Positions 1 to 50,498 of a stretch of 50,498 bases of DNA are shown here, piece after piece. Made by a program: the position numbers and the translations under genes. How positions within the stretch are numbered: the stretch's first letter is position 1; every line of letters begins with the position of its first letter. Source of the stretch: Fibrobacter sp. (lineage in GTDB: Bacteria > Fibrobacterota > Fibrobacteria > Fibrobacterales > Fibrobacteraceae); the NCBI RefSeq assembly GCF_017551775.1, contig NZ_JAFZKX010000051.1:1-50498 (forward strand), in the 5' to 3' direction. The notes under the pieces were generated by a model. The model was not told the origin of the DNA. It did no database searches and saw nothing but the letters and a program-made list of their open reading frames with translations.

Positions 1-241
1 CCACCCGCCCGAGCGTCACATGCCCGGGAGCAGTCTCAAAGAACCTGCACGTCGCCACCGGGTACCCGGCATCGAGCAGCACGATGTACTTCGTGCCGTC
101 GCCATCGTGCTCGTCAAATTCCTCCCGCAGCGAAATATGGTGCTGTCGGTTCATGCCCTGAATGCGGACAGAATACGTCCCTGCGCGCTGCCATTCCTCT
201 TCCGCCCGCAGGACTTCGATGCTATCGGTATCAAAATGCAT
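1..241 (-). CDS. GNAT-family N-acetyltransferase, 3' part outside window
   Basis: The minus strand reads an open frame from an ATG at 241 to the window edge, giving the first 80 residues. The N-terminus (MHFDTDSIEVLRAEEEW) is followed by a tyrosine- and arginine-rich stretch, then YIVLLDAGYPVATCRFF, the hydrophobic strand pair of a GNAT fold, and GHVTLGRV, the usual lead-in to the acetyl-CoA binding loop. The substrate cannot be told because the C-terminal half is missing. No clear Shine-Dalgarno precedes the ATG. The gene follows a strong terminator (309-344), so it probably has its own promoter in the AT-rich 242-308 stretch. An opposite-strand reading frame over the same bases looks like a shadow. 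Confidence 0.7.
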   Translation of the reverse strand, partial: MHFDTDSIEVLRAEEEWQRAGTYSVRIQGMNRQHHISLREEFDEHDGDGTKYIVLLDAGYPVATCRFFETAPGHVTLGRV

Positions 242-308
242 ATGCGATTCACAAAAAAAAACAAGTCTAATATAATTTATTAAAGAGACTCTCGCACGGA
301 GAACCAAC

Positions 309-344
309 AAAAAAAAGGCATGCGGCCCCTAAAGACCGCATACC
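309..344 (-). terminator. Rho-independent terminator after the first subtilase-like gene
   Basis: On the minus strand a 9-bp stem (GGTATGCGG pairing with CCGCATGCC, one G.T) with a 10-base loop is followed directly by eight T's. It lies 25 bases past the stop codon at 370. Confidence 0.85.
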
Positions 345-369
345 TAACAAACAAGATTTTAAATCAAGA

Positions 370-2253
370 TTAGTGCACTTCGGAGAGGTTGTAACCCAGG
401 TGCACACGGCCACCGTTGTTATTGTATCTCCTAATCTCAATTTTCAGCCTACCCGTATTGCTCTTCGTCGTAAAATCGACCAGTTCGAACGCATTCGGAG
501 TCGACATGGACGAAGCCACCTGAGTCCAGGAATTGCTGCCAGCAGGAGCTTCATAGACAATCAAGTCAAGATCAAACGGAAGCCTACCGTTTGCAAGAAC
601 AAAGGAACCACTAACCAGCCAAGAAATGGCAGAACGATACCTCTGATTCGGCTTGACGCCTTCTTCATAGAATTCAATCTTATTAGAATTGAAGAAGTCT
701 CCGTTATTGCCGGCCCAGTAACGAGAACGGTTGTAGTTATGCATTGCTCTTGCATCAGGAACAGCATTAGCAACAGCAGCCCCAACATGGTCTACAGCAT
801 CAACCTTATTATCTGGATCATGCGTTGCAGCATCGGTAATCGGAGTAATACTAGAGGTCAGCAACAACGCCTTGACAACTTCCGGATGCCACTTGTAGAA
901 CGGGAATGTTTTCATAAGCAATGCTACAGAACCAGCAGTGTACGCCGCAGCAGAAGCCGTTTGCATAGCATATGGCTTAAGAACTTCTGTTCGGTTATCC
1001 TTTTGTATTGATTTGACAGCCGCATTCGGGAAAAGCAAATCAGAGTAATTCGCGATTTCCGGCTTTATCATTTTGAAGGATGTAACAGGCAGCTTGGGAT
1101 TCGTTACACTAGACGAATAATGATACGTCAAGTTGTTATGCACAGCACCAACAGTAATTACGTTTGCCGCCATGCCAGCATAATTAATCGAAGATCCCGT
1201 ACGATAATTAAGATCACCTGCGGAAGCAATTTCGACAGTTCTTGTATCATAGACGAAATCATCAATATACGCACTAGTTTGGTTGTAAGTGGTCTTGTAG
1301 TCATCACCCACAGCGAAACTCACCGTACCAACATAGATTTGAGGATTCTCAGTATATCCACTGACTGGGAGAGCCAAATTCACGTTAGACGTATTATCGC
1401 ACCATCTATCATAGACATAGATTTTCGACTTCGAGGCCAGCGCATTAATAGTCCGAATCGTCTTCGAAGTATTAACAACCTGTGCCGCTGTCGGAGCATG
1501 ACAGCTAGCCTTAATCACATACTGAGCCGCAGGAACGACATTCACCTTCGTGTTAAGACCAACGCCATTTTCCGTAACGGCAATACCAATATCCTTGCCC
1601 GGGTTACCCGGCCTGATAAAGTAATTATACAGGTTCGAATTGATGGCGACATTCGTATATTTCCAGTAATTAATCATCTCATACTTAGGATCAAGATAAC
1701 CATGTGAATTACGATAATTCGCATCAACAACATCGTTCACTTGGCAGGTTTCCTGCCCAGAGCATGCATTAGAAGCATTAGCCACATTATATAGGTTTTC
1801 GTTCACGGTATTGTTATACGCCACATTGTGTGCATTTATGTACGCTCCTCTAGGGCCATACCAGAAATCTTCATTTTCAGCAGCATTTGCTAAAGCAATA
1901 TACTGGCTTTCTGTATTTACAACTGCACCATCATAAGTATACTTTTTCTGCATCGTGACGCCGCCGTTGCTATTGGCGTAGCCCCAATATTCAAAAGAAC
2001 CGGTATGAGGAGTAACTGTTGCCGGATTTCCGTCTGCTTGTCTCATCAAAGCATTAGGCCCATAGCTCTTTTCACTCTTCAGATCAGCCTTCTGGCTAAC
2101 CTGCTTCTTAACGTCCTTCACATAAGCCTTCGGCGTATTGCGCACGGAGGAAATATGACGGCCGAGAACGTCTGCTTTTGCAGTTTCTTCAGCAGCCTGG
2201 GCGCCAACAGCAAATGCAGCGCAAAGGAGTAAGGTGGAATATTTCTTTTTCAT
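370..2253 (-). CDS. Secreted subtilase-fold (S8-like) protein without catalytic Ser; probable pseudoprotease
   Basis: A 627-residue exported protein. The ATG at 2253 is preferred because AGGAG lies 5 bases upstream and MKKKYSTLLLCAAFAVGAQA is a clean signal peptide. The core resembles the subtilase fold: DIGIAVTENGV where the Asp strand belongs, AANVITVGAV, KPEIANYS, and QTASAAAYTAG in place of GTSxAxPxxAG, followed by HPEVVKALLLTSS. Ala433 occupies the serine position. The oxyanion Asn appears to be Asp (SAGD), and the first Asp appears to be Glu. The C-terminal part (FDLDLIVYE, then NAFELVDF) resembles the beta-sandwich of KP-43-type subtilases. It is a distant paralogue of the proteins at 44982-46820 and 47107-49074, sharing LLGR-type N-termini and the RYWxG motif. 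The fold is inferred from motif order; its ligand is unknown. Confidence 0.65.
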   Translation of the reverse strand: MKKKYSTLLLCAAFAVGAQAAEETAKADVLGRHISSVRNTPKAYVKDVKKQVSQKADLKSEKSYGPNALMRQADGNPATVTPHTGSFEYWGYANSNGGVTMQKKYTYDGAVVNTESQYIALANAAENEDFWYGPRGAYINAHNVAYNNTVNENLYNVANASNACSGQETCQVNDVVDANYRNSHGYLDPKYEMINYWKYTNVAINSNLYNYFIRPGNPGKDIGIAVTENGVGLNTKVNVVPAAQYVIKASCHAPTAAQVVNTSKTIRTINALASKSKIYVYDRWCDNTSNVNLALPVSGYTENPQIYVGTVSFAVGDDYKTTYNQTSAYIDDFVYDTRTVEIASAGDLNYRTGSSINYAGMAANVITVGAVHNNLTYHYSSSVTNPKLPVTSFKMIKPEIANYSDLLFPNAAVKSIQKDNRTEVLKPYAMQTASAAAYTAGSVALLMKTFPFYKWHPEVVKALLLTSSITPITDAATHDPDNKVDAVDHVGAAVANAVPDARAMHNYNRSRYWAGNNGDFFNSNKIEFYEEGVKPNQRYRSAISWLVSGSFVLANGRLPFDLDLIVYEAPAGSNSWTQVASSMSTPNAFELVDFTTKSNTGRLKIEIRRYNNNGGRVHLGYNLSEVH

Positions 2254-2323
2254 TTTTTCTCCTATTTGGATACATACAATCTTTAGAATCAACACATTCG
2301 TGAACTAACTCAAGATTGCCACT

Positions 2324-2354
2324 CAAATTTATCCAAATTTTTTTAATTTATCAA
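2324..2354 (-). promoter_or_regulatory. Bacteroidetes-type promoter for the first subtilase-like gene
   Basis: The minus strand has TTG, 20 bases, then TAAATTTG (2331-2324), matching the -33 TTTG / -7 TAnnTTTG pattern. The leader would be about 65 bases and contains the AGGAG site at 2259-2263. Confidence 0.5.
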
Positions 2355-2427
2355 CAAAACATTAAATAAATTAATCTTACAAAATAATTAAAAAACGGGT
2401 GTGTATAAACAACATTCAAACATATGC

Positions 2428-2451
2428 CATACAAATTTCATACAAATTTGT
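2428..2451. repeat. Tandem 11-base direct repeat upstream of the antitoxin gene
   Basis: CATACAAATTT occurs twice head to tail (2428-2438, 2439-2449), and the second copy runs into the palindrome ACAAATTTGT (2442-2451). The gene-free stretch 2254-2576 is AT-rich and otherwise holds only the promoter of the minus-strand gene. The repeat could be an operator for the ribbon-helix-helix protein encoded downstream, but it lies about 126 bases from that start codon. Confidence 0.35.
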
Positions 2452-2576
2452 GTGTATTACAAGGTAATTATCTTTTCACTATTTGTGATAAAAAAGTATC
2501 GCGAACCACTTGTTTTTTTCTTGTTTTTTATGCATATTTAAGACGTAAAACAATCATTTTTCACAGGAGAAAATTC

Positions 2577-2774
2577 ATGGCCAATTTAACGATTTCTTTA
2601 GACGACGAAGACAAAAAAAGCATCACAAAATTCTGCGATAGAATCGGGATTACAGTATCAGGTCTTTACAACGTTTTTACCAAGCAAGTACTTCGCGAAG
2701 GGCGCATTCCATTCGAAATTGGAGTAGAAGTTCACAACCATATTGCCGTAAACGAGCTAAACGAAAGACCATAA
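2577..2774 (+). CDS. DinJ/RelB-family antitoxin, no adjacent toxin
   Basis: A 65-residue protein that reads MANLTISLDDEDKK at the N-terminus, the beta strand of a ribbon-helix-helix DNA-binding domain, then LGITVSGLYNVF-like helices (here IGITVSGLYNVFTKQV) and REGRIPFEI, the hallmark of the RelB/DinJ family. The ATG at 2577 has AGGAG seven bases upstream. Such antitoxins usually precede a RelE/YafQ toxin; here a strong terminator follows within 30 bases and the next gene is a nitroreductase on the other strand, so it stands alone. It could be a remnant, a trans-acting antitoxin or a stand-alone regulator. Family assignment is good; the function of an orphan copy is not known. Confidence 0.8.
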   Translation: MANLTISLDDEDKKSITKFCDRIGITVSGLYNVFTKQVLREGRIPFEIGVEVHNHIAVNELNERP

Positions 2775-2800
2775 AAAAACATCAAAAAGAGCATATAGCA

Positions 2801-2840
2801 AAACGCTCCAGCGACTAACCGCTGAAGCGTTTTTTCTTTT
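2801..2840 (+). terminator. Terminator between antitoxin and nitroreductase genes
   Basis: AACGCT-C-CAGC pairs with GCTG-A-AGCGTT around a short loop and is followed by TTTTTTCTTTT. It lies between two convergent genes and may also work, more weakly, for the minus strand. Confidence 0.85.
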
Positions 2841-2856
2841 AAAAATTTGGATTTCT

Positions 2857-3378
2857 TTATACTTCGCAGGCGAATTCTTCCATGCTCTTGCGCACCGGGT
2901 GCCTCGGCGAGGGGCCGCCGTCCGTCGGGTCGGCATAGCCGATATCCAAGAGACATGCGAGTTTCAAGTTATCCGGAAAATCAAACGCACTCTCGATGTA
3001 GGAGGCGTTGAATCCGCGTGCCCAAAGAGTCGCAAGCCCGAGGTCAGTCGCCTGCATCATCATCGAAGTGGTGACGATGCTAGCATCCATCACGCCACTA
3101 TTGAAGTTGTCATTGTACTTTTCGGCGGTATAGCAGTTGGGCTCGTCGTAGCAGACCATGAGCACCACCGGGGCGTTGTAAGCCATGCGGGTAATGCCGC
3201 GGATCTTTTCGAGCGCTTCGGGCGACTTGATGACCTTCACGGTCACGGGCTGCGCATTGATGGCGGTCGGCGAAATGCGGCCAGCCTCGAGTACCTGCGC
3301 GAGTTTTTCGGGTTCTACCGCCTTATCAGTGAAGGCTCGGCAGCTGTAGCGGTTTTTCGCAAGTTCTATAAACGACAT
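2857..3378 (-). CDS. Nitroreductase-family FMN oxidoreductase
   Basis: A 173-residue protein of the nitroreductase fold. NRYSCRAFTDKAV near the N-terminus is the usual FMN-phosphate-binding Arg-Ser/Cys-Arg signature. AGRISPTAINAQPVTVKVI is the conserved SPTAxNxQP segment, and the DASIVTTSMMMQATDLGLATLW stretch is the family core helix, followed by LACLLDIGYADP. The length is typical of the small single-domain members. It probably reduces quinones, flavins or nitro compounds with NAD(P)H in the cytoplasm; the real substrate cannot be read from sequence. AAGGAG lies seven bases before the ATG. It is divergent from metG, with a 50-base shared upstream region. Confidence 0.85.
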   Translation of the reverse strand: MSFIELAKNRYSCRAFTDKAVEPEKLAQVLEAGRISPTAINAQPVTVKVIKSPEALEKIRGITRMAYNAPVVLMVCYDEPNCYTAEKYNDNFNSGVMDASIVTTSMMMQATDLGLATLWARGFNASYIESAFDFPDNLKLACLLDIGYADPTDGGPSPRHPVRKSMEEFACEV

Positions 3379-3391
3379 GGATACTCCTTGA

Positions 3392-3423
3392 TTTGCCTTC
3401 TTAATATAAATTTTCTAGATTTG
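3392..3423 (+). promoter_or_regulatory. Promoter of metG (TTTG-N20-TAGATTTG)
   Basis: TTTG (3392-3395), exactly 20 bases, then TAGATTTG (3416-3423), five bases before the metG ATG. This fully matches the Bacteroidetes -33/-7 consensus and implies a leaderless or nearly leaderless mRNA, in keeping with the absence of a Shine-Dalgarno. Confidence 0.65.
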
Positions 3424-3428
3424 CGCGC

Positions 3429-5498
3429 ATGAAGAATTTTTACGTTACAACCCCTATTTACTACGTTAACGACGCCCCGCATATCGGGCACTCCTACACG
3501 ACAGTCCTCGCGGACATCCTCACCCGCTTCCACAAAATTCTCGGTTACCAGACGTTCTTCTTGACCGGTACCGACGAACATGGCCAGAAGGTGCAGCGTG
3601 CCGCCGCCAAGCGCGGTGTCGACCCGCAGGAACACGTGGACGAGTACTACCACCGCTTCGAAGACCTGTGGAAGAAGATGGGCATTTGCAATGACTTCTT
3701 TATCCGCACCACGATGCCGGAACACAAGGCCTTTGTGCAGGAATGCCTCCAGAAACTCTGGGACAAGGGCGAAATCTACTCGAAGGAATACGAGGGCTGG
3801 TACTCCGTCGGCGAAGAACGCTTCTTCGGCGAAGACGAACTCGACGAGAACAAGTGCGACCCCATCAGCCACCGCCCGGTGGAATGGCTCAAGGAAAAGA
3901 ACTACTTCTTCAAGATGGGTTCTTACCAGCAGAAGCTGATTGACTTCCTCGAAAGCCACAAGGACTGGATTGTTCCGGACTACCGCTGGAACGAAATCCG
4001 CGGGTTCCTCCGCCAGCCGCTGAACGACCTTTGCATCAGCCGCCCGAAGATCCGCCTCAGCTGGGGCATTCCGCTCCCGTTCGACCAGGATTACGTGACT
4101 TACGTGTGGTTCGACGCGCTGCTCAACTACGTGAGCGCTTCCACCGCCTTCCACAAAACTTATGCCGACGGCACGCCGATCTGGCCCGCCACCTACCACC
4201 TCATCGGTAAGGACATCCTCACCACGCACAGCGTGTACTGGCCGACCATGCTCATGGCGCTCGACATTCCGCTCCCGCAGCACATCCTCGCCCACGGCTG
4301 GTGGCTCGTGAACGGCGGCGAAAAGATGAGCAAGTCCGCAGGCAACGTCGTGAACCCGATGGACTACATGGAAAAGTACGGCATCGACGCGTTCCGTTAC
4401 TTCCTCGCCCGCGAAATGGTCGTCGGTCAGGACGCGAACTTCACGCACGACGGCTTTGTCCGCCGCATCAACAGCGACCTCGCGAACGACCTCGGCAACG
4501 TGCTGAACCGCGTGCACCGCCTGGTGCTCAACAACTTTGAAGGCAAGCTTCCCGCCCCCACCGCCATCGGTGACGCCGAGAAGGAAGTCATCGACCTCGC
4601 GAACAAGGTCATCGAAGAAATCAAGGAAGGCCTGCCGCAGGCCCGCCTCTCCCAGTCTATCGAGACCATCATGCAATTGGTGCGTAGCATCAACCGCTAC
4701 CTCGAAGTCAAGGCCCCGTGGAAGCTTGCGAAGGACCCCGCCCTCAAGGACGAACTCGCAACCGTGCTCTACGTTTCTGCCGAAGCCGTGCGCCTCTCGC
4801 TCTCCCTGCTGTGGCCGGTAATTCCGGGCAAGGCCGAAGAAGGCCTCGCCATGATCGGTTGCAAGTTCCAGAGTGCCGACGACCTCGCCTGGGGTATCCT
4901 CAAGGGTGGTGAAGCATTCGGCGAAGGCAAGCCGCTCTTCCCGCGCATTGAAGAAGAAGTCAAGAAGCAGGAAGCCCAGCCGAAGCCCAAGCAGAACAAG
5001 CCGCTGATGGCTGCCGACGTGCCCGCCGCCATGGACATGCGCGTGGCCCAGATCAAGGAAGTAGCCGACCATCCGGATGCCACGAGCCTCTACGTGCTCA
5101 AGGTGGACGCCGGCGAAGGCGAACTCCGCACCATCTGCAGCGGCCTCAAGAACAGCTACAAGGCCGAAGAACTCCAGAACCGCAAGATTTTGCTGTTCGC
5201 AAACCTCAAGCCGAGCGCTCTCCGCGGCATCATGAGCCAGGGCATGCTCTTTGCCGGCGACCTCGACAACGAAGCGCACACCTGCAGGCTCGTCTCCGTG
5301 CCCGAAGACGCCAAGCCGGGTGACCGCGCCCTGTTCAAGGGAGTCGCCCCGAGCGAACCGCGTGAACTCAAGGTGAAGGACTTCGAGAAGATTGCGCTTT
5401 CCGTGAAGGGCGGCGCGGTGTTCTGCGATGCGCTTGCGCTCGAAGTGAACGGCAAGGCCGTGACCTGCGACGTGCAGGATGGTAATGGGGTCCACTAG
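3429..5498 (+). CDS. metG: Methionyl-tRNA synthetase
   Basis: A 689-residue class I synthetase that charges tRNA-Met. The HIGH motif is HIGH itself (residues 18-21), within NDAPHIGHSYTTVLAD, and KMSKS is exact (299-303). The WW/anticodon domain follows, and the C-terminal 150 residues form a Trbp111/EMAP-like tRNA-binding OB domain (MDMRVAQIKEVADHPDA; LRGIMSQGMLFAGD), as in dimeric bacterial MetRS. The connective peptide reads GWYSVGEERFFGEDEL without the CxxC zinc knuckles found in E. coli MetRS, so it belongs to the knuckle-less type. The long open frame on the opposite strand is a codon-bias mirror. Confidence 0.97.
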   Translation: MKNFYVTTPIYYVNDAPHIGHSYTTVLADILTRFHKILGYQTFFLTGTDEHGQKVQRAAAKRGVDPQEHVDEYYHRFEDLWKKMGICNDFFIRTTMPEHKAFVQECLQKLWDKGEIYSKEYEGWYSVGEERFFGEDELDENKCDPISHRPVEWLKEKNYFFKMGSYQQKLIDFLESHKDWIVPDYRWNEIRGFLRQPLNDLCISRPKIRLSWGIPLPFDQDYVTYVWFDALLNYVSASTAFHKTYADGTPIWPATYHLIGKDILTTHSVYWPTMLMALDIPLPQHILAHGWWLVNGGEKMSKSAGNVVNPMDYMEKYGIDAFRYFLAREMVVGQDANFTHDGFVRRINSDLANDLGNVLNRVHRLVLNNFEGKLPAPTAIGDAEKEVIDLANKVIEEIKEGLPQARLSQSIETIMQLVRSINRYLEVKAPWKLAKDPALKDELATVLYVSAEAVRLSLSLLWPVIPGKAEEGLAMIGCKFQSADDLAWGILKGGEAFGEGKPLFPRIEEEVKKQEAQPKPKQNKPLMAADVPAAMDMRVAQIKEVADHPDATSLYVLKVDAGEGELRTICSGLKNSYKAEELQNRKILLFANLKPSALRGIMSQGMLFAGDLDNEAHTCRLVSVPEDAKPGDRALFKGVAPSEPRELKVKDFEKIALSVKGGAVFCDALALEVNGKAVTCDVQDGNGVH

Positions 5499-5540
5499 TT
5501 ATATAGAGACCGCCAGTTCAACCAACAACCACTTGTTTTA

Positions 5541-5577
5541 AATGCGAGTATTCCTTCTTGGAATACCGCATTTTTTG
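5541..5577 (+). terminator. Terminator of metG
   Basis: AATGCG-A-GTATTCC pairs with GGAATAC-C-GCATT across a five-base loop and ends in TTTTTT. Confidence 0.9.
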
Positions 5578-5682
5578 TTAGCAGCGTCACAAACAAGTGC
5601 ATTTTATCTCCATTCCATTCACTTTCGTCAAAAACTCAGCGGACAAATTTCCTTTTTTTATTTTTAGCGGTATATTAGGGTT

Positions 5683-6438
5683 ATGAGATTCTTCTACCTG
5701 ACACTTATCGCGGTTCTTATCACGCTCAGCGGATGCACCATGCACCCGCCTTCAGCATCTGGCTTCATGGAAGCGATGGAACGCACGATTGACGGACCGG
5801 ACAAGTACGGCGTCATCTCCGCTACGGCAAAGAAGAACAACTTCAGCATGTCGGCCGACGAATGGGAAATTCCTGTCGGCATCGAATACGTAAGCTCGAC
5901 AAACAACGGTTTCGTCTCGGGCTTCGGACTCCTCCCCTCCCCGTATTTCGTCGCAGGTTTCGGCAACAAATACCTAGCTTCGCGAATCTGGGCTTCCGCC
6001 ATATGGGTCGGCGTCACGGTAGCCATCATCTGCGCACCGGGATACTGCACTGACGACGAGGACGGCGACGACGCCAGTTACTCCTACGATTACGACAGCG
6101 ACGACGATATCGTACTAGACAGTTGGTTAGCCGCGTGGACGGAACTATTCAGCGGAGGGTTTTCGCTCATACAGCAAATCCCCATCGGGAATGCATTGCG
6201 CATCGGCGTAGAAGAATACATCTGCCGCAACCTCTGGCTCAACTTCAGCAACTTCGGTGAACAGGAAGACTTCGGAAACGTCGAACTCGGTGTCGGAGGC
6301 TATGTCAGCTTCAGGCTCGGGATTCACAGGCTCTCGCTCGAAGCGCGCTACGCCATGCTCGATTTCAACCCGTCCAAGCCGCGCCTGACAGTAAGCCTCA
6401 CCTACAACAACGCAATCAAGCTTTCGAGAACGCCTTAG
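5683..6438 (+). CDS. Lipoprotein of unknown function
   Basis: A 251-residue protein starting with a lipoprotein signal: MRFFYLTLIAVLITLSGC, with lipobox L-S-G-C at Cys18. The middle has a hydrophobic segment (IWASAIWVGVTVAIICAPGYC) and a very acidic stretch of about 30 residues rich in Asp, Tyr and Ser (after residue 125). The C-terminal third alternates polar and hydrophobic residues (YVSFRLGIHRLSLEARYAML, LTVSLTYNNAI), suggesting outer-membrane or beta-rich structure. No family was recognised. TATATTAG lies four bases before the ATG, fitting the leaderless pattern seen elsewhere in the window. It is convergent with the glutaminyl cyclase gene, 21 bases apart. Confidence 0.65.
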   Translation: MRFFYLTLIAVLITLSGCTMHPPSASGFMEAMERTIDGPDKYGVISATAKKNNFSMSADEWEIPVGIEYVSSTNNGFVSGFGLLPSPYFVAGFGNKYLASRIWASAIWVGVTVAIICAPGYCTDDEDGDDASYSYDYDSDDDIVLDSWLAAWTELFSGGFSLIQQIPIGNALRIGVEEYICRNLWLNFSNFGEQEDFGNVELGVGGYVSFRLGIHRLSLEARYAMLDFNPSKPRLTVSLTYNNAIKLSRTP

Positions 6439-6459
6439 GCAAAATACAGAAAGAAGCCG

Positions 6460-7197
6460 TCACGGCACGGCAATCTTGTAAATCTGCGGCCAGAACTTGC
6501 CCGTAACCCACAGGTACTTGCCATCGTAGGCAATCCCGTTCAGAACATCAATATTGCGGAAGTTCTTGTAGATTTCTCGCCCCTTCGAAGAAAAATCCAG
6601 ATATTTCACGACCTTCCCGCTCGGAAGATCTATTACCGCAATAAGCGAAGACTGCCATATATTTGCATACAAAGTATTCCCGACAATTTCAAGTTCGTTC
6701 AGGTTCGTCACCGGCTTGCCGTCGTCGGTCACACGGATTGAGCCCACCACGTTGAAGGCCCCGAGCGCAATCTGCAGAAGTTCATCGCTGCCGTTGCTCA
6801 TCAAGAGAGCGCTTTTCCAGTAAGTAAGCCCCCACCCCTCGGTCGGAATGCGGAACTCGCCCTTCGCACGGAAAGGTTTGCGGTTGTAGATAAAGGCCTT
6901 TCTGGATTTCCAGGTGAGGTAGAAGATGTCGTCGCCCACAGCGATGGAACCTTCCCCGAAATAGCGTTCCGCAAGTCGTGCGGAATCGAGAATCTTGCCC
7001 TCGGGAGTACGGCGGTACAGGCCGGATTCACCATACTGCCCTGTAGTTTCAATCAAGTCCTTGCCGTCAAAGAAAAGTCCCTGCGTAAAATGGGAAATTT
7101 CGTGCGGAATAGAATCAAGAATTTCAGGAACGACGCGCGGAGCACCGGCATAGGCCATAGACGCGAGAACAATGAGGGCAAGCAGATAAGAACGCAT
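6460..7197 (-). CDS. Glutaminyl-peptide cyclotransferase (plant/bacterial beta-propeller type), exported
   Basis: A 245-residue enzyme of the glutamine cyclotransferase family, which turns N-terminal Gln into pyroglutamate. Diagnostic blocks in order: HFTQGLFFDGKDLIETTGQYG, FGEGS, LTWK, EGWGLTY, MSNGSDEL, NLNELEIVGNTLYANIW, LNGIAYD and LWVTGKFWPQIYKI, which form the five-bladed propeller. MRSYLLALIVLASMAYAGA is a signal peptide, so it acts in the periplasm or on exported proteins. The ATG at 7197 was chosen over a TTG two codons earlier. TAATTTTT lies four bases upstream of the ATG. Cyclisation of N-terminal Gln would protect secreted proteins; the actual targets are unknown. Confidence 0.9.
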   Translation of the reverse strand: MRSYLLALIVLASMAYAGAPRVVPEILDSIPHEISHFTQGLFFDGKDLIETTGQYGESGLYRRTPEGKILDSARLAERYFGEGSIAVGDDIFYLTWKSRKAFIYNRKPFRAKGEFRIPTEGWGLTYWKSALLMSNGSDELLQIALGAFNVVGSIRVTDDGKPVTNLNELEIVGNTLYANIWQSSLIAVIDLPSGKVVKYLDFSSKGREIYKNFRNIDVLNGIAYDGKYLWVTGKFWPQIYKIAVP

Positions 7198-7223
7198 AAG
7201 CAAAAATTACTAATTTATGATAT

Positions 7224-7793
7224 ATGGGCGAACTCAGGACACCGGCCAAAGTCAAGATTATCGTGGGAATCCTCGCGAAGGATGCCCAATCAGTCGAGGC
7301 TGTCCGAGCCACGCTCCGCGAAAAATTTGGCGAAGAAGACCTGAACCTGGAGCCGTTCCCCTTCACGTTCACCAACTACTACATCGACGAAATCGGATGC
7401 GCCCCAGTCCGTGCTTTTTTCAGCTACGAGACGCTCGTGGAACGCGAAACCATCGTCGACATCAAGCTGTGGACAAACGATATCGAACTTGAAATCGCGA
7501 AGCAAAACGGCACTCCGGGACTAAGGCCGGTAAACCTTGACCCGGGCTACATGACCCTCGGGCAGTTCTTCCTCGCGACCACTAAGGACCAGCGCCAGCG
7601 CGTGTACATGCAGCGCGGCATATTCGTAGAACCGACGCTGTACTTCCAGGATGGGCATTTCCATGCCTTCGACTGGACCTATCGCGATTACCAGAGCGAA
7701 AAATACATTCAGTACCTGGAACAAGTTCGCGCCCGCCTCGCCTACCAGATGAGCACGGGCAAACCCTATAGACTTAGACGAGAATCAAAATGA
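7224..7793 (+). CDS. DUF4416 family protein
   Basis: A 189-residue cytoplasmic protein that I match to DUF4416 by several conserved stretches: KVKIIVGILAKD at the N-terminus, FPFTFTNYYIDEIG, VDIKLWTND, RPVNLDPGYMTLGQFFLATTKD and WTYRDYQSEKY. The length is normal for the family. Its biochemical role is not known. It is divergent from the glutaminyl cyclase gene, with only 26 bases between the starts, and TAATTTAT sits five bases before the ATG. Downstream is an intergenic repeat element and then the DUF486 gene. Confidence 0.8.
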   Translation: MGELRTPAKVKIIVGILAKDAQSVEAVRATLREKFGEEDLNLEPFPFTFTNYYIDEIGCAPVRAFFSYETLVERETIVDIKLWTNDIELEIAKQNGTPGLRPVNLDPGYMTLGQFFLATTKDQRQRVYMQRGIFVEPTLYFQDGHFHAFDWTYRDYQSEKYIQYLEQVRARLAYQMSTGKPYRLRRESK

Positions 7794-7799
7794 ATAAAA

Positions 7800-7897
7800 G
7801 GTCAATAGTCATCAGTCTGTGGTCATTGGCTTTTTATAACCGCGGCTTCGTCGCACAACTTTAAACTAACGACAAACAACTAATGACCAAGAACTAG
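7800..7897. repeat. Heptamer repeat element A: two opposed arms and a small hairpin
   Basis: Left arm on the plus strand: GGTCAAT, AGTCATC, AGTCTGT, GGTCATT (7800-7827). Right arm on the minus strand, read from 7896 to 7869: AGTTCTT, GGTCATT, AGTTGTT, TGTCGTT. All units keep exact 7-base phase and fit RGTYRYT closely. Between the arms GCGG-CTTCG-TCGC can form a 4-bp hairpin. Confidence 0.6.
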
Positions 7898-7900
7898 ATT

Positions 7901-8272
7901 ATGAAAGCAGGAATATTCACAGTCATCCTTCTCATCATCAGCAACGTGTTCATGACCGCAGCCTGGTACGGGAACCTCAAGCTCAAGGAAATGCACATTT
8001 CGACCGACTGGCCGCTTATACTCGTGATTTTGGCCTCGTGGGGTGTCGCCCTCATCGAATACTTCTTCATGATTCCCGCGAACAATATCGGGAGCAAAAT
8101 CAACGGCGGGCCCTTCAACCTGATGCAGCTCAAGGTCATCCAGGAAGCCATCTCCATCACGGTATTCACAGTCATCGCGACAACGGTCTTCAACAACGAA
8201 GCCCTCCAGTGGAACCACATCGTCGCCTTCGTCCTCATCATCGGAGCCGTTTTCTTCGCCTTCCTGAAATGA
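7901..8272 (+). CDS. DUF486/DMT-like small membrane protein
   Basis: A 123-residue protein with four predicted membrane helices: residues about 3-25, 38-58, 72-95 and 103-122. The sequence YGNLKLKEMH, the block WGVALIEYFFMIPANNIG and the stretch FNLMQLKVIQEAISITVFT are characteristic of DUF486, which belongs to the drug/metabolite transporter superfamily. The transported substrate, if any, is unknown. Its stop overlaps the ATG of the M23/LysM gene (ATGA), so the two are probably translationally coupled. A heptamer repeat element ends three bases before its start codon, and no Shine-Dalgarno is seen. Confidence 0.8.
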   Translation: MKAGIFTVILLIISNVFMTAAWYGNLKLKEMHISTDWPLILVILASWGVALIEYFFMIPANNIGSKINGGPFNLMQLKVIQEAISITVFTVIATTVFNNEALQWNHIVAFVLIIGAVFFAFLK

Positions 8273-9186
8273 GTCTTTTGCGCACAAAAATCCGCGGCAC
8301 ATTCATTGTCACGCTAGTCCTCGCGATGGCGTGTCTCTACTCGAACGCGGATGCGGCAAAGGCAAAGAAGAAGAGCAAGCCCAAGGCGAGCAAACCGAAG
8401 CCCGCCCTGGCAGACACAAACAAAGTAATCATCGAAGCGAACGACCCCAAGGCATTTACCAAGGCCATACTTCTCGACAAGAAGGGGGTTGATTTCAAGG
8501 TCGTCGGTGAGCAGAAGAACAGTTCCCCGAAGCTCGTCGTCAAGGACAACAAGAACAAAGACTACCTCGACTTTTCGCAGATGCTCATCCCGATTACGCA
8601 CAAGGCGCCTCTCGGCTCCAGGTACGGCGTCCGCGACCACAGGCTACACCGCGGTGTCGATGTCAGCGTCATCAAGGACGAGCCCGTAGTGGCGGCATTT
8701 CCGGGAACGGTCACCATATCGAAATACAACGAAGGCGGTTACGGGCATTACGTGCTTGTCGAACACGCAAACGGATTGTCAACGCTATACGGCCACCTTT
8801 CGGAACGGCTCGTGAAGGTCGGCGAAAAAGTTTTACCGGGCGATATCGTCGGGCTGGCCGGCAATACGGGAAGGTCTTCCGGAGCGCACCTGCATTTCGA
8901 AATCCGCTATGGCGATATCAATATCGATCCCGAAACAATCGTAGACTTCCCGAATTGGGAGCTCAAGCCCGGCGTCAATCGGGTTTCGAAAAAGAAAATC
9001 ACGAGCGCGCACAACAACATGCAGCGCAAGCTCAACAAAGAGAACCGCTACACCGTCAAGAAGGGCGACACGCAGTGGAAAGTCGCCAAATGGTTCAACA
9101 TCTCGGTCGAGGCGCTGTGCCGCCTCAACAACCTGAAGCCGGGAGCCCCGCTAAAAGTCGGTCAAAAACTGGTCGGAAGCAAGTGA
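8269..9186 (+). CDS. Exported M23 peptidoglycan endopeptidase with C-terminal LysM
   Basis: A 305-residue protein beginning at the ATG that overlaps the preceding stop. An N-terminal hydrophobic segment (TFIVTLVLAMACLYS) acts as signal peptide or anchor, followed by a Lys-rich linker. The M23 (lysostaphin-like) domain carries the zinc ligands H127xxxD131 (HRGVD) and H207-x-H209 (HLHFEI), plus the conserved YGHLS. The end is a LysM repeat (YTVKKGDTQWKVAKWF to KVGQKLV, about residues 258-303) that binds peptidoglycan. All metal ligands are present, so it should be active, cutting cross-linking peptides in the wall or acting as an EnvC/NlpD-type protein. It is convergent with thiE. Confidence 0.92.
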   Translation: MSLLRTKIRGTFIVTLVLAMACLYSNADAAKAKKKSKPKASKPKPALADTNKVIIEANDPKAFTKAILLDKKGVDFKVVGEQKNSSPKLVVKDNKNKDYLDFSQMLIPITHKAPLGSRYGVRDHRLHRGVDVSVIKDEPVVAAFPGTVTISKYNEGGYGHYVLVEHANGLSTLYGHLSERLVKVGEKVLPGDIVGLAGNTGRSSGAHLHFEIRYGDINIDPETIVDFPNWELKPGVNRVSKKKITSAHNNMQRKLNKENRYTVKKGDTQWKVAKWFNISVEALCRLNNLKPGAPLKVGQKLVGSK

Positions 9187-9194
9187 CGCGAAAC

Positions 9195-9228
9195 GTGATG
9201 CCGAAGCCCGTTAGGGCAAGGGCATTAC
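9195..9228. terminator. Hairpin in the convergent gap between the M23 gene and thiE
   Basis: GTGATGCC pairs with GGCATTAC, and inside it CCC-GTTA-GGG forms a second short stem. There is no T-run on either strand, so calling it a terminator is tentative; it could be a transcription block for both convergent genes. Confidence 0.3.
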
Positions 9229-9231
9229 AGA

Positions 9232-9861
9232 TTAACGAAGACCAAAAAACGCTTGCTTGAGTTCGCTTGTCGCAGTCTCCGGATCGGCCGCCTTCATAAT
9301 TGCAGAAACGACGCAAATACCAGCGATTCCAGAATCTTTCAGAACGAAAATATTGTCCTTGTTGAGCCCGCCAATCGCATTCACGGGTATAGGGACAGCC
9401 TTCACGACGTCCTTGAGCGTTGCCACAGGAGTAATGACTGTATTCACATGAGTTGTCGTAGGGTAAATCGCACCGCAGCCCAAGTAATCTGCGCCCTGTT
9501 CATAGGCTTCGAGCGCCTGCGGCACGGTCTTGGTCGTTGCGCCGACAATTTTATCTGCACCCATCAGCTTGCGCGCCAGGTGCACCGGCATGTCGGACTG
9601 GCCCACATGAACTCCCTCGGCACCGATAGCGAGCGCCACGTCCACGCGGTCGTCGATAATCAACGGGATTCCGTAGCGTGCCGTAATCTCGTGAGTCGCT
9701 GCGGCAAGTTTCAGATACTCGCGGGTCGACTTGTCTTTTTCGCGCAACTGGATGATGGTCGCCCCGCCCTTGCAGGCCGCCTCCACCACTGGCAAAAAGC
9801 GTTCCTCGGGAACGCACGTGCTGTCAGTAATAAAATAAAGTGTCGTATCGAGGGATTTCAT
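9232..9861 (-). CDS. thiE: Thiamine-phosphate synthase
   Basis: A 209-residue TIM-barrel enzyme that joins HMP-pyrophosphate and thiazole phosphate to give thiamine phosphate. Conserved segments: LYFITDS, ATIIQLREKDKSTREYLKLA (QLREK binds pyrophosphate), IPLIIDDRVDVALAIGAEGVHVGQSDMP, IVGATTKT, GADYLGCGAIYPTTTH, IPVNAIGGLNKDNI and GICVVSAIM. The length is standard. It is on the same strand as thiSFGH but separated from thiH by an opposite-strand prepilin gene, so it needs its own promoter. TATTTTTT lies five bases upstream of the ATG (9867-9874) and no Shine-Dalgarno is visible. Confidence 0.95.
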   Translation of the reverse strand: MKSLDTTLYFITDSTCVPEERFLPVVEAACKGGATIIQLREKDKSTREYLKLAAATHEITARYGIPLIIDDRVDVALAIGAEGVHVGQSDMPVHLARKLMGADKIVGATTKTVPQALEAYEQGADYLGCGAIYPTTTHVNTVITPVATLKDVVKAVPIPVNAIGGLNKDNIFVLKDSGIAGICVVSAIMKAADPETATSELKQAFFGLR

Positions 9862-10009
9862 GCGCCAAAAAATAGCAAAAAGGGCCTAAAAAGTGCGATT
9901 TTCGAAAAAAAGCACAATATTTTTGAAAATAAAAGGCGCTTTAGCCACAAAAAAAAATTATTTTCTTAACATAAAGGACAGTTTTTGCAAAAGGATGCGA
10001 ACAAAGCTT

Positions 10010-10798
10010 ATGCAAAAGCAAAAAATGAGTAAAAGAGGCTTCACGCTAATTGAAGTCATGGTTGTTACTATCGTCATGGGTATTCTTGCCGGCGTGGCCG
10101 TACCCAGTATTTTCGGATTAGTCGAAAAATCCCGAGAAAAAGTCGACTTGACGAAGTTGTTCTACCTGCGCGACGCACTGAACAGGGCTTTGCTCGAAAG
10201 TGAGGACATCTTGTACAACAATGCTTCTGTAGCTGACGCAACTCTAGAGAAAGCACTAAAGAGTGAAACAGGCGTTGACTTGTTCATTCTAGAAATGCGT
10301 CCGGATCTTCCTGGCAATGTACAAAATAGGCACAGCAATATCAACCCTGGCTCCGAGATGAGCAAATTGGTCGGGAGCAGCGGAGTTTGGTATAACGCAT
10401 TGAAAGAAGCCGGATTTACTGGGGTCGCAGACATCCTTATCGCAAGAGAGAGTGGAAATGCCTGGAAAAAAGACGGCGAGACATTTTATTCTCAGCCGTA
10501 TACAGACTCTCGAGGAAAAACAGATTATCGAACCTATCCTAAAGAACAGTTGTTCATCAGCAGACTGTTAAACCGCGGAAAAGAAGCAGGCCCGAAACAA
10601 GGACAAACAAACTACCGAGTAAGGGTTAGTTTCCAGTGGAGCAGAATGGACGAGCATAGCCGATCCATAGAGGTGGCTTTGCTCCCTGCTGGGAAAAAAA
10701 TGTGGCAAAAGAGTGGAAGAGGCAGTGCACTCGTCTCGGACCACGGTGTCTGCTTTTCGACCTATGGCCCGGCCGGTTGCGCCGATTACAAGTACTAA
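10010..10798 (+). CDS. Type IV prepilin/pseudopilin-like protein
   Basis: A 262-residue protein from the ATG at 10010; in-frame ATGs at 9995 and 10025 are alternatives, and none has an ideal Shine-Dalgarno (AAAGGA at 9990-9995 is 14 bases from 10010). The type III leader ends KRG, followed by FTLIEVMVVTIVMGILAGVAVPSI, the classic prepilin peptidase site with Glu at mature position 5 and a 20-residue hydrophobic helix. The remaining 200 residues are a soluble domain with no recognised family and two late Cys (CFSTYGPAGC) that could form a disulphide. No other pilus gene is adjacent; a GspE/PilB-like ATPase lies 30 kb away. The gene ends three bases before the end of convergent thiH. Confidence 0.82.
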   Translation: MQKQKMSKRGFTLIEVMVVTIVMGILAGVAVPSIFGLVEKSREKVDLTKLFYLRDALNRALLESEDILYNNASVADATLEKALKSETGVDLFILEMRPDLPGNVQNRHSNINPGSEMSKLVGSSGVWYNALKEAGFTGVADILIARESGNAWKKDGETFYSQPYTDSRGKTDYRTYPKEQLFISRLLNRGKEAGPKQGQTNYRVRVSFQWSRMDEHSRSIEVALLPAGKKMWQKSGRGSALVSDHGVCFSTYGPAGCADYKY

Positions 10799-10801
10799 TT
10801 T

Positions 10802-12067
10802 TTAAACGTACAAGTAGTCATTCAAGACGGGCTGCAAACCTTCGCCCGAAATATCGCTGTACATGGCGTTGAAGCTGCGGCCGTCGTTGATTTCGAACTG
10901 CTCGTCGCCGCCTTCCCCATCGTCCTTGCCGCTGTACTTGCTTTCGTGGTCACCAATGCCAGTTGAAACGCCGGCGGAGACCTTCGTCGCACAGATTTTC
11001 ACAATGCCGTTGCGGAATTCCTTGCTTTCGCGGCTCGAGACCGTGATGCCCACGAACGGGAGGAAAATGCGGTAGGCACAGAGCACCTGGCAGAGTTCCT
11101 TCTCGTGCACGTCGAGCGGGTCAATCTTGTCGTTGTTGATGATGGGGCGCAGTCTCGGGCAGCTGAGGCTCATCTCGGCATGCGGATACTTCTTCTGCAG
11201 GTAATACACGTGAAGAGCGCTAGCGAGAGCGTCGCGGCGGAAGTCCGAAAGGCCGAGGAGAGCGGAGAACGCGACGCCGCGCATGCCCGCCATCAGGGCT
11301 CGTTCCTGCGAGTCGAAGCGGTACGGGAATACGCGCTTGTGGCCTAGCAGGTGGAGCTTTTCGAAGCGCACCTTGTCGTAGGTTTCCTGGAAGACGGTCA
11401 CGTAGTCCACGCCGCATTCGTGCAGGTAGCGGTATTCATCCACGTTGACCGGGTAGACTTCCACGCCGACCATGCGGAAATACTTGCGGGCCAGCTTGCA
11501 GGCCTCGCCGATGTATTCCACGCTGCTCTTCGCGCGGCTTTCGCCGGTGAGGATCAGGATTTCTTCCATGCCGCTGTCGGCGATGACCTTCATCTCGTGT
11601 TCGATCTGCTCCATCGTGAGCTGCATGCGCTTGATATGGTTGTAGCAGTTGAACCCGCAGTAGACGCAGTAGTTCTCGCAATAGTTCGCGATGTAGAGCG
11701 GCGTGAAGAAATAGACGTTGTTGCCGAAGTGCTTGCTCGTCTCGATTTTCGCCTTCGCGGCCATCTGTTCCAGGTACGGGGCGGCGGCCGGAGAAAGAAG
11801 CGCCTTGAAATCTTCGAGCGTGCAGCGTTCATGTTCCAATGCGCGCTTCACGTCCTTGCCGGTGTACTTGGAGTAATCGTAGTTCTCGGACTGCGAGAGG
11901 ACTTTTTCGGCGATGTCCGACTGGATGACTTCCATGCCGGGCAGGTAATCCATGATGTTGGTGCGAGCGCTCGGATCGGTTTCGATGCGGTGTTTCTTGG
12001 CGAGCGCACCTTCCGAAAGGTTCCCGGAATCGAACAGGTAGTTGTTGTCTTTCTTCTCTGAATTCAT
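10802..12067 (-). CDS. thiH: 2-Iminoacetate synthase
   Basis: A 421-residue radical SAM enzyme that splits tyrosine to dehydroglycine for thiazole synthesis. Cys130, Cys134 and Cys137 (CENYCVYC) bind the 4Fe-4S cluster. ILILTGESRAKSSVEYIGEAC and VGVEVYPVNVDEYRYLHECGVDYVTVFQETY are typical ThiH, and a C-terminal BATS domain follows (LSCPRLRP). Use of ThiH instead of the oxygen-dependent ThiO fits an anaerobe. It lies 50 bases after thiG, in the order thiS-F-G-H. The spacer holds a heptamer repeat and no Shine-Dalgarno is evident. Confidence 0.95.
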   Translation of the reverse strand: MNSEKKDNNYLFDSGNLSEGALAKKHRIETDPSARTNIMDYLPGMEVIQSDIAEKVLSQSENYDYSKYTGKDVKRALEHERCTLEDFKALLSPAAAPYLEQMAAKAKIETSKHFGNNVYFFTPLYIANYCENYCVYCGFNCYNHIKRMQLTMEQIEHEMKVIADSGMEEILILTGESRAKSSVEYIGEACKLARKYFRMVGVEVYPVNVDEYRYLHECGVDYVTVFQETYDKVRFEKLHLLGHKRVFPYRFDSQERALMAGMRGVAFSALLGLSDFRRDALASALHVYYLQKKYPHAEMSLSCPRLRPIINNDKIDPLDVHEKELCQVLCAYRIFLPFVGITVSSRESKEFRNGIVKICATKVSAGVSTGIGDHESKYSGKDDGEGGDEQFEINDGRSFNAMYSDISGEGLQPVLNDYLYV

Positions 12068-12080
12068 GGTATCAAGTGCC

Positions 12081-12122
12081 GGTCACTGGTTGTTGGTCAC
12101 TGGTTACCGGTCGTTAGTTAGT
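12081..12122. repeat. Heptamer repeat element B (six units in perfect phase)
   Basis: Six consecutive units on the plus strand: GGTCACT, GGTTGTT, GGTCACT, GGTTACC, GGTCGTT, AGTTAGT. The array fills most of the thiG-thiH spacer, and its last unit contains the thiG stop codon (12118-12120). Confidence 0.65.
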
Positions 12123-12885
12123 CTCTTAAAAAACCGGTGAGCGGGTCGGAGGCGGAAGCCCCGCGCGTGAGAACGCGCCCAAGGCCTGCGAGGTAGGCCT
12201 TGCGACCCGCCTCGATAGCAAGCTTGAAACTCTGGGCCATCATCGGCAAGTCGCCCGCGGTAGCGAGGGCGGTATTCGCCATGATAGCGGCAGCACCCAT
12301 TTCCATCGCAGCACAGGCTTCGGACGGTTTGCCGATACCCGCATCCACAATGATGGGCAAATCGATTTCGTCGATGAGGATCTGGATGAACTCGCGCGTG
12401 GAAAGGCCCTTGTTGGAACCAATCGGGGCAGCAAGCGGCATCACGGCTGCGGCACCCGCGTTAGCGAGGTCGCGCGCCACGTTCAAATCCGGGTACATAT
12501 ACGGCATCACCACGAAACCCTCCTTGGCGAGGGTTTCGGTCGCCTTGATAGTCTCGTAGTTATCAGGCAAAAGGTACTTCGTGTCGCGCATGATTTCAAT
12601 CTTGACGAAATCACCGCAGCCGAGTTCGCGGGAAAGGCGCGCGATGCGGACCGCCTCGTCGGCGTTGCGGGCGCCGGACGTATTCGGCAACAGCGTCACG
12701 CCCTTCGGAATGTAGTCGAGGATATTCTCGTGATCCTTCGTGTTCGCACGGCGCACCGCCAGGGTCACAATCTGTGCCCCCGCATCGCGCACCGCGGCTT
12801 CAATCAACTTGAGGGAATACTTGCCGGAACCTAAAATAAAGCGGGAACTAAATTCATGACCGCCGATAACAAGTTTGTCGTTCAT
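12118..12885 (-). CDS. thiG: Thiazole synthase
   Basis: A 255-residue TIM-barrel enzyme that condenses deoxyxylulose 5-phosphate, dehydroglycine and ThiS thiocarboxylate into the thiazole phosphate. Matches run through the whole length: [53 protein letters not shown] (with the probable Schiff-base Lys), [55 protein letters not shown] and [11 protein letters not shown] at the C-terminus. It follows thiF after about 100 bases. TATATTTC lies in the upstream spacer, so a second promoter inside the operon is possible. Confidence 0.97.
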
Positions 12886-12942
12886 ATGGCCTTCATTCTA
12901 ATTTTTTTCGGGGAGAAATATAGAATTTTTCAGGAAAGAACC

Positions 12943-12962
12943 ACTGATCCTGACCTGCGTCA
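12943..12962. repeat. Perfect 8-bp inverted repeat in the thiF-thiG spacer
   Basis: ATCCTGAC-CTGC-GTCAGGAT is an exact hairpin with a four-base loop. It is not followed by a T-run on either strand. It may be a dispersed repetitive palindrome or a processing or attenuation hairpin. Confidence 0.45.
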
Positions 12963-12984
12963 GGATGACTTCGGGAATGCGGCT

Positions 12985-13623
12985 CTATTCCTGTCCAAGG
13001 ATCAGGCGGATGGCGGTCAAGGCCTGGTGGGCGGCGCAGAGCATCACGCGCGGGGCTATCAACCCGATTCCGTCGGCAACATCGCTCCTGCCATCGCCGC
13101 AGACATAAAAGCGTTTCGTCACCTTGCGGGTCGAAATTTCATTCCCGCTGCCATAACCTGCCATGCCGGAGGCCGCAACCAAGAACTTTTCGGGCATCGT
13201 CTCGAGCACCGTATTCACAAGCGTCGCCTTCGATTCGGCGACATCGAACGCCTCGCAGATTACATCGGCTTTCGCAAGCAGCCTTGCCGCATTTTCGGCA
13301 GTCAACTTTTCAAAATACGTCTCGTACTCCGTGTAAGGCGCAATCTCTTTCAGGTTCGCAAGCAAAGCGTCCGGCTTAGGAAGCCCCACCTGATTCGCCC
13401 TGTACTGCTGGCGATGAAGGTTCGTCACGTCGACGCAATCAAAATCCACCAGAATCAACTTCCCTACACCGGCACGCGCCAATGAAATCGCGATGTTCGA
13501 GCCGAGACCGCCCAGCCCGCAAACGGCAACCGTCGCCGCCTGCAACTTGCGAACGGCATCAGCACCTTGCCGCATCTCGAGTGCGGCAAACATCTCTTCG
13601 CGGGAAGGCATGCGGGAATCCAT
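12985..13623 (-). CDS. thiF: ThiS adenylyltransferase, short ThiF form
   Basis: A 212-residue E1-like enzyme that activates the ThiS C-terminus with ATP. The nucleotide-binding loop is VAVCGLGGLGSNIAISLARAG, then LILVDFDCVDVTNLHRQQY, with the conserved Asp and Arg residues of MoeB/ThiF proteins. It lacks the two CxxC zinc knuckles of E. coli ThiF, as is usual for the short anaerobe-type ThiF. YVCGDGRSDVADG may provide the Cys that takes part in sulphur transfer. The start is ATG at 13623, sharing a base with the thiS stop (TGATG); a GTG one codon earlier is an alternative. Confidence 0.92.
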   Translation of the reverse strand: MDSRMPSREEMFAALEMRQGADAVRKLQAATVAVCGLGGLGSNIAISLARAGVGKLILVDFDCVDVTNLHRQQYRANQVGLPKPDALLANLKEIAPYTEYETYFEKLTAENAARLLAKADVICEAFDVAESKATLVNTVLETMPEKFLVAASGMAGYGSGNEISTRKVTKRFYVCGDGRSDVADGIGLIAPRVMLCAAHQALTAIRLILGQE

Positions 13624-13817
13624 CACCCGCCACCTACAAAGTTCACGACTTCGACGACATCTCCATCGGCCAAAAGCGTTTCGGCATATTTGGCCTTCGG
13701 GACAATTTCCTCATTGCGTTCCACAGCAATCCGCGCAGTATTGTAGCCGGCTTCAGCGAGATACTGGGCGACTGATTTGCCAGCGGCATCGACCGATTGT
13801 CCGTTAATCGTTAGCAT
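13623..13817 (-). CDS. thiS: Sulfur carrier protein ThiS
   Basis: A 64-residue ubiquitin-fold carrier. It starts [20 protein letters not shown], has the [12 protein letters not shown] block and [17 protein letters not shown], ending in the required Gly-Gly (here three Gly). ThiF adenylates this end, and the resulting thiocarboxylate donates sulphur to ThiG. AGGA lies seven bases before the ATG. It is the first gene of thiSFGH. No TPP riboswitch signature (CTGAGA or ACCTGATC-like) is visible between 13818 and 14000. Confidence 0.93.
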
Positions 13818-14230
13818 CTGCGTTCCTACTTTATTTTAGCGCCTTTCGAGCAACCCTAGTTTAAAGATTTTTAGGCAAATATAACAAAGCATTCCTCTCG
13901 TTTCGCAGGGGAAAAGCGTTCATAGAGTCTGTAAATCGATTCAATCCCCCAAACGGCCCCTACAACGTCGCTTCATTAAAAAAGGTATTAAAAGATTCAC
14001 CCATCATGCCCAGAGTGTAAATTTCGTCTTTACATAAATAAATCACGTGTCGTCATTCACATTCACAAGCATTACAACATTGTACAAAGCGCTTTAAACC
14101 AGCATACACAAACCACACATCATGAGTTTGTTAAAAATCTTGTTAATTTATTCCCATAAAAATTACTTTACACAAACACAAAATAACTTATATTTGCGGT
14201 CCATCACAACCATAAAAAAAAGGATTACAA
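13818..14230. other. Gene-free divergent region between thiS and a secreted-protein gene
   Basis: This AT-rich stretch of 413 bases has no credible reading frame. Near the right end TATATTTG (14189-14196), preceded by TTTA 18 bases upstream, is a good -7 type promoter for the gene at 14231, and AAGGA at 14220-14224 is its ribosome-binding site. No riboswitch, tRNA or terminator was recognised. Confidence 0.6.
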
Positions 14231-15271
14231 ATGAATAAAAAGATCATTCTATCAGCACTACTAGTGTTAGGAATCTCCTCAAGTTTTGCAGTACCCCATC
14301 CAAGAATAGGCGTCATCTCAGAAAAGTGTTCAGGATCTGGCGACAATCAAAAAAACGGAGTTTTCATCGCACTTGACACAGAAAACAGCAATGACAAATC
14401 AGAAGTTATAACCAACTTAACTACAATTAGTCACATTTATTATACTAGTGGACATATGATTTTCCGTTATTGCGCAATCAATCTTTTAGAAGACGCAATG
14501 CCTAAAACAAAATACGACTACATTGTTCTTCAACTAGACCAAAAATGTCCAAGCGGGACATATCCGTTTACACGTCATCATGACACTCAAGACGGCGGAA
14601 AAAATTATAATATCGGAGCTTTATTATGGCCCAGCGTCATTAACGAAAGTACTGCAGATTTGAAATACTGTTTCGTACCCAAAGACAGCAAGTCGAAACT
14701 TTCTCATCCGTTTGAAAATTACCCCTCCTCAGAAGTTCCTTCCCAATACGGAGTTTTCGCAAACCCTTTTCACATCACTCATGCCATAAACACCCTTTAT
14801 TACTATGTCATTCACCTCGATGAAGAAGACTCCAATAACGGCACCAAATTTATTTGGGGAAAAGACATAGAAAAGAACACTGCCATCCAAAATCGCATTC
14901 AGAAAATAATTTATGGAGAGGACAATACATATTACCTAGCAACATTGTGGCCAGCTCCAACGCAGAATGCGGCTAAATCGGCAAACGCAAAAAATGTCGA
15001 TACGCCCAAAGTTGAACTCAAGCCGGCTTCCGCAGAAATCAAGAGCATCGATTACACCGCTATCGTCTTCGAACTCAAATCTGCCGGCAGCGCAAAGATT
15101 TCCATCAAGAATCTCAATGGTACCGAAGTCGCCAAGTTCAACGAACAGAACCTTGATGCCGGCATCCATACCCTCAATTGGGATTCTGGAATCATGATGC
15201 CTCGCGGCCGCTACATCGTGACCATTCAGCACAATGGTTCTGTTAAAGCAAAGAGCATCATACTGAAGTAA
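14231..15271 (+). CDS. Secreted protein with FlgD/T9SS-like C-terminal domain
   Basis: A 346-residue exported protein. MNKKIILSALLVLGISSSFA is a signal peptide, and AAGGA precedes the ATG by about six bases. Residues 20-245 match no family I recognise; they contain several Cys and aromatic residues (HIYYTSGHMIFRYC, YDYIVLQLDQKC). Residues about 260-346 form a beta-sandwich tail (KISIKNLNGTEVAKF, GIHTLNWDSGIMMPRGRYIVTI) like FlgD Ig-like or type IX secretion C-terminal domains, so surface delivery is likely. The first 720 bases are clearly AT-rich while the tail from about 14960 uses GC-rich codons like the genome core, suggesting that an acquired domain was joined to a native sorting tail. 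Confidence 0.7.
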   Translation: MNKKIILSALLVLGISSSFAVPHPRIGVISEKCSGSGDNQKNGVFIALDTENSNDKSEVITNLTTISHIYYTSGHMIFRYCAINLLEDAMPKTKYDYIVLQLDQKCPSGTYPFTRHHDTQDGGKNYNIGALLWPSVINESTADLKYCFVPKDSKSKLSHPFENYPSSEVPSQYGVFANPFHITHAINTLYYYVIHLDEEDSNNGTKFIWGKDIEKNTAIQNRIQKIIYGEDNTYYLATLWPAPTQNAAKSANAKNVDTPKVELKPASAEIKSIDYTAIVFELKSAGSAKISIKNLNGTEVAKFNEQNLDAGIHTLNWDSGIMMPRGRYIVTIQHNGSVKAKSIILK

Positions 15272-15304
15272 CCTTGAATTAAATCAATTTCTCTATCATA
15301 AAAA

Positions 15305-15337
15305 GGTTTTCTCCCATATGGAGGAAACCCTTTTTTT
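15305..15337 (+). terminator. Terminator after the FlgD-tailed secreted protein
   Basis: GGTTTTCTCC pairs with GGAGGAAACC (one G.T), followed after one base by seven T's. Confidence 0.85.
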
Positions 15338-15348
15338 ATGGTATATAA

Positions 15349-17238
15349 TCAGAACAGCACCCTGTAGCGAATCTGCTTAGAATAGCGGCGGCCCTTCAGG
15401 TCGCGGTACCCTCCGGCTTTTTGCGAACGCAAATCATCGCGATACACAGCGGGTCGCGTCACATTCCGGATAGCTATGGAGCTCGTATCCTTCACTCCTT
15501 CATCGAACTTGATGTTACCCAAGAGAGTTTCGCCGCCGAGACCTTCCGCCGTCAGGTAGAAGTCCTGCACGCCCTTCAATTCGGGCATGTTGCTGCAGCG
15601 CACGTCCACCCACTTGGAGGCATCGCCCGCCGAGGGCAATTCGCATTTCGAAATCACTTCGCCCTTCTTGCTTTCCTTGCGGATATTCAATATGCCGCCG
15701 GCTCCATTTTTCACCTGCACGAGCACACCCGGGCCAACGATGGAATCCGTAATCACGTTCTCGAAAATCGCATAACCGCCATCCTTGATGGCGAACTCGT
15801 CGTTCTCGGTTAACCGCACGCGGATTCCGTTGTCAAAACCGTTCGCAGGAATCGTGTCGCGGATGATGCGTAAAAAGTCGAGCCTGTCGAGTTCCGCATA
15901 ATGCTTGCCCTTCGTAATCTCGATGAAATTCGAGCCGCGCTTGAGTTTCGTCGGGATATACACGACGGACTTCTCGGGGAATTCGCTCCATGCGCCCGTC
16001 AACGGCAGCTCAATTTCCTGCTTCTTGCCGTTGATGCTCACAAAATGCGAGCTACCGTTAGCGCCGTCTTCGGTCCAGTTGTTATCGTAACGGTAACGGA
16101 TCAGGTAATCGCCCGCCTGCGGAATAATCATCGGCAAACGAATCTTGCTGTCTTCATAGTTGATATAGGCGCAGAACTCGCCATTCGAGGCCTTGGAACT
16201 GCTGGAAATATCCACATGCGTCAAGGCACCGTGTTCCGCTTCGGCACTCAGATAACGCCCCAGGAAGGGCTGTCCGAGTTCAGGCCAATTGTCATCGGTA
16301 TAGACGATGTCGCGGACCTGTATGTAGGAATTTCCGCCGTCGTTCTTGTCGTAGTAATGGTTCACAAAGCGCTGACGGTTCACGTCTTCAAACGCCTCGC
16401 CACCCGCCGGCCCGTAGTAACGCCCGTAGCGGCTCAACAGAATCGTTCCGCCACCATCCAGCAACCTTTTGCCGGACTTGTCGACATAGCCGCTGGTAAT
16501 CGATTTGGAACGCCCGACCGTCGTCTTGTAAGAATTATTCTCGAGGTCAGCGCCCTTCTTGCAACAGTTATCCCATGCGGTGAACAAGTAGTAGTAGCCG
16601 TTGTGCTCAATGAGGCTTGCGCCTTCGATGCCCGAGCCACCGCGGTTCGCGATATTAATCATCTTCGCGCCGTTCTTCACCTTGCCCGTCGTCTCGTCGA
16701 GTTCGAGGATATGGATACCCGTGCCCCACGAACCGAAAGCCATCCAGACCTTTCCATCCAAGTCTTTGAGGACAGCCGCGTCAATCGCGTTGTACGAATC
16801 GCTCTTGACCGTGTGAATGACTTCCCCCTGGTCTGTCCAGCCGTAATCGGGCTTGGTCGGGTCGATTTCCTTGCTCGACATGAAGCCCATTCCCGACGAG
16901 CGAATGCCCATTTCGGAACCGCAATAGTACATGCGGTATTCACCACCGACGTAGTGAATGTCGGGAGCCCAGATGTCGATCATGTTCGGGGCATACTTGT
17001 AAAGCCACTGCGAGAACTTCGGCATTGCCTGGTCACCGTTTTTCCAGTTCAGCGCATCTTCGGAAAACTGCATGAGCATGTGGTTGTCCGTCGTCGCAAG
17101 CGCATAGCCGTCTTCGTAACGGATGATATCCGGATCGTGCCCGGCCCAGCGAGTCTCCTTCGCATACCAATCGGCAGCAAGAGTCACCTGCGCGCACAAA
17201 GCAACGGAAAGCACAAATACAGAGCCCAATCCCTTCAT
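15349..17238 (-). CDS. GH43 arabinan-degrading glycosidase with CBM6/35-like modules
   Basis: A 629-residue secreted enzyme. The ATG at 17238 has GAGG five bases upstream and starts a signal peptide (MKGLGSVFVLSVALCAQVTLAA). The five-bladed GH43 domain shows the triad Asp35 (AGHDPD), Asp153 (AIDAAV) and Glu205 (GIEGAS). YYYLFTAWDNCCKKGADLE and GRSKSITSGYVDKSGKRLLDGGGT are typical of endo-1,5-alpha-L-arabinanases. After about residue 345 come two beta-sandwich carbohydrate-binding modules (AEAEHGALTHV to LDRLDFLRI is CBM6/35-like; the second is more divergent). The end is a short basic tail (YRDLKGRRYSKQIRYRVLF), probably for surface attachment or sorting. It would cut arabinan side chains of pectin in plant cell walls. 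Confidence 0.9.
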   Translation of the reverse strand: MKGLGSVFVLSVALCAQVTLAADWYAKETRWAGHDPDIIRYEDGYALATTDNHMLMQFSEDALNWKNGDQAMPKFSQWLYKYAPNMIDIWAPDIHYVGGEYRMYYCGSEMGIRSSGMGFMSSKEIDPTKPDYGWTDQGEVIHTVKSDSYNAIDAAVLKDLDGKVWMAFGSWGTGIHILELDETTGKVKNGAKMINIANRGGSGIEGASLIEHNGYYYLFTAWDNCCKKGADLENNSYKTTVGRSKSITSGYVDKSGKRLLDGGGTILLSRYGRYYGPAGGEAFEDVNRQRFVNHYYDKNDGGNSYIQVRDIVYTDDNWPELGQPFLGRYLSAEAEHGALTHVDISSSSKASNGEFCAYINYEDSKIRLPMIIPQAGDYLIRYRYDNNWTEDGANGSSHFVSINGKKQEIELPLTGAWSEFPEKSVVYIPTKLKRGSNFIEITKGKHYAELDRLDFLRIIRDTIPANGFDNGIRVRLTENDEFAIKDGGYAIFENVITDSIVGPGVLVQVKNGAGGILNIRKESKKGEVISKCELPSAGDASKWVDVRCSNMPELKGVQDFYLTAEGLGGETLLGNIKFDEGVKDTSSIAIRNVTRPAVYRDDLRSQKAGGYRDLKGRRYSKQIRYRVLF

Positions 17239-17348
17239 AAAGACCTCGTTTTCAAAATCCCAATCACATTTAAATATAATATCAAAAAGTACATCTATCC
17301 GATGTACTTTGCAGTCAAGGGAGATTCCGCCCTGATTCACCGCATACT

Positions 17349-20300
17349 TTACGCCATCTTGCTCGCGTCAATCGCCTTGCCGGATTCTACCTTGCCCGCA
17401 AAGAAGCTGTAGGCCGCAGGAACCACAAACAAAGACATGAACGTCGCGAACGTCAAACCGCCTGCGATGGCGATACCCATCGCTATGCGGCTCGGGGTGC
17501 CGGTGAGGATCAGCGGCACCGCGCCCAATACGGTTGAAAGGCTCGTCATGAGGATTGGGCGGAAGCGGCGTTCCGCCGCTTGCCGAGCCGCCTCGAGCTT
17601 GCTACACCCGGTATTGGCCGCAATCTGGTTCGCAAATTCCACAATCAAGATACCGTTCTTGGTCACGAGCGCAATCAAAAGGATAAGCGCAATCTCGCTG
17701 AAGATGTTGAGCGTCTGTCCGGTAATGTACAGGCAGGCGAGCGCACCCGCAAGCGCGAGAGGCACCGTAAAGAAGATGACGAACGGAGCGCGGAAACTTT
17801 CGAACTGCCCCGCAAGCACGAGGAACACGAGCGCAAGAGCGAGCAGGAACACGATGTAGAGGCCGCTGGAGCTTTCTTCGAATTCCTTCGAGGAGCCGCT
17901 CAACGTGGTACTCACGCTCGGGTAATCCTTCAGCAGGCGCTTCGCAATCCGGCGCATCTCTTCCACGCCGTCGCCAATCGTCTTGCCGGGCACAAGGCCA
18001 GCCTGGATTGTGGCGGCAGAGAAGCGGTTGTATCGCGGCAGCGACGGCGATGCGGACTGTTCGCTGAACGTGATGAAGTTATCGAGACTCACGAGTTCGC
18101 CCTTCCTGTTCTTGACAGTGAGCATCGAGATGTTCTCGGGCATGCTGCGGTACTGGTAACCGACCGCGCCGATGATATCGTACTGGCGTCCATCCTTGTA
18201 GAACTCACCATAGGTCTGGTCGCTAATCGCAAGCTGCACCGCCTGGGCGATGTCGTTCACCGAGACGCCTTCCTCATTCGCCTTGTCGCGCAAGATTTCG
18301 ATATGGAGTTCCGGCTTGGTGAAGCGCAGGTTCGTGTTCACCACGCTGAACACCGGGCTCTTGCTCGCCTCTTCTTCAAAAAGCGGCACGAGAGTGCGGA
18401 GGATTTCGATATTCGGGGCCTGCAGCACGAACTGCACCGGGAGGCCACCGCGCTGCGTACTGATGCTCTGCGGTTCGAACACCATCACGCGCAAGTCGGG
18501 GTATTCGTTACCGAGCAGTTGGATGGAACGCGCAATTTCGCTCTGCGGGCGACGCGCCTTCTTGTCGTCGTTCAAGAAGAGGAGCATTCTCGAGTTGCCC
18601 GCGTTCCAAGCACCCGCCTGGAATTCGGTATATTCATTGCTGTCGAGAATCGAAAGCACCTCTTCGGCAAAGGCATCGGCCATGCGCTTGGTGCGCGAGA
18701 GCGTCACGCCTTCGGGCATGTTCAGGTTCACCATGACCGCGTTCGAGTCTTCGGTCGGCGCCATTTCGCTACTCATGTTGTTGAAGCAGAAATACGCCGC
18801 GAGCAACAAGGCGGCCACCAACGGGAAAAGCAACAGGCGGAACTTGAGGAAAAGCCCAAGCAATACGGCATAACCCCTGTTGAGCGCATCGAAGAACGGC
18901 TCCGTAACGCGGAAGAACCAGCCCTGCTTCTGGCGGCGCAGGAACTTGGAACAAAGCATCGGCGAAAGCGTAAGCGCGCAAAGCGTCGAAAGGAACACCG
19001 TACCGATCATCACCGCCACGAACTCACGGAACAAGAGGCCCGTGGTACCGCCGAGCGCAAGCACCGGCACGAACACGGCCATCAACACCACCGAGGTCGC
19101 AATCACCGCGAAGAAGATTTCGTTCGTCCCCGCGACGGCGGCCTGCTTGGGCGTCATGCCGTTTTCAATCTTGTGATAAATGTTTTCCACAATCACGATG
19201 GCGTCGTCCACCACAAGGCCAATCGCAAGCACCATCGCAAGCAAGGTCAGCACGTTGATACTGAACCCGCAAAGGTAAAGCACGAAGAAACTTCCGATAA
19301 CAGCAACCGGCACCACCACCATCGGGATAAGCGTCGTGCGGCCCTGACGGAGAAATGCGAAGATAATCGCAATCACCAGCAGGAAGGCGATAAACATGGT
19401 TTCCACCACTTCCTTGATGGAAGCGCGGATGTTGATGGAGGTATCGCGACCATACTGGAGTTGCACCCCATCGGGAATCTCGCGGCGAATGTCCTCGACG
19501 CGCCTGTAGAACTCGTTGGCGATTTCCACGTGGTTCGAACCCGGCTGCGCCATGAGCGCAATCGTCACGGACTGCTTGCCGTTGCGCTTGAAGCCCGTAC
19601 GCGTATCCTTCGGTTCGTAATGGATGTCCGCCACATCGGAAATGCGGATGACCGTGCCGTCGGCAGCCGTCTTGACTGCGATATTCTCGAAAGCCTTCGG
19701 GTCGAGGATTCGGCCCAGCGTACGGATAGAAAGCGTCGTCTCGCTACCTTCGATAGAGCCGGAAGGGAGTTCGAGGTTGCCCTTGCTGAGGGCGGCCGAC
19801 ATCTCGGCACCGGAAACACCCAAAGCCTGGAGGCGCACAGGGTCGATCCAGAGGCGCACCGTCGGGCGCTTTTCACCCCAGATGGATACTTCGGAGACAC
19901 CCGGGATGGTCTGCAAGCGTTCCTTCACGTGGTTGTTCGCGAGTTCCGAAACTTCCATCGGGTCGAGTTTGTCGCTCATGAGGCTCACCATCAAAATCGG
20001 GTCGTTGTCGCTGTCGGATTTGTAGACCGTCGGCTCGTCGACATCGTCCGGAAGCCTGCGGCGCACGCGGCTCACGCGGTCGCGGATTTCGTTCGCGGCC
20101 GCTTCCAGGTCCATGCCTGTTTCGAATTCAATGCTGATATAGGAGAAGCCGTCACGGCTCGTAGACGTAAGCGCCTTGATACCCGATGCGCTGTTGATGG
20201 AGGCTTCCAAAATTTCGGTGACTTCCGCTTCCACCACGGCGGCGTTAGCGCCGGGGTAAGATGTACGCACCTGGATAAGCGGGTAGTCTACGTTCGGGTA

Positions 20301-20408
20301 TTCGCGCACGCCCAGGTTCGTGGCACCGAATGCCCCGAGCAAGATGATGACGAGCGCCATCACGGTCATGAGGACCGGGCGACGTACGGATAGGTTCGCT
20401 ACACTCAT
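17349..20408 (-). CDS. RND efflux permease, HAE1-type (AcrB/MdtB-like)
   Basis: A 1019-residue inner-membrane drug:proton antiporter. The N-terminus MSVANLSVRRPVLMTVMALVIILLG leads into TM1; two large periplasmic loops separate the TM1/TM2 and TM7/TM8 pairs. The proton-relay Asp pair in TM4 is intact (IGLVVDDAIVIVENI), as is the TM10 Lys (VTKNGILIVEF). PVLALGGTTGLLFREF and GAVPLILTGTPSRIAMG are family signatures. It starts six bases after the stop of its lipoprotein adaptor. No TolC gene is in this operon; the one at 34940 belongs to another pump but might be shared. Confidence 0.95.
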   Translation of the reverse strand: MSVANLSVRRPVLMTVMALVIILLGAFGATNLGVREYPNVDYPLIQVRTSYPGANAAVVEAEVTEILEASINSASGIKALTSTSRDGFSYISIEFETGMDLEAAANEIRDRVSRVRRRLPDDVDEPTVYKSDSDNDPILMVSLMSDKLDPMEVSELANNHVKERLQTIPGVSEVSIWGEKRPTVRLWIDPVRLQALGVSGAEMSAALSKGNLELPSGSIEGSETTLSIRTLGRILDPKAFENIAVKTAADGTVIRISDVADIHYEPKDTRTGFKRNGKQSVTIALMAQPGSNHVEIANEFYRRVEDIRREIPDGVQLQYGRDTSINIRASIKEVVETMFIAFLLVIAIIFAFLRQGRTTLIPMVVVPVAVIGSFFVLYLCGFSINVLTLLAMVLAIGLVVDDAIVIVENIYHKIENGMTPKQAAVAGTNEIFFAVIATSVVLMAVFVPVLALGGTTGLLFREFVAVMIGTVFLSTLCALTLSPMLCSKFLRRQKQGWFFRVTEPFFDALNRGYAVLLGLFLKFRLLLFPLVAALLLAAYFCFNNMSSEMAPTEDSNAVMVNLNMPEGVTLSRTKRMADAFAEEVLSILDSNEYTEFQAGAWNAGNSRMLLFLNDDKKARRPQSEIARSIQLLGNEYPDLRVMVFEPQSISTQRGGLPVQFVLQAPNIEILRTLVPLFEEEASKSPVFSVVNTNLRFTKPELHIEILRDKANEEGVSVNDIAQAVQLAISDQTYGEFYKDGRQYDIIGAVGYQYRSMPENISMLTVKNRKGELVSLDNFITFSEQSASPSLPRYNRFSAATIQAGLVPGKTIGDGVEEMRRIAKRLLKDYPSVSTTLSGSSKEFEESSSGLYIVFLLALALVFLVLAGQFESFRAPFVIFFTVPLALAGALACLYITGQTLNIFSEIALILLIALVTKNGILIVEFANQIAANTGCSKLEAARQAAERRFRPILMTSLSTVLGAVPLILTGTPSRIAMGIAIAGGLTFATFMSLFVVPAAYSFFAGKVESGKAIDASKMA

Positions 20409-20414
20409 CCGCTT

Positions 20415-21563
20415 CTACTCCACTTCGTAATCGGTGTTGTGGCGGATTTCCCTGATGCGGACAGAAGCACCTTCGCGCAAACTGATCAGGCCCGAAGTAA
20501 TCACGGTATCGCCTTCGTCAAGGCCCGCAGTCACGTCAACCGAAATAGGCGTACGGAGGCCCGTTTCCACATGCTTGATTTTCGCCTTTCCGCCCTGCGC
20601 CACGAACAAGTAGGCGCCATCTTTATCCAGCGTAAAAGCTTCTGCCGGAATCGGGATGCTCTTGGCCTTCCCGGCCTGCATCGTCACGTTCACCTTCGCA
20701 TAGGAACCGGCCAGGAGTTCGCCACCCGCATTATTGACTTCCACCAGCACCTGGCGCGTACGGCTCGATTCCGAAAGACTGGCCTCGAGCGCCTTCACCT
20801 TGCCGCTGGCAGAAATATTGCGTTCCTCGTCCTTGAGTTCCACAGCGTCACCCACCTTGAGGGCGGAAGCATAACGCTGCGGGAGCGCGAACTTCGCTTT
20901 CAACTTATTCACTTCCCTGAGCGTCGCAATCGGAGTGCCCGTCGTGAGCCACGCCCCTACGGAAACGTTCACGAACCCGAGCTTGCCCGCAAACGGGGCC
21001 CTAACTTCGGTCTTCGCAATCTGAGCCTTGATGAGTTCCACGGACGCTTCCGACGACTTGAGCGACGCCTCCGCCGCTTCCATGTCAGCCTTGGTGACGC
21101 CGTCTTTTTCGTAAAGGCCCTTCACGCGGTCGAACTTCTGCTGGGCGAGCTGCTGGTTCGACTGAGCCTGCTTAAGCTGCGCCCTCAGTTCGGAATCATC
21201 TATTTTAGCAAGGAGCGTTCCCTTCTGCACCGAGGCGCCATCCTTAGCATAAAGATTCATGAGCCTGCCGGAAGCCGCAGCAGCAAGTTCCACGCTGTTC
21301 AGGGGTTCGAGCGTCGCCATCGCAGAAAATGTCTTGCCGCCCTCATGAGCCTCGGCAATATAGCCTTCCACGGCGATTTCGCGAGCGGGTCTGCCACCCG
21401 GGCCACCCTTCCCACCCGGAGCGCCTTTACCGCCCGGAGCACCCTTCGCTCCAGGAGCAGATGAATCGCCGCCACCGCAGGCTGCCAGGAATACGGAAAC
21501 AAAAATGGAAATAAAGATCTTTTTCACGCCTGTTAGATGCATATCGCGTTCAAATGGTTGCAT
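20415..21563 (-). CDS. RND periplasmic adaptor lipoprotein with collagen-like linker
   Basis: A 382-residue membrane-fusion protein. The lipobox is FLAAC (Cys29), so it should be lipid-anchored. Residues 38-58 are seven Gly-X-Y triplets (GAKGAPGGKGAPGGKGG and on), a collagen-like spacer unusual for this family. Then come the barrel and lipoyl halves (LEPLNSVELAAAASGRLMNL; VRAPFAGKLGFVNVSVGAWL) flanking a coiled-coil hairpin (about residues 120-180), and the membrane-proximal domain. An in-frame ATG at 21542 (MHLTGVKK) is an equally plausible start; neither has a Shine-Dalgarno. It couples the permease at 17349-20408 to an outer-membrane channel. Confidence 0.9.
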   Translation of the reverse strand: MQPFERDMHLTGVKKIFISIFVSVFLAACGGGDSSAPGAKGAPGGKGAPGGKGGPGGRPAREIAVEGYIAEAHEGGKTFSAMATLEPLNSVELAAAASGRLMNLYAKDGASVQKGTLLAKIDDSELRAQLKQAQSNQQLAQQKFDRVKGLYEKDGVTKADMEAAEASLKSSEASVELIKAQIAKTEVRAPFAGKLGFVNVSVGAWLTTGTPIATLREVNKLKAKFALPQRYASALKVGDAVELKDEERNISASGKVKALEASLSESSRTRQVLVEVNNAGGELLAGSYAKVNVTMQAGKAKSIPIPAEAFTLDKDGAYLFVAQGGKAKIKHVETGLRTPISVDVTAGLDEGDTVITSGLISLREGASVRIREIRHNTDYEVE

Positions 21564-21606
21564 TTTATATAAAATTTTTCGAAAATTTAGAAAAAACGCC
21601 GATTTT

Positions 21607-22749
21607 CTAGTTCCAGCCGAATTCCGAACGTATCCAAGCGCTCAATTTTTCGGCATCCTCAAAAGCCTCGTCCTTTATCGGGTGAGGATTGACTCCGTAC
21701 AAGGCATCTCCCCTCGGCTCGAACGAGAACCTGTACAAATCCTTTATACCCTCGTCCTCGAGAGTAGCCTTCACCACCTCAAGATACTGGCGGCACTTGA
21801 CCATATATTCCCCCGACAGCATCGGGCCATCCAGCAGAACGATTTTCGCTTCCGGATGGTACGAACGTACATTCCGGACAAAATCAACAGCCGCTGTCAC
21901 GAACTGGGTTGAATCGTTCTTCCCGCTCGCAAAATCGTTCGTCCCCAGGTTTATCACGACAATATCGGGATGCCACTTGTCGTGGTCCCAAGGCTTCGCG
22001 GAAAGAGACCAAGTCGCCGTCCTGTTGTACACGACGGGAAGCGTTAGCACCGTCGTTCTATCATAATTGATAAAGAACCCATGCCCGCCGCTACAGATGT
22101 TGTGCGCTTCCGCATTGAGCCTCTTCGCCGTCTGTCCCGCATAACCATAATACGAACTTTCGTTGGACGCATCAAAATCCGTCCCAACCTCTGCCTCAGT
22201 AAGCAAGACATCATACCCGCACGTGATGGAATTCCCGACGAATTCGATTTTCCGTTTAGGCCGCTTGGGCAAGAGAGCATTTTCCACGTTACCCAAGACC
22301 CGCATGCCATACAGATACCAGTCGCCTACGTTGCTTTCGCTTCTTTTATACAAAGTAACAACATGCGGACCATAGAACAGACCCGAGACCACAGGAGCGA
22401 AAGACAGGGAATCTTCGGAATAGGCTATTTGCACCAACGAAGACGGATCTTCGTCCCCATCCACAAAGACATCCAGATAAACAACACCGTTCGTCCAACT
22501 CATCGCCTCCAGCGCCGTACCGATAAAGGCTATCGTTACGGACGACGCGGACCACGACAAAACCAGGACGTCGCCCATCTCGTAATTGGCACGGCCCGAA
22601 ACAAGCAGAGAATCCGAGTCATAAGGGACAAAGGCCCATTTTAGCACCGGCCCCTCATCGAAATTTTCAGAATTGTCAATACTGTTGCTGCAAGCATCCA
22701 ACAGCAAGGAACAGACCAGCGCAATAAGTAAACCGAGATTCCTTGCCAT
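21607..22749 (-). CDS. CE2-type carbohydrate acetyl esterase lipoprotein (SGNH fold)
   Basis: A 380-residue lipoprotein from ATG 22749 (a TTG five codons earlier is less likely); the lipobox is LLDAC with Cys20. The N-terminal half is a jelly-roll domain (SSVTIAFIGTALEAMSW, WYLYGMRVLG). The C-terminal half is an SGNH hydrolase: FVGNSITCGYD (nucleophile Ser174), the Gly of the SGGHGF block, VINLGTNDF and NPHPIKDEA with the catalytic His. This two-domain order is that of family CE2 esterases, which remove acetyl groups from xylan or mannan. It ends the unit that starts with the DUF5683 genes; the gap to the upstream gene is 16 bases. Confidence 0.85.
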   Translation of the reverse strand: MARNLGLLIALVCSLLLDACSNSIDNSENFDEGPVLKWAFVPYDSDSLLVSGRANYEMGDVLVLSWSASSVTIAFIGTALEAMSWTNGVVYLDVFVDGDEDPSSLVQIAYSEDSLSFAPVVSGLFYGPHVVTLYKRSESNVGDWYLYGMRVLGNVENALLPKRPKRKIEFVGNSITCGYDVLLTEAEVGTDFDASNESSYYGYAGQTAKRLNAEAHNICSGGHGFFINYDRTTVLTLPVVYNRTATWSLSAKPWDHDKWHPDIVVINLGTNDFASGKNDSTQFVTAAVDFVRNVRSYHPEAKIVLLDGPMLSGEYMVKCRQYLEVVKATLEDEGIKDLYRFSFEPRGDALYGVNPHPIKDEAFEDAEKLSAWIRSEFGWN

Positions 22750-22765
22750 ATTCAATATTTTCAAG

Positions 22766-23476
22766 CTAGAACTTCACGTTCAGTAGCAATCCGCCGCCAT
22801 CGTCAAAGAATTCTGGCACAACGTTCATGCGCTGCGAGAACGCCTTCGAAGACGTAGCCCTGTAGATGCGCATGGCATCGAGCATCGAGACCACGCGGTT
22901 AATCACGAGCGCGCCCACCGACACCTGGAACACGATGCGGCTCACGCGGAAATGCCTCATGCGGCTCTTGAATTCCTCGATATTTTCCGTCGATTCGGGA
23001 TTGTCGCTGCTGCCCCAGTCCCACTGGACGCTTTCGTCCAAGTCCGCGTTCACGTCCTTGCCCGCACGGATCATAGCCTGGTTGTAATCCTCGTCCATGT
23101 CGGGCGAAGAATTCTGCCCCGCGACGCCGCTACGGCTGCGGTAACTTCCAACCGTGTTGAGCAAGGAGATATCGCGGCTGCCGTTCGTGAGGCCAGCCTT
23201 GCTCACCGCATAGTTGTGCGCCGAGGTGATATAGCGATCCCCGATAAAATACGAACTGAAGGCCGCAAGCCACAGGGCGGCATCCGTCCACACGAACGGA
23301 CGCACGAGCGACTTTTCGCCCAGATAGAGTTCACCCATGCCCGGCAAGACAGCGCTGGCACCGAGAGCAAGCCACAGGCTCTTGTCCCGATTCTTGCCCA
23401 CGTTCTCGTCCACCGAGATAACCACCTGCGAAAAGGCGGTGGAGGCAGCCAACATCAAGGCCAACAGGATACGCAT
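22766..23476 (-). CDS. DUF5683-like membrane protein (short paralogue)
   Basis: A 236-residue protein with an N-terminal signal or anchor (MRILLALMLAASTAFS). SLWLALGASAVLPGMGELYLGEKSLVRPF is the PGxGxLY motif region of DUF5683, which is followed by paired hydrophobic segments. The protein ends in FFDDGGGLLLNVKF, an outer-membrane-like terminal strand ending in Phe. It shares this architecture with the protein encoded just upstream, with which it overlaps by one base (TAATG), so the pair is translationally coupled and probably arose by duplication. Its function is unknown; family members are often near envelope genes. Confidence 0.65.
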   Translation of the reverse strand: MRILLALMLAASTAFSQVVISVDENVGKNRDKSLWLALGASAVLPGMGELYLGEKSLVRPFVWTDAALWLAAFSSYFIGDRYITSAHNYAVSKAGLTNGSRDISLLNTVGSYRSRSGVAGQNSSPDMDEDYNQAMIRAGKDVNADLDESVQWDWGSSDNPESTENIEEFKSRMRHFRVSRIVFQVSVGALVINRVVSMLDAMRIYRATSSKAFSQRMNVVPEFFDDGGGLLLNVKF

Positions 23477-24864
23477 TAGAATCCCCAGCTGGCCTGTACA
23501 CCCACGCCGAACCCGTTAAAGAAGTTGACATAACTGTCGAAACGGAGGTGGTCGTACCAAGAAAGTTCTTCGGCATACAGAGTCTTGTTATGCGCATTCG
23601 CCGTGAACGCGGCATCGATTGCCGAAATGACATGGTTCAAGATGAGCCCGCCAAAGAACCAGGCCTGCATGTCGGCGTAGTCGTTCGCCTTGCCGCGCAT
23701 GGAACGGTATTCGTCCATGTGTTCGGACTTCGCCAGCGGGACAAGCCCATCAGAAAGTTCATCGTCCTCGAGGTTCAGGTTCATGGCAACCGCGGGGTCA
23801 GCCACGTCGTCCCAACCGAGCACATAGGTCTTGTCGGAAATCTGCTGGTACACGGACGAGGCGTCGTAGAACGAGCCGATGTTGTCAATCTCGTCTTCGA
23901 GACTGGACGGGTTCGACACGGAGAACCTGTCGTAGTGGTTCTTGTCGTTGTAGAACAGTCGACCTGCCGTATAGCAGCCCGAACCGGTAGCGCTAGCCTC
24001 GCCGTAAATGCCCTCGCAGAAGTTCTCGCGCGAGTTCATGTAGCGGTTTTCGAAACGAGCTTCTTCGGTTTCGTCCGAAAGCTGCCCGTAAAGTTCGCGC
24101 ATGCCCGCTTCGTAGCGACCGATAGAGTAATGTTCCTTCGCGTAGTTCTTGTACTTCTTCACCTGGTCGTTGTACTTGTACACCGAGAAGTAGTACCAGC
24201 TGCCCCAGAGGGCGGCTTCGAGAGCGAGGTACACGCCACCGCGAACGTTGGTGAACGTGGAACCGCCCACGTAGAGCTGGCCGCTGCCCGGGACGACAAG
24301 CGACATGAACAAAGCCTTGCGCGGGCTCTTGTACTTGCCCTTCATCTCATCGATGCCGTGCACCCTGGAAACCTTCACCGGGCCAAGCAGGTCACGACGG
24401 CTCATGCTGCTCGAAGAAATGTCCGGAGCTGGCTGTTCAGAACTGCTGGAATTGAGGGCGGCAATCGAATCGCGCGCCTTTGCCGCTTCGACATGCGCGT
24501 TCATGGCGGCCTCGTAGGCCCTAGCTTCGGGAGGCAGGGAATCATTTTCTGCAACCGCCGTATCGGAAACCGCGGTATCGGCGACGGCAGAATCCGCGAC
24601 TGCGGGAACTGCAGAATCCGCCGGAGCGACAGATTCACTGCTGGAAGATGCTACCACAGAACTGGATTGAGGGGCCACAGAACTCGAAGACACGACCGAG
24701 CTGGAAGAAGCAATCACGGAACTCGACGAGACAACAGCCTCGCTCGACTGGGTCGCTTCGGCCTCCGCCTCGAACTCTGCGAAAAGGTCACGGGGCTGAG
24801 CAAAGGACTGAACCGCACACACAGTGGCAAAAAAAGCCGAGAAAGATAAAACAAACTTGCGCAT
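23476..24864 (-). CDS. DUF5683 membrane protein with Ser-rich linker
   Basis: A 462-residue exported protein. MRKFVLSFSAFFATVCAVQSFAQ is a signal peptide. Residues about 37-77 are Ser-Val/Ala repeats (SSSSVIASSSSVVSSSS and on), the low-complexity linker type seen in many Fibrobacter surface proteins, followed by an Ala/Asp/Val-rich stretch. The DUF5683 core starts at KSPRKALFMSLVVPGSGQLYVGG, then hydrophobic helices (VYLALEAALWGSWYYF) and a long acidic region with Cys-containing loops. It ends GFGVGVQASWGF, a beta-barrel-like final strand. It is the first gene of a unit with the short paralogue and the CE2 esterase. The role is unknown; the linker suggests surface exposure. Confidence 0.7.
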   Translation of the reverse strand: MRKFVLSFSAFFATVCAVQSFAQPRDLFAEFEAEAEATQSSEAVVSSSSVIASSSSVVSSSSVAPQSSSVVASSSSESVAPADSAVPAVADSAVADTAVSDTAVAENDSLPPEARAYEAAMNAHVEAAKARDSIAALNSSSSEQPAPDISSSSMSRRDLLGPVKVSRVHGIDEMKGKYKSPRKALFMSLVVPGSGQLYVGGSTFTNVRGGVYLALEAALWGSWYYFSVYKYNDQVKKYKNYAKEHYSIGRYEAGMRELYGQLSDETEEARFENRYMNSRENFCEGIYGEASATGSGCYTAGRLFYNDKNHYDRFSVSNPSSLEDEIDNIGSFYDASSVYQQISDKTYVLGWDDVADPAVAMNLNLEDDELSDGLVPLAKSEHMDEYRSMRGKANDYADMQAWFFGGLILNHVISAIDAAFTANAHNKTLYAEELSWYDHLRFDSYVNFFNGFGVGVQASWGF

Positions 24865-24954
24865 ATGCCTTTAAAATAGAAAAAACACGGGATTTTTGCC
24901 CACTTTTAAGCACGTTAGTTATCTAAAATACGCTCCGTATATGACGACCCGCAC

Positions 24955-24981
24955 AAAAAAATCGCCCCCGAGCGGGAGCGA
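24955..24981 (-). terminator. Terminator of the rpsF-rpsR-rplI operon
   Basis: TCGCTCCC-GCTC-GGGGGCGA followed by seven T's on the minus strand. The plus strand also has TTTTT after the stem, so it may act in both directions. Confidence 0.85.
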
Positions 24982-25011
24982 CTTTTTCAAACTTTAAGCA
25001 GTCCGAGAGAA

Positions 25012-25458
25012 TTACTTCTCTGCGACCACCCAAACCTTGACCTGTGCTTCGACGTCGCTGAACACCTTGATGGTGACAGTGAACACGCCAACCTGCTTGA
25101 TGGGTTCGGCGAGATCGACCTGAGCACGGGTAACCTTGACACCGGCCTTCGTGATGGCATCGGCGATGTCGCCGGCAGTCACGGAACCGTACAGACGGTC
25201 GCCTTCGACGACGCGGCGTTCGAGGTTCACAGAAATCTGGGACAGCTTGGCAGCCACATCGCCAGCGGCAGCGAGTTCCTTCTGGAACTGAGCTTCGAGA
25301 GCGGCGCGGTTGTTTTCGATCTGTTCCTTGGCTTCCTTGGTAGCACGGACAGCGAGCTTGCGCGGGAAGAGGTAGTTACGGGCGTAGCCGTCCTTAACCT
25401 TCACGACGTCGAGCATCTTGCCCAAGTGGGGAACGTTGGCCTTAAGAATAATTTCCAT
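25012..25458 (-). CDS. rplI: Ribosomal protein bL9
   Basis: A 148-residue protein with the bL9 N-domain signature MEIILKANVPHLGKMLDVVKVKDGYARNYLFPRKLAVRAT, a long connecting helix (KEQIENNRAALEAQFQKELA) and the C-domain (LYGSVTAGDIADAITKAGVKV). It binds 23S rRNA at the base of the L1 stalk. It is the last gene of the operon, 14 bases after rpsR; AGGAGG lies nine bases before the ATG. Confidence 0.97.
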   Translation of the reverse strand: MEIILKANVPHLGKMLDVVKVKDGYARNYLFPRKLAVRATKEAKEQIENNRAALEAQFQKELAAAGDVAAKLSQISVNLERRVVEGDRLYGSVTAGDIADAITKAGVKVTRAQVDLAEPIKQVGVFTVTIKVFSDVEAQVKVWVVAEK

Positions 25459-25472
25459 AGTCTAGTTCCTCC

Positions 25473-25724
25473 TTAGCGCAGACTGTCCGAAACGAACGGG
25501 AGAATAGCCATCTGGCGAGCACGCTTGATAGCCTCGTTCAGCATACGCTGGTACTTGGCGGAGGTGCCGGAGATGCGGCGCGGGATAATCTTGCCACGTT
25601 CAGAGATGAAGCGACGGAGAGTCTTCTCGTCCTTGTAGTCAATGAACTTGACGTTGTTTTCCGTGAACCAGCAAGTCTTCTTGCGGCGGACACGGGTAGC
25701 CTGCTTCTTATCTTCAAAAGCCAT
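25473..25724 (-). CDS. rpsR: Ribosomal protein bS18
   Basis: An 83-residue protein: [54 protein letters not shown] is the diagnostic bS18 core. It sits on the 30S platform with bS6. Its ATG shares one base with the rpsF stop (TAATG), so translation is coupled. The usual ssb gene between rpsF and rpsR is missing. Confidence 0.97.
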
Positions 25725-26095
25725 TATTCAGCCTCCCCTTCTTCTGCGTCAACCGGGATGATTTCCTCGGTAGACTGAGCCATGTCCTTGTTGTAGACGA
25801 TTTCGCTCATCGGGTAATCGGCGAGCGTCATCCAGCGGAGGACGTTTTCGTTGAGCTTGAGAGCGGCTTCCATGTTGGCAACCACAGAGGCTTCGGCCTT
25901 GTAGTAGAAAATCACATAGTAGCCATGCTGACGCTTGTTGATAGAATAAGCGAGCTTGCGCTTGCCCCAGTCGTCACGGCGGAGAATTTCGCCGTTGCCG
26001 TCGGTGATGCTCTTGCCAATGTTCTCGACTTCGGCATTGATAGCGTCGTCAGAGATCATAGCGTCGATGATCACCATCGTTTCGTATTGTCTCAT
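25724..26095 (-). CDS. rpsF: Ribosomal protein bS6
   Basis: A 123-residue protein with [39 protein letters not shown] and [10 protein letters not shown], the bS6 ferredoxin-like fold. The C-terminus is acidic ([14 protein letters not shown]), as in many bS6 proteins. AAGGGA lies eight bases before the ATG. It leads the operon with rpsR and rplI. The 75-base leader contains CCGATT/AATCGG and CCCGG/CCGGG inverted repeats that might form the S6:S18 autoregulatory site, though I cannot match the known consensus with confidence. Confidence 0.97.
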
Positions 26096-26170
26096 AATGA
26101 ATCCCTTTGGTCTATCGCCCGGTTACCGACATTGGCTCCGGGAGGGTTCCGATTATAGAAATCGGTGTGC

Positions 26171-26200
26171 CAAATATAGAAAACGGGCACCCTTTGTCAA
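26171..26200 (-). promoter_or_regulatory. Promoter of the rpsF operon
   Basis: On the minus strand TTG (26200-26198), 19 bases, then TATATTTG (26178-26171), an exact TAnnTTTG -7 box. Transcription would start about 65-70 bases before rpsF, leaving a structured leader (hairpin at 26149-26165). Confidence 0.5.
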
Positions 26201-26249
26201 CTTTTCGGGACTCGGACCGGCCCCTGAGGTCGAGTTTCCTATTTTTTGT

Positions 26250-26257
26250 TAAATTTC
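26250..26257 (+). promoter_or_regulatory. -7-like box five bases before the MCE gene
   Basis: TAAATTTC ends five bases upstream of the ATG at 26263. There is no Shine-Dalgarno. It fits the leaderless pattern of metG. Confidence 0.4.
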
Positions 26258-26262
26258 CGCAC

Positions 26263-27336
26263 ATGAACAAGTCCGACAGGATTATAGGCTACATTTCGCT
26301 AGTTGCGCTCATCGCCCTATTCGCAGGCATTGCATACGGCATGTACGAGGCGCACCAGCACGTGACCTACAAGGCCTATGTCGATTTTGACGAACTCGGC
26401 TCGCTGCAGCCCGAAGACCCGGTTGTCATCCGCGGATACACCGTAGGCACCATCGGCAAGGTCACCTGGCTGGGCGATCGCGCCCGCGTGGAAGTCAAGT
26501 TCGACGAACCCCGCCCCATCCGCGAGGGGACTATATTCAAGAACGTGAACTACGCCATCATGGGCCAGCGCAGGCTCGAGATTATCCCGAACAAGAACGG
26601 GAAGGTGCTGCCCGACGACCACATCCACCAGGGCACCTTCGAACCGGGAATCGCCGAGGCGCTCCGCTACATAGAAGACTTGAACGGCCTGCTCGCCAAC
26701 GTGCGCGACGTCGTAATACTGCTCACCGAGGGCGACTCAACGCACCAGTCCGCACCGGAAATCTACGAGAACGTGCTGGGGACCGTCGAAGGGCTCCTCG
26801 AGAACGCCAACAAGACGGTAGACAAGCTGAACCCCGCCGTAAGAAAGCTCATTTCGCAGATGAACGAGGCCGGCAACAGCGTATCCGAAGTCGTAACCCA
26901 GGTCGACACGACGGTCAAGGCGACAACAGACGCCGTCAACGAGAAAATCAAGCAGGCCGAAGACGCCATCGCCGCCATCGCCGAAGGGACCCGCAAAGCA
27001 GAGAAGATTATCGCCGAAATCGAGAATTCCGACACCATGGACAAGCTCGTCAATTCGCGCGAGTTCGTAGACCAGGTCACGGACCTCATCAAGAAAACGA
27101 GCCTGGTTCTCGCCGCCATCGACACGAAGGGAATCAAGGTTTACGACGAGAACGGCAAGCAGGTCAAGCTGTTCACCTGGAAAAACGCGAACCTTATCGG
27201 GAAGACCGCAAGAGAAAAGGCCAGGATAAGGGCCGAGAAGGGCGAAAGCCTCCCCAATTCGGAACCGGAGCCTGTTTCCGAGCCAGCAACGGAGCCCGCT
27301 ACCGAAACAGTTTCGGAACAAGCCGAAGCCGAATAA
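26263..27336 (+). CDS. MCE/MlaD-domain protein
   Basis: A 357-residue protein with one N-terminal membrane helix (IIGYISLVALIALFAGIAYGM) and then an MCE domain (VTYKAYVDFDELGSLQPEDPVVIRGYTVGTIGKV, MGQRRLEIIP), as in MlaD, which binds phospholipid between the membranes. Residues about 150-275 are helical and Ala/Glu/Lys-rich, probably coiled coil. The end is a Pro/Glu repeat (EPEPVSEPATEPATE). The ATG at 26263 was chosen because the helix follows immediately. No Mla permease or ATPase gene is adjacent. recG starts 36 bases downstream. Confidence 0.88.
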   Translation: MNKSDRIIGYISLVALIALFAGIAYGMYEAHQHVTYKAYVDFDELGSLQPEDPVVIRGYTVGTIGKVTWLGDRARVEVKFDEPRPIREGTIFKNVNYAIMGQRRLEIIPNKNGKVLPDDHIHQGTFEPGIAEALRYIEDLNGLLANVRDVVILLTEGDSTHQSAPEIYENVLGTVEGLLENANKTVDKLNPAVRKLISQMNEAGNSVSEVVTQVDTTVKATTDAVNEKIKQAEDAIAAIAEGTRKAEKIIAEIENSDTMDKLVNSREFVDQVTDLIKKTSLVLAAIDTKGIKVYDENGKQVKLFTWKNANLIGKTAREKARIRAEKGESLPNSEPEPVSEPATEPATETVSEQAEAE

Positions 27337-27372
27337 CGTCCCCGGGCACGATAAACGGAAGCGCACTGTCAG

Positions 27373-29481
27373 ATGGAAATTTCGCAACTTCCAGGGCTCG
27401 GGCCCAAACGCGTAGAAGCGCTCCGCAAGGCGGGATTGAATTCCATCGCCGACCTGCTCTACAACATTCCCCGCACCTACCTGGACCAGACGAAGGTGAC
27501 GCCCATCGGGAACTGCCGCGTAGGCGAAAAGGTGGTACTCATCGGGAGAATTTCTCGCTCGGGAATCGTCCGCGGGCGCAAATCCAGGTTCGTGGCGACG
27601 CTTTCCGACGGCACGGGCGAAATCCAGTTGCTGTTCTTCCACGCGGCGAGTTTCTGGGCACGCAGAATCAAGAACGACACGCGCTGGCTCGTCACGGGGC
27701 AGGTCGGCGAATTCCGCGGCCTGCAGATGACGCATCCCGAGATGCAGCAGCTCGACGACGACGAGGAATTCAGCGGCTGCATCCAGCCCGTATATTCCAT
27801 AAGCGAGGCATGCCGCGATGCGCGGATGGAACAGAAGTTCTTCCGCAACCTCTACAAGACGGTTTTCAAGTTCCCGGGGCTCACGCTGTCAGGACTCTGC
27901 CCGAGGGAACTGACGGACTACCTGCACTTCGCCCCCGTGATGCAGAACCTGCGCACGCTCCACCAGCCACAGGATTTTCCATCCATCTACAAGGCGAAGC
28001 GCGAACTCAAGGTGCTCGAGCTTTTGCCGTTCTGCCTGCGCATGGTGAAGCGGCGCGAGAACCAGAAACTGCGCGGGCACGAAAGGCAGATTGACCTCGG
28101 AACGGTTATGGCGACGAAGGCGAAGCTCCCGTTTTCGCTCACCCGCGGGCAGGACGACGCGCTCGACACGATCGTCGCAGGACTCAACGGCAAGAAGCAA
28201 TTCCACGCGCTGCTGCAGGGCGACGTCGGCTGCGGAAAAACCGTGGTCGCCATGCTCGCGATGATGGCCGTATGCGGCGCGGGCGGTGATGCCGTCGCCG
28301 AGACGGGGATGCGCGAGCAGTGCGCACTGATGGTACCGACGGACATTCTCGCACGACAGCACTACAAGAGCCTCAAGCCTTTCTTCGATGCGGCAGGCCT
28401 GAACGTACGGCTGCTCGTAGGCGCCACCCCCGCCGCGGAACGCAAGGTGATTCTCGGGGAACTCCAGATGGGGCTCGCCGACGTCGTCATCGGCACGCAC
28501 GCGCTGTTCAGCAAGGACGTAATTTTCTCGCGCCTCGGGTTTGTCGTCATCGACGAGCAGCACCGATTCGGCGTAGGCCAGCGCGAGGCCTTGCTCGCGA
28601 AGGGCGACTACCCCGACATGCTCGTGATGAGCGCGACCCCGATTCCGCGCAGTTTGGCGATGACACTCTACGGCGACCTGAAGGTGGTAAGCATCAAGGA
28701 AAAGCCCGCAGGCCGCAAGCCTATCAAGACCCGCCTCGTAAACGCGTCGAAGCGCGAGGACATGAAGAAGTTCATTTGCAAGGAAGCCGCCAGCGGGAAC
28801 CTGTGCTACTGGATAGCGAGCCGCGTCGGGAGCGACGATGAAGGCGGTGCCCGGAGCGTCGACGAAATCGTAGATGAACTGCGCGCATACATAGCGGGAC
28901 CAGGCCGTGCCGTTTTGAACGGCTCTACCCTGAAGGTCGCGGGCGTGCACGGCCAGATGGACGAAGCGGAGCGCGATGGAATCATCGCGCAGTTCGCGGC
29001 GGGCAAAATCCAGATACTCGTGGCGACGACCGTCATCGAGGTGGGCGTGAACGTGCCCGCCGCGAACCTGATGGTCATCGACCAGCCAGACCGCTTCGGC
29101 CTCGCGCAACTCCACCAGCTACGCGGCCGCGTAGGGCGCGGCGATGCTCAGGCCTGGTGCTTCTTGATGATTCCCGAAGGCGATGCCGCGGAATCCAGCA
29201 TGGAACGCCTTTCGCAGTTCTCGCAGACCGAAGACGGCTTCGAAATTGCGGAACTCGACCTCATGAACCGCGGCGCCGGCAACCTCGAAGGCAACGAACA
29301 GAGCGGTGCATGGGTATTCCGCTGGTTCGACTGGATTGCCGACCAGGAACTCATCAGCCAGACGCTCGAAACCGCGGAACACATCCTCAAGGACCGCGAC
29401 GCCTTCGACGACGCCGCGCGCGAAAAGATACAGGCTTGGTACGGAGAAAAAGAATTCGCGAACGAAGACGGCGTGCACTGA
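27373..29481 (+). CDS. recG: ATP-dependent DNA helicase RecG
   Basis: A 702-residue superfamily 2 helicase that remodels stalled forks and Holliday junctions. The N-terminal wedge/OB domain has VGEKVVLIGRISRSG and SDGTGEIQLLFFHAASFW. Helicase motifs: LLQGDVGCGKTVVAML (I), VVIDEQHRFGVGQR (II, DEQH), MSATPIPRSLAMTLYGDL (III), and VATTVIEVGVNVPAANLMVIDQPDRFGLAQLHQLRGRVGRG (V-VI). The C-terminal TRG region is present (LDLMNRGAGNLEGNEQSG). The length is usual. It is probably co-transcribed with the MCE gene. Confidence 0.97.
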   Translation: MEISQLPGLGPKRVEALRKAGLNSIADLLYNIPRTYLDQTKVTPIGNCRVGEKVVLIGRISRSGIVRGRKSRFVATLSDGTGEIQLLFFHAASFWARRIKNDTRWLVTGQVGEFRGLQMTHPEMQQLDDDEEFSGCIQPVYSISEACRDARMEQKFFRNLYKTVFKFPGLTLSGLCPRELTDYLHFAPVMQNLRTLHQPQDFPSIYKAKRELKVLELLPFCLRMVKRRENQKLRGHERQIDLGTVMATKAKLPFSLTRGQDDALDTIVAGLNGKKQFHALLQGDVGCGKTVVAMLAMMAVCGAGGDAVAETGMREQCALMVPTDILARQHYKSLKPFFDAAGLNVRLLVGATPAAERKVILGELQMGLADVVIGTHALFSKDVIFSRLGFVVIDEQHRFGVGQREALLAKGDYPDMLVMSATPIPRSLAMTLYGDLKVVSIKEKPAGRKPIKTRLVNASKREDMKKFICKEAASGNLCYWIASRVGSDDEGGARSVDEIVDELRAYIAGPGRAVLNGSTLKVAGVHGQMDEAERDGIIAQFAAGKIQILVATTVIEVGVNVPAANLMVIDQPDRFGLAQLHQLRGRVGRGDAQAWCFLMIPEGDAAESSMERLSQFSQTEDGFEIAELDLMNRGAGNLEGNEQSGAWVFRWFDWIADQELISQTLETAEHILKDRDAFDDAAREKIQAWYGEKEFANEDGVH

Positions 29482-29490
29482 CGCCGGAGC

Positions 29491-29522
29491 AAAAAAAGGC
29501 GATGCCGGAACGAGTCCGGCAT
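29491..29522 (-). terminator. Terminator for the small membrane protein gene
   Basis: On the minus strand ATGCCGGA-CTCGT-TCCGGCAT, then CGCC and seven T's. It lies between convergent recG and the gene at 29542. Confidence 0.75.
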
Positions 29523-29541
29523 GGCAATCGCAGAAATCAAA

Positions 29542-29874
29542 CTATATAAGGTTCATGAACGTGCCGAGCACGAGCGCAAGCAGCGCTATGTTCAAGAAGA
29601 ACATGGCACGTCGCACGATCATGAAGAATACTGCCTGCCAATGCAGGATTCCGTCGGTCGGCGCCACCAGTTCCTTGACCGCAAGGAACATGTTGATAGC
29701 ACCGGTAAGCACCATCATCAGCGCGCCGGCAAAATAGCCTTCGCTCCAGACCATTACGGTAACGACGGCACCCGCAATTATCGCAAAAAAGCCGATGATG
29801 ACTTCTACCCGCAAAAACATGAACTTCAGCTTGCGGGCCAGCTTGCGCACTTTCTTTTCCGTCTGTTCTTCCAT
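29542..29874 (-). CDS. Small membrane protein, unknown function
   Basis: A 110-residue protein from ATG 29874; a TTG three codons earlier is less likely. A basic, charged N-terminus (EEQTEKKVRKLARKLKFM) is followed by three to four hydrophobic helices (VEVIIGFFAIIAGAVVTVMVW, ALMMVLTGAINMFLAV, AMFFLNIALLALVLGTFM). No family was recognised. It starts 31 bases after the stop of the outer-membrane protein gene. TATATTGC ends five bases before its ATG, suggesting its own leaderless transcript. Confidence 0.6.
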   Translation of the reverse strand: MEEQTEKKVRKLARKLKFMFLRVEVIIGFFAIIAGAVVTVMVWSEGYFAGALMMVLTGAINMFLAVKELVAPTDGILHWQAVFFMIVRRAMFFLNIALLALVLGTFMNLI

Positions 29875-29905
29875 ATCAGGCAATATAGCAATAATGAATC
29901 AAAAA

Positions 29906-31639
29906 CTATAGCGAGTAGCTCGTCGTAATGGAATAGTGCGGCTCGCCCTTTCGCGCTCCGTTCAAGGGAATGCTCACATCGAGCTTGTTAATCAGCCTGC
30001 TAATCGACTTTGTCATCACAAAACGGGCACCAACACCGAGGACATAAATCAAGTTGTCACGGCGGATATCAGAGAATTTCCAAGCAGTCTCCCCCACGCT
30101 TCCAAAAACGACAAAGACGGGAACCATCGTGAGGATTTCGAACTGCGGGAACCAGCGCTGTTCGAGGTTTCCGTACACACGCGCCTGCCCCGTGTAGAAC
30201 CCAGTCGGGAAGCCGGCAAAGCCGTCGGAACCGCCCAGCGAAAGCTGGTAGCCGAAACGGGCATCCTCATAGAAATCCAGGAGTCCGGTCAAAGCCGTCG
30301 AGAACCTGTCGCTCGGGTGGAAGATATATTCACCCTTCAGGCGACCGTAGAAATCGTGCTTTTCGCCATGATCCAGGAAGAATCTCGCGTTGGACGAAAG
30401 GGTAAGGTGGTTCATGCCGAAACCCAGATACAAGTTCAGCCAGAAATCCAGGCGTATATCGTTGTCGGCGGCGCCGAGCTGCTCGTAGTTCTTGGAAAGC
30501 TGGACCTTCGCCGTCCAGCCGCGGTCCACGTCCTCCGTCCACTTCACGTTGTGGAAGTTGCGGATTTTTTCGTATCGCAAGTTCGAATACATGATGTAGG
30601 CACCCAAGCGCGAATCCTTGCGTTCCGGCAGCCACTCGTTGACCGCCGATGCGGAATCCACCGCATACACGTTCTCGCCGTCCGTGAACATGTAGCGCAA
30701 AAGTTCGCCCTTGCTGGCCGTAAGGCGCTTGTAGTCGTAGGTCGCCGCCAAGTAAATCTTGCGCTGCGTCCCGCCGAAGGAGCGGCTTATCCTGAAGCTC
30801 AGGGAGTCGCTTATAAAGCCCTTCACCTTCATGAGTTCAACGGCCTCGTCGCCGTTGTAGCGCTGGATAGAATCGAGCGATTTATCCGTATGCACGAGGG
30901 CGGAACCCGCGGGCATGTCGCCACTGCCATATACATAATAGTAACTCTCGTTCTTGAGGCCCGTGAGCGTGTAGGCCCACTGGTTCACACTCCGGGAAAG
31001 GAACGGCACATACATCTGCCAGCTTGCGAGGTAGCCATCGGTATTGTAGCTGTAAAGGAAGTCGAGATGGTTGTAGCGGAAAATGAAGTGCGGGTCACCG
31101 TATTCCACCTGCCACATGTCGCGGAACTCGTTGTGCGCGAAGGTGAAACCCAGAAGTTGTCCAAGCCCCAAGAAGTTGTTTTCTTGCACGCCGACACTCC
31201 AGATCAGGTTCTTGTACTGCCATTCCCTGCCTCCGAAGCTCAGGCCAATCGGCAGCGTGAGCGTCCAGTTGTCGCTCGTATGGACAGTCACGACATTCTT
31301 CCCGCTATCCTGCGCGACAGCGATGCTCGCATCACTCAGGAACTTCTGTTCACGCAAAAAGCGCTCCGTTTCGAGCATGAGGTCGAGATTTGCCATTTCC
31401 CCCTGGTTGAACAGGAGCAACTTGCGCACCGTAAGTTCGCGGGTCTCTATATGAAGCCAATTCAGCAGGTCGTAGGCCCACTTGTCATACTTGGTATGCA
31501 CCTTCGAATCATCAAACGCATCGCCGATTTCGTAAGCAATGCTGTCAACGCGAAAAAAGGTTGTCGAATCAGCGCGACCATCGGCAAAAGCGAAGGAGGC
31601 AAAAGCAGAAAGCAACAAGGTATAAACGATTCTACGCAC
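29906..31639 (-). CDS. BamA/TamA-like outer-membrane beta-barrel protein
   Basis: A 577-residue exported protein. I place the start at GTG 31639, because GGGGA lies nine bases upstream and MRRIVYTLLLSAFASFAFA is then a compact signal peptide; a TTG at 31669 would add an unlikely extension. Residues about 60-110 resemble a POTRA-type domain (LTVRKLLLFNQGEMANLDLMLETERFLRE). The rest is alternating beta-barrel sequence with NNFLGLGQLLGFTFAH, LQLSLGGSDGF-like text (YQLSLGGSDGFAGFPTGFY), LEQRWF and a terminal strand ending YSITTSYSL. The pattern matches the Omp85/surface-antigen superfamily. Whether it inserts proteins, moves lipid or secretes a partner cannot be told. Confidence 0.75.
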   Translation of the reverse strand: MRRIVYTLLLSAFASFAFADGRADSTTFFRVDSIAYEIGDAFDDSKVHTKYDKWAYDLLNWLHIETRELTVRKLLLFNQGEMANLDLMLETERFLREQKFLSDASIAVAQDSGKNVVTVHTSDNWTLTLPIGLSFGGREWQYKNLIWSVGVQENNFLGLGQLLGFTFAHNEFRDMWQVEYGDPHFIFRYNHLDFLYSYNTDGYLASWQMYVPFLSRSVNQWAYTLTGLKNESYYYVYGSGDMPAGSALVHTDKSLDSIQRYNGDEAVELMKVKGFISDSLSFRISRSFGGTQRKIYLAATYDYKRLTASKGELLRYMFTDGENVYAVDSASAVNEWLPERKDSRLGAYIMYSNLRYEKIRNFHNVKWTEDVDRGWTAKVQLSKNYEQLGAADNDIRLDFWLNLYLGFGMNHLTLSSNARFFLDHGEKHDFYGRLKGEYIFHPSDRFSTALTGLLDFYEDARFGYQLSLGGSDGFAGFPTGFYTGQARVYGNLEQRWFPQFEILTMVPVFVVFGSVGETAWKFSDIRRDNLIYVLGVGARFVMTKSISRLINKLDVSIPLNGARKGEPHYSITTSYSL

Positions 31640-31720
31640 TATGGAATTCCCCAAAAAAATCAAGAACAATACGAAAAATATAGAAAAAAGGCATCGTCAA
31701 AATCAGGGACGGAGCAGGCC

Positions 31721-31751
31721 TTGCACACGACTCCGAGATTTTCTAGATTTG
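31721..31751 (+). promoter_or_regulatory. Promoter of rnpB (TTG-N20-TAGATTTG)
   Basis: TTG (31721-31723), 20 bases, then TAGATTTG (31744-31751). The 15-mer ATTTTCTAGATTTGC around the -7 box is identical to that before metG. The expected start is within a few bases of the mature 5' end of the RNA. Confidence 0.6.
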
Positions 31752-31754
31752 CTT

Positions 31755-32146
31755 GCGGGTAGCGGATGGCCGCCGGCAACGCCCTAGTTTCAGGGCCTGC
31801 TGGAGGAAAGTCCGGGCACCGAAGGGCAGGATGCTGGATAACGTCCAGGCGCGGAAACGCGACAGACAGTGCAACAGAAAGCAAACCGCCAGGTTCGGGC
31901 GCAAGCTCGAGCAAGGTAAGGGTGAAATGGCGAGGTAAGAGCTCACCGCGTTCCTGGCGACAGGGACGGCACGGTAAACCTCATCCGGTGCAAGACCAAG
32001 CAGAATTCCGCTCGCGCAAGCGAGCCTGGAGCGGCCCGCGACAGCTGGAATTCGGGTAGGTCGCTTGAGGCGGTCGGTAACGATTCGTCCAGAGAGATGG
32101 TCATCGCCCCGCAAGGGGTACAGAACCCGGCTTATAACTACTCAAT
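31755..32146 (+). ncRNA. rnpB: RNase P RNA, bacterial class A
   Basis: The catalytic RNA that matures tRNA 5' ends. Conserved blocks occur in order: GAGGAAAGTCCGGGC (P4 5' strand, CR-I) at about 31803, ACAGAAA at about 31873, GGTAAGGGTGAAATGGCGAG and GGTAAGAGCTCACCG, then AGAGAGATGGTCATCGCC and ACAGAACCCGGCTTATA (P4 3' strand, CR-V) near 32120-32136. GGGTAG (31757-31762) pairs with CTACTC (32138-32143) to close P1, which fixes both ends to within a few bases. No protein-coding frame here is credible. Confidence 0.95.
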
Positions 32147-32149
32147 ATG

Positions 32150-32176
32150 AAGGCCCGCGCTAATAGCGTGGGCCTT
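32150..32176 (+). terminator. Strong hairpin after rnpB
   Basis: AAGGCCCGCGC-TAATA-GCGTGGGCCTT (one G.T) forms an 11-bp stem. No T-run follows, so it may be a processing or 3'-protecting hairpin rather than a classical terminator. Confidence 0.6.
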
Positions 32177-32208
32177 CTCCAGTAATCTATCTAAAAATCG
32201 AAAAAAGG

Positions 32209-32586
32209 TTATTCCAGCGCAGACCGCACCTGTTGGATGAAATCCATTTCCTCGGGAGAGACGTTGTTTTCGTTGTCGTCTTCGCGAGATGCGGCGGCCA
32301 CGCGGAGCATGGACTCGAGCACCTTGCTCTGAAACTCGGCCGTCGACTTCTTGAGCACATTGACGCAGGCCGCGGTCCGGTCCTTCGCCGAACTGAAGCT
32401 CGCATAGGAGGCGTTGAAGTCGTCCCACGACACATCCGGGGTCAGCTCATCATGAATCAGGTCAAGCGTATCGCTTTCAGCCTCGGTCGCCGACGTCGAA
32501 CCCGGCAGGAGTTTATCGGTTTCCGTCTCGTGGAACAGGCATGCCACCTGCCAGGAGAGAATCAAAAGAGCCATATTTTCACTCAT
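32209..32586 (-). CDS. Small acidic cytoplasmic protein, possibly TerB-like
   Basis: A 125-residue protein with GAGG seven bases before the ATG. It begins MSENMALLILSWQVACLFHE and ends ESMLRVAAASREDDNENNVSPEEMDFIQQVRSALE. The latter resembles the helical DGxVSPEE pattern of TerB-like proteins, but the match is weak and the middle is not recognisable. It has no signal peptide or membrane segment. It is divergent from dnaX; the 110-base spacer contains a heptamer repeat element. Confidence 0.6.
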   Translation of the reverse strand: MSENMALLILSWQVACLFHETETDKLLPGSTSATEAESDTLDLIHDELTPDVSWDDFNASYASFSSAKDRTAACVNVLKKSTAEFQSKVLESMLRVAAASREDDNENNVSPEEMDFIQQVRSALE

Positions 32587-32632
32587 GGAACAACCTCATC
32601 GTTATTCGGAAAAGATAATAAAACTTGGTACG

Positions 32633-32663
32633 GGTCATCGGCGGTTGTTGGTCGCTAGTTACT
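32633..32663. repeat. Heptamer repeat element C
   Basis: GGTCATC, then GGC, then GGTTGTT, GGTCGCT, AGTTACT in 7-base phase. It ends 24 bases before the dnaX -7-like box. Confidence 0.55.
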
Positions 32664-32687
32664 ACCAATGTCCAACAATTCTTTTAC

Positions 32688-32695
32688 TACATTTA
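32688..32695 (+). promoter_or_regulatory. -7-like box five bases before the dnaX ATG
   Basis: TACATTTA ends five bases upstream of ATG 32701. This favours that start over the in-frame ATG at 32668 and suggests a leaderless mRNA. Confidence 0.4.
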
Positions 32696-32700
32696 ATCGC

Positions 32701-34434
32701 ATGGCATACGTAGCAATGGCCCGCAAGTGGCGCCCGCAGTCCTTCGACGACATGGTCGGGCAGGAACATATCGCAAAGACCCTCCAGAACGCAATCGAAG
32801 GGGGCCGACTCCATCATGCATTCCTTTTTACCGGGACCCGCGGTGTAGGCAAGACGACCAGTGCCCGAATCCTCGCCCGCACGCTGAACTGCACAGGCGG
32901 CGACCCGCTGCACCCCTGCGGAAAGTGCGACAGCTGCAAGGATATCGCCGGCGGCAACCCGATGGACGTCTATGAAATAGACGCCGCCTCCAACACGAGC
33001 GTAGACAACATCCGCGAAGCCATCGTCGAACGCGTGCAGTACCCGCCCGTCATCGGCAAGTACAAGATTTTCATCATCGACGAAGTCCACATGCTCTCGA
33101 ACAGCGCCTTCAACGCGCTCCTCAAGACGCTCGAAGAACCGCCCGCGCATGTCATCTTCATTTTCGCGACCACCGAAGTCAACAAGGTGCCGCAGACCAT
33201 CCTCTCCCGCGTGCAGCGCTTCGACTTCAAGCGCCTCACCATCAACCAGATTATCACGCGCCTGCGCTACATCTGCGAGCAGGAAGGCATCAACGCCAGC
33301 GATGAAGCCCTGAACATATTCGCCGAGAAGGCGGACGGCTCCATGCGCGACGGCCTCACCTACTTCGACCAGGCATTCGCATTTACGGGCAGCGAGATGG
33401 ACGCCGATTCCGTGCGCTCCGTCCTCGGCATTCCGCCCACCGAGCTCTTCTTCGAACTCATCCAGGCCATCGAGAGCCACAACCTCAAGGGCTGCTTCCT
33501 CATGGTCGACAAGTCCGTGAACCGCGGTGTCGAATTTGCGCCGCTGCTCGACGGGTTCGGCAAGTTCCTCAGGAACCTCCTGTACAGCCGCATCGACGCA
33601 GTCACGCCCGACGCACTGAACATTTCCGCGGAACTTTACGCGAAGCTCAAGGAAACCACTCTGGGGCTTTCCAACGGCGACCTGCTGCGCATCTCCAAGA
33701 TGCTTATCGACCTTCAGTCGCAAATCCGCTTCAGCACCAACCCGAGGCTCCTGGTAGAAACGACTTTCGCCCGCATGGCATGGCTCGACCGCCTCACCGA
33801 TTTGAGACGCGCGCTTGCCGCCATAAACGACCCGAAATCAGCCGCCGACGAGGCGCTAAAAAAAAAAGTAACTGATATCCAGGCGATGCTCTCCGAGCAG
33901 GCTCCCCCGAGTGGCGATGCCGGTTCGGCGTTCGGCTCCTATTCCGAAAAGGAAAGCGCGTATTCCCGCTACGAGATTACGGCCGCCTGGCCTTCCATCG
34001 TGGCATCCCTTGCCGACTGCGGCGATTTGCAGTTCTCTGCGGCGATAAACGGCTCCGTACTCGAAGCGGGCGACCTCAAGGCAGACCCGTTCCCGCTTTC
34101 GCTCACCTACACGGGCGAATCCGACCAGAACATCCCCTGGGGCTACCAGCAGATGCTCGACCACCCCGAGTTCGTGAAGCGCGCCCGCGACATCCTCGAA
34201 GACAAGCTCCAGACCCACGTGCTGCTCTCGCTCAAGGCCCGCGCCTACACCGAAGAGGAACGCGCCAGGAGGCGAAATGCACAAATGAGCCCCTTCGAGA
34301 AAGACTTGGAAAAAGAAGCCTGCCTGCAGGAACTCATCAAACTTTTCGGCGGAGAATTGGTATATTCTAAGCCGCTAGGAAAACAACCGGAGGCGATGGC
34401 CATCGATTCCGGTGACGACATGAACGAAAACTAA
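32701..34434 (+). CDS. dnaX: DNA polymerase III tau/gamma subunit, with A10 slippage site
   Basis: A 577-residue clamp-loader ATPase. The ATG at 32701 gives MAYVAMARKWRPQSFDDMVGQ, the usual DnaX N-terminus. FTGTRGVGKTTSARI is Walker A. Zinc ligands are Cys residues in LNCTGGDPLHPCGKCDSC. IIDEVHMLSNSAFNALLKTLEEPP is Walker B plus sensor region, and DGSMRDGLTYFDQ carries the Arg-containing sensor 2 part. Domain III follows, then a variable C-terminal tau part. At codons 386-389 (33858-33867) is a run of ten A's; a shift to either other frame meets a stop at once, giving a product of about 390 residues, the right size for gamma. ybaB follows 15 bases downstream. Confidence 0.96.
   Translation: MAYVAMARKWRPQSFDDMVGQEHIAKTLQNAIEGGRLHHAFLFTGTRGVGKTTSARILARTLNCTGGDPLHPCGKCDSCKDIAGGNPMDVYEIDAASNTSVDNIREAIVERVQYPPVIGKYKIFIIDEVHMLSNSAFNALLKTLEEPPAHVIFIFATTEVNKVPQTILSRVQRFDFKRLTINQIITRLRYICEQEGINASDEALNIFAEKADGSMRDGLTYFDQAFAFTGSEMDADSVRSVLGIPPTELFFELIQAIESHNLKGCFLMVDKSVNRGVEFAPLLDGFGKFLRNLLYSRIDAVTPDALNISAELYAKLKETTLGLSNGDLLRISKMLIDLQSQIRFSTNPRLLVETTFARMAWLDRLTDLRRALAAINDPKSAADEALKKKVTDIQAMLSEQAPPSGDAGSAFGSYSEKESAYSRYEITAAWPSIVASLADCGDLQFSAAINGSVLEAGDLKADPFPLSLTYTGESDQNIPWGYQQMLDHPEFVKRARDILEDKLQTHVLLSLKARAYTEEERARRRNAQMSPFEKDLEKEACLQELIKLFGGELVYSKPLGKQPEAMAIDSGDDMNEN
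33858..33867 (+). promoter_or_regulatory. Candidate programmed slippage site in dnaX (A10)
   Basis: The frame reads CTA AAA AAA AAA GTA ACT GAT. Losing one A gives CTA AAA AAA AAG TAA (stop); gaining one, or a -1 ribosomal shift, gives AAA AGT AAC TGA (stop). A GAGG (33850-33853) lies just upstream and might act as an internal stimulator. Confidence 0.6.
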
Positions 34435-34449
34435 GAGGAAAAATACGCT

Positions 34450-34758
34450 ATGGATATGAGTAAAATGCTCAAGGACCTTCAGAAAATGCAGAGCAAGATG
34501 ATGAAGGCCCAGAATGACCTCAAGGCTCAGAGTTTCGACGCCGAAGCCGGCGGCGGAATGGTCAAGGTCGCCATCAACGGACAGGGGGTCCTCACCATGA
34601 TCAAGATCAATCCCGACGCGGTCGACAAGGACGACGTGGAAGCCCTCGAGGACCTGGTCATGGCAGCGGTGAATTCCGCCATCAAGAAGAAAGACGAGGC
34701 AGCCCAGTCTAGCCTTTCCAACATCACCGGCGGGATGAAAATTCCCGGCCTGATGTAA
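34450..34758 (+). CDS. ybaB: YbaB/EbfC nucleoid-associated protein
   Basis: A 102-residue DNA-binding protein of the YbaB/EbfC family. MDMSKMLKDLQKMQSKMMKAQNDLKAQ is the dimerising N-terminal helix, and GGGMVKVAINGQGVLTMIKINPDAV and LEDLVMAAVNSAIKKKDEAAQ are the conserved core. It ends MKIPGLM. dnaX-ybaB is a common gene pair; recR, often next, is absent here. AGAGGA precedes the ATG. Confidence 0.95.
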   Translation: MDMSKMLKDLQKMQSKMMKAQNDLKAQSFDAEAGGGMVKVAINGQGVLTMIKINPDAVDKDDVEALEDLVMAAVNSAIKKKDEAAQSSLSNITGGMKIPGLM

Positions 34759-34779
34759 TTTTTTCCAAAAAAAATTATC

Positions 34780-34809
34780 GCCCTTCCGCTCCCGCGGAGG
34801 GGCTTTTTT
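34780..34809 (+). terminator. Terminator of dnaX-ybaB
   Basis: GCCCTTCCGC-TCCC-GCGGAGGGGC followed by six T's. Confidence 0.9.
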
Positions 34810-34882
34810 GACTTTTTTTGACGCCTTTTTCGCCACTTATCGTCTTAAATATGCATTTCGTCACTTTTTTAAACCGCATACC

Positions 34883-34913
34883 TTTAACATTATATAATAT
34901 ATTTTTACATTTG
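34883..34913 (+). promoter_or_regulatory. Promoter of the TolC-adaptor-RND operon
   Basis: TTTA (34883-34886), 19 bases, then TACATTTG (34906-34913). A short leader follows, with GGAG six bases before the ATG at 34940. A sigma70-like TATAAT (34893-34898) overlaps the spacer. Confidence 0.5.
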
Positions 34914-34939
34914 GCGCGTAAAAACATCTTGGAGAATAG

Positions 34940-36358
34940 ATGCTCAGGCACTTTGCAATTCCCACATTTCTCGCGCTCACTGTTGCACTGCCCACTTGGG
35001 CAGGCAAGACCTATACCCGCGAAGAAGCGCTCAGCATAGCCCTCGAAAAGTCCTCGGATGTAAAATCCGCCGAGGAAGACTTGAAAAGCGCAAATTCCCA
35101 GGTGACCGCCGGCTACGGCAACGCCTACCCCTCAATCGACCTGAACGCCACCGTGACCCGCATTTTCGGTCTGGATGACGTCAAGCAGTCCACCGATTTG
35201 ACCGACGCGGCAGTGAACATGGCCCAGGGAAAGGACGCCGATGGAAACCCCATGGCGAACGCCTACGACCAGCAGTTCATCGGACCGGCCGTGGACGGGC
35301 TCCTCTATGGCATGAAATCGCAGGGTTACCGCTGGCAGTCCAGCGTGGGCCTCACCGCCACCCAGGTCCTTTACGCCGAAGGCAAGGTGGGCGTGGGTAT
35401 CGAAATCGCCAAGGCCTACAAGCGCATCAACGAGGTCAACCTCGAAAACAAGAAGGCCCAGGTCCGCTACGACGTGAACAACGCCTTCGACCAGCTCATT
35501 TACCTGGATTCCGCCATCAAGATTCTTTACGCTTCTAAGGACCTCCTGCAGGAAAACCTGAACTTCGTGGAGCAGTCGCTCAAGAGCGGCCTCGCCACCG
35601 AACTCGACCTGATTCGCGTGCAGCTTTCGATGGACCAGCTCAATTCCAACATCGCGAGCACCGAAAAGAAGCGCGTCCTCGCCCGCAACGCCCTGCTCAA
35701 CACTATGGGCCTCGAATGGGAAACCGACGTCCAGTTTCAGGGTGACCTGCGCGACCCCGTCGAAGGATACTCCTTCCCCGACACCGCCATGGCGAACGTG
35801 AAGAAGCGCCGCAAGGAACTCGTGATGCTCGAAGAAACGGAACACATGAAGAACCTGAACGTTGAAATCGAGCAGGGCGGCTACAAGCCGACCGTCGTCC
35901 TCCTGGGCGGACTCAAGTACGCGAACAACAAGAACAAGATTACCGAATGGGACGCCCCGAAGTGGGACAAGCTCAACAAGTACGTCGCACTGAACGTCTC
36001 GATGAACCTGTTCAACGGCATGAAGACCCGCGAAGGCGTGGCGCAGGCGAAATCTAGCCTCCGCAGCACGCAGATCCAGAAGGAAACCGCCGAACGCGGA
36101 TTCCGCATGCAGATTGAATCTTGCGTGAATACGCTCGAAGACGCCAACGCCCAGATTGAAATTGCAAAACGCCAGATTGACCTCGCGCAGAAGAACTACG
36201 ACCTCACGAACGACGCTTACAAGCTCGGTCGCGAAACGCAATTGAACCTGCTTAGCGCAGAAAACAGCCTCCGCACGGCAAAACTCGACTACATGTCGGC
36301 GATTGTCGAATGGAACAAAGCATATAACGCCCTCCTGCAGGCCACCGGAGAATATTAA
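34940..36358 (+). CDS. TolC-family outer-membrane efflux protein
   Basis: A 472-residue outer-membrane channel. MLRHFAIPTFLALTVALPTWA is a signal peptide. YTREEALSIALEKSSDVKSAEEDLKSA is the first long coiled helix; the characteristic internal duplication is seen in a second set of long helices from about residue 355 (REGVAQAKSSLRSTQIQKETAERG, LAQKNYDLTNDAYKLGRETQLNLLSAENSLRTA). NAYPSIDLNATVT and WQSSVGLTATQVLY are barrel strands. It is the first gene of a complete exporter operon with an adaptor and an RND permease. Confidence 0.93.
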   Translation: MLRHFAIPTFLALTVALPTWAGKTYTREEALSIALEKSSDVKSAEEDLKSANSQVTAGYGNAYPSIDLNATVTRIFGLDDVKQSTDLTDAAVNMAQGKDADGNPMANAYDQQFIGPAVDGLLYGMKSQGYRWQSSVGLTATQVLYAEGKVGVGIEIAKAYKRINEVNLENKKAQVRYDVNNAFDQLIYLDSAIKILYASKDLLQENLNFVEQSLKSGLATELDLIRVQLSMDQLNSNIASTEKKRVLARNALLNTMGLEWETDVQFQGDLRDPVEGYSFPDTAMANVKKRRKELVMLEETEHMKNLNVEIEQGGYKPTVVLLGGLKYANNKNKITEWDAPKWDKLNKYVALNVSMNLFNGMKTREGVAQAKSSLRSTQIQKETAERGFRMQIESCVNTLEDANAQIEIAKRQIDLAQKNYDLTNDAYKLGRETQLNLLSAENSLRTAKLDYMSAIVEWNKAYNALLQATGEY

Positions 36359-36367
36359 GGTTAAGGG

Positions 36368-37483
36368 ATGAAAAACATGACAACGTTCACCAAAGCAATC
36401 ATTACCGTTTCCGCAGCCTCGCTTCTGCTTGTCGGTTGCGACCTCAAGAAAAAAGATGAAGCCGCCGAACAGAAGGCGACCACCATCGAACAGATCCAGG
36501 CCGAAAAGGGCAAGCCCGCCATTACCACGACGGCCACCACCGATGAAATTACCGACGTGCGCAAGTTCAGCGGAGCCATCGAAGGCATGCAACAGACCTA
36601 CGCCATCTCGAAGATGAGCGACCCGCTCGCGAAAATCAACGTGCAGGTCGGTTCCAGCGTGAAAAAAGACCAGGTTCTCGCCGAATACATCTTTACCGGC
36701 GACAACACGCAGTACCAGCAGGCACAGGAACAGATCGCCATCCTCCAGAAGGCAACGGAACGTATGCGCGAGCTCCATGCCAAGGGCGGCATTAGCCAGC
36801 AGGACATGGATACGCAGGAAATGCAGCTCAAGGTTGCGAAGATGAACCTCGAGACCGCCCGCCGCGCGACAAAGATTCTCGCCCCGGCCGCCGGCATCGT
36901 CACCGAAATGAACTACAAGGTTGGCCAGGTTCCCGGCCTCGGCGGCGTGTTCTGCACCATCGCCAAGCTCGACCAGGTCATCCTCAAGCTGAACGTCACA
37001 AGCAAGGATATCGGCTACTTCAAGAAGGGCGCTACTGCCACCGTCGAAGTCGCCGGCGAAAAGCTCAAGGGCAAGGTGACACTCATCCCGCTCGCCGCCA
37101 ACCCGCAGACACGTTTCTTCCCCGTCGAAATCACGTTCAATAACAAAGACAAGAAACTGCTCCCCGGCATGTACGTGACTGCCGAACTTGAAGCCCGCAA
37201 GGTTAAGGGCATCGTCGTCCCGCTCGAGGCAATCGTCTACCGCAACGGCGTGAACACTGTCTGGACCGTAACCAAGGACGGCAAGGCAAAGCGCAAGGTC
37301 GTGCAGACCGGCGTGCAGACCAAGCATTTCGTGCAGATTCTCGACGGCCTCGAAGAAGGCGAAGAAGTCATGGTCACAGGCCAGTTCCGCATGAACGATG
37401 GTGACAAGGTGCTTGTCAACGAAATTGACGGAAGACCCGCAGAAGACAGCATGGAAAAGCCCGGTTTTGAGGACGCTAAATAA
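36368..37483 (+). CDS. RND periplasmic adaptor lipoprotein
   Basis: A 371-residue membrane-fusion protein. The lipobox is LLVGC (Cys24 from the ATG at 36368, which has AAGG seven bases upstream; ATG 36377 is also possible). The order is: KISGAIEGMQQTY-like first lipoyl half, a coiled-coil hairpin (YQQAQEQIAILQKATERMRELH to LETARRATK), the second lipoyl half (ILAPAAGIVTEMNYKVGQVPG), the beta-barrel (VILKLNVTSKDIGYFKKG) and the membrane-proximal domain (VPLEAIVYRNGVNTVWTV). Its stop overlaps the permease ATG by one base. Confidence 0.93.
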   Translation: MKNMTTFTKAIITVSAASLLLVGCDLKKKDEAAEQKATTIEQIQAEKGKPAITTTATTDEITDVRKFSGAIEGMQQTYAISKMSDPLAKINVQVGSSVKKDQVLAEYIFTGDNTQYQQAQEQIAILQKATERMRELHAKGGISQQDMDTQEMQLKVAKMNLETARRATKILAPAAGIVTEMNYKVGQVPGLGGVFCTIAKLDQVILKLNVTSKDIGYFKKGATATVEVAGEKLKGKVTLIPLAANPQTRFFPVEITFNNKDKKLLPGMYVTAELEARKVKGIVVPLEAIVYRNGVNTVWTVTKDGKAKRKVVQTGVQTKHFVQILDGLEEGEEVMVTGQFRMNDGDKVLVNEIDGRPAEDSMEKPGFEDAK

Positions 37484-40400
37484 TGATTAAGGCAAGTATC
37501 TACAAACCGATTACCATGCTCATGGTCATCTTGACCGTGGTGGTTTTCGGTATCTACACCTACCGCATGATGGTGGTGGACCTGTTGCCGAAATTCGAAG
37601 TTCCGGTCGTCACCGGTGTTATCGTCTATTCGGGCGCCACCCCTGAAGAAATTGAGACCACGGTCATCAAGCCCGTCGAAGAAGCCGTCGAACTCGTGGA
37701 CGGTATCGACTACGTGCAGTCCATCTGTATGGAAAACTACGGCATCATCGTCGCCCTGTTCAACATGGGCGTCGACGTGGACGTGGCGGCAAACGACGTG
37801 CGTGCAAAAATCGAGCAGACGGCCTCCACCTTCCCCGATGCCGTCGAAGCCCCGATTATTTCCAAGCTTGACATCAACGCCCAGGCCATCATGAGTTTCT
37901 CGCTCACCGGCCCGGTCAGTTCCACCGAACTGCGTAAGAAGGCCGAAGACGATATCGAACCGCTGCTCACCTCCGTTTCGGGCGTGGCCAGCGTGGATAT
38001 CTTCGGCGGTACGACACGCGAGATTTCCATCGAACTCGACAAGGAAATGCTCATGGCCCGCGGGGTCGACATTTCGACCATCATGGGCACGTTCAAGGCT
38101 TCGAACATCAACTACCCTGTAGGCCAGGTACGCGGCACCCGCAAGAACACCGTGGTACGTACAGCGGGCAAGTTCGAAAACCTCGACCAGATGCGCAATA
38201 TGGACATTCCGACAGCAACCGGCGTCATCAAGCTCGGAGAAATTGCGCAGGTCAAGGATACCGTCAAGACGATTACTTCCGCATCGCGTTACAACGGCAT
38301 CAACTCCGTCTCCCTCGACATCAAGAAGCGTTCCGACGCGAACGTGGTCGACGTGGCCAAGGGAACCATCGCCCGCGTCAAGCAGATCAACGAGACCCTC
38401 CCCGAAGGTTTTGAAATCCACCTGATTTACGACAAGTCCGAAGCCATCCAGGAATCTGTCGAAAACGTCATCCAGAACATCCTCCTCGCGATTGGCCTTA
38501 CTTCCATACTTTTGCTCCTCTTCTTGGGCAAGCTTTCTACCACGCTTATCGCATCCGTCACGATGCCCATTTCGGTCATCGGCGCATTCACGTTCATGTA
38601 CTTCGCCGATTTCGGCATCAACATGATGTCGCTCATGGCGCTGTCTTCGGCGGTGGGCCTGCTGGTCACGAACTCCATCGTGGTGCTAGAGAACATCAAC
38701 TCGAAATTGCAGGACGGGCTCGAGCCCAAGGAAGCCGCCTATAAGGGCACGACCGAAATCATGGTCGCCATCATGGCGTCTACCCTCACCAACGTGTGCG
38801 TGTTCGTGCCTATCGCGTTCATGAAGTCCATCGTCGGTATCTTCTTTAGAACCTTCGGTATGACCATGGTGTTCGCGACCGTCGTGTCGTTGCTCGTCAC
38901 CTTTACCCTTACCCCGCTCATGGCGGCCTACCTGTTCAAAGGCAAGAAGAGAGACGAAAACGGCAACATCATCGAAACGAAGCCCGGCATCGTGGAACGC
39001 CTTACCAGCTTCTTCCCGATGATCCTGAACGGCATCCGCTTCATTTACCTGAAGACCCTCAGCTTCTGCCTTTCCGTGCCTGGCTTCATCGTCCAGACCC
39101 TCGCCATGATTGCCTTGATTGGCGGTGTCATCATCCTCGGCATAAACTTCCTGAGTTTCGAAATCATGCCGAAGCAGGACCAGGGCCAGATCCTCATCTC
39201 TATCGAAATGCCCGTGGGCACGAACATAGAGACTACCGACAGCGTCACGAAGATTATCGAAAACCGCATCAAGAATGTCCCCGAACTGGAACGCTACAAC
39301 GCGACAGTCGGTGGCGAAGACGGATTTACCGGCACGAACAAGGCCAAAGTCCGTATGAAGCTCATAACGCGCGATGAAGGCCGTACCCGCAGTTCCGAAG
39401 ATGTGGTCGACTCGCTGCGTCCGTACCTCGCCGACATTCCCGACGCCTACATCTCTATCAAGATGGCGTCCGTGACCGAAATGAGCAACAACAGTTCGGG
39501 TGACGTGGTGCTCGAAGTGAACCACCTCAACATCGATACCGCAGCCAAGGCGGCCGACATCGTACTCGACAAGATACGCGATATTCCGGGCGTTGTCGAA
39601 GTGAAGCGCAGCTACGAAGCCGGAAAGCCGGAAATCAAGATGGTTCCCAACCGCCAGGCGCTCGCCGACTACGGTGTCGCGCTGCAGTCCGTCGCCGTGA
39701 TGAACTACATCGCCGTGAACGGCCTCGAAACGGGAACCTACACCGAAGGTGGTGAAGAATACAAGATTTACTTCCGCATGCAGGAAAAGGACCGTCAGGA
39801 ACACGCCGATATCGAAAACCTGCCGATGCTTACGCCCAAGGGTATTGTCCCGGCCAACGTCCTCTTCGATATCTATGACGGTGCTGCCCCCACGCAGCTC
39901 GACCGCAAGCGCAAGCGCAACCACGTTGACGTTTCTATGAACCTGCTCCCGGGCCACACGACCGGTGAAATCATGGGCAAGATTACGGAAATCACCAATT
40001 CCGTGAAGGACGATGTTCCTGAAGGAATCACGTTCACCTTCGGTGGTAACGCCGACATGCAGAACGACATGGTGGAGGAATTTATCGCGGCCATCCTCAT
40101 GGCCATCCTCCTCACCTACATCTTGCTCGTGGCCCTGCTCGAAAGCTTCATGCAGCCGTTCATCATCATGTTCACCATCCCGATGGGCGCCATCGGCGTG
40201 GTGCTCGCCCTGGTGCTTACAGGCCAGTCGCTCTCCATGATTTCCCTCATGGCCATCGTGATGCTTATCGGTGTGGTGGTGAACAACGCAATCTTGCTAC
40301 TCGACGAAGCGAACCGACTGCTCCGAAGCGGAGCCATGGGAAGGCGCAGCGCCATCCTGACTGCAGCGAAGGAAAAGTTCCAGGCCATCGTGCTCGCGAC

Positions 40401-40629
40401 ATTCGCCTCCATCGTGGCCCAGATGCCGCTTGCGCTTGCCATCGGTGGCGACGTGGCCAAGATGAACCAGCCCATGGGTATCGCGTGTGTGGGCGGCCTC
40501 GCCGTCTCCGCGTTCCTCACGATGTACCTCATCCCGACCGCATTCTGGCTCCCGAACGCCTTGTTCCACAAGGTCAGGAGTGGCGTGAAGAAGGTCGGCA
40601 AAAAGATGCAACGTCACCACAGCGCTTAA
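37483..40629 (+). CDS. RND efflux permease with unusual TM4 (Thr-Asn for the Asp pair)
   Basis: A 1048-residue RND transporter in a TolC-adaptor-permease operon. The N-terminus MIKASIYKPITMLMVILTVVVFG is TM1, and two large periplasmic loops and 12 membrane segments follow. In TM4 the sequence is SSAVGLLVTNSIVVLENI: Thr396 and Asn397 stand where AcrB has Asp407-Asp408 and where most HAE2-type pumps keep Asp-Asn. In TM10 the Lys is Asn (GVVVNNAILLLDE), common in HAE2-like pumps. Other motifs look normal (FVPIAFMKSIVGIFFRTF; PLALAIGGDVAKMNQPMGIA). Reading through without stops and coupling to its partners argue it is functional, but its energising route is unclear. Confidence 0.93.
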   Translation: MIKASIYKPITMLMVILTVVVFGIYTYRMMVVDLLPKFEVPVVTGVIVYSGATPEEIETTVIKPVEEAVELVDGIDYVQSICMENYGIIVALFNMGVDVDVAANDVRAKIEQTASTFPDAVEAPIISKLDINAQAIMSFSLTGPVSSTELRKKAEDDIEPLLTSVSGVASVDIFGGTTREISIELDKEMLMARGVDISTIMGTFKASNINYPVGQVRGTRKNTVVRTAGKFENLDQMRNMDIPTATGVIKLGEIAQVKDTVKTITSASRYNGINSVSLDIKKRSDANVVDVAKGTIARVKQINETLPEGFEIHLIYDKSEAIQESVENVIQNILLAIGLTSILLLLFLGKLSTTLIASVTMPISVIGAFTFMYFADFGINMMSLMALSSAVGLLVTNSIVVLENINSKLQDGLEPKEAAYKGTTEIMVAIMASTLTNVCVFVPIAFMKSIVGIFFRTFGMTMVFATVVSLLVTFTLTPLMAAYLFKGKKRDENGNIIETKPGIVERLTSFFPMILNGIRFIYLKTLSFCLSVPGFIVQTLAMIALIGGVIILGINFLSFEIMPKQDQGQILISIEMPVGTNIETTDSVTKIIENRIKNVPELERYNATVGGEDGFTGTNKAKVRMKLITRDEGRTRSSEDVVDSLRPYLADIPDAYISIKMASVTEMSNNSSGDVVLEVNHLNIDTAAKAADIVLDKIRDIPGVVEVKRSYEAGKPEIKMVPNRQALADYGVALQSVAVMNYIAVNGLETGTYTEGGEEYKIYFRMQEKDRQEHADIENLPMLTPKGIVPANVLFDIYDGAAPTQLDRKRKRNHVDVSMNLLPGHTTGEIMGKITEITNSVKDDVPEGITFTFGGNADMQNDMVEEFIAAILMAILLTYILLVALLESFMQPFIIMFTIPMGAIGVVLALVLTGQSLSMISLMAIVMLIGVVVNNAILLLDEANRLLRSGAMGRRSAILTAAKEKFQAIVLATFASIVAQMPLALAIGGDVAKMNQPMGIACVGGLAVSAFLTMYLIPTAFWLPNALFHKVRSGVKKVGKKMQRHHSA

Positions 40630-40649
40630 TATTCTAATCTCCTTGTTAA

Positions 40650-40676
40650 GGCCTCCGCAATAGCGGAGGCTTTTTT
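40650..40676 (+). terminator. Terminator of the TolC-adaptor-RND operon
   Basis: GCCTCCGC-AATA-GCGGAGGC followed by six T's. Confidence 0.92.
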
Positions 40677-40701
40677 GTGGTCTCGCGAGAAGCGATTTTT
40701 G

Positions 40702-40709
40702 TAGTTTCC
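40702..40709 (+). promoter_or_regulatory. -7-like box five bases before the GspE-type gene
   Basis: TAGTTTCC ends five bases upstream of ATG 40715, with no Shine-Dalgarno. It is weaker than the metG box but at the same spacing. Confidence 0.3.
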
Positions 40710-40714
40710 GTTGT

Positions 40715-41947
40715 ATGGAGAACTTTATCTACAGCACCATCGCGCATGAGGGCAATACGCTCCGCGTGGCCGTGACGGACATTTACGACGAACTGTCGTT
40801 GGAACGCATTCGGCTGGAAAGCGGATGCAAGGTCGTTCCCGAGAAGCGCTCCGAAAAAGAAATCCGGCAGATGATCCGCGAACGCACGCAAAAAAACGCA
40901 GGCAACGACATCGCCGCCCTCGAAGCAGCGAGAAGCGCAGAAAGCAAGGCGAATTCCTGGGAATCGGAACCCGTGATAAACCTCGTCGACGCACTCATCG
41001 ACGAAGCTCTAGAAAAGGGCGCGACGGACATCCACCTGGAACCGGCGGGTAGCACGTTCACGGTGCGCTTCCGTATCGACGGAATGCTCGAGACCTACCG
41101 CGAACTTCCCGGATGGCTTTCCGAACCCGTCATCGTACGCCTGAAACTCCTCGCGAAAGCCGACATCACGGAACGTCGCCTCCCCCACGACGGGAGCTTT
41201 ATATTCCAGGGACTGCGCGAAAACGCGAACATCCGCCTGAGCACGCTCCCCATTCAGGGCGGCGAAAAATGCGTGCTGCGCCTGCTCCCCGCAGAAGACC
41301 GCGAGCAGACGCTCGACTCTCTCGAATTTACGCCGGCGATACTGCGGGAATTCCGCCGCATCTTCAACAAGCCGCAGGGACTCTTCCTCATCACCGGGCC
41401 CACGGGAAGCGGGAAGACCACCACGCTCTACGCGGGATTGCGCGAAGTCTTGCAGAAGAAAATCAACGTGACGACCATCGAAGACCCGGTAGAATACCCC
41501 CTGAAGGGCGCAAACCAGGTGCAGGTCAACGAGAAATGCGGGCTCACGTTCGCAAGCGCGATGCGATCCATATTGCGGCAAGACCCGGACGTAATTCTCG
41601 TCGGGGAAATACGCGACGAGGAGACCGCCCGCATCGCGATACAGGCGGCCCAGACAGGCCACCTGGTACTTTCGACATTGCATACGAACAGCGCGAAGGC
41701 CGCGACCGGAAGGCTACAAGACCTCGGGATTTCGCCCGCGGTCCTCCGGGATTGCCTGCTCGGGGTGGCGGCACAGAGGCTCCTGCGCAAGGTTACCGGC
41801 ACGGGCACGTATTCCGGCCGGATTGCAGCAGTGGAAATCTATACGCCCGATGGCGGTTATGTTCAGGGAAGTCTCCGGGAATACGCCCGCGGGCTCGTAG
41901 ATGCGGGCATCACCGACATGCGCGAAGTAGAACGCGTTCTCGGGTAA
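40715..41947 (+). CDS. GspE/PilB-family secretion or pilus ATPase, compact form
   Basis: A 410-residue hexameric ATPase of the type II secretion/type IV pilus family. The short N-terminal part is followed by the N2 domain (ATDIHLEPAGSTFTVRFRIDGML, KLLAKADITERRLPHDG) and the ATPase core: LFLITGPTGSGKTTTLYAGL (Walker A), TTIEDPVEYPLKGANQVQVNEKCGLTF (Asp box), ILRQDPDVILVGEIRDEETA (Walker B) and TGHLVLSTLHTNSA (His box). After QRLLRKVTG the tetracysteine zinc insert usual in GspE/PilB is missing; the chain goes straight to SGRIAAVEIY. It stands alone, convergent with mtgA; other pilus or secretion genes are not nearby. Confidence 0.92.
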   Translation: MENFIYSTIAHEGNTLRVAVTDIYDELSLERIRLESGCKVVPEKRSEKEIRQMIRERTQKNAGNDIAALEAARSAESKANSWESEPVINLVDALIDEALEKGATDIHLEPAGSTFTVRFRIDGMLETYRELPGWLSEPVIVRLKLLAKADITERRLPHDGSFIFQGLRENANIRLSTLPIQGGEKCVLRLLPAEDREQTLDSLEFTPAILREFRRIFNKPQGLFLITGPTGSGKTTTLYAGLREVLQKKINVTTIEDPVEYPLKGANQVQVNEKCGLTFASAMRSILRQDPDVILVGEIRDEETARIAIQAAQTGHLVLSTLHTNSAKAATGRLQDLGISPAVLRDCLLGVAAQRLLRKVTGTGTYSGRIAAVEIYTPDGGYVQGSLREYARGLVDAGITDMREVERVLG

Positions 41948-41954
41948 AGGCACG

Positions 41955-42686
41955 CTATGGCAGGAGCGCGCCGTCCTTCAAATTCTGCTGGATGACTTTA
42001 CGGCGGCGCTGCATGAGTTCGGAATTGTCTTCGGGCTCGCTGTTGCCGGGGCTAGCTAACATTGCGGCGAGGTTCGTGGCCTGCTGGAGCGAAAGTTCCG
42101 AGCAGTGTACCTTGTAGTAGATTTGACTCGCGGCCTCGCACCCGAAAACGTTCCTGCCCCACTGCGCATAATTCAAGTACAGTTCCAGAATGCGGTCCTT
42201 CCCGAGGTTACGTTCCATCACGACCGCGTAGACAAGTTCCTTCAGCTTGCGCTCCCATGTGCGCTCGCCCGTCAAGAACAGGTTCTTCGCTAACTGCTGC
42301 GTGATGGTAGAACCGCCATAGCGAAGTTCGCCCTTGGTCATGTTCGCATCCATCGCCTTCGCCATGCTGCGCACGTCAAAACCGGGATGCATGTAGAACG
42401 CGGGGTCCTCGACAGCGATTACCGCCTTGCGCAAGTTGATGCTGATGGAATCCAGCGGAACAAAACGGTGCTGTATATTGACCTTCGGGTTGGAATCCAC
42501 GAGGTCTTCCATAAAGCGGCTCATTGCGGGAGGCGTGTCGCGCATCGCCTGAATTTCATCCAGTTGCCCGAACACGAACGAGTGCGCCTTGACGAGGAAT
42601 ATCGTTCCTACCAAAGTAAAAAGCACTGAATAGATAAACAGGACAATAACAAGAATACGGCCGACAATCTGAATCTTCTGCAACAT
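41955..42686 (-). CDS. mtgA: Monofunctional peptidoglycan glycosyltransferase
   Basis: A 243-residue GT51 enzyme that polymerises lipid II into glycan strands. The start is ATG 42686; a TTG six codons upstream is less likely. There is one N-terminal membrane helix (IVGRILVIVLFIYSVLFTLVGTIFLV). GT51 motifs: AVIAVEDPAFYMHPGFD (catalytic Glu, in EDPAF rather than the usual EDxxFxxHxG), GGSTITQQLAKNLFLT, RKLKELVYAVVMERNLGKDRILELYLN and WGRNVFGCEAASQIYY. No transpeptidase domain follows. The gene is 19 bases after the primase-like gene and probably shares its transcript; a TATCTTTC box also lies just upstream. Confidence 0.93.
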   Translation of the reverse strand: MLQKIQIVGRILVIVLFIYSVLFTLVGTIFLVKAHSFVFGQLDEIQAMRDTPPAMSRFMEDLVDSNPKVNIQHRFVPLDSISINLRKAVIAVEDPAFYMHPGFDVRSMAKAMDANMTKGELRYGGSTITQQLAKNLFLTGERTWERKLKELVYAVVMERNLGKDRILELYLNYAQWGRNVFGCEAASQIYYKVHCSELSLQQATNLAAMLASPGNSEPEDNSELMQRRRKVIQQNLKDGALLP

Positions 42687-42705
42687 AGCTATGGAAAGAT
42701 ACAAA

Positions 42706-43845
42706 TTATTTGCGGCCGCCGAACCATTCGTTCACGTCTTGACCGTCCTTCATGCCCGCAGGCAAGTTTTCGAGGCCGTCCCCCAAGATAATCGTGCGGA
42801 TTCCCGCATTGCCGAAGACGCTCTGAAGGTATTCCATGCCCTTGCGGCCCGCCTCGTCGTGGTCCAGACAAAGTACGACATTCTTGTTCTTGAAAAGCGG
42901 AACCCAGTCCGCCTTGAAACTGCGTACGCCGGGAATGCCCACAGCAGCTATGTCCTGCTGCAGCATGGTGAGCGTATCCACGACACCTTCGCAAAGGTAA
43001 ATCCAGCCCATCTTCTGGTCCAGGGCCGATACGTTGTACGGGAACGGAACCGTACCGCGCAGGTGAAGTTCCTTCGGCTCGGTCGAACGTTCAAGCGCCC
43101 TGGCCTGAAAATGCGAAGCGCGGTTCTGCGAATCCAAATACGGAAAAATCAGCGGATGCTTGTAGTAGCGCAGATTGCCCTTGTCGTTGAAGAGGCCCAC
43201 ATACTGCAGGACCTCCATGCTGTAAGTATCCTTCAGTCGCCGGTTCAAACCGTCATAATCGGTAATGGTGCGCAGGAGCATCTTGTCCCATACGGACTTG
43301 AATATGCGGCGGCGCGCAAGATACGCGGCGGCAGGCGTACCGTCCACGGGCGAAAGCATCTTGAGGAATGCGAGGATGATCTTTTTGCGTTCGTCTTCGG
43401 TAACGACTTCCTTTACCGGTTTCTGTTCGGGAATATTATCGACAAACCGTCCAGCGAAAGCCGCATCCTTCGATTCGGGGCGGGGGCGGATCACTATGGG
43501 CATGAGCGTCGTCGAAGGCGCCTTCGGAGGAGCCTCACGGCGGTTCCCCTTCCCAGGTACAAGAAACGGGTATGTTTCCTTGAGCCAGTCGAGCGCTTCC
43601 AAAAAACTGCACCCGCGGTATTGCTGCACCAGGCTGATTACATCGCCACGAACATCATCGCAGACCCAGCAGCGGAACATGCCGCGCTCTTCGGAAATCG
43701 AGACAGACGGAGTGCGGTCGCCATGCACATGGCGCTGCGGACAGAAGCACCTGAACTTTCCACGCACGACATCGATACCGAGAGCCTGGGCCACGGCGGT
43801 AATCGAAAGCGACGCCTTGAATTGTTTGAGTTCTTCGTCTGTCAT
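42706..43845 (-). CDS. Short DnaG-like primase (CHC2 zinc finger plus Toprim)
   Basis: A 379-residue protein from ATG 43845. The N-terminal zinc finger reads FRCFCPQRHVHGDRTPS and MFRCWVCDDVRGDVISLV, a CHC2-type primase finger with an unusual first half. A linker (residues about 100-150, Pro-rich) leads to the primase core (LIFPYLDSQNRASHFQARAL), and Toprim motifs YLCEGVVDTLTMLQQ and VVLCLDHDEAGRKGMEYL give the Glu and DxD metal ligands. At about 380 residues it lacks the C-terminal helicase-binding domain of the usual 600-residue DnaG, and resembles phage or plasmid-type primases. Whether it is the main or an accessory primase cannot be decided here. Confidence 0.82.
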   Translation of the reverse strand: MTDEELKQFKASLSITAVAQALGIDVVRGKFRCFCPQRHVHGDRTPSVSISEERGMFRCWVCDDVRGDVISLVQQYRGCSFLEALDWLKETYPFLVPGKGNRREAPPKAPSTTLMPIVIRPRPESKDAAFAGRFVDNIPEQKPVKEVVTEDERKKIILAFLKMLSPVDGTPAAAYLARRRIFKSVWDKMLLRTITDYDGLNRRLKDTYSMEVLQYVGLFNDKGNLRYYKHPLIFPYLDSQNRASHFQARALERSTEPKELHLRGTVPFPYNVSALDQKMGWIYLCEGVVDTLTMLQQDIAAVGIPGVRSFKADWVPLFKNKNVVLCLDHDEAGRKGMEYLQSVFGNAGIRTIILGDGLENLPAGMKDGQDVNEWFGGRK

Positions 43846-43869
43846 TTTGAAGAATAATAGCAAATAGGT

Positions 43870-43975
43870 GCGCCTTCGGCGTTGTTTCAGGTTCTAATGT
43901 ACCAGTTACTAGGTTCAAACAATAATTAACGGCCAACTAAAATATCTAGCAACTATTAACTAGTAACTATTAACT
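43870..43975. repeat. Heptamer repeat element D, upstream of murB
   Basis: Four exact-phase units on the minus strand: read on the plus strand as AGCAACT, ATTAACT, AGTAACT, ATTAACT (43948-43975). A weaker opposite arm (AGTTACTAGGTTC at about 43904) and a CGCCTTCGGCG hairpin (43871-43881) lie to the left, the same arrangement as element A. Confidence 0.55.
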
Positions 43976-43982
43976 ACATTTC
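43975..43982 (+). promoter_or_regulatory. -7-like box four bases before the murB ATG
   Basis: TACATTTC, then GCAC, then ATG 43987. There is no Shine-Dalgarno, consistent with a leaderless mRNA. Its first base is the last base of the heptamer array. Confidence 0.4.
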
Positions 43983-43986
43983 GCAC

Positions 43987-44925
43987 ATGCAGATTCTAGA
44001 AAACGAGCCGATGAACAAGCACACCTCTTTCAAGGTAGGCGGACCGGCACGTTTTTTTGTGAAGGCGGAAAGCGTTGACGACCTGAAAGAAGCCCTCGCA
44101 ATGGCCCGCGAAAACAGGCTCCCCCATTTTATCCTCGGGAACGGCACGAACCTGCTCGTCTCGGACAAGGGCTACGAAGGCGTCGTCATCACGCTCGCCG
44201 GAGAGTTTTCTGAAATTGCAGACATGGGCAAAGGTGCGTTCAAAGCCGGAGCCGCAGTCCCGCTCGGGAGATTCGCCCGCGCAGCGCTCAAGCAGGGCTA
44301 TGCGGGAATCCACAAACTCGCGGGAATCCCGGGAACCCTCGGGGGCGCCATCTACATGAACGCTGGCGCCTACGGGCAAGAAATCGGGACGCACTGCACG
44401 CAGGTTGTCACCCTGGACGAGGCCGGCAACATTCGCGAACGATCCGCCAGTGAATGCGCCTTCGGGTACAGACAAAGTATTTTTCAGAAGTCCGGCGCAG
44501 GTGGAGCACAGGCCGAAACCATTCTCTCCGCGACGTTCCAGCTAGAAAGCGCGAATACCGCATGTGAATCGCCGGAGCAAACCGTCGCCCGCCTCGAAGC
44601 CGAACTGCAGGAATGCATGGCCAAACGCAAGGCGACGCAGCCGCTGAACATGCCGAATGCGGGTTCCACCTTCAAACGCATGGAACGCGGTTCCGCCGAC
44701 ATGCCGCAACAAGTCGCCCCCGGCTACTACATCGAGCAGGCGGGCCTCAAGGGTTACCGCATCGGTGGCGCCGAAGTCAGCACGCTCCATGCGAACTTCA
44801 TCGTAAACGCGGGCGGCGCGACGGCAAAGGACATCCTCGACCTGAGCGATTACGTCAAGGCGGCTGTCGCAAAAAAATTCGGCGTCGAGCTCCAGCGCGA
44901 AATCATAATGCTCGGAGAATTTTAG
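43987..44925 (+). CDS. murB: UDP-N-acetylenolpyruvoylglucosamine reductase
   Basis: A 312-residue FAD enzyme that makes UDP-MurNAc with NADPH. MNKHTSFKVGGPARFFV is the conserved N-terminal block, LPHFILGNGTNLLVSDKGY and LAGIPGTLGGAIYMNAGAYG bind FAD, FGYRQSIF carries the substrate-binding Tyr-Arg, and NMPNAGSTFKR supplies the proton-donor Ser. HANFIVN and LSDYVKAAVAKKFGVELQREI close the fold. It is of the shorter MurB type. The start at 43987 fits the promoter box directly upstream. A bidirectional terminator follows. Confidence 0.96.
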   Translation: MQILENEPMNKHTSFKVGGPARFFVKAESVDDLKEALAMARENRLPHFILGNGTNLLVSDKGYEGVVITLAGEFSEIADMGKGAFKAGAAVPLGRFARAALKQGYAGIHKLAGIPGTLGGAIYMNAGAYGQEIGTHCTQVVTLDEAGNIRERSASECAFGYRQSIFQKSGAGGAQAETILSATFQLESANTACESPEQTVARLEAELQECMAKRKATQPLNMPNAGSTFKRMERGSADMPQQVAPGYYIEQAGLKGYRIGGAEVSTLHANFIVNAGGATAKDILDLSDYVKAAVAKKFGVELQREIIMLGEF

Positions 44926-44928
44926 AGT

Positions 44929-44965
44929 AAAAAAAAACGGCCGGGAAAAACTTTCCGGCCGTTTT
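44929..44965. terminator. Bidirectional terminator between murB and the second subtilase-like gene
   Basis: ACGGCCGG pairs with CCGGCCGT around an A/T-rich loop. The plus strand ends in TTTT and the minus strand in nine T's. The core is almost the same as that of the terminator at 47055-47087. Confidence 0.9.
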
Positions 44966-44981
44966 ACATTTACAAGTAAAA

Positions 44982-46820
44982 CTAATTTCCGTACCGGCCA
45001 GAAATATTCAAGCCCAAAACAACTTGACCATAATTTTCACTCGTAGGATCATCAGACTTCAACACGATTTTAAACACAAGATATGAATATGGCGAAGAAA
45101 TCGCGACTTGTTCATACGCATTAACTAAAGAGGTGCTCGATGCTACCAGTGTACCCGGATTAGAGAAATTAAAATTCACACCACAGGGATTATTTGTCAA
45201 CATAATACTAGGATCGGCAAGGCACGAATAACTACTATTATCGCTACCATAGACATACAAGTCAAAATTCTGAGGAATTTTTCCGGCTCTTGCAATATCG
45301 TTACCACTGCTAAGCCATGAAATTGCAGCACGAACCGACCGGCCACTCGACCAACCCAAATTGTGTACAACAAACCAAATTTCATGCTGATTGTTCACGG
45401 TACGCGTTTTCAACTTGGTTATATCGCCATTCCAATAACGAGAATCATAATAATGCCTATTTTGATCACTGGTATTGTCAAAAACCAAGTAATCATACGT
45501 AGGATACCATGTTACCGTGGACAGAAGCATCGCTTTCACGACTTCAGGGTGCCAGCGGTAGAACGGGTTGGTAGCCAACAGATTCGAGACCATACCCGCC
45601 GTATATGCGGCTGACACTTCCGTTCCATCATAAAATGGCTGATACGAATAAGTATTATTACCATAATTATAAGTTCTCGCATACTCCACATAGTTATCAT
45701 CTTTACTATAAAGATGCGTAAAATTCTTTACTTCCGGTTTCGCAAAACCTTGATTTTCAGCACGGTAGGACGAATAAGCGGGGGTCGACATATACGACGG
45801 ATCAATTCCGCCTACGGCAATGGCATTCGCCGCATGCGCCATAGAATTCAACTGGCCGCCATTCGATCCATAATTGCCAACAGGGACAAATTCGAGTGTA
45901 CGATATTGATAGATATAGTTGTCCAGCGACTTTGCAAGCGAACTATAACTAGATGCTCGAGCGATTCTGTCATTTCGAACGCCCATATAGACTTGGGGCT
46001 GTTGACCAGCCGGATTATTCGGGTGGTCTTTTCCCACGTAAGGAATAGAATATCTAGAGGTTCCACTCACTAAGCGAAATGTTCTAGAAGCTTTCATTTC
46101 ATAACCAGGAGCTGGATTAAATGATTCACTGGTATTCGTTCTAACATATCTGACGGGGATTCCGTTTCGAAGTCGTACGGGAAGCGCTTCATTACCCATA
46201 AACACGCCAACATACGAGGCTCTACTCGAGAACCAATTTGAAACCAAATCCGCCTGCGAATAACCAACGTCCCCAAGTACAGTATAAAAATCTTTATATT
46301 GAATTGTTTGCCCTGACACATAGGGAGAATTCTGCATATAATTGCCATAATTGGGATAGTAGAATGTAACCCCACTCGCATTAGTCCATCCTGCGGTCTC
46401 ATAAGAGGGCGTAAAATAACGATCCTCATTTATAGGAATAAAATACTGATTCGAGAGATTTTTATAATCGTTCCAACTATACGTACAAAAATTTGCATTA
46501 TAGGCGAAACAATTATCCGAACTGCTCGCTGTATGCTTTCTAAAATAATACCGTTTAGACTCATGGTCTCGTACCGTGCTAAAAGCACCTTCAATAGCCT
46601 TGATACTATTAGGCATGCCCAACTTTTGCAAAGAATGCGCTTCCAAAGAAGGACTAACTTTCTGTTGCTCATCCTTTTGGGCCTTTGTGTAGTCAACATT
46701 CTTGTAAACCATCGGAGAGTTCATCGCGCTCCCCTTACGGCCCAAGAGGTCAAAGTTATTTGTAGCCGCACCGGCACCGATGCAACCGAGAGATAATGCA
46801 ATAGGAATTATTTTCTTCAT
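44982..46820 (-). CDS. Secreted subtilase-fold protein with Gly-Thr-Glu in place of Gly-Thr-Ser (tandem copy 1)
   Basis: A 612-residue exported protein; the start at ATG 46820 follows AAGGA by nine bases, and MKKIIPIALSLGCIGAGAA is the signal peptide. Subtilase-like blocks: FVPVGNYG (the oxyanion Asn loop, AGN type), AANAIAVGGIDP, KPEVKNF, then YDGTEVSAAYTAGMVSNLL, where Glu401 occupies the serine position, and HPEVVKAMLLSTV. The C-terminal beta-sandwich includes RAAISWLSSGND, NFDLYVYGSDNSSY and VVLGLNISGRYGN. The Asp- and His-bearing motifs cannot be found in normal form. It is highly similar to the next gene along the strand, at 47107-49074. Probably a binding or structural surface protein rather than an active peptidase. 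Confidence 0.7.
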   Translation of the reverse strand: MKKIIPIALSLGCIGAGAATNNFDLLGRKGSAMNSPMVYKNVDYTKAQKDEQQKVSPSLEAHSLQKLGMPNSIKAIEGAFSTVRDHESKRYYFRKHTASSSDNCFAYNANFCTYSWNDYKNLSNQYFIPINEDRYFTPSYETAGWTNASGVTFYYPNYGNYMQNSPYVSGQTIQYKDFYTVLGDVGYSQADLVSNWFSSRASYVGVFMGNEALPVRLRNGIPVRYVRTNTSESFNPAPGYEMKASRTFRLVSGTSRYSIPYVGKDHPNNPAGQQPQVYMGVRNDRIARASSYSSLAKSLDNYIYQYRTLEFVPVGNYGSNGGQLNSMAHAANAIAVGGIDPSYMSTPAYSSYRAENQGFAKPEVKNFTHLYSKDDNYVEYARTYNYGNNTYSYQPFYDGTEVSAAYTAGMVSNLLATNPFYRWHPEVVKAMLLSTVTWYPTYDYLVFDNTSDQNRHYYDSRYWNGDITKLKTRTVNNQHEIWFVVHNLGWSSGRSVRAAISWLSSGNDIARAGKIPQNFDLYVYGSDNSSYSCLADPSIMLTNNPCGVNFNFSNPGTLVASSTSLVNAYEQVAISSPYSYLVFKIVLKSDDPTSENYGQVVLGLNISGRYGN

Positions 46821-47054
46821 TTCCCCAATCCTTTTTTTGTAAGTGAGTAGCTTTAATATAATCATTTTTATTTTATATGCAACAAATAAAATAAACTTTT
46901 TTAGATAAATTCACCATAACACACATTCATCAATACATTGTATTACAATTCAACCTATTTGCAACACACAAAATCAACTAAACTCACTTTTTTAAACAAA
47001 TTAACTTACAATAAAACCTTCGCCACGTTTTCGGTTACTTCGCAGGAACCATAT

Positions 47055-47087
47055 AAAAAAAAACGGCCGGGAAAAAATTCCCGGCAG
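47055..47087 (-). terminator. Terminator of the third subtilase-like gene
   Basis: On the minus strand CCGGGAA-TTTT-TTCCCGG, then CCG and nine T's. The ACGGCCGGGAAAAA core matches the terminator of the neighbouring paralogue, so the 3' flank was duplicated too. Confidence 0.85.
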
Positions 47088-47106
47088 CTTTTTAAGATTA
47101 AGACTG

Positions 47107-49074
47107 TTAGTAGTATCTACGAGCGGAAAGGTTGAAACCCAAAACAACTTGGCCACGATTTTCGCTCTGAGCATCTTCACTATATAATTTAATTTTGAAT
47201 ACCAGATAACGATATGGCGTACTAAAGCTCTTTCTCTCATAGGCATTATTGCTACTTGTAGACGAACCAATAAACTCTCCTGGATTAGAAAAATTAAAAT
47301 TCACTGCATGACCATTGCATGACGGCGGATTCTTCAAATCAATATTAGGATCATTCAAGCAAGCGTAATCGCTATTGTCGCTACCATAGATTGTCAAGTC
47401 AAAATCCTGAGGAATTGCACCAGTTCTCCCAATATCATTTCCACTGCTAAGCCAAGATATAGCAGCAGTCGTCAAATGACCAGGCAGGCCTGCTCTACTA
47501 TAGCCCAAATTACTCGTAACAAACCAAATCTCATGTTTGCCATTCTCGGTACGTGTCTTCAACTTAGTAATATCTCCATTCCAATAACGGGAATAATAAT
47601 TAAAGTTATTAAAACCATTATCCGGATTCAAGTTATTAAAGACCAAGAAATCATACGCCGGTGCAGACGTTGCCCCATAACGATTCGGATACGAATTCAA
47701 GTTTGCCCCCTGCGATGAAAGAAGCAACGCTTTCACGACTTCAGGATGCCAACGATAAAACGGGTTGGTCGCCAACAGGTTCGAGACCATGCCCGCCGTA
47801 TATGCGGCAGCCATTTCCGTTCCATCATAAAACGGCGGGTAATCATAAGGATGCCCCCCATAAGTATAATGTCGCGTATATTCCACATGGTCACTTTCCA
47901 TATTGTAGGTATTAGTAAAATTGTATATTTCAGGTTTTTGCGAACCACCAGTATGAGTAACCGAGGACGTATAATTAGCCACATTCATAGAATACGGATC
48001 AATCGCGCCCACAGTAACGGCATTCGCAGAATGGCCTGAAAAAGACAACAGACCACCCTCTGCTCCGTAATTACCCGCAGGAACAAATTCCAGCGTGCGG
48101 TTGTCATAAATATAGTTGTCCAAAGTTTTTGCAGTCCATTCATAGTTAGCTGTTACAAGGTTTTTATCATTTCGCACACCCATATAGATTTGAGGAACGT
48201 GCGAAGCAGGATTAGACGGACTATTTCTACCCACATAAACAACAGAACGTCTAGAAGCATCCTTTACAAGGCCATAAGACCTTGCAGCCATAATTTCATA
48301 TTCAGGTACTGTAGGCGAAAACGAATCACGATTATTCGTTCTAACATATTGAACAGTCTTCCCTTCCGCAAGCTTTACAGGGACTGCACTTGCTTGCAAG
48401 AAAACGCCAACATACGAAGCACTTCCATCATACCAATCAGAGCCAATACTCCAAGGACCAACATTATTAGCGCCCGAATATTGACCACCCCTTTTTACTA
48501 CATCAAAATCTGTATACTGGATATTTTCGCCCGGCACATAGGGGGAACTTCGCCAAAGATAGAGATAGCTAGGATTCTCTTTTGAAAAACTAGACGCATT
48601 GCTCCAACCAGCAGTCACATAATTGGGTGAAACCGATTGTCTTTCGTCGATATCAATAAAGGCATCATTTGATGCCGTTCTATATTCAGGCCAGTTATAA
48701 ACGCAAAAATGCGTACTACTGCTATTGCTATAGCAATTTTCCGAGTTACTTGCGTAATGACGTCGGAAAAAGTAATGCGCATTAGATATATCCTGACCTC
48801 TTGCATTCCTATAGCTCCAACTCTGATTTGAAGTATAAGCACCTTCAATAGCCTTGATATCATCAGGCATTCCCATCTTTTGCAAAGAATGCGCTTCCAA
48901 AGAAGGACCAACTTTCTGTTGTTCATCCTTTTTGACCTTGGAGTAGTCCACATTCCTGTAGACCATCGGAGAGTTCATCTGGCTTCCCTTACGGCCCAAG
49001 AGGTCATAGTTACTTGTAGCTGCACCGGCACCAATGCAACCGAGAGTTAATGCGATAGGAATTATTTTATTCAT
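47107..49074 (-). CDS. Secreted subtilase-fold protein with Gly-Thr-Glu in place of Gly-Thr-Ser (tandem copy 2)
   Basis: A 655-residue paralogue of the protein at 44982-46820. MNKIIPIALTLGCIGAGAA is the signal peptide, followed by LLGRKGSQMNSPMVYRNVDY. Subtilase-like blocks: FVPAGNYGAEGG, SANAVTVGAIDP, KPEIYNF, YDGTEMAAAYTAGMVSNLL with Glu420 at the serine position, and HPEVVKALLLSSQ. The C-terminal domain has AAISWLSSGND, DFDLTIYGSDNSDY, two Cys in the acidic loop and VVLGFNLSARRYY. The same AAGGATTGGGGAA leader and upstream AT-rich block precede both copies. The exact retention of GTE in both, with the rest of the motif kept, suggests selection rather than decay. Confidence 0.7.
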   Translation of the reverse strand: MNKIIPIALTLGCIGAGAATSNYDLLGRKGSQMNSPMVYRNVDYSKVKKDEQQKVGPSLEAHSLQKMGMPDDIKAIEGAYTSNQSWSYRNARGQDISNAHYFFRRHYASNSENCYSNSSSTHFCVYNWPEYRTASNDAFIDIDERQSVSPNYVTAGWSNASSFSKENPSYLYLWRSSPYVPGENIQYTDFDVVKRGGQYSGANNVGPWSIGSDWYDGSASYVGVFLQASAVPVKLAEGKTVQYVRTNNRDSFSPTVPEYEIMAARSYGLVKDASRRSVVYVGRNSPSNPASHVPQIYMGVRNDKNLVTANYEWTAKTLDNYIYDNRTLEFVPAGNYGAEGGLLSFSGHSANAVTVGAIDPYSMNVANYTSSVTHTGGSQKPEIYNFTNTYNMESDHVEYTRHYTYGGHPYDYPPFYDGTEMAAAYTAGMVSNLLATNPFYRWHPEVVKALLLSSQGANLNSYPNRYGATSAPAYDFLVFNNLNPDNGFNNFNYYSRYWNGDITKLKTRTENGKHEIWFVTSNLGYSRAGLPGHLTTAAISWLSSGNDIGRTGAIPQDFDLTIYGSDNSDYACLNDPNIDLKNPPSCNGHAVNFNFSNPGEFIGSSTSSNNAYERKSFSTPYRYLVFKIKLYSEDAQSENRGQVVLGFNLSARRYY

Positions 49075-49378
49075 TTCCCCAATCCTTTTTGTATGTGAAA
49101 GAATAGGTTTAATATAATCTATTTTATTTTATATATAACAAACAAAATAAACTTTTTTTCAGATAAATTCATTTACATAAACATTCATAAAAACATTGCA
49201 ATACAATTGCATTTCATTAACAACACAACAAATTGCATCAAGTTTTTTCTGAACAACTAAAAACATTATAAAAAGGGCTTCCATTAAGGCTCATTTTTCG
49301 ATTTTTAGGCCAAAATCGCTACTTTTGGGGGCCAAAGATTCTCAAAGCATTGGCAAAAATTCTATTTTCGAGCCCACT
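49075..49378. other. Gene-free AT-rich upstream region
   Basis: It holds the leader and promoter region of the minus-strand gene at 47107-49074. The first roughly 110 bases are very similar to 46821-46930 before the sister copy, including TTTG followed 22 bases later by TATATTAA on the minus strand. A small hairpin CGATTTT-TAGGCC-AAAATCG lies at 49297-49316. No gene or RNA was recognised. Confidence 0.55.
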
Positions 49379-50047
49379 ATGATTTGTAAAAAATGCGGAA
49401 GGGAGTACGAAGACGACATGCTGAAGTGCCTGTGGTGCGACGCGCCTAACGACCACCATGTTGCGCCAGAACCCCCTTCAAGGCAGGATTTATCGGAAGT
49501 ATTGGATGTCCAGGCCCGAATCGATTCCGTCATCACCCGCCAGATGGAAAGGGCTTCCATTGAAACGGATACCTCAGAAGAAACAGAAAAGAAGATCGCC
49601 AAGCACCCCGCCGGAGACTTCATGTGGTGTGCCGCCATTTTAGGAGCCGGGGGACTGATTTCTGCAATAGTCGGGGCATCCCTTATAGCCTTCTTCCACA
49701 GAAAGGAAATCCGCAAGAACCTCGCCCTGACAAAATTCACCTCGGCCTACATTTCCTCCGTTACCGCACAATTCTTTATACTCAACGGCCTCGCCAAAAT
49801 CACAATGGATGCAATATCGATGCATCTGCATGGCGAAGTAGCCACAACACTCACAAAGGCCGTAACCTACGGACAGGGGGTCATCTTCCTTTTCCTATGC
49901 GGGTATACGGGAGCCTTTATCATCAAGAAGATTGCACCGGATTACAACCCCATCGAGTACAGAAAGGCTTCGGTCTGTGCAACGGTATCATCCATACCCG
50001 CTGTAATTCTATTATCCATTCTTACCTATTACCTTTTTTATACGTAA
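49379..50047 (+). CDS. Zinc-ribbon multi-pass membrane protein, unknown function
   Basis: A 222-residue protein from ATG 49379 (a TTG 18 codons upstream is less likely). MICKKCGREYEDDMLKCLWC is an N-terminal zinc ribbon (CxxC-x13-CxxC). A charged linker with many Glu/Lys follows (residues about 30-78), then four hydrophobic segments: WCAAILGAGGLISAIVGASLIAFF, FTSAYISSVTAQFFILNGLA, YGQGVIFLFLCGYTGAFII and SVCATVSSIPAVILLSILTYYLF. No family was recognised beyond the ribbon. It lies between the duplicated secreted-protein genes and guaA, with which it is co-directional (39-base gap). Confidence 0.7.
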   Translation: MICKKCGREYEDDMLKCLWCDAPNDHHVAPEPPSRQDLSEVLDVQARIDSVITRQMERASIETDTSEETEKKIAKHPAGDFMWCAAILGAGGLISAIVGASLIAFFHRKEIRKNLALTKFTSAYISSVTAQFFILNGLAKITMDAISMHLHGEVATTLTKAVTYGQGVIFLFLCGYTGAFIIKKIAPDYNPIEYRKASVCATVSSIPAVILLSILTYYLFYT

Positions 50048-50072
50048 GCTAGGCAAAACCCGCCAAAATTTC

Positions 50073-50080
50073 TATCTTTG
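50073..50080 (+). promoter_or_regulatory. -7 box six bases before the guaA ATG
   Basis: TATCTTTG is an exact TAnnTTTG match; GGGG directly before the ATG might instead act as a weak ribosome site. Confidence 0.4.
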
Positions 50081-50086
50081 GGGCGT

Positions 50087-50498
50087 ATGAAGAATGTTGA
50101 TACCATTGCCGTTTTGGACTTTGGCGGGCAGTACGCCCACCTGATAGCCAACCGCGTGCGCCGCTTGGGCGTGTTTACCGAAATCCACTCCCCTGCCGCC
50201 CCGGTTTCTGAACTCGAAGGCGTGAAGGGCATCATTTACAGTGGCGGTCCGTCTAGCGTGTATGCCGCGGACGCTCCAGAATACAATCCCGAAATTTTGG
50301 ACCTCCCCGTGCCGAAGCTCGGCATCTGCTACGGTCACCAGCTCATCGCCCAGCAGTTGGGCGGTCACGTGGAACCGGGCAAGGTCAAGGAATACGGCAT
50401 CGCCGACCTCATCGTGGGTGACGAAAAGTGCCCGATTTTGAAGGACCTCCCGAAGGCCTCCCCGATGTGGATGAGCCACGGCGACCAGGTCACCAAGC
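50087..50498 (+). CDS. guaA: GMP synthase, N-terminal part, truncated by window edge
   Basis: The first 137 residues of the glutamine-hydrolysing GMP synthase. The N-terminal class I glutamine amidotransferase domain reads TIAVLDFGGQYAHLIANRVRRLGVF, GIIYSGGPSSVY and LGICYGHQLIAQQLGG, with nucleophile Cys81 in GICYGHQ. MWMSHGDQV near the edge is the conserved block before the catalytic His. The enzyme turns XMP into GMP. The ATP-pyrophosphatase domain lies beyond the window. Confidence 0.96.
   Translation, partial: MKNVDTIAVLDFGGQYAHLIANRVRRLGVFTEIHSPAAPVSELEGVKGIIYSGGPSSVYAADAPEYNPEILDLPVPKLGICYGHQLIAQQLGGHVEPGKVKEYGIADLIVGDEKCPILKDLPKASPMWMSHGDQVTK

Follow-up and report, generated by a model that had tools for sequence, protein, structure and literature searches.

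The window analysed here, a stretch of 50,498 nucleotides from Fibrobacter sp. (assembly GCF_017551775.1, contig NZ_JAFZKX010000051.1), carries two neighbouring minus-strand genes whose open reading frames (44982-46865 and 47107-49074) were confirmed, and whose products are secreted close paralogues with 60 % identity at the protein level. Gene 1 most likely starts at the ATG at 46820 rather than at 46865, because an SD-like GGGGA lies upstream of that ATG and the signal peptide of the family begins there. Since a terminator-like hairpin lies between the genes, they are probably transcribed separately. The features of the pair are as follows.

44982..46820, minus strand: gene 1, a pseudo-subtilase gene, 612 aa from the likely ATG at 46820; its frame opens at 46865
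47066..47085, minus strand: terminator-like hairpin between the two genes, 8 pairs and then a T-run
47107..49074, minus strand: gene 2, a pseudo-subtilase gene, 655 aa
47110..47634, minus strand: C-terminal beta domain of gene 2 (residues 481-655), which aligns with the C-terminal domain of KP-43
47635..48513, minus strand: subtilase-fold core of gene 2 (residues 188-480)
48514..48879, minus strand: prodomain-equivalent region of gene 2 (residues 66-187), its most variable part
48925..49020, minus strand: N-terminal tail of gene 2 (residues 19-50, ATSNYDLLGRKGSQMNSPMVYRNVDYSKVKKD), the top-conserved segment of its clade

An earlier interpretation of this DNA, made without database searches (the sequence-only reading), had claimed a subtilase-like fold for both proteins, and structure prediction agrees for gene 2. 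The AlphaFold model of gene 2 (pLDDT 86, pTM 0.87; 67-sequence alignment) matches KP-43 (PDB 1wmd) at Z 24.6 and 3.1 Å over 359 residues, with model residues 190-651 lying on KP-43 residues 1-434, and matches SubHal (5fax) at Z 24.1; both are Bacillus S8 subtilases with the same core and C-terminal beta domain. An intact relative modelled in the same way (pLDDT 82) matches these structures at Z 34.4 and 34.1, respectively, and also aligns with the pro-forms of Tk-SP and subtilisin E, N-terminal region included. Homology is likewise evident in sequence comparisons: phmmer finds KP-43 from gene 2 (E 1.6e-4), a 17-member family profile finds it at 4.4e-9, and the clade to which genes 1 and 2 belong, termed the Glu clade below, matches its intact relatives profile to profile at E 3.6e-68. 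Although hmmscan of both proteins against Pfam and NCBIfam returned no family, this is a limit of sensitivity, because gene 2, in the genome search, as well as clade members and close paralogues score above the PF00082 cut-off. A single-sequence search of the PDB with gene 1 gave chance matches only, and its fold is taken to be that of gene 2, given their 60 % identity. By fold and sequence homology, therefore, the gene 2 protein belongs to the S8 subtilase fold superfamily, and its model follows KP-43 from end to end, through both the core and the C-terminal beta domain.

Active-site columns were anchored by aligning a profile of intact relatives to subtilisin BPN', such that their Glu/Asp, His, Asn and Ser fall on Asp32, His64, Asn155 and Ser221. 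In single-sequence and profile searches alike, GTEVSAAYTAG of gene 1 (E416) and GTEMAAAYTAG of gene 2 (E420) align with GTSMATPIVAG of KP-43, an active protease. The motif frame GTExxAAYTAG noticed previously is thus placed at the GTS site, with Glu where KP-43 has its nucleophile. At the Asp32, His64, Asn155 and Ser221 columns, gene 2 has Ala228, Met262, Asn335 and Glu420, and gene 1 has Asn225, Lys258, Asn331 and Glu416 (numbered from the ATG at 46865). Neither protein retains any residue of the Asp/His/Ser triad of an active S8 peptidase, in keeping with the previous failure to find Asp and His motifs, whereas the oxyanion-hole Asn, also recognized then, is present in both, although its column is not fixed across the clade. 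The sequence-only reading had further stressed an identical replacement in two copies; Glu does occur in both, but as close paralogues they inherited it. The relevant positions, together with a third and divergent paralogue in the window, are these.

45618..45620, minus strand: codon GAA for Glu416 of gene 1, catalytic Ser column (BPN' Ser221)
47815..47817, minus strand: codon GAA for Glu420 of gene 2, catalytic Ser column (KP-43 Ser255, BPN' Ser221)
48070..48072, minus strand: Asn335 of gene 2, oxyanion Asn column (BPN' Asn155)
48280..48297, minus strand: Glu260 to Arg265 of gene 2, in place of the His motif; Arg265 occupies the BPN' His67 column
48289..48291, minus strand: Met262 of gene 2, catalytic His column (BPN' His64)
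48391..48393, minus strand: Ala228 of gene 2, catalytic Asp column (BPN' Asp32; Glu or Asp in intact relatives)
370..2295, minus strand: third, divergent paralogue, with Glu, Asn, Asp and Ala at the Asp32, His64, Asn155 and Ser221 columns

The paralogue at 370-2295 is dead by a different route, with an acid at the oxyanion position. Together with genes 1 and 2 and a tandem triple on another contig, it makes up the six family members of the genome. Among 168 genomes of the phylum, those of the same taxonomic family alone gave strong matches, and matches in the others were weak. Of the 48 loci from a pattern-limited scan across about 85,000 species genomes, all except three are in records named Fibrobacter; the genomes surveyed are mostly metagenome-assembled (MAGs), and the search beyond the Fibrobacteraceae was shallow, so Glu-type dead subtilases may exist in other groups too. 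Three members that closely resemble Fibrobacter ones (L075, L087 and L103) come from short rumen-MAG contigs whose bins are labelled Saccharibacteria, Paludibacteraceae and Bacteroidales, and these contigs are probably mis-binned.

Genes 1 and 2 fall in one Fibrobacter clade of 61 non-redundant rows (SH-aLRT 100), which has Glu at the Ser column in 54 rows and R, R, S, G, Q, M and P in the other seven; Glu is thus predominant, beyond what chance would give, but not fixed. The catalytic His is absent from all 61 rows. The site has been remodelled at three further positions: residue 260, two positions ahead of the former His, is Glu in 62 of 62 members; residue 265 (BPN' His67 column) is Arg or Lys in 56 of 62; and the Thr of the intact GTSxxT has become Ala423 in 61 of 62. 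Outside the clade, 48 relatives carry the complete E/D-H-N-S set, with Glu at the Asp32 column in 39 and Asp in nine. These 39 otherwise intact proteins (L019, L024, L042 and L092 among them) share the motif GVYFxExG and, judged by alignment, have an apparent Glu-His-Ser triad. A second, small Glu lineage (four rows, L018/L085/L093) sits among the intact members; the tree favours an independent origin of Glu there without proving it, a single origin being compatible with the data (AU p 0.17). Copy number can be high, as in MAG G144, which has 17 PF00082 matches, mostly dead by their active-site columns; of its roughly 17 subtilase-fold genes (L063, L064, L067, L070, L072, L080, L085, L086 and L088 among them), about two have an intact triad.

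Such large variation in copy number, along with patchy presence across the genus, is what decaying duplicates without function might produce. However, the frames are full length, dN/dS is about 0.2, the N-terminal tail is near-invariant, and the arrays occupy conserved chromosomal sites, so that decay can be set aside as highly improbable. The median pairwise dN/dS, computed by NG86 from non-independent pairs and hence descriptive, is 0.22 in the Glu clade versus 0.19 in intact relatives; because the two are alike, the Glu-clade proteins are regarded as maintained pseudoproteases. Paralogue arrays recur at the same chromosomal sites, e.g. adjoining guaA, with varying copy number, and these locations look like conserved sites that hold variable arrays. 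Glu-type genes lie beside guaA at L045, L046, L047, L051, L142, L145, L147, L150, L154 and L166 as well as at 50078 in the window, and further sites are near acetolactate synthase and fumarate hydratase genes. A search for conserved partner genes around the loci yielded none that pointed to a partner; shared neighbours, guaA and others, look like conserved chromosomal sites.

That genes 1 and 2 encode maintained pseudoproteases, i.e. protease homologues that have lost their catalytic residues and are kept by selection, is a firm conclusion. Computation shows the fold, the disappearance of all three catalytic residues, an ancestry shared with intact family members, purifying selection, and tandem expansion. 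A selected non-peptidase role, as suggested earlier, is well supported, since Glu also predominates across the clade and, judged by conservation, no Ser/His/Asp set has been relocated. Retention of the fold would permit peptidase activity through such a relocated triad, but H443, the only His conserved in at least 85 % of the Glu clade, is common to relatives with a normal triad, and the clade's other conserved Ser and Asp residues are shared with relatives or lie in the tail, D547 excepted; peptidase activity by this means is scarcely credible.

The replacement at the Ser column has a counterpart at the oxyanion column. Among pseudo members lacking Glu at Ser221, 12 of 15 have Asp or Glu at Asn155, whereas such an acid occurs in 3 of 60 members with Glu and in 0 of 48 intact ones (Fisher 7e-9, relatedness ignored). 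On the tree there are seven independent pairs, mostly five or six of them as expected and none opposite, and with correction for phylogeny the median p is 0.06 (range 0.03-0.12 over random pairings), which makes the exchange suggestive, the more cautiously so as it was noticed post hoc. Both columns lack an acid in one Gln member and one Met member, and both Arg420 members also have Asp at 262 and 335. The pattern suggests, from covariation between columns, that one carboxylate is needed in the dead oxyanion pocket. A bolder proposal is that a new catalytic centre has arisen from Glu420, possibly together with the invariant Glu260; it can draw on two invariant carboxylates, at the former Ser and beside the former His, and on the three base changes that separate Ser AGY (48 of 48 codons) from Glu GAR (66 of 66). 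Yet position 420 is R, S, G, Q, M or P in seven of the 61 clade rows, in which Glu260 is retained, and an acid that shifts between two columns suits electrostatics better than catalysis. Because some clade members are without the Glu, Glu-based chemistry is disfavoured and has very little probability; the unknown chemistry once offered as an option has likewise become less likely, since members with R, S, G or Q persist.

Outside the active site, conservation is highly uneven. Identity within the Glu clade is 77 % in the tail, 44 % in the core and 26 % in the prodomain-equivalent region. The tail, about 30 residues that follow the signal peptide, has only 29 % identity in intact members; it is of low confidence in the gene 2 model and is probably disordered. 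When the tail was sought as a general export tag in Fibrobacter, family members alone were found, apart from one weak and uninteresting match, and no other gene of the window's genome had it. Conservation of so flexible a segment suggests docking to a constant partner. The protein varies most in the region that corresponds to the prodomain of intact members; the LTxxE motif of that region, present in 22 of 48 intact members, is found in 0 of 62 of the Glu clade. Residue 13 of P0002, in the signal peptide, is Cys in 89 % of the Glu clade and rarely so among intact members. The Cys might belong to a lipoprotein signal, although its lipobox is a poor one and there is an AxA site after it.

The explanation judged best, and probably correct, is that both genes encode secreted dead subtilases of a Fibrobacteraceae family with the KP-43-type fold, which would work as extracellular binding or assembly modules. 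With no nucleophile, the prodomain would not be cleaved by the protein itself and would stay attached, as in CspC. A single carboxylate (Glu in column 221, or else Asp/Glu in column 155) would, to judge from the covariation, be kept in the former oxyanion pocket. It would sit where the oxyanion of a substrate goes, blocking catalysis, and would stabilize the site or bind a basic group of a ligand; that it fills or blocks the oxyanion site is a tentative reading of the alignment, with slightly less than an even chance. Outside the cell, the protein would be a binding or assembly module, with a variable face on the prodomain and the near-invariant tail as a shared docking element, a part of the explanation for which the odds are about level, and surface binding or display is a guess. 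An extension of the idea, speculative and improbable, is that the dead cleft is a socket. Its carboxylate would take a basic residue from the tail (DLLGRKGSKMNSPMVYK), either within one molecule or between neighbours, and through such pseudo-substrate docking the paralogues would build an extracellular polymer or coat.

The nearest functional precedent is in Clostridioides difficile, where the active CspB is under the control of two dead proteins, CspA and CspC (PMC6636752; PMC12880746), and the Fibrobacter proteins might by analogy switch or chaperone an active subtilase paralogue. Like CspC and CspA, they have a subtilisin-like fold, have lost triad residues and would have a prodomain that is not self-processed, and several Fibrobacter genomes, e.g. 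G004 and G034, hold both dead and intact kinds. However, the window's genome (98 % complete) has no intact triad among its six members and no further PF00082 match, and the single PF00082 protein of G029 (100 % complete) is of the Glu type. Since neither has an intact subtilase, whereas CspC works with its active sister CspB, regulation of a sister is disfavoured. There is also no conserved neighbour gene at the loci that points to a partner, and a regulatory role of this kind is unlikely overall, although a partner protease could conceivably come from another family. The proteins differ from CspC in other respects, too. CspC, with triad positions G485, T170 and D105 (PMC6636752), keeps the Asp and has Gly at Ser, whereas genes 1 and 2 have lost all three residues, with Glu replacing Ser; CspC also has an inserted jelly-roll domain. 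The Fibrobacter family has many copies. Compared with KP-43, the two proteins carry an attached N-terminal region and the conserved tail. PIMMS2 of Plasmodium, a surface subtilisin-like protein without HGT and GTS motifs, is another probable pseudoenzyme, but it is eukaryotic, its P. berghei version still has Asp, His and Ser, and the portion of that report drawn on here describes no Glu replacement (PMC5520436).

Few bacterial subtilase pseudoenzymes have been studied, and the literature found was mainly on the Csp proteins of clostridia; within open-access sources, nothing was found on Fibrobacter subtilisins or a Glu-type dead subtilase. The present family would offer a large natural bacterial set of dead subtilases that can be compared with intact relatives, from a genus whose members break down fibre in the rumen, and it combines near-uniform replacement of the nucleophile with an apparent compensating exchange at the oxyanion position. 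With such a set, the purpose for which selection keeps a dead protease fold can be tested directly. Elsewhere in the window, the open reading frame at 14231-15271 has a C-terminal stretch that resembles a T9SS C-terminal sorting domain, a domain that the pseudo-subtilases lack. AT-rich islands at 1001-3000, 14001-15000 and 45001-50000 (GC 0.37-0.43 versus about 0.55) overlap genes for secreted proteins.
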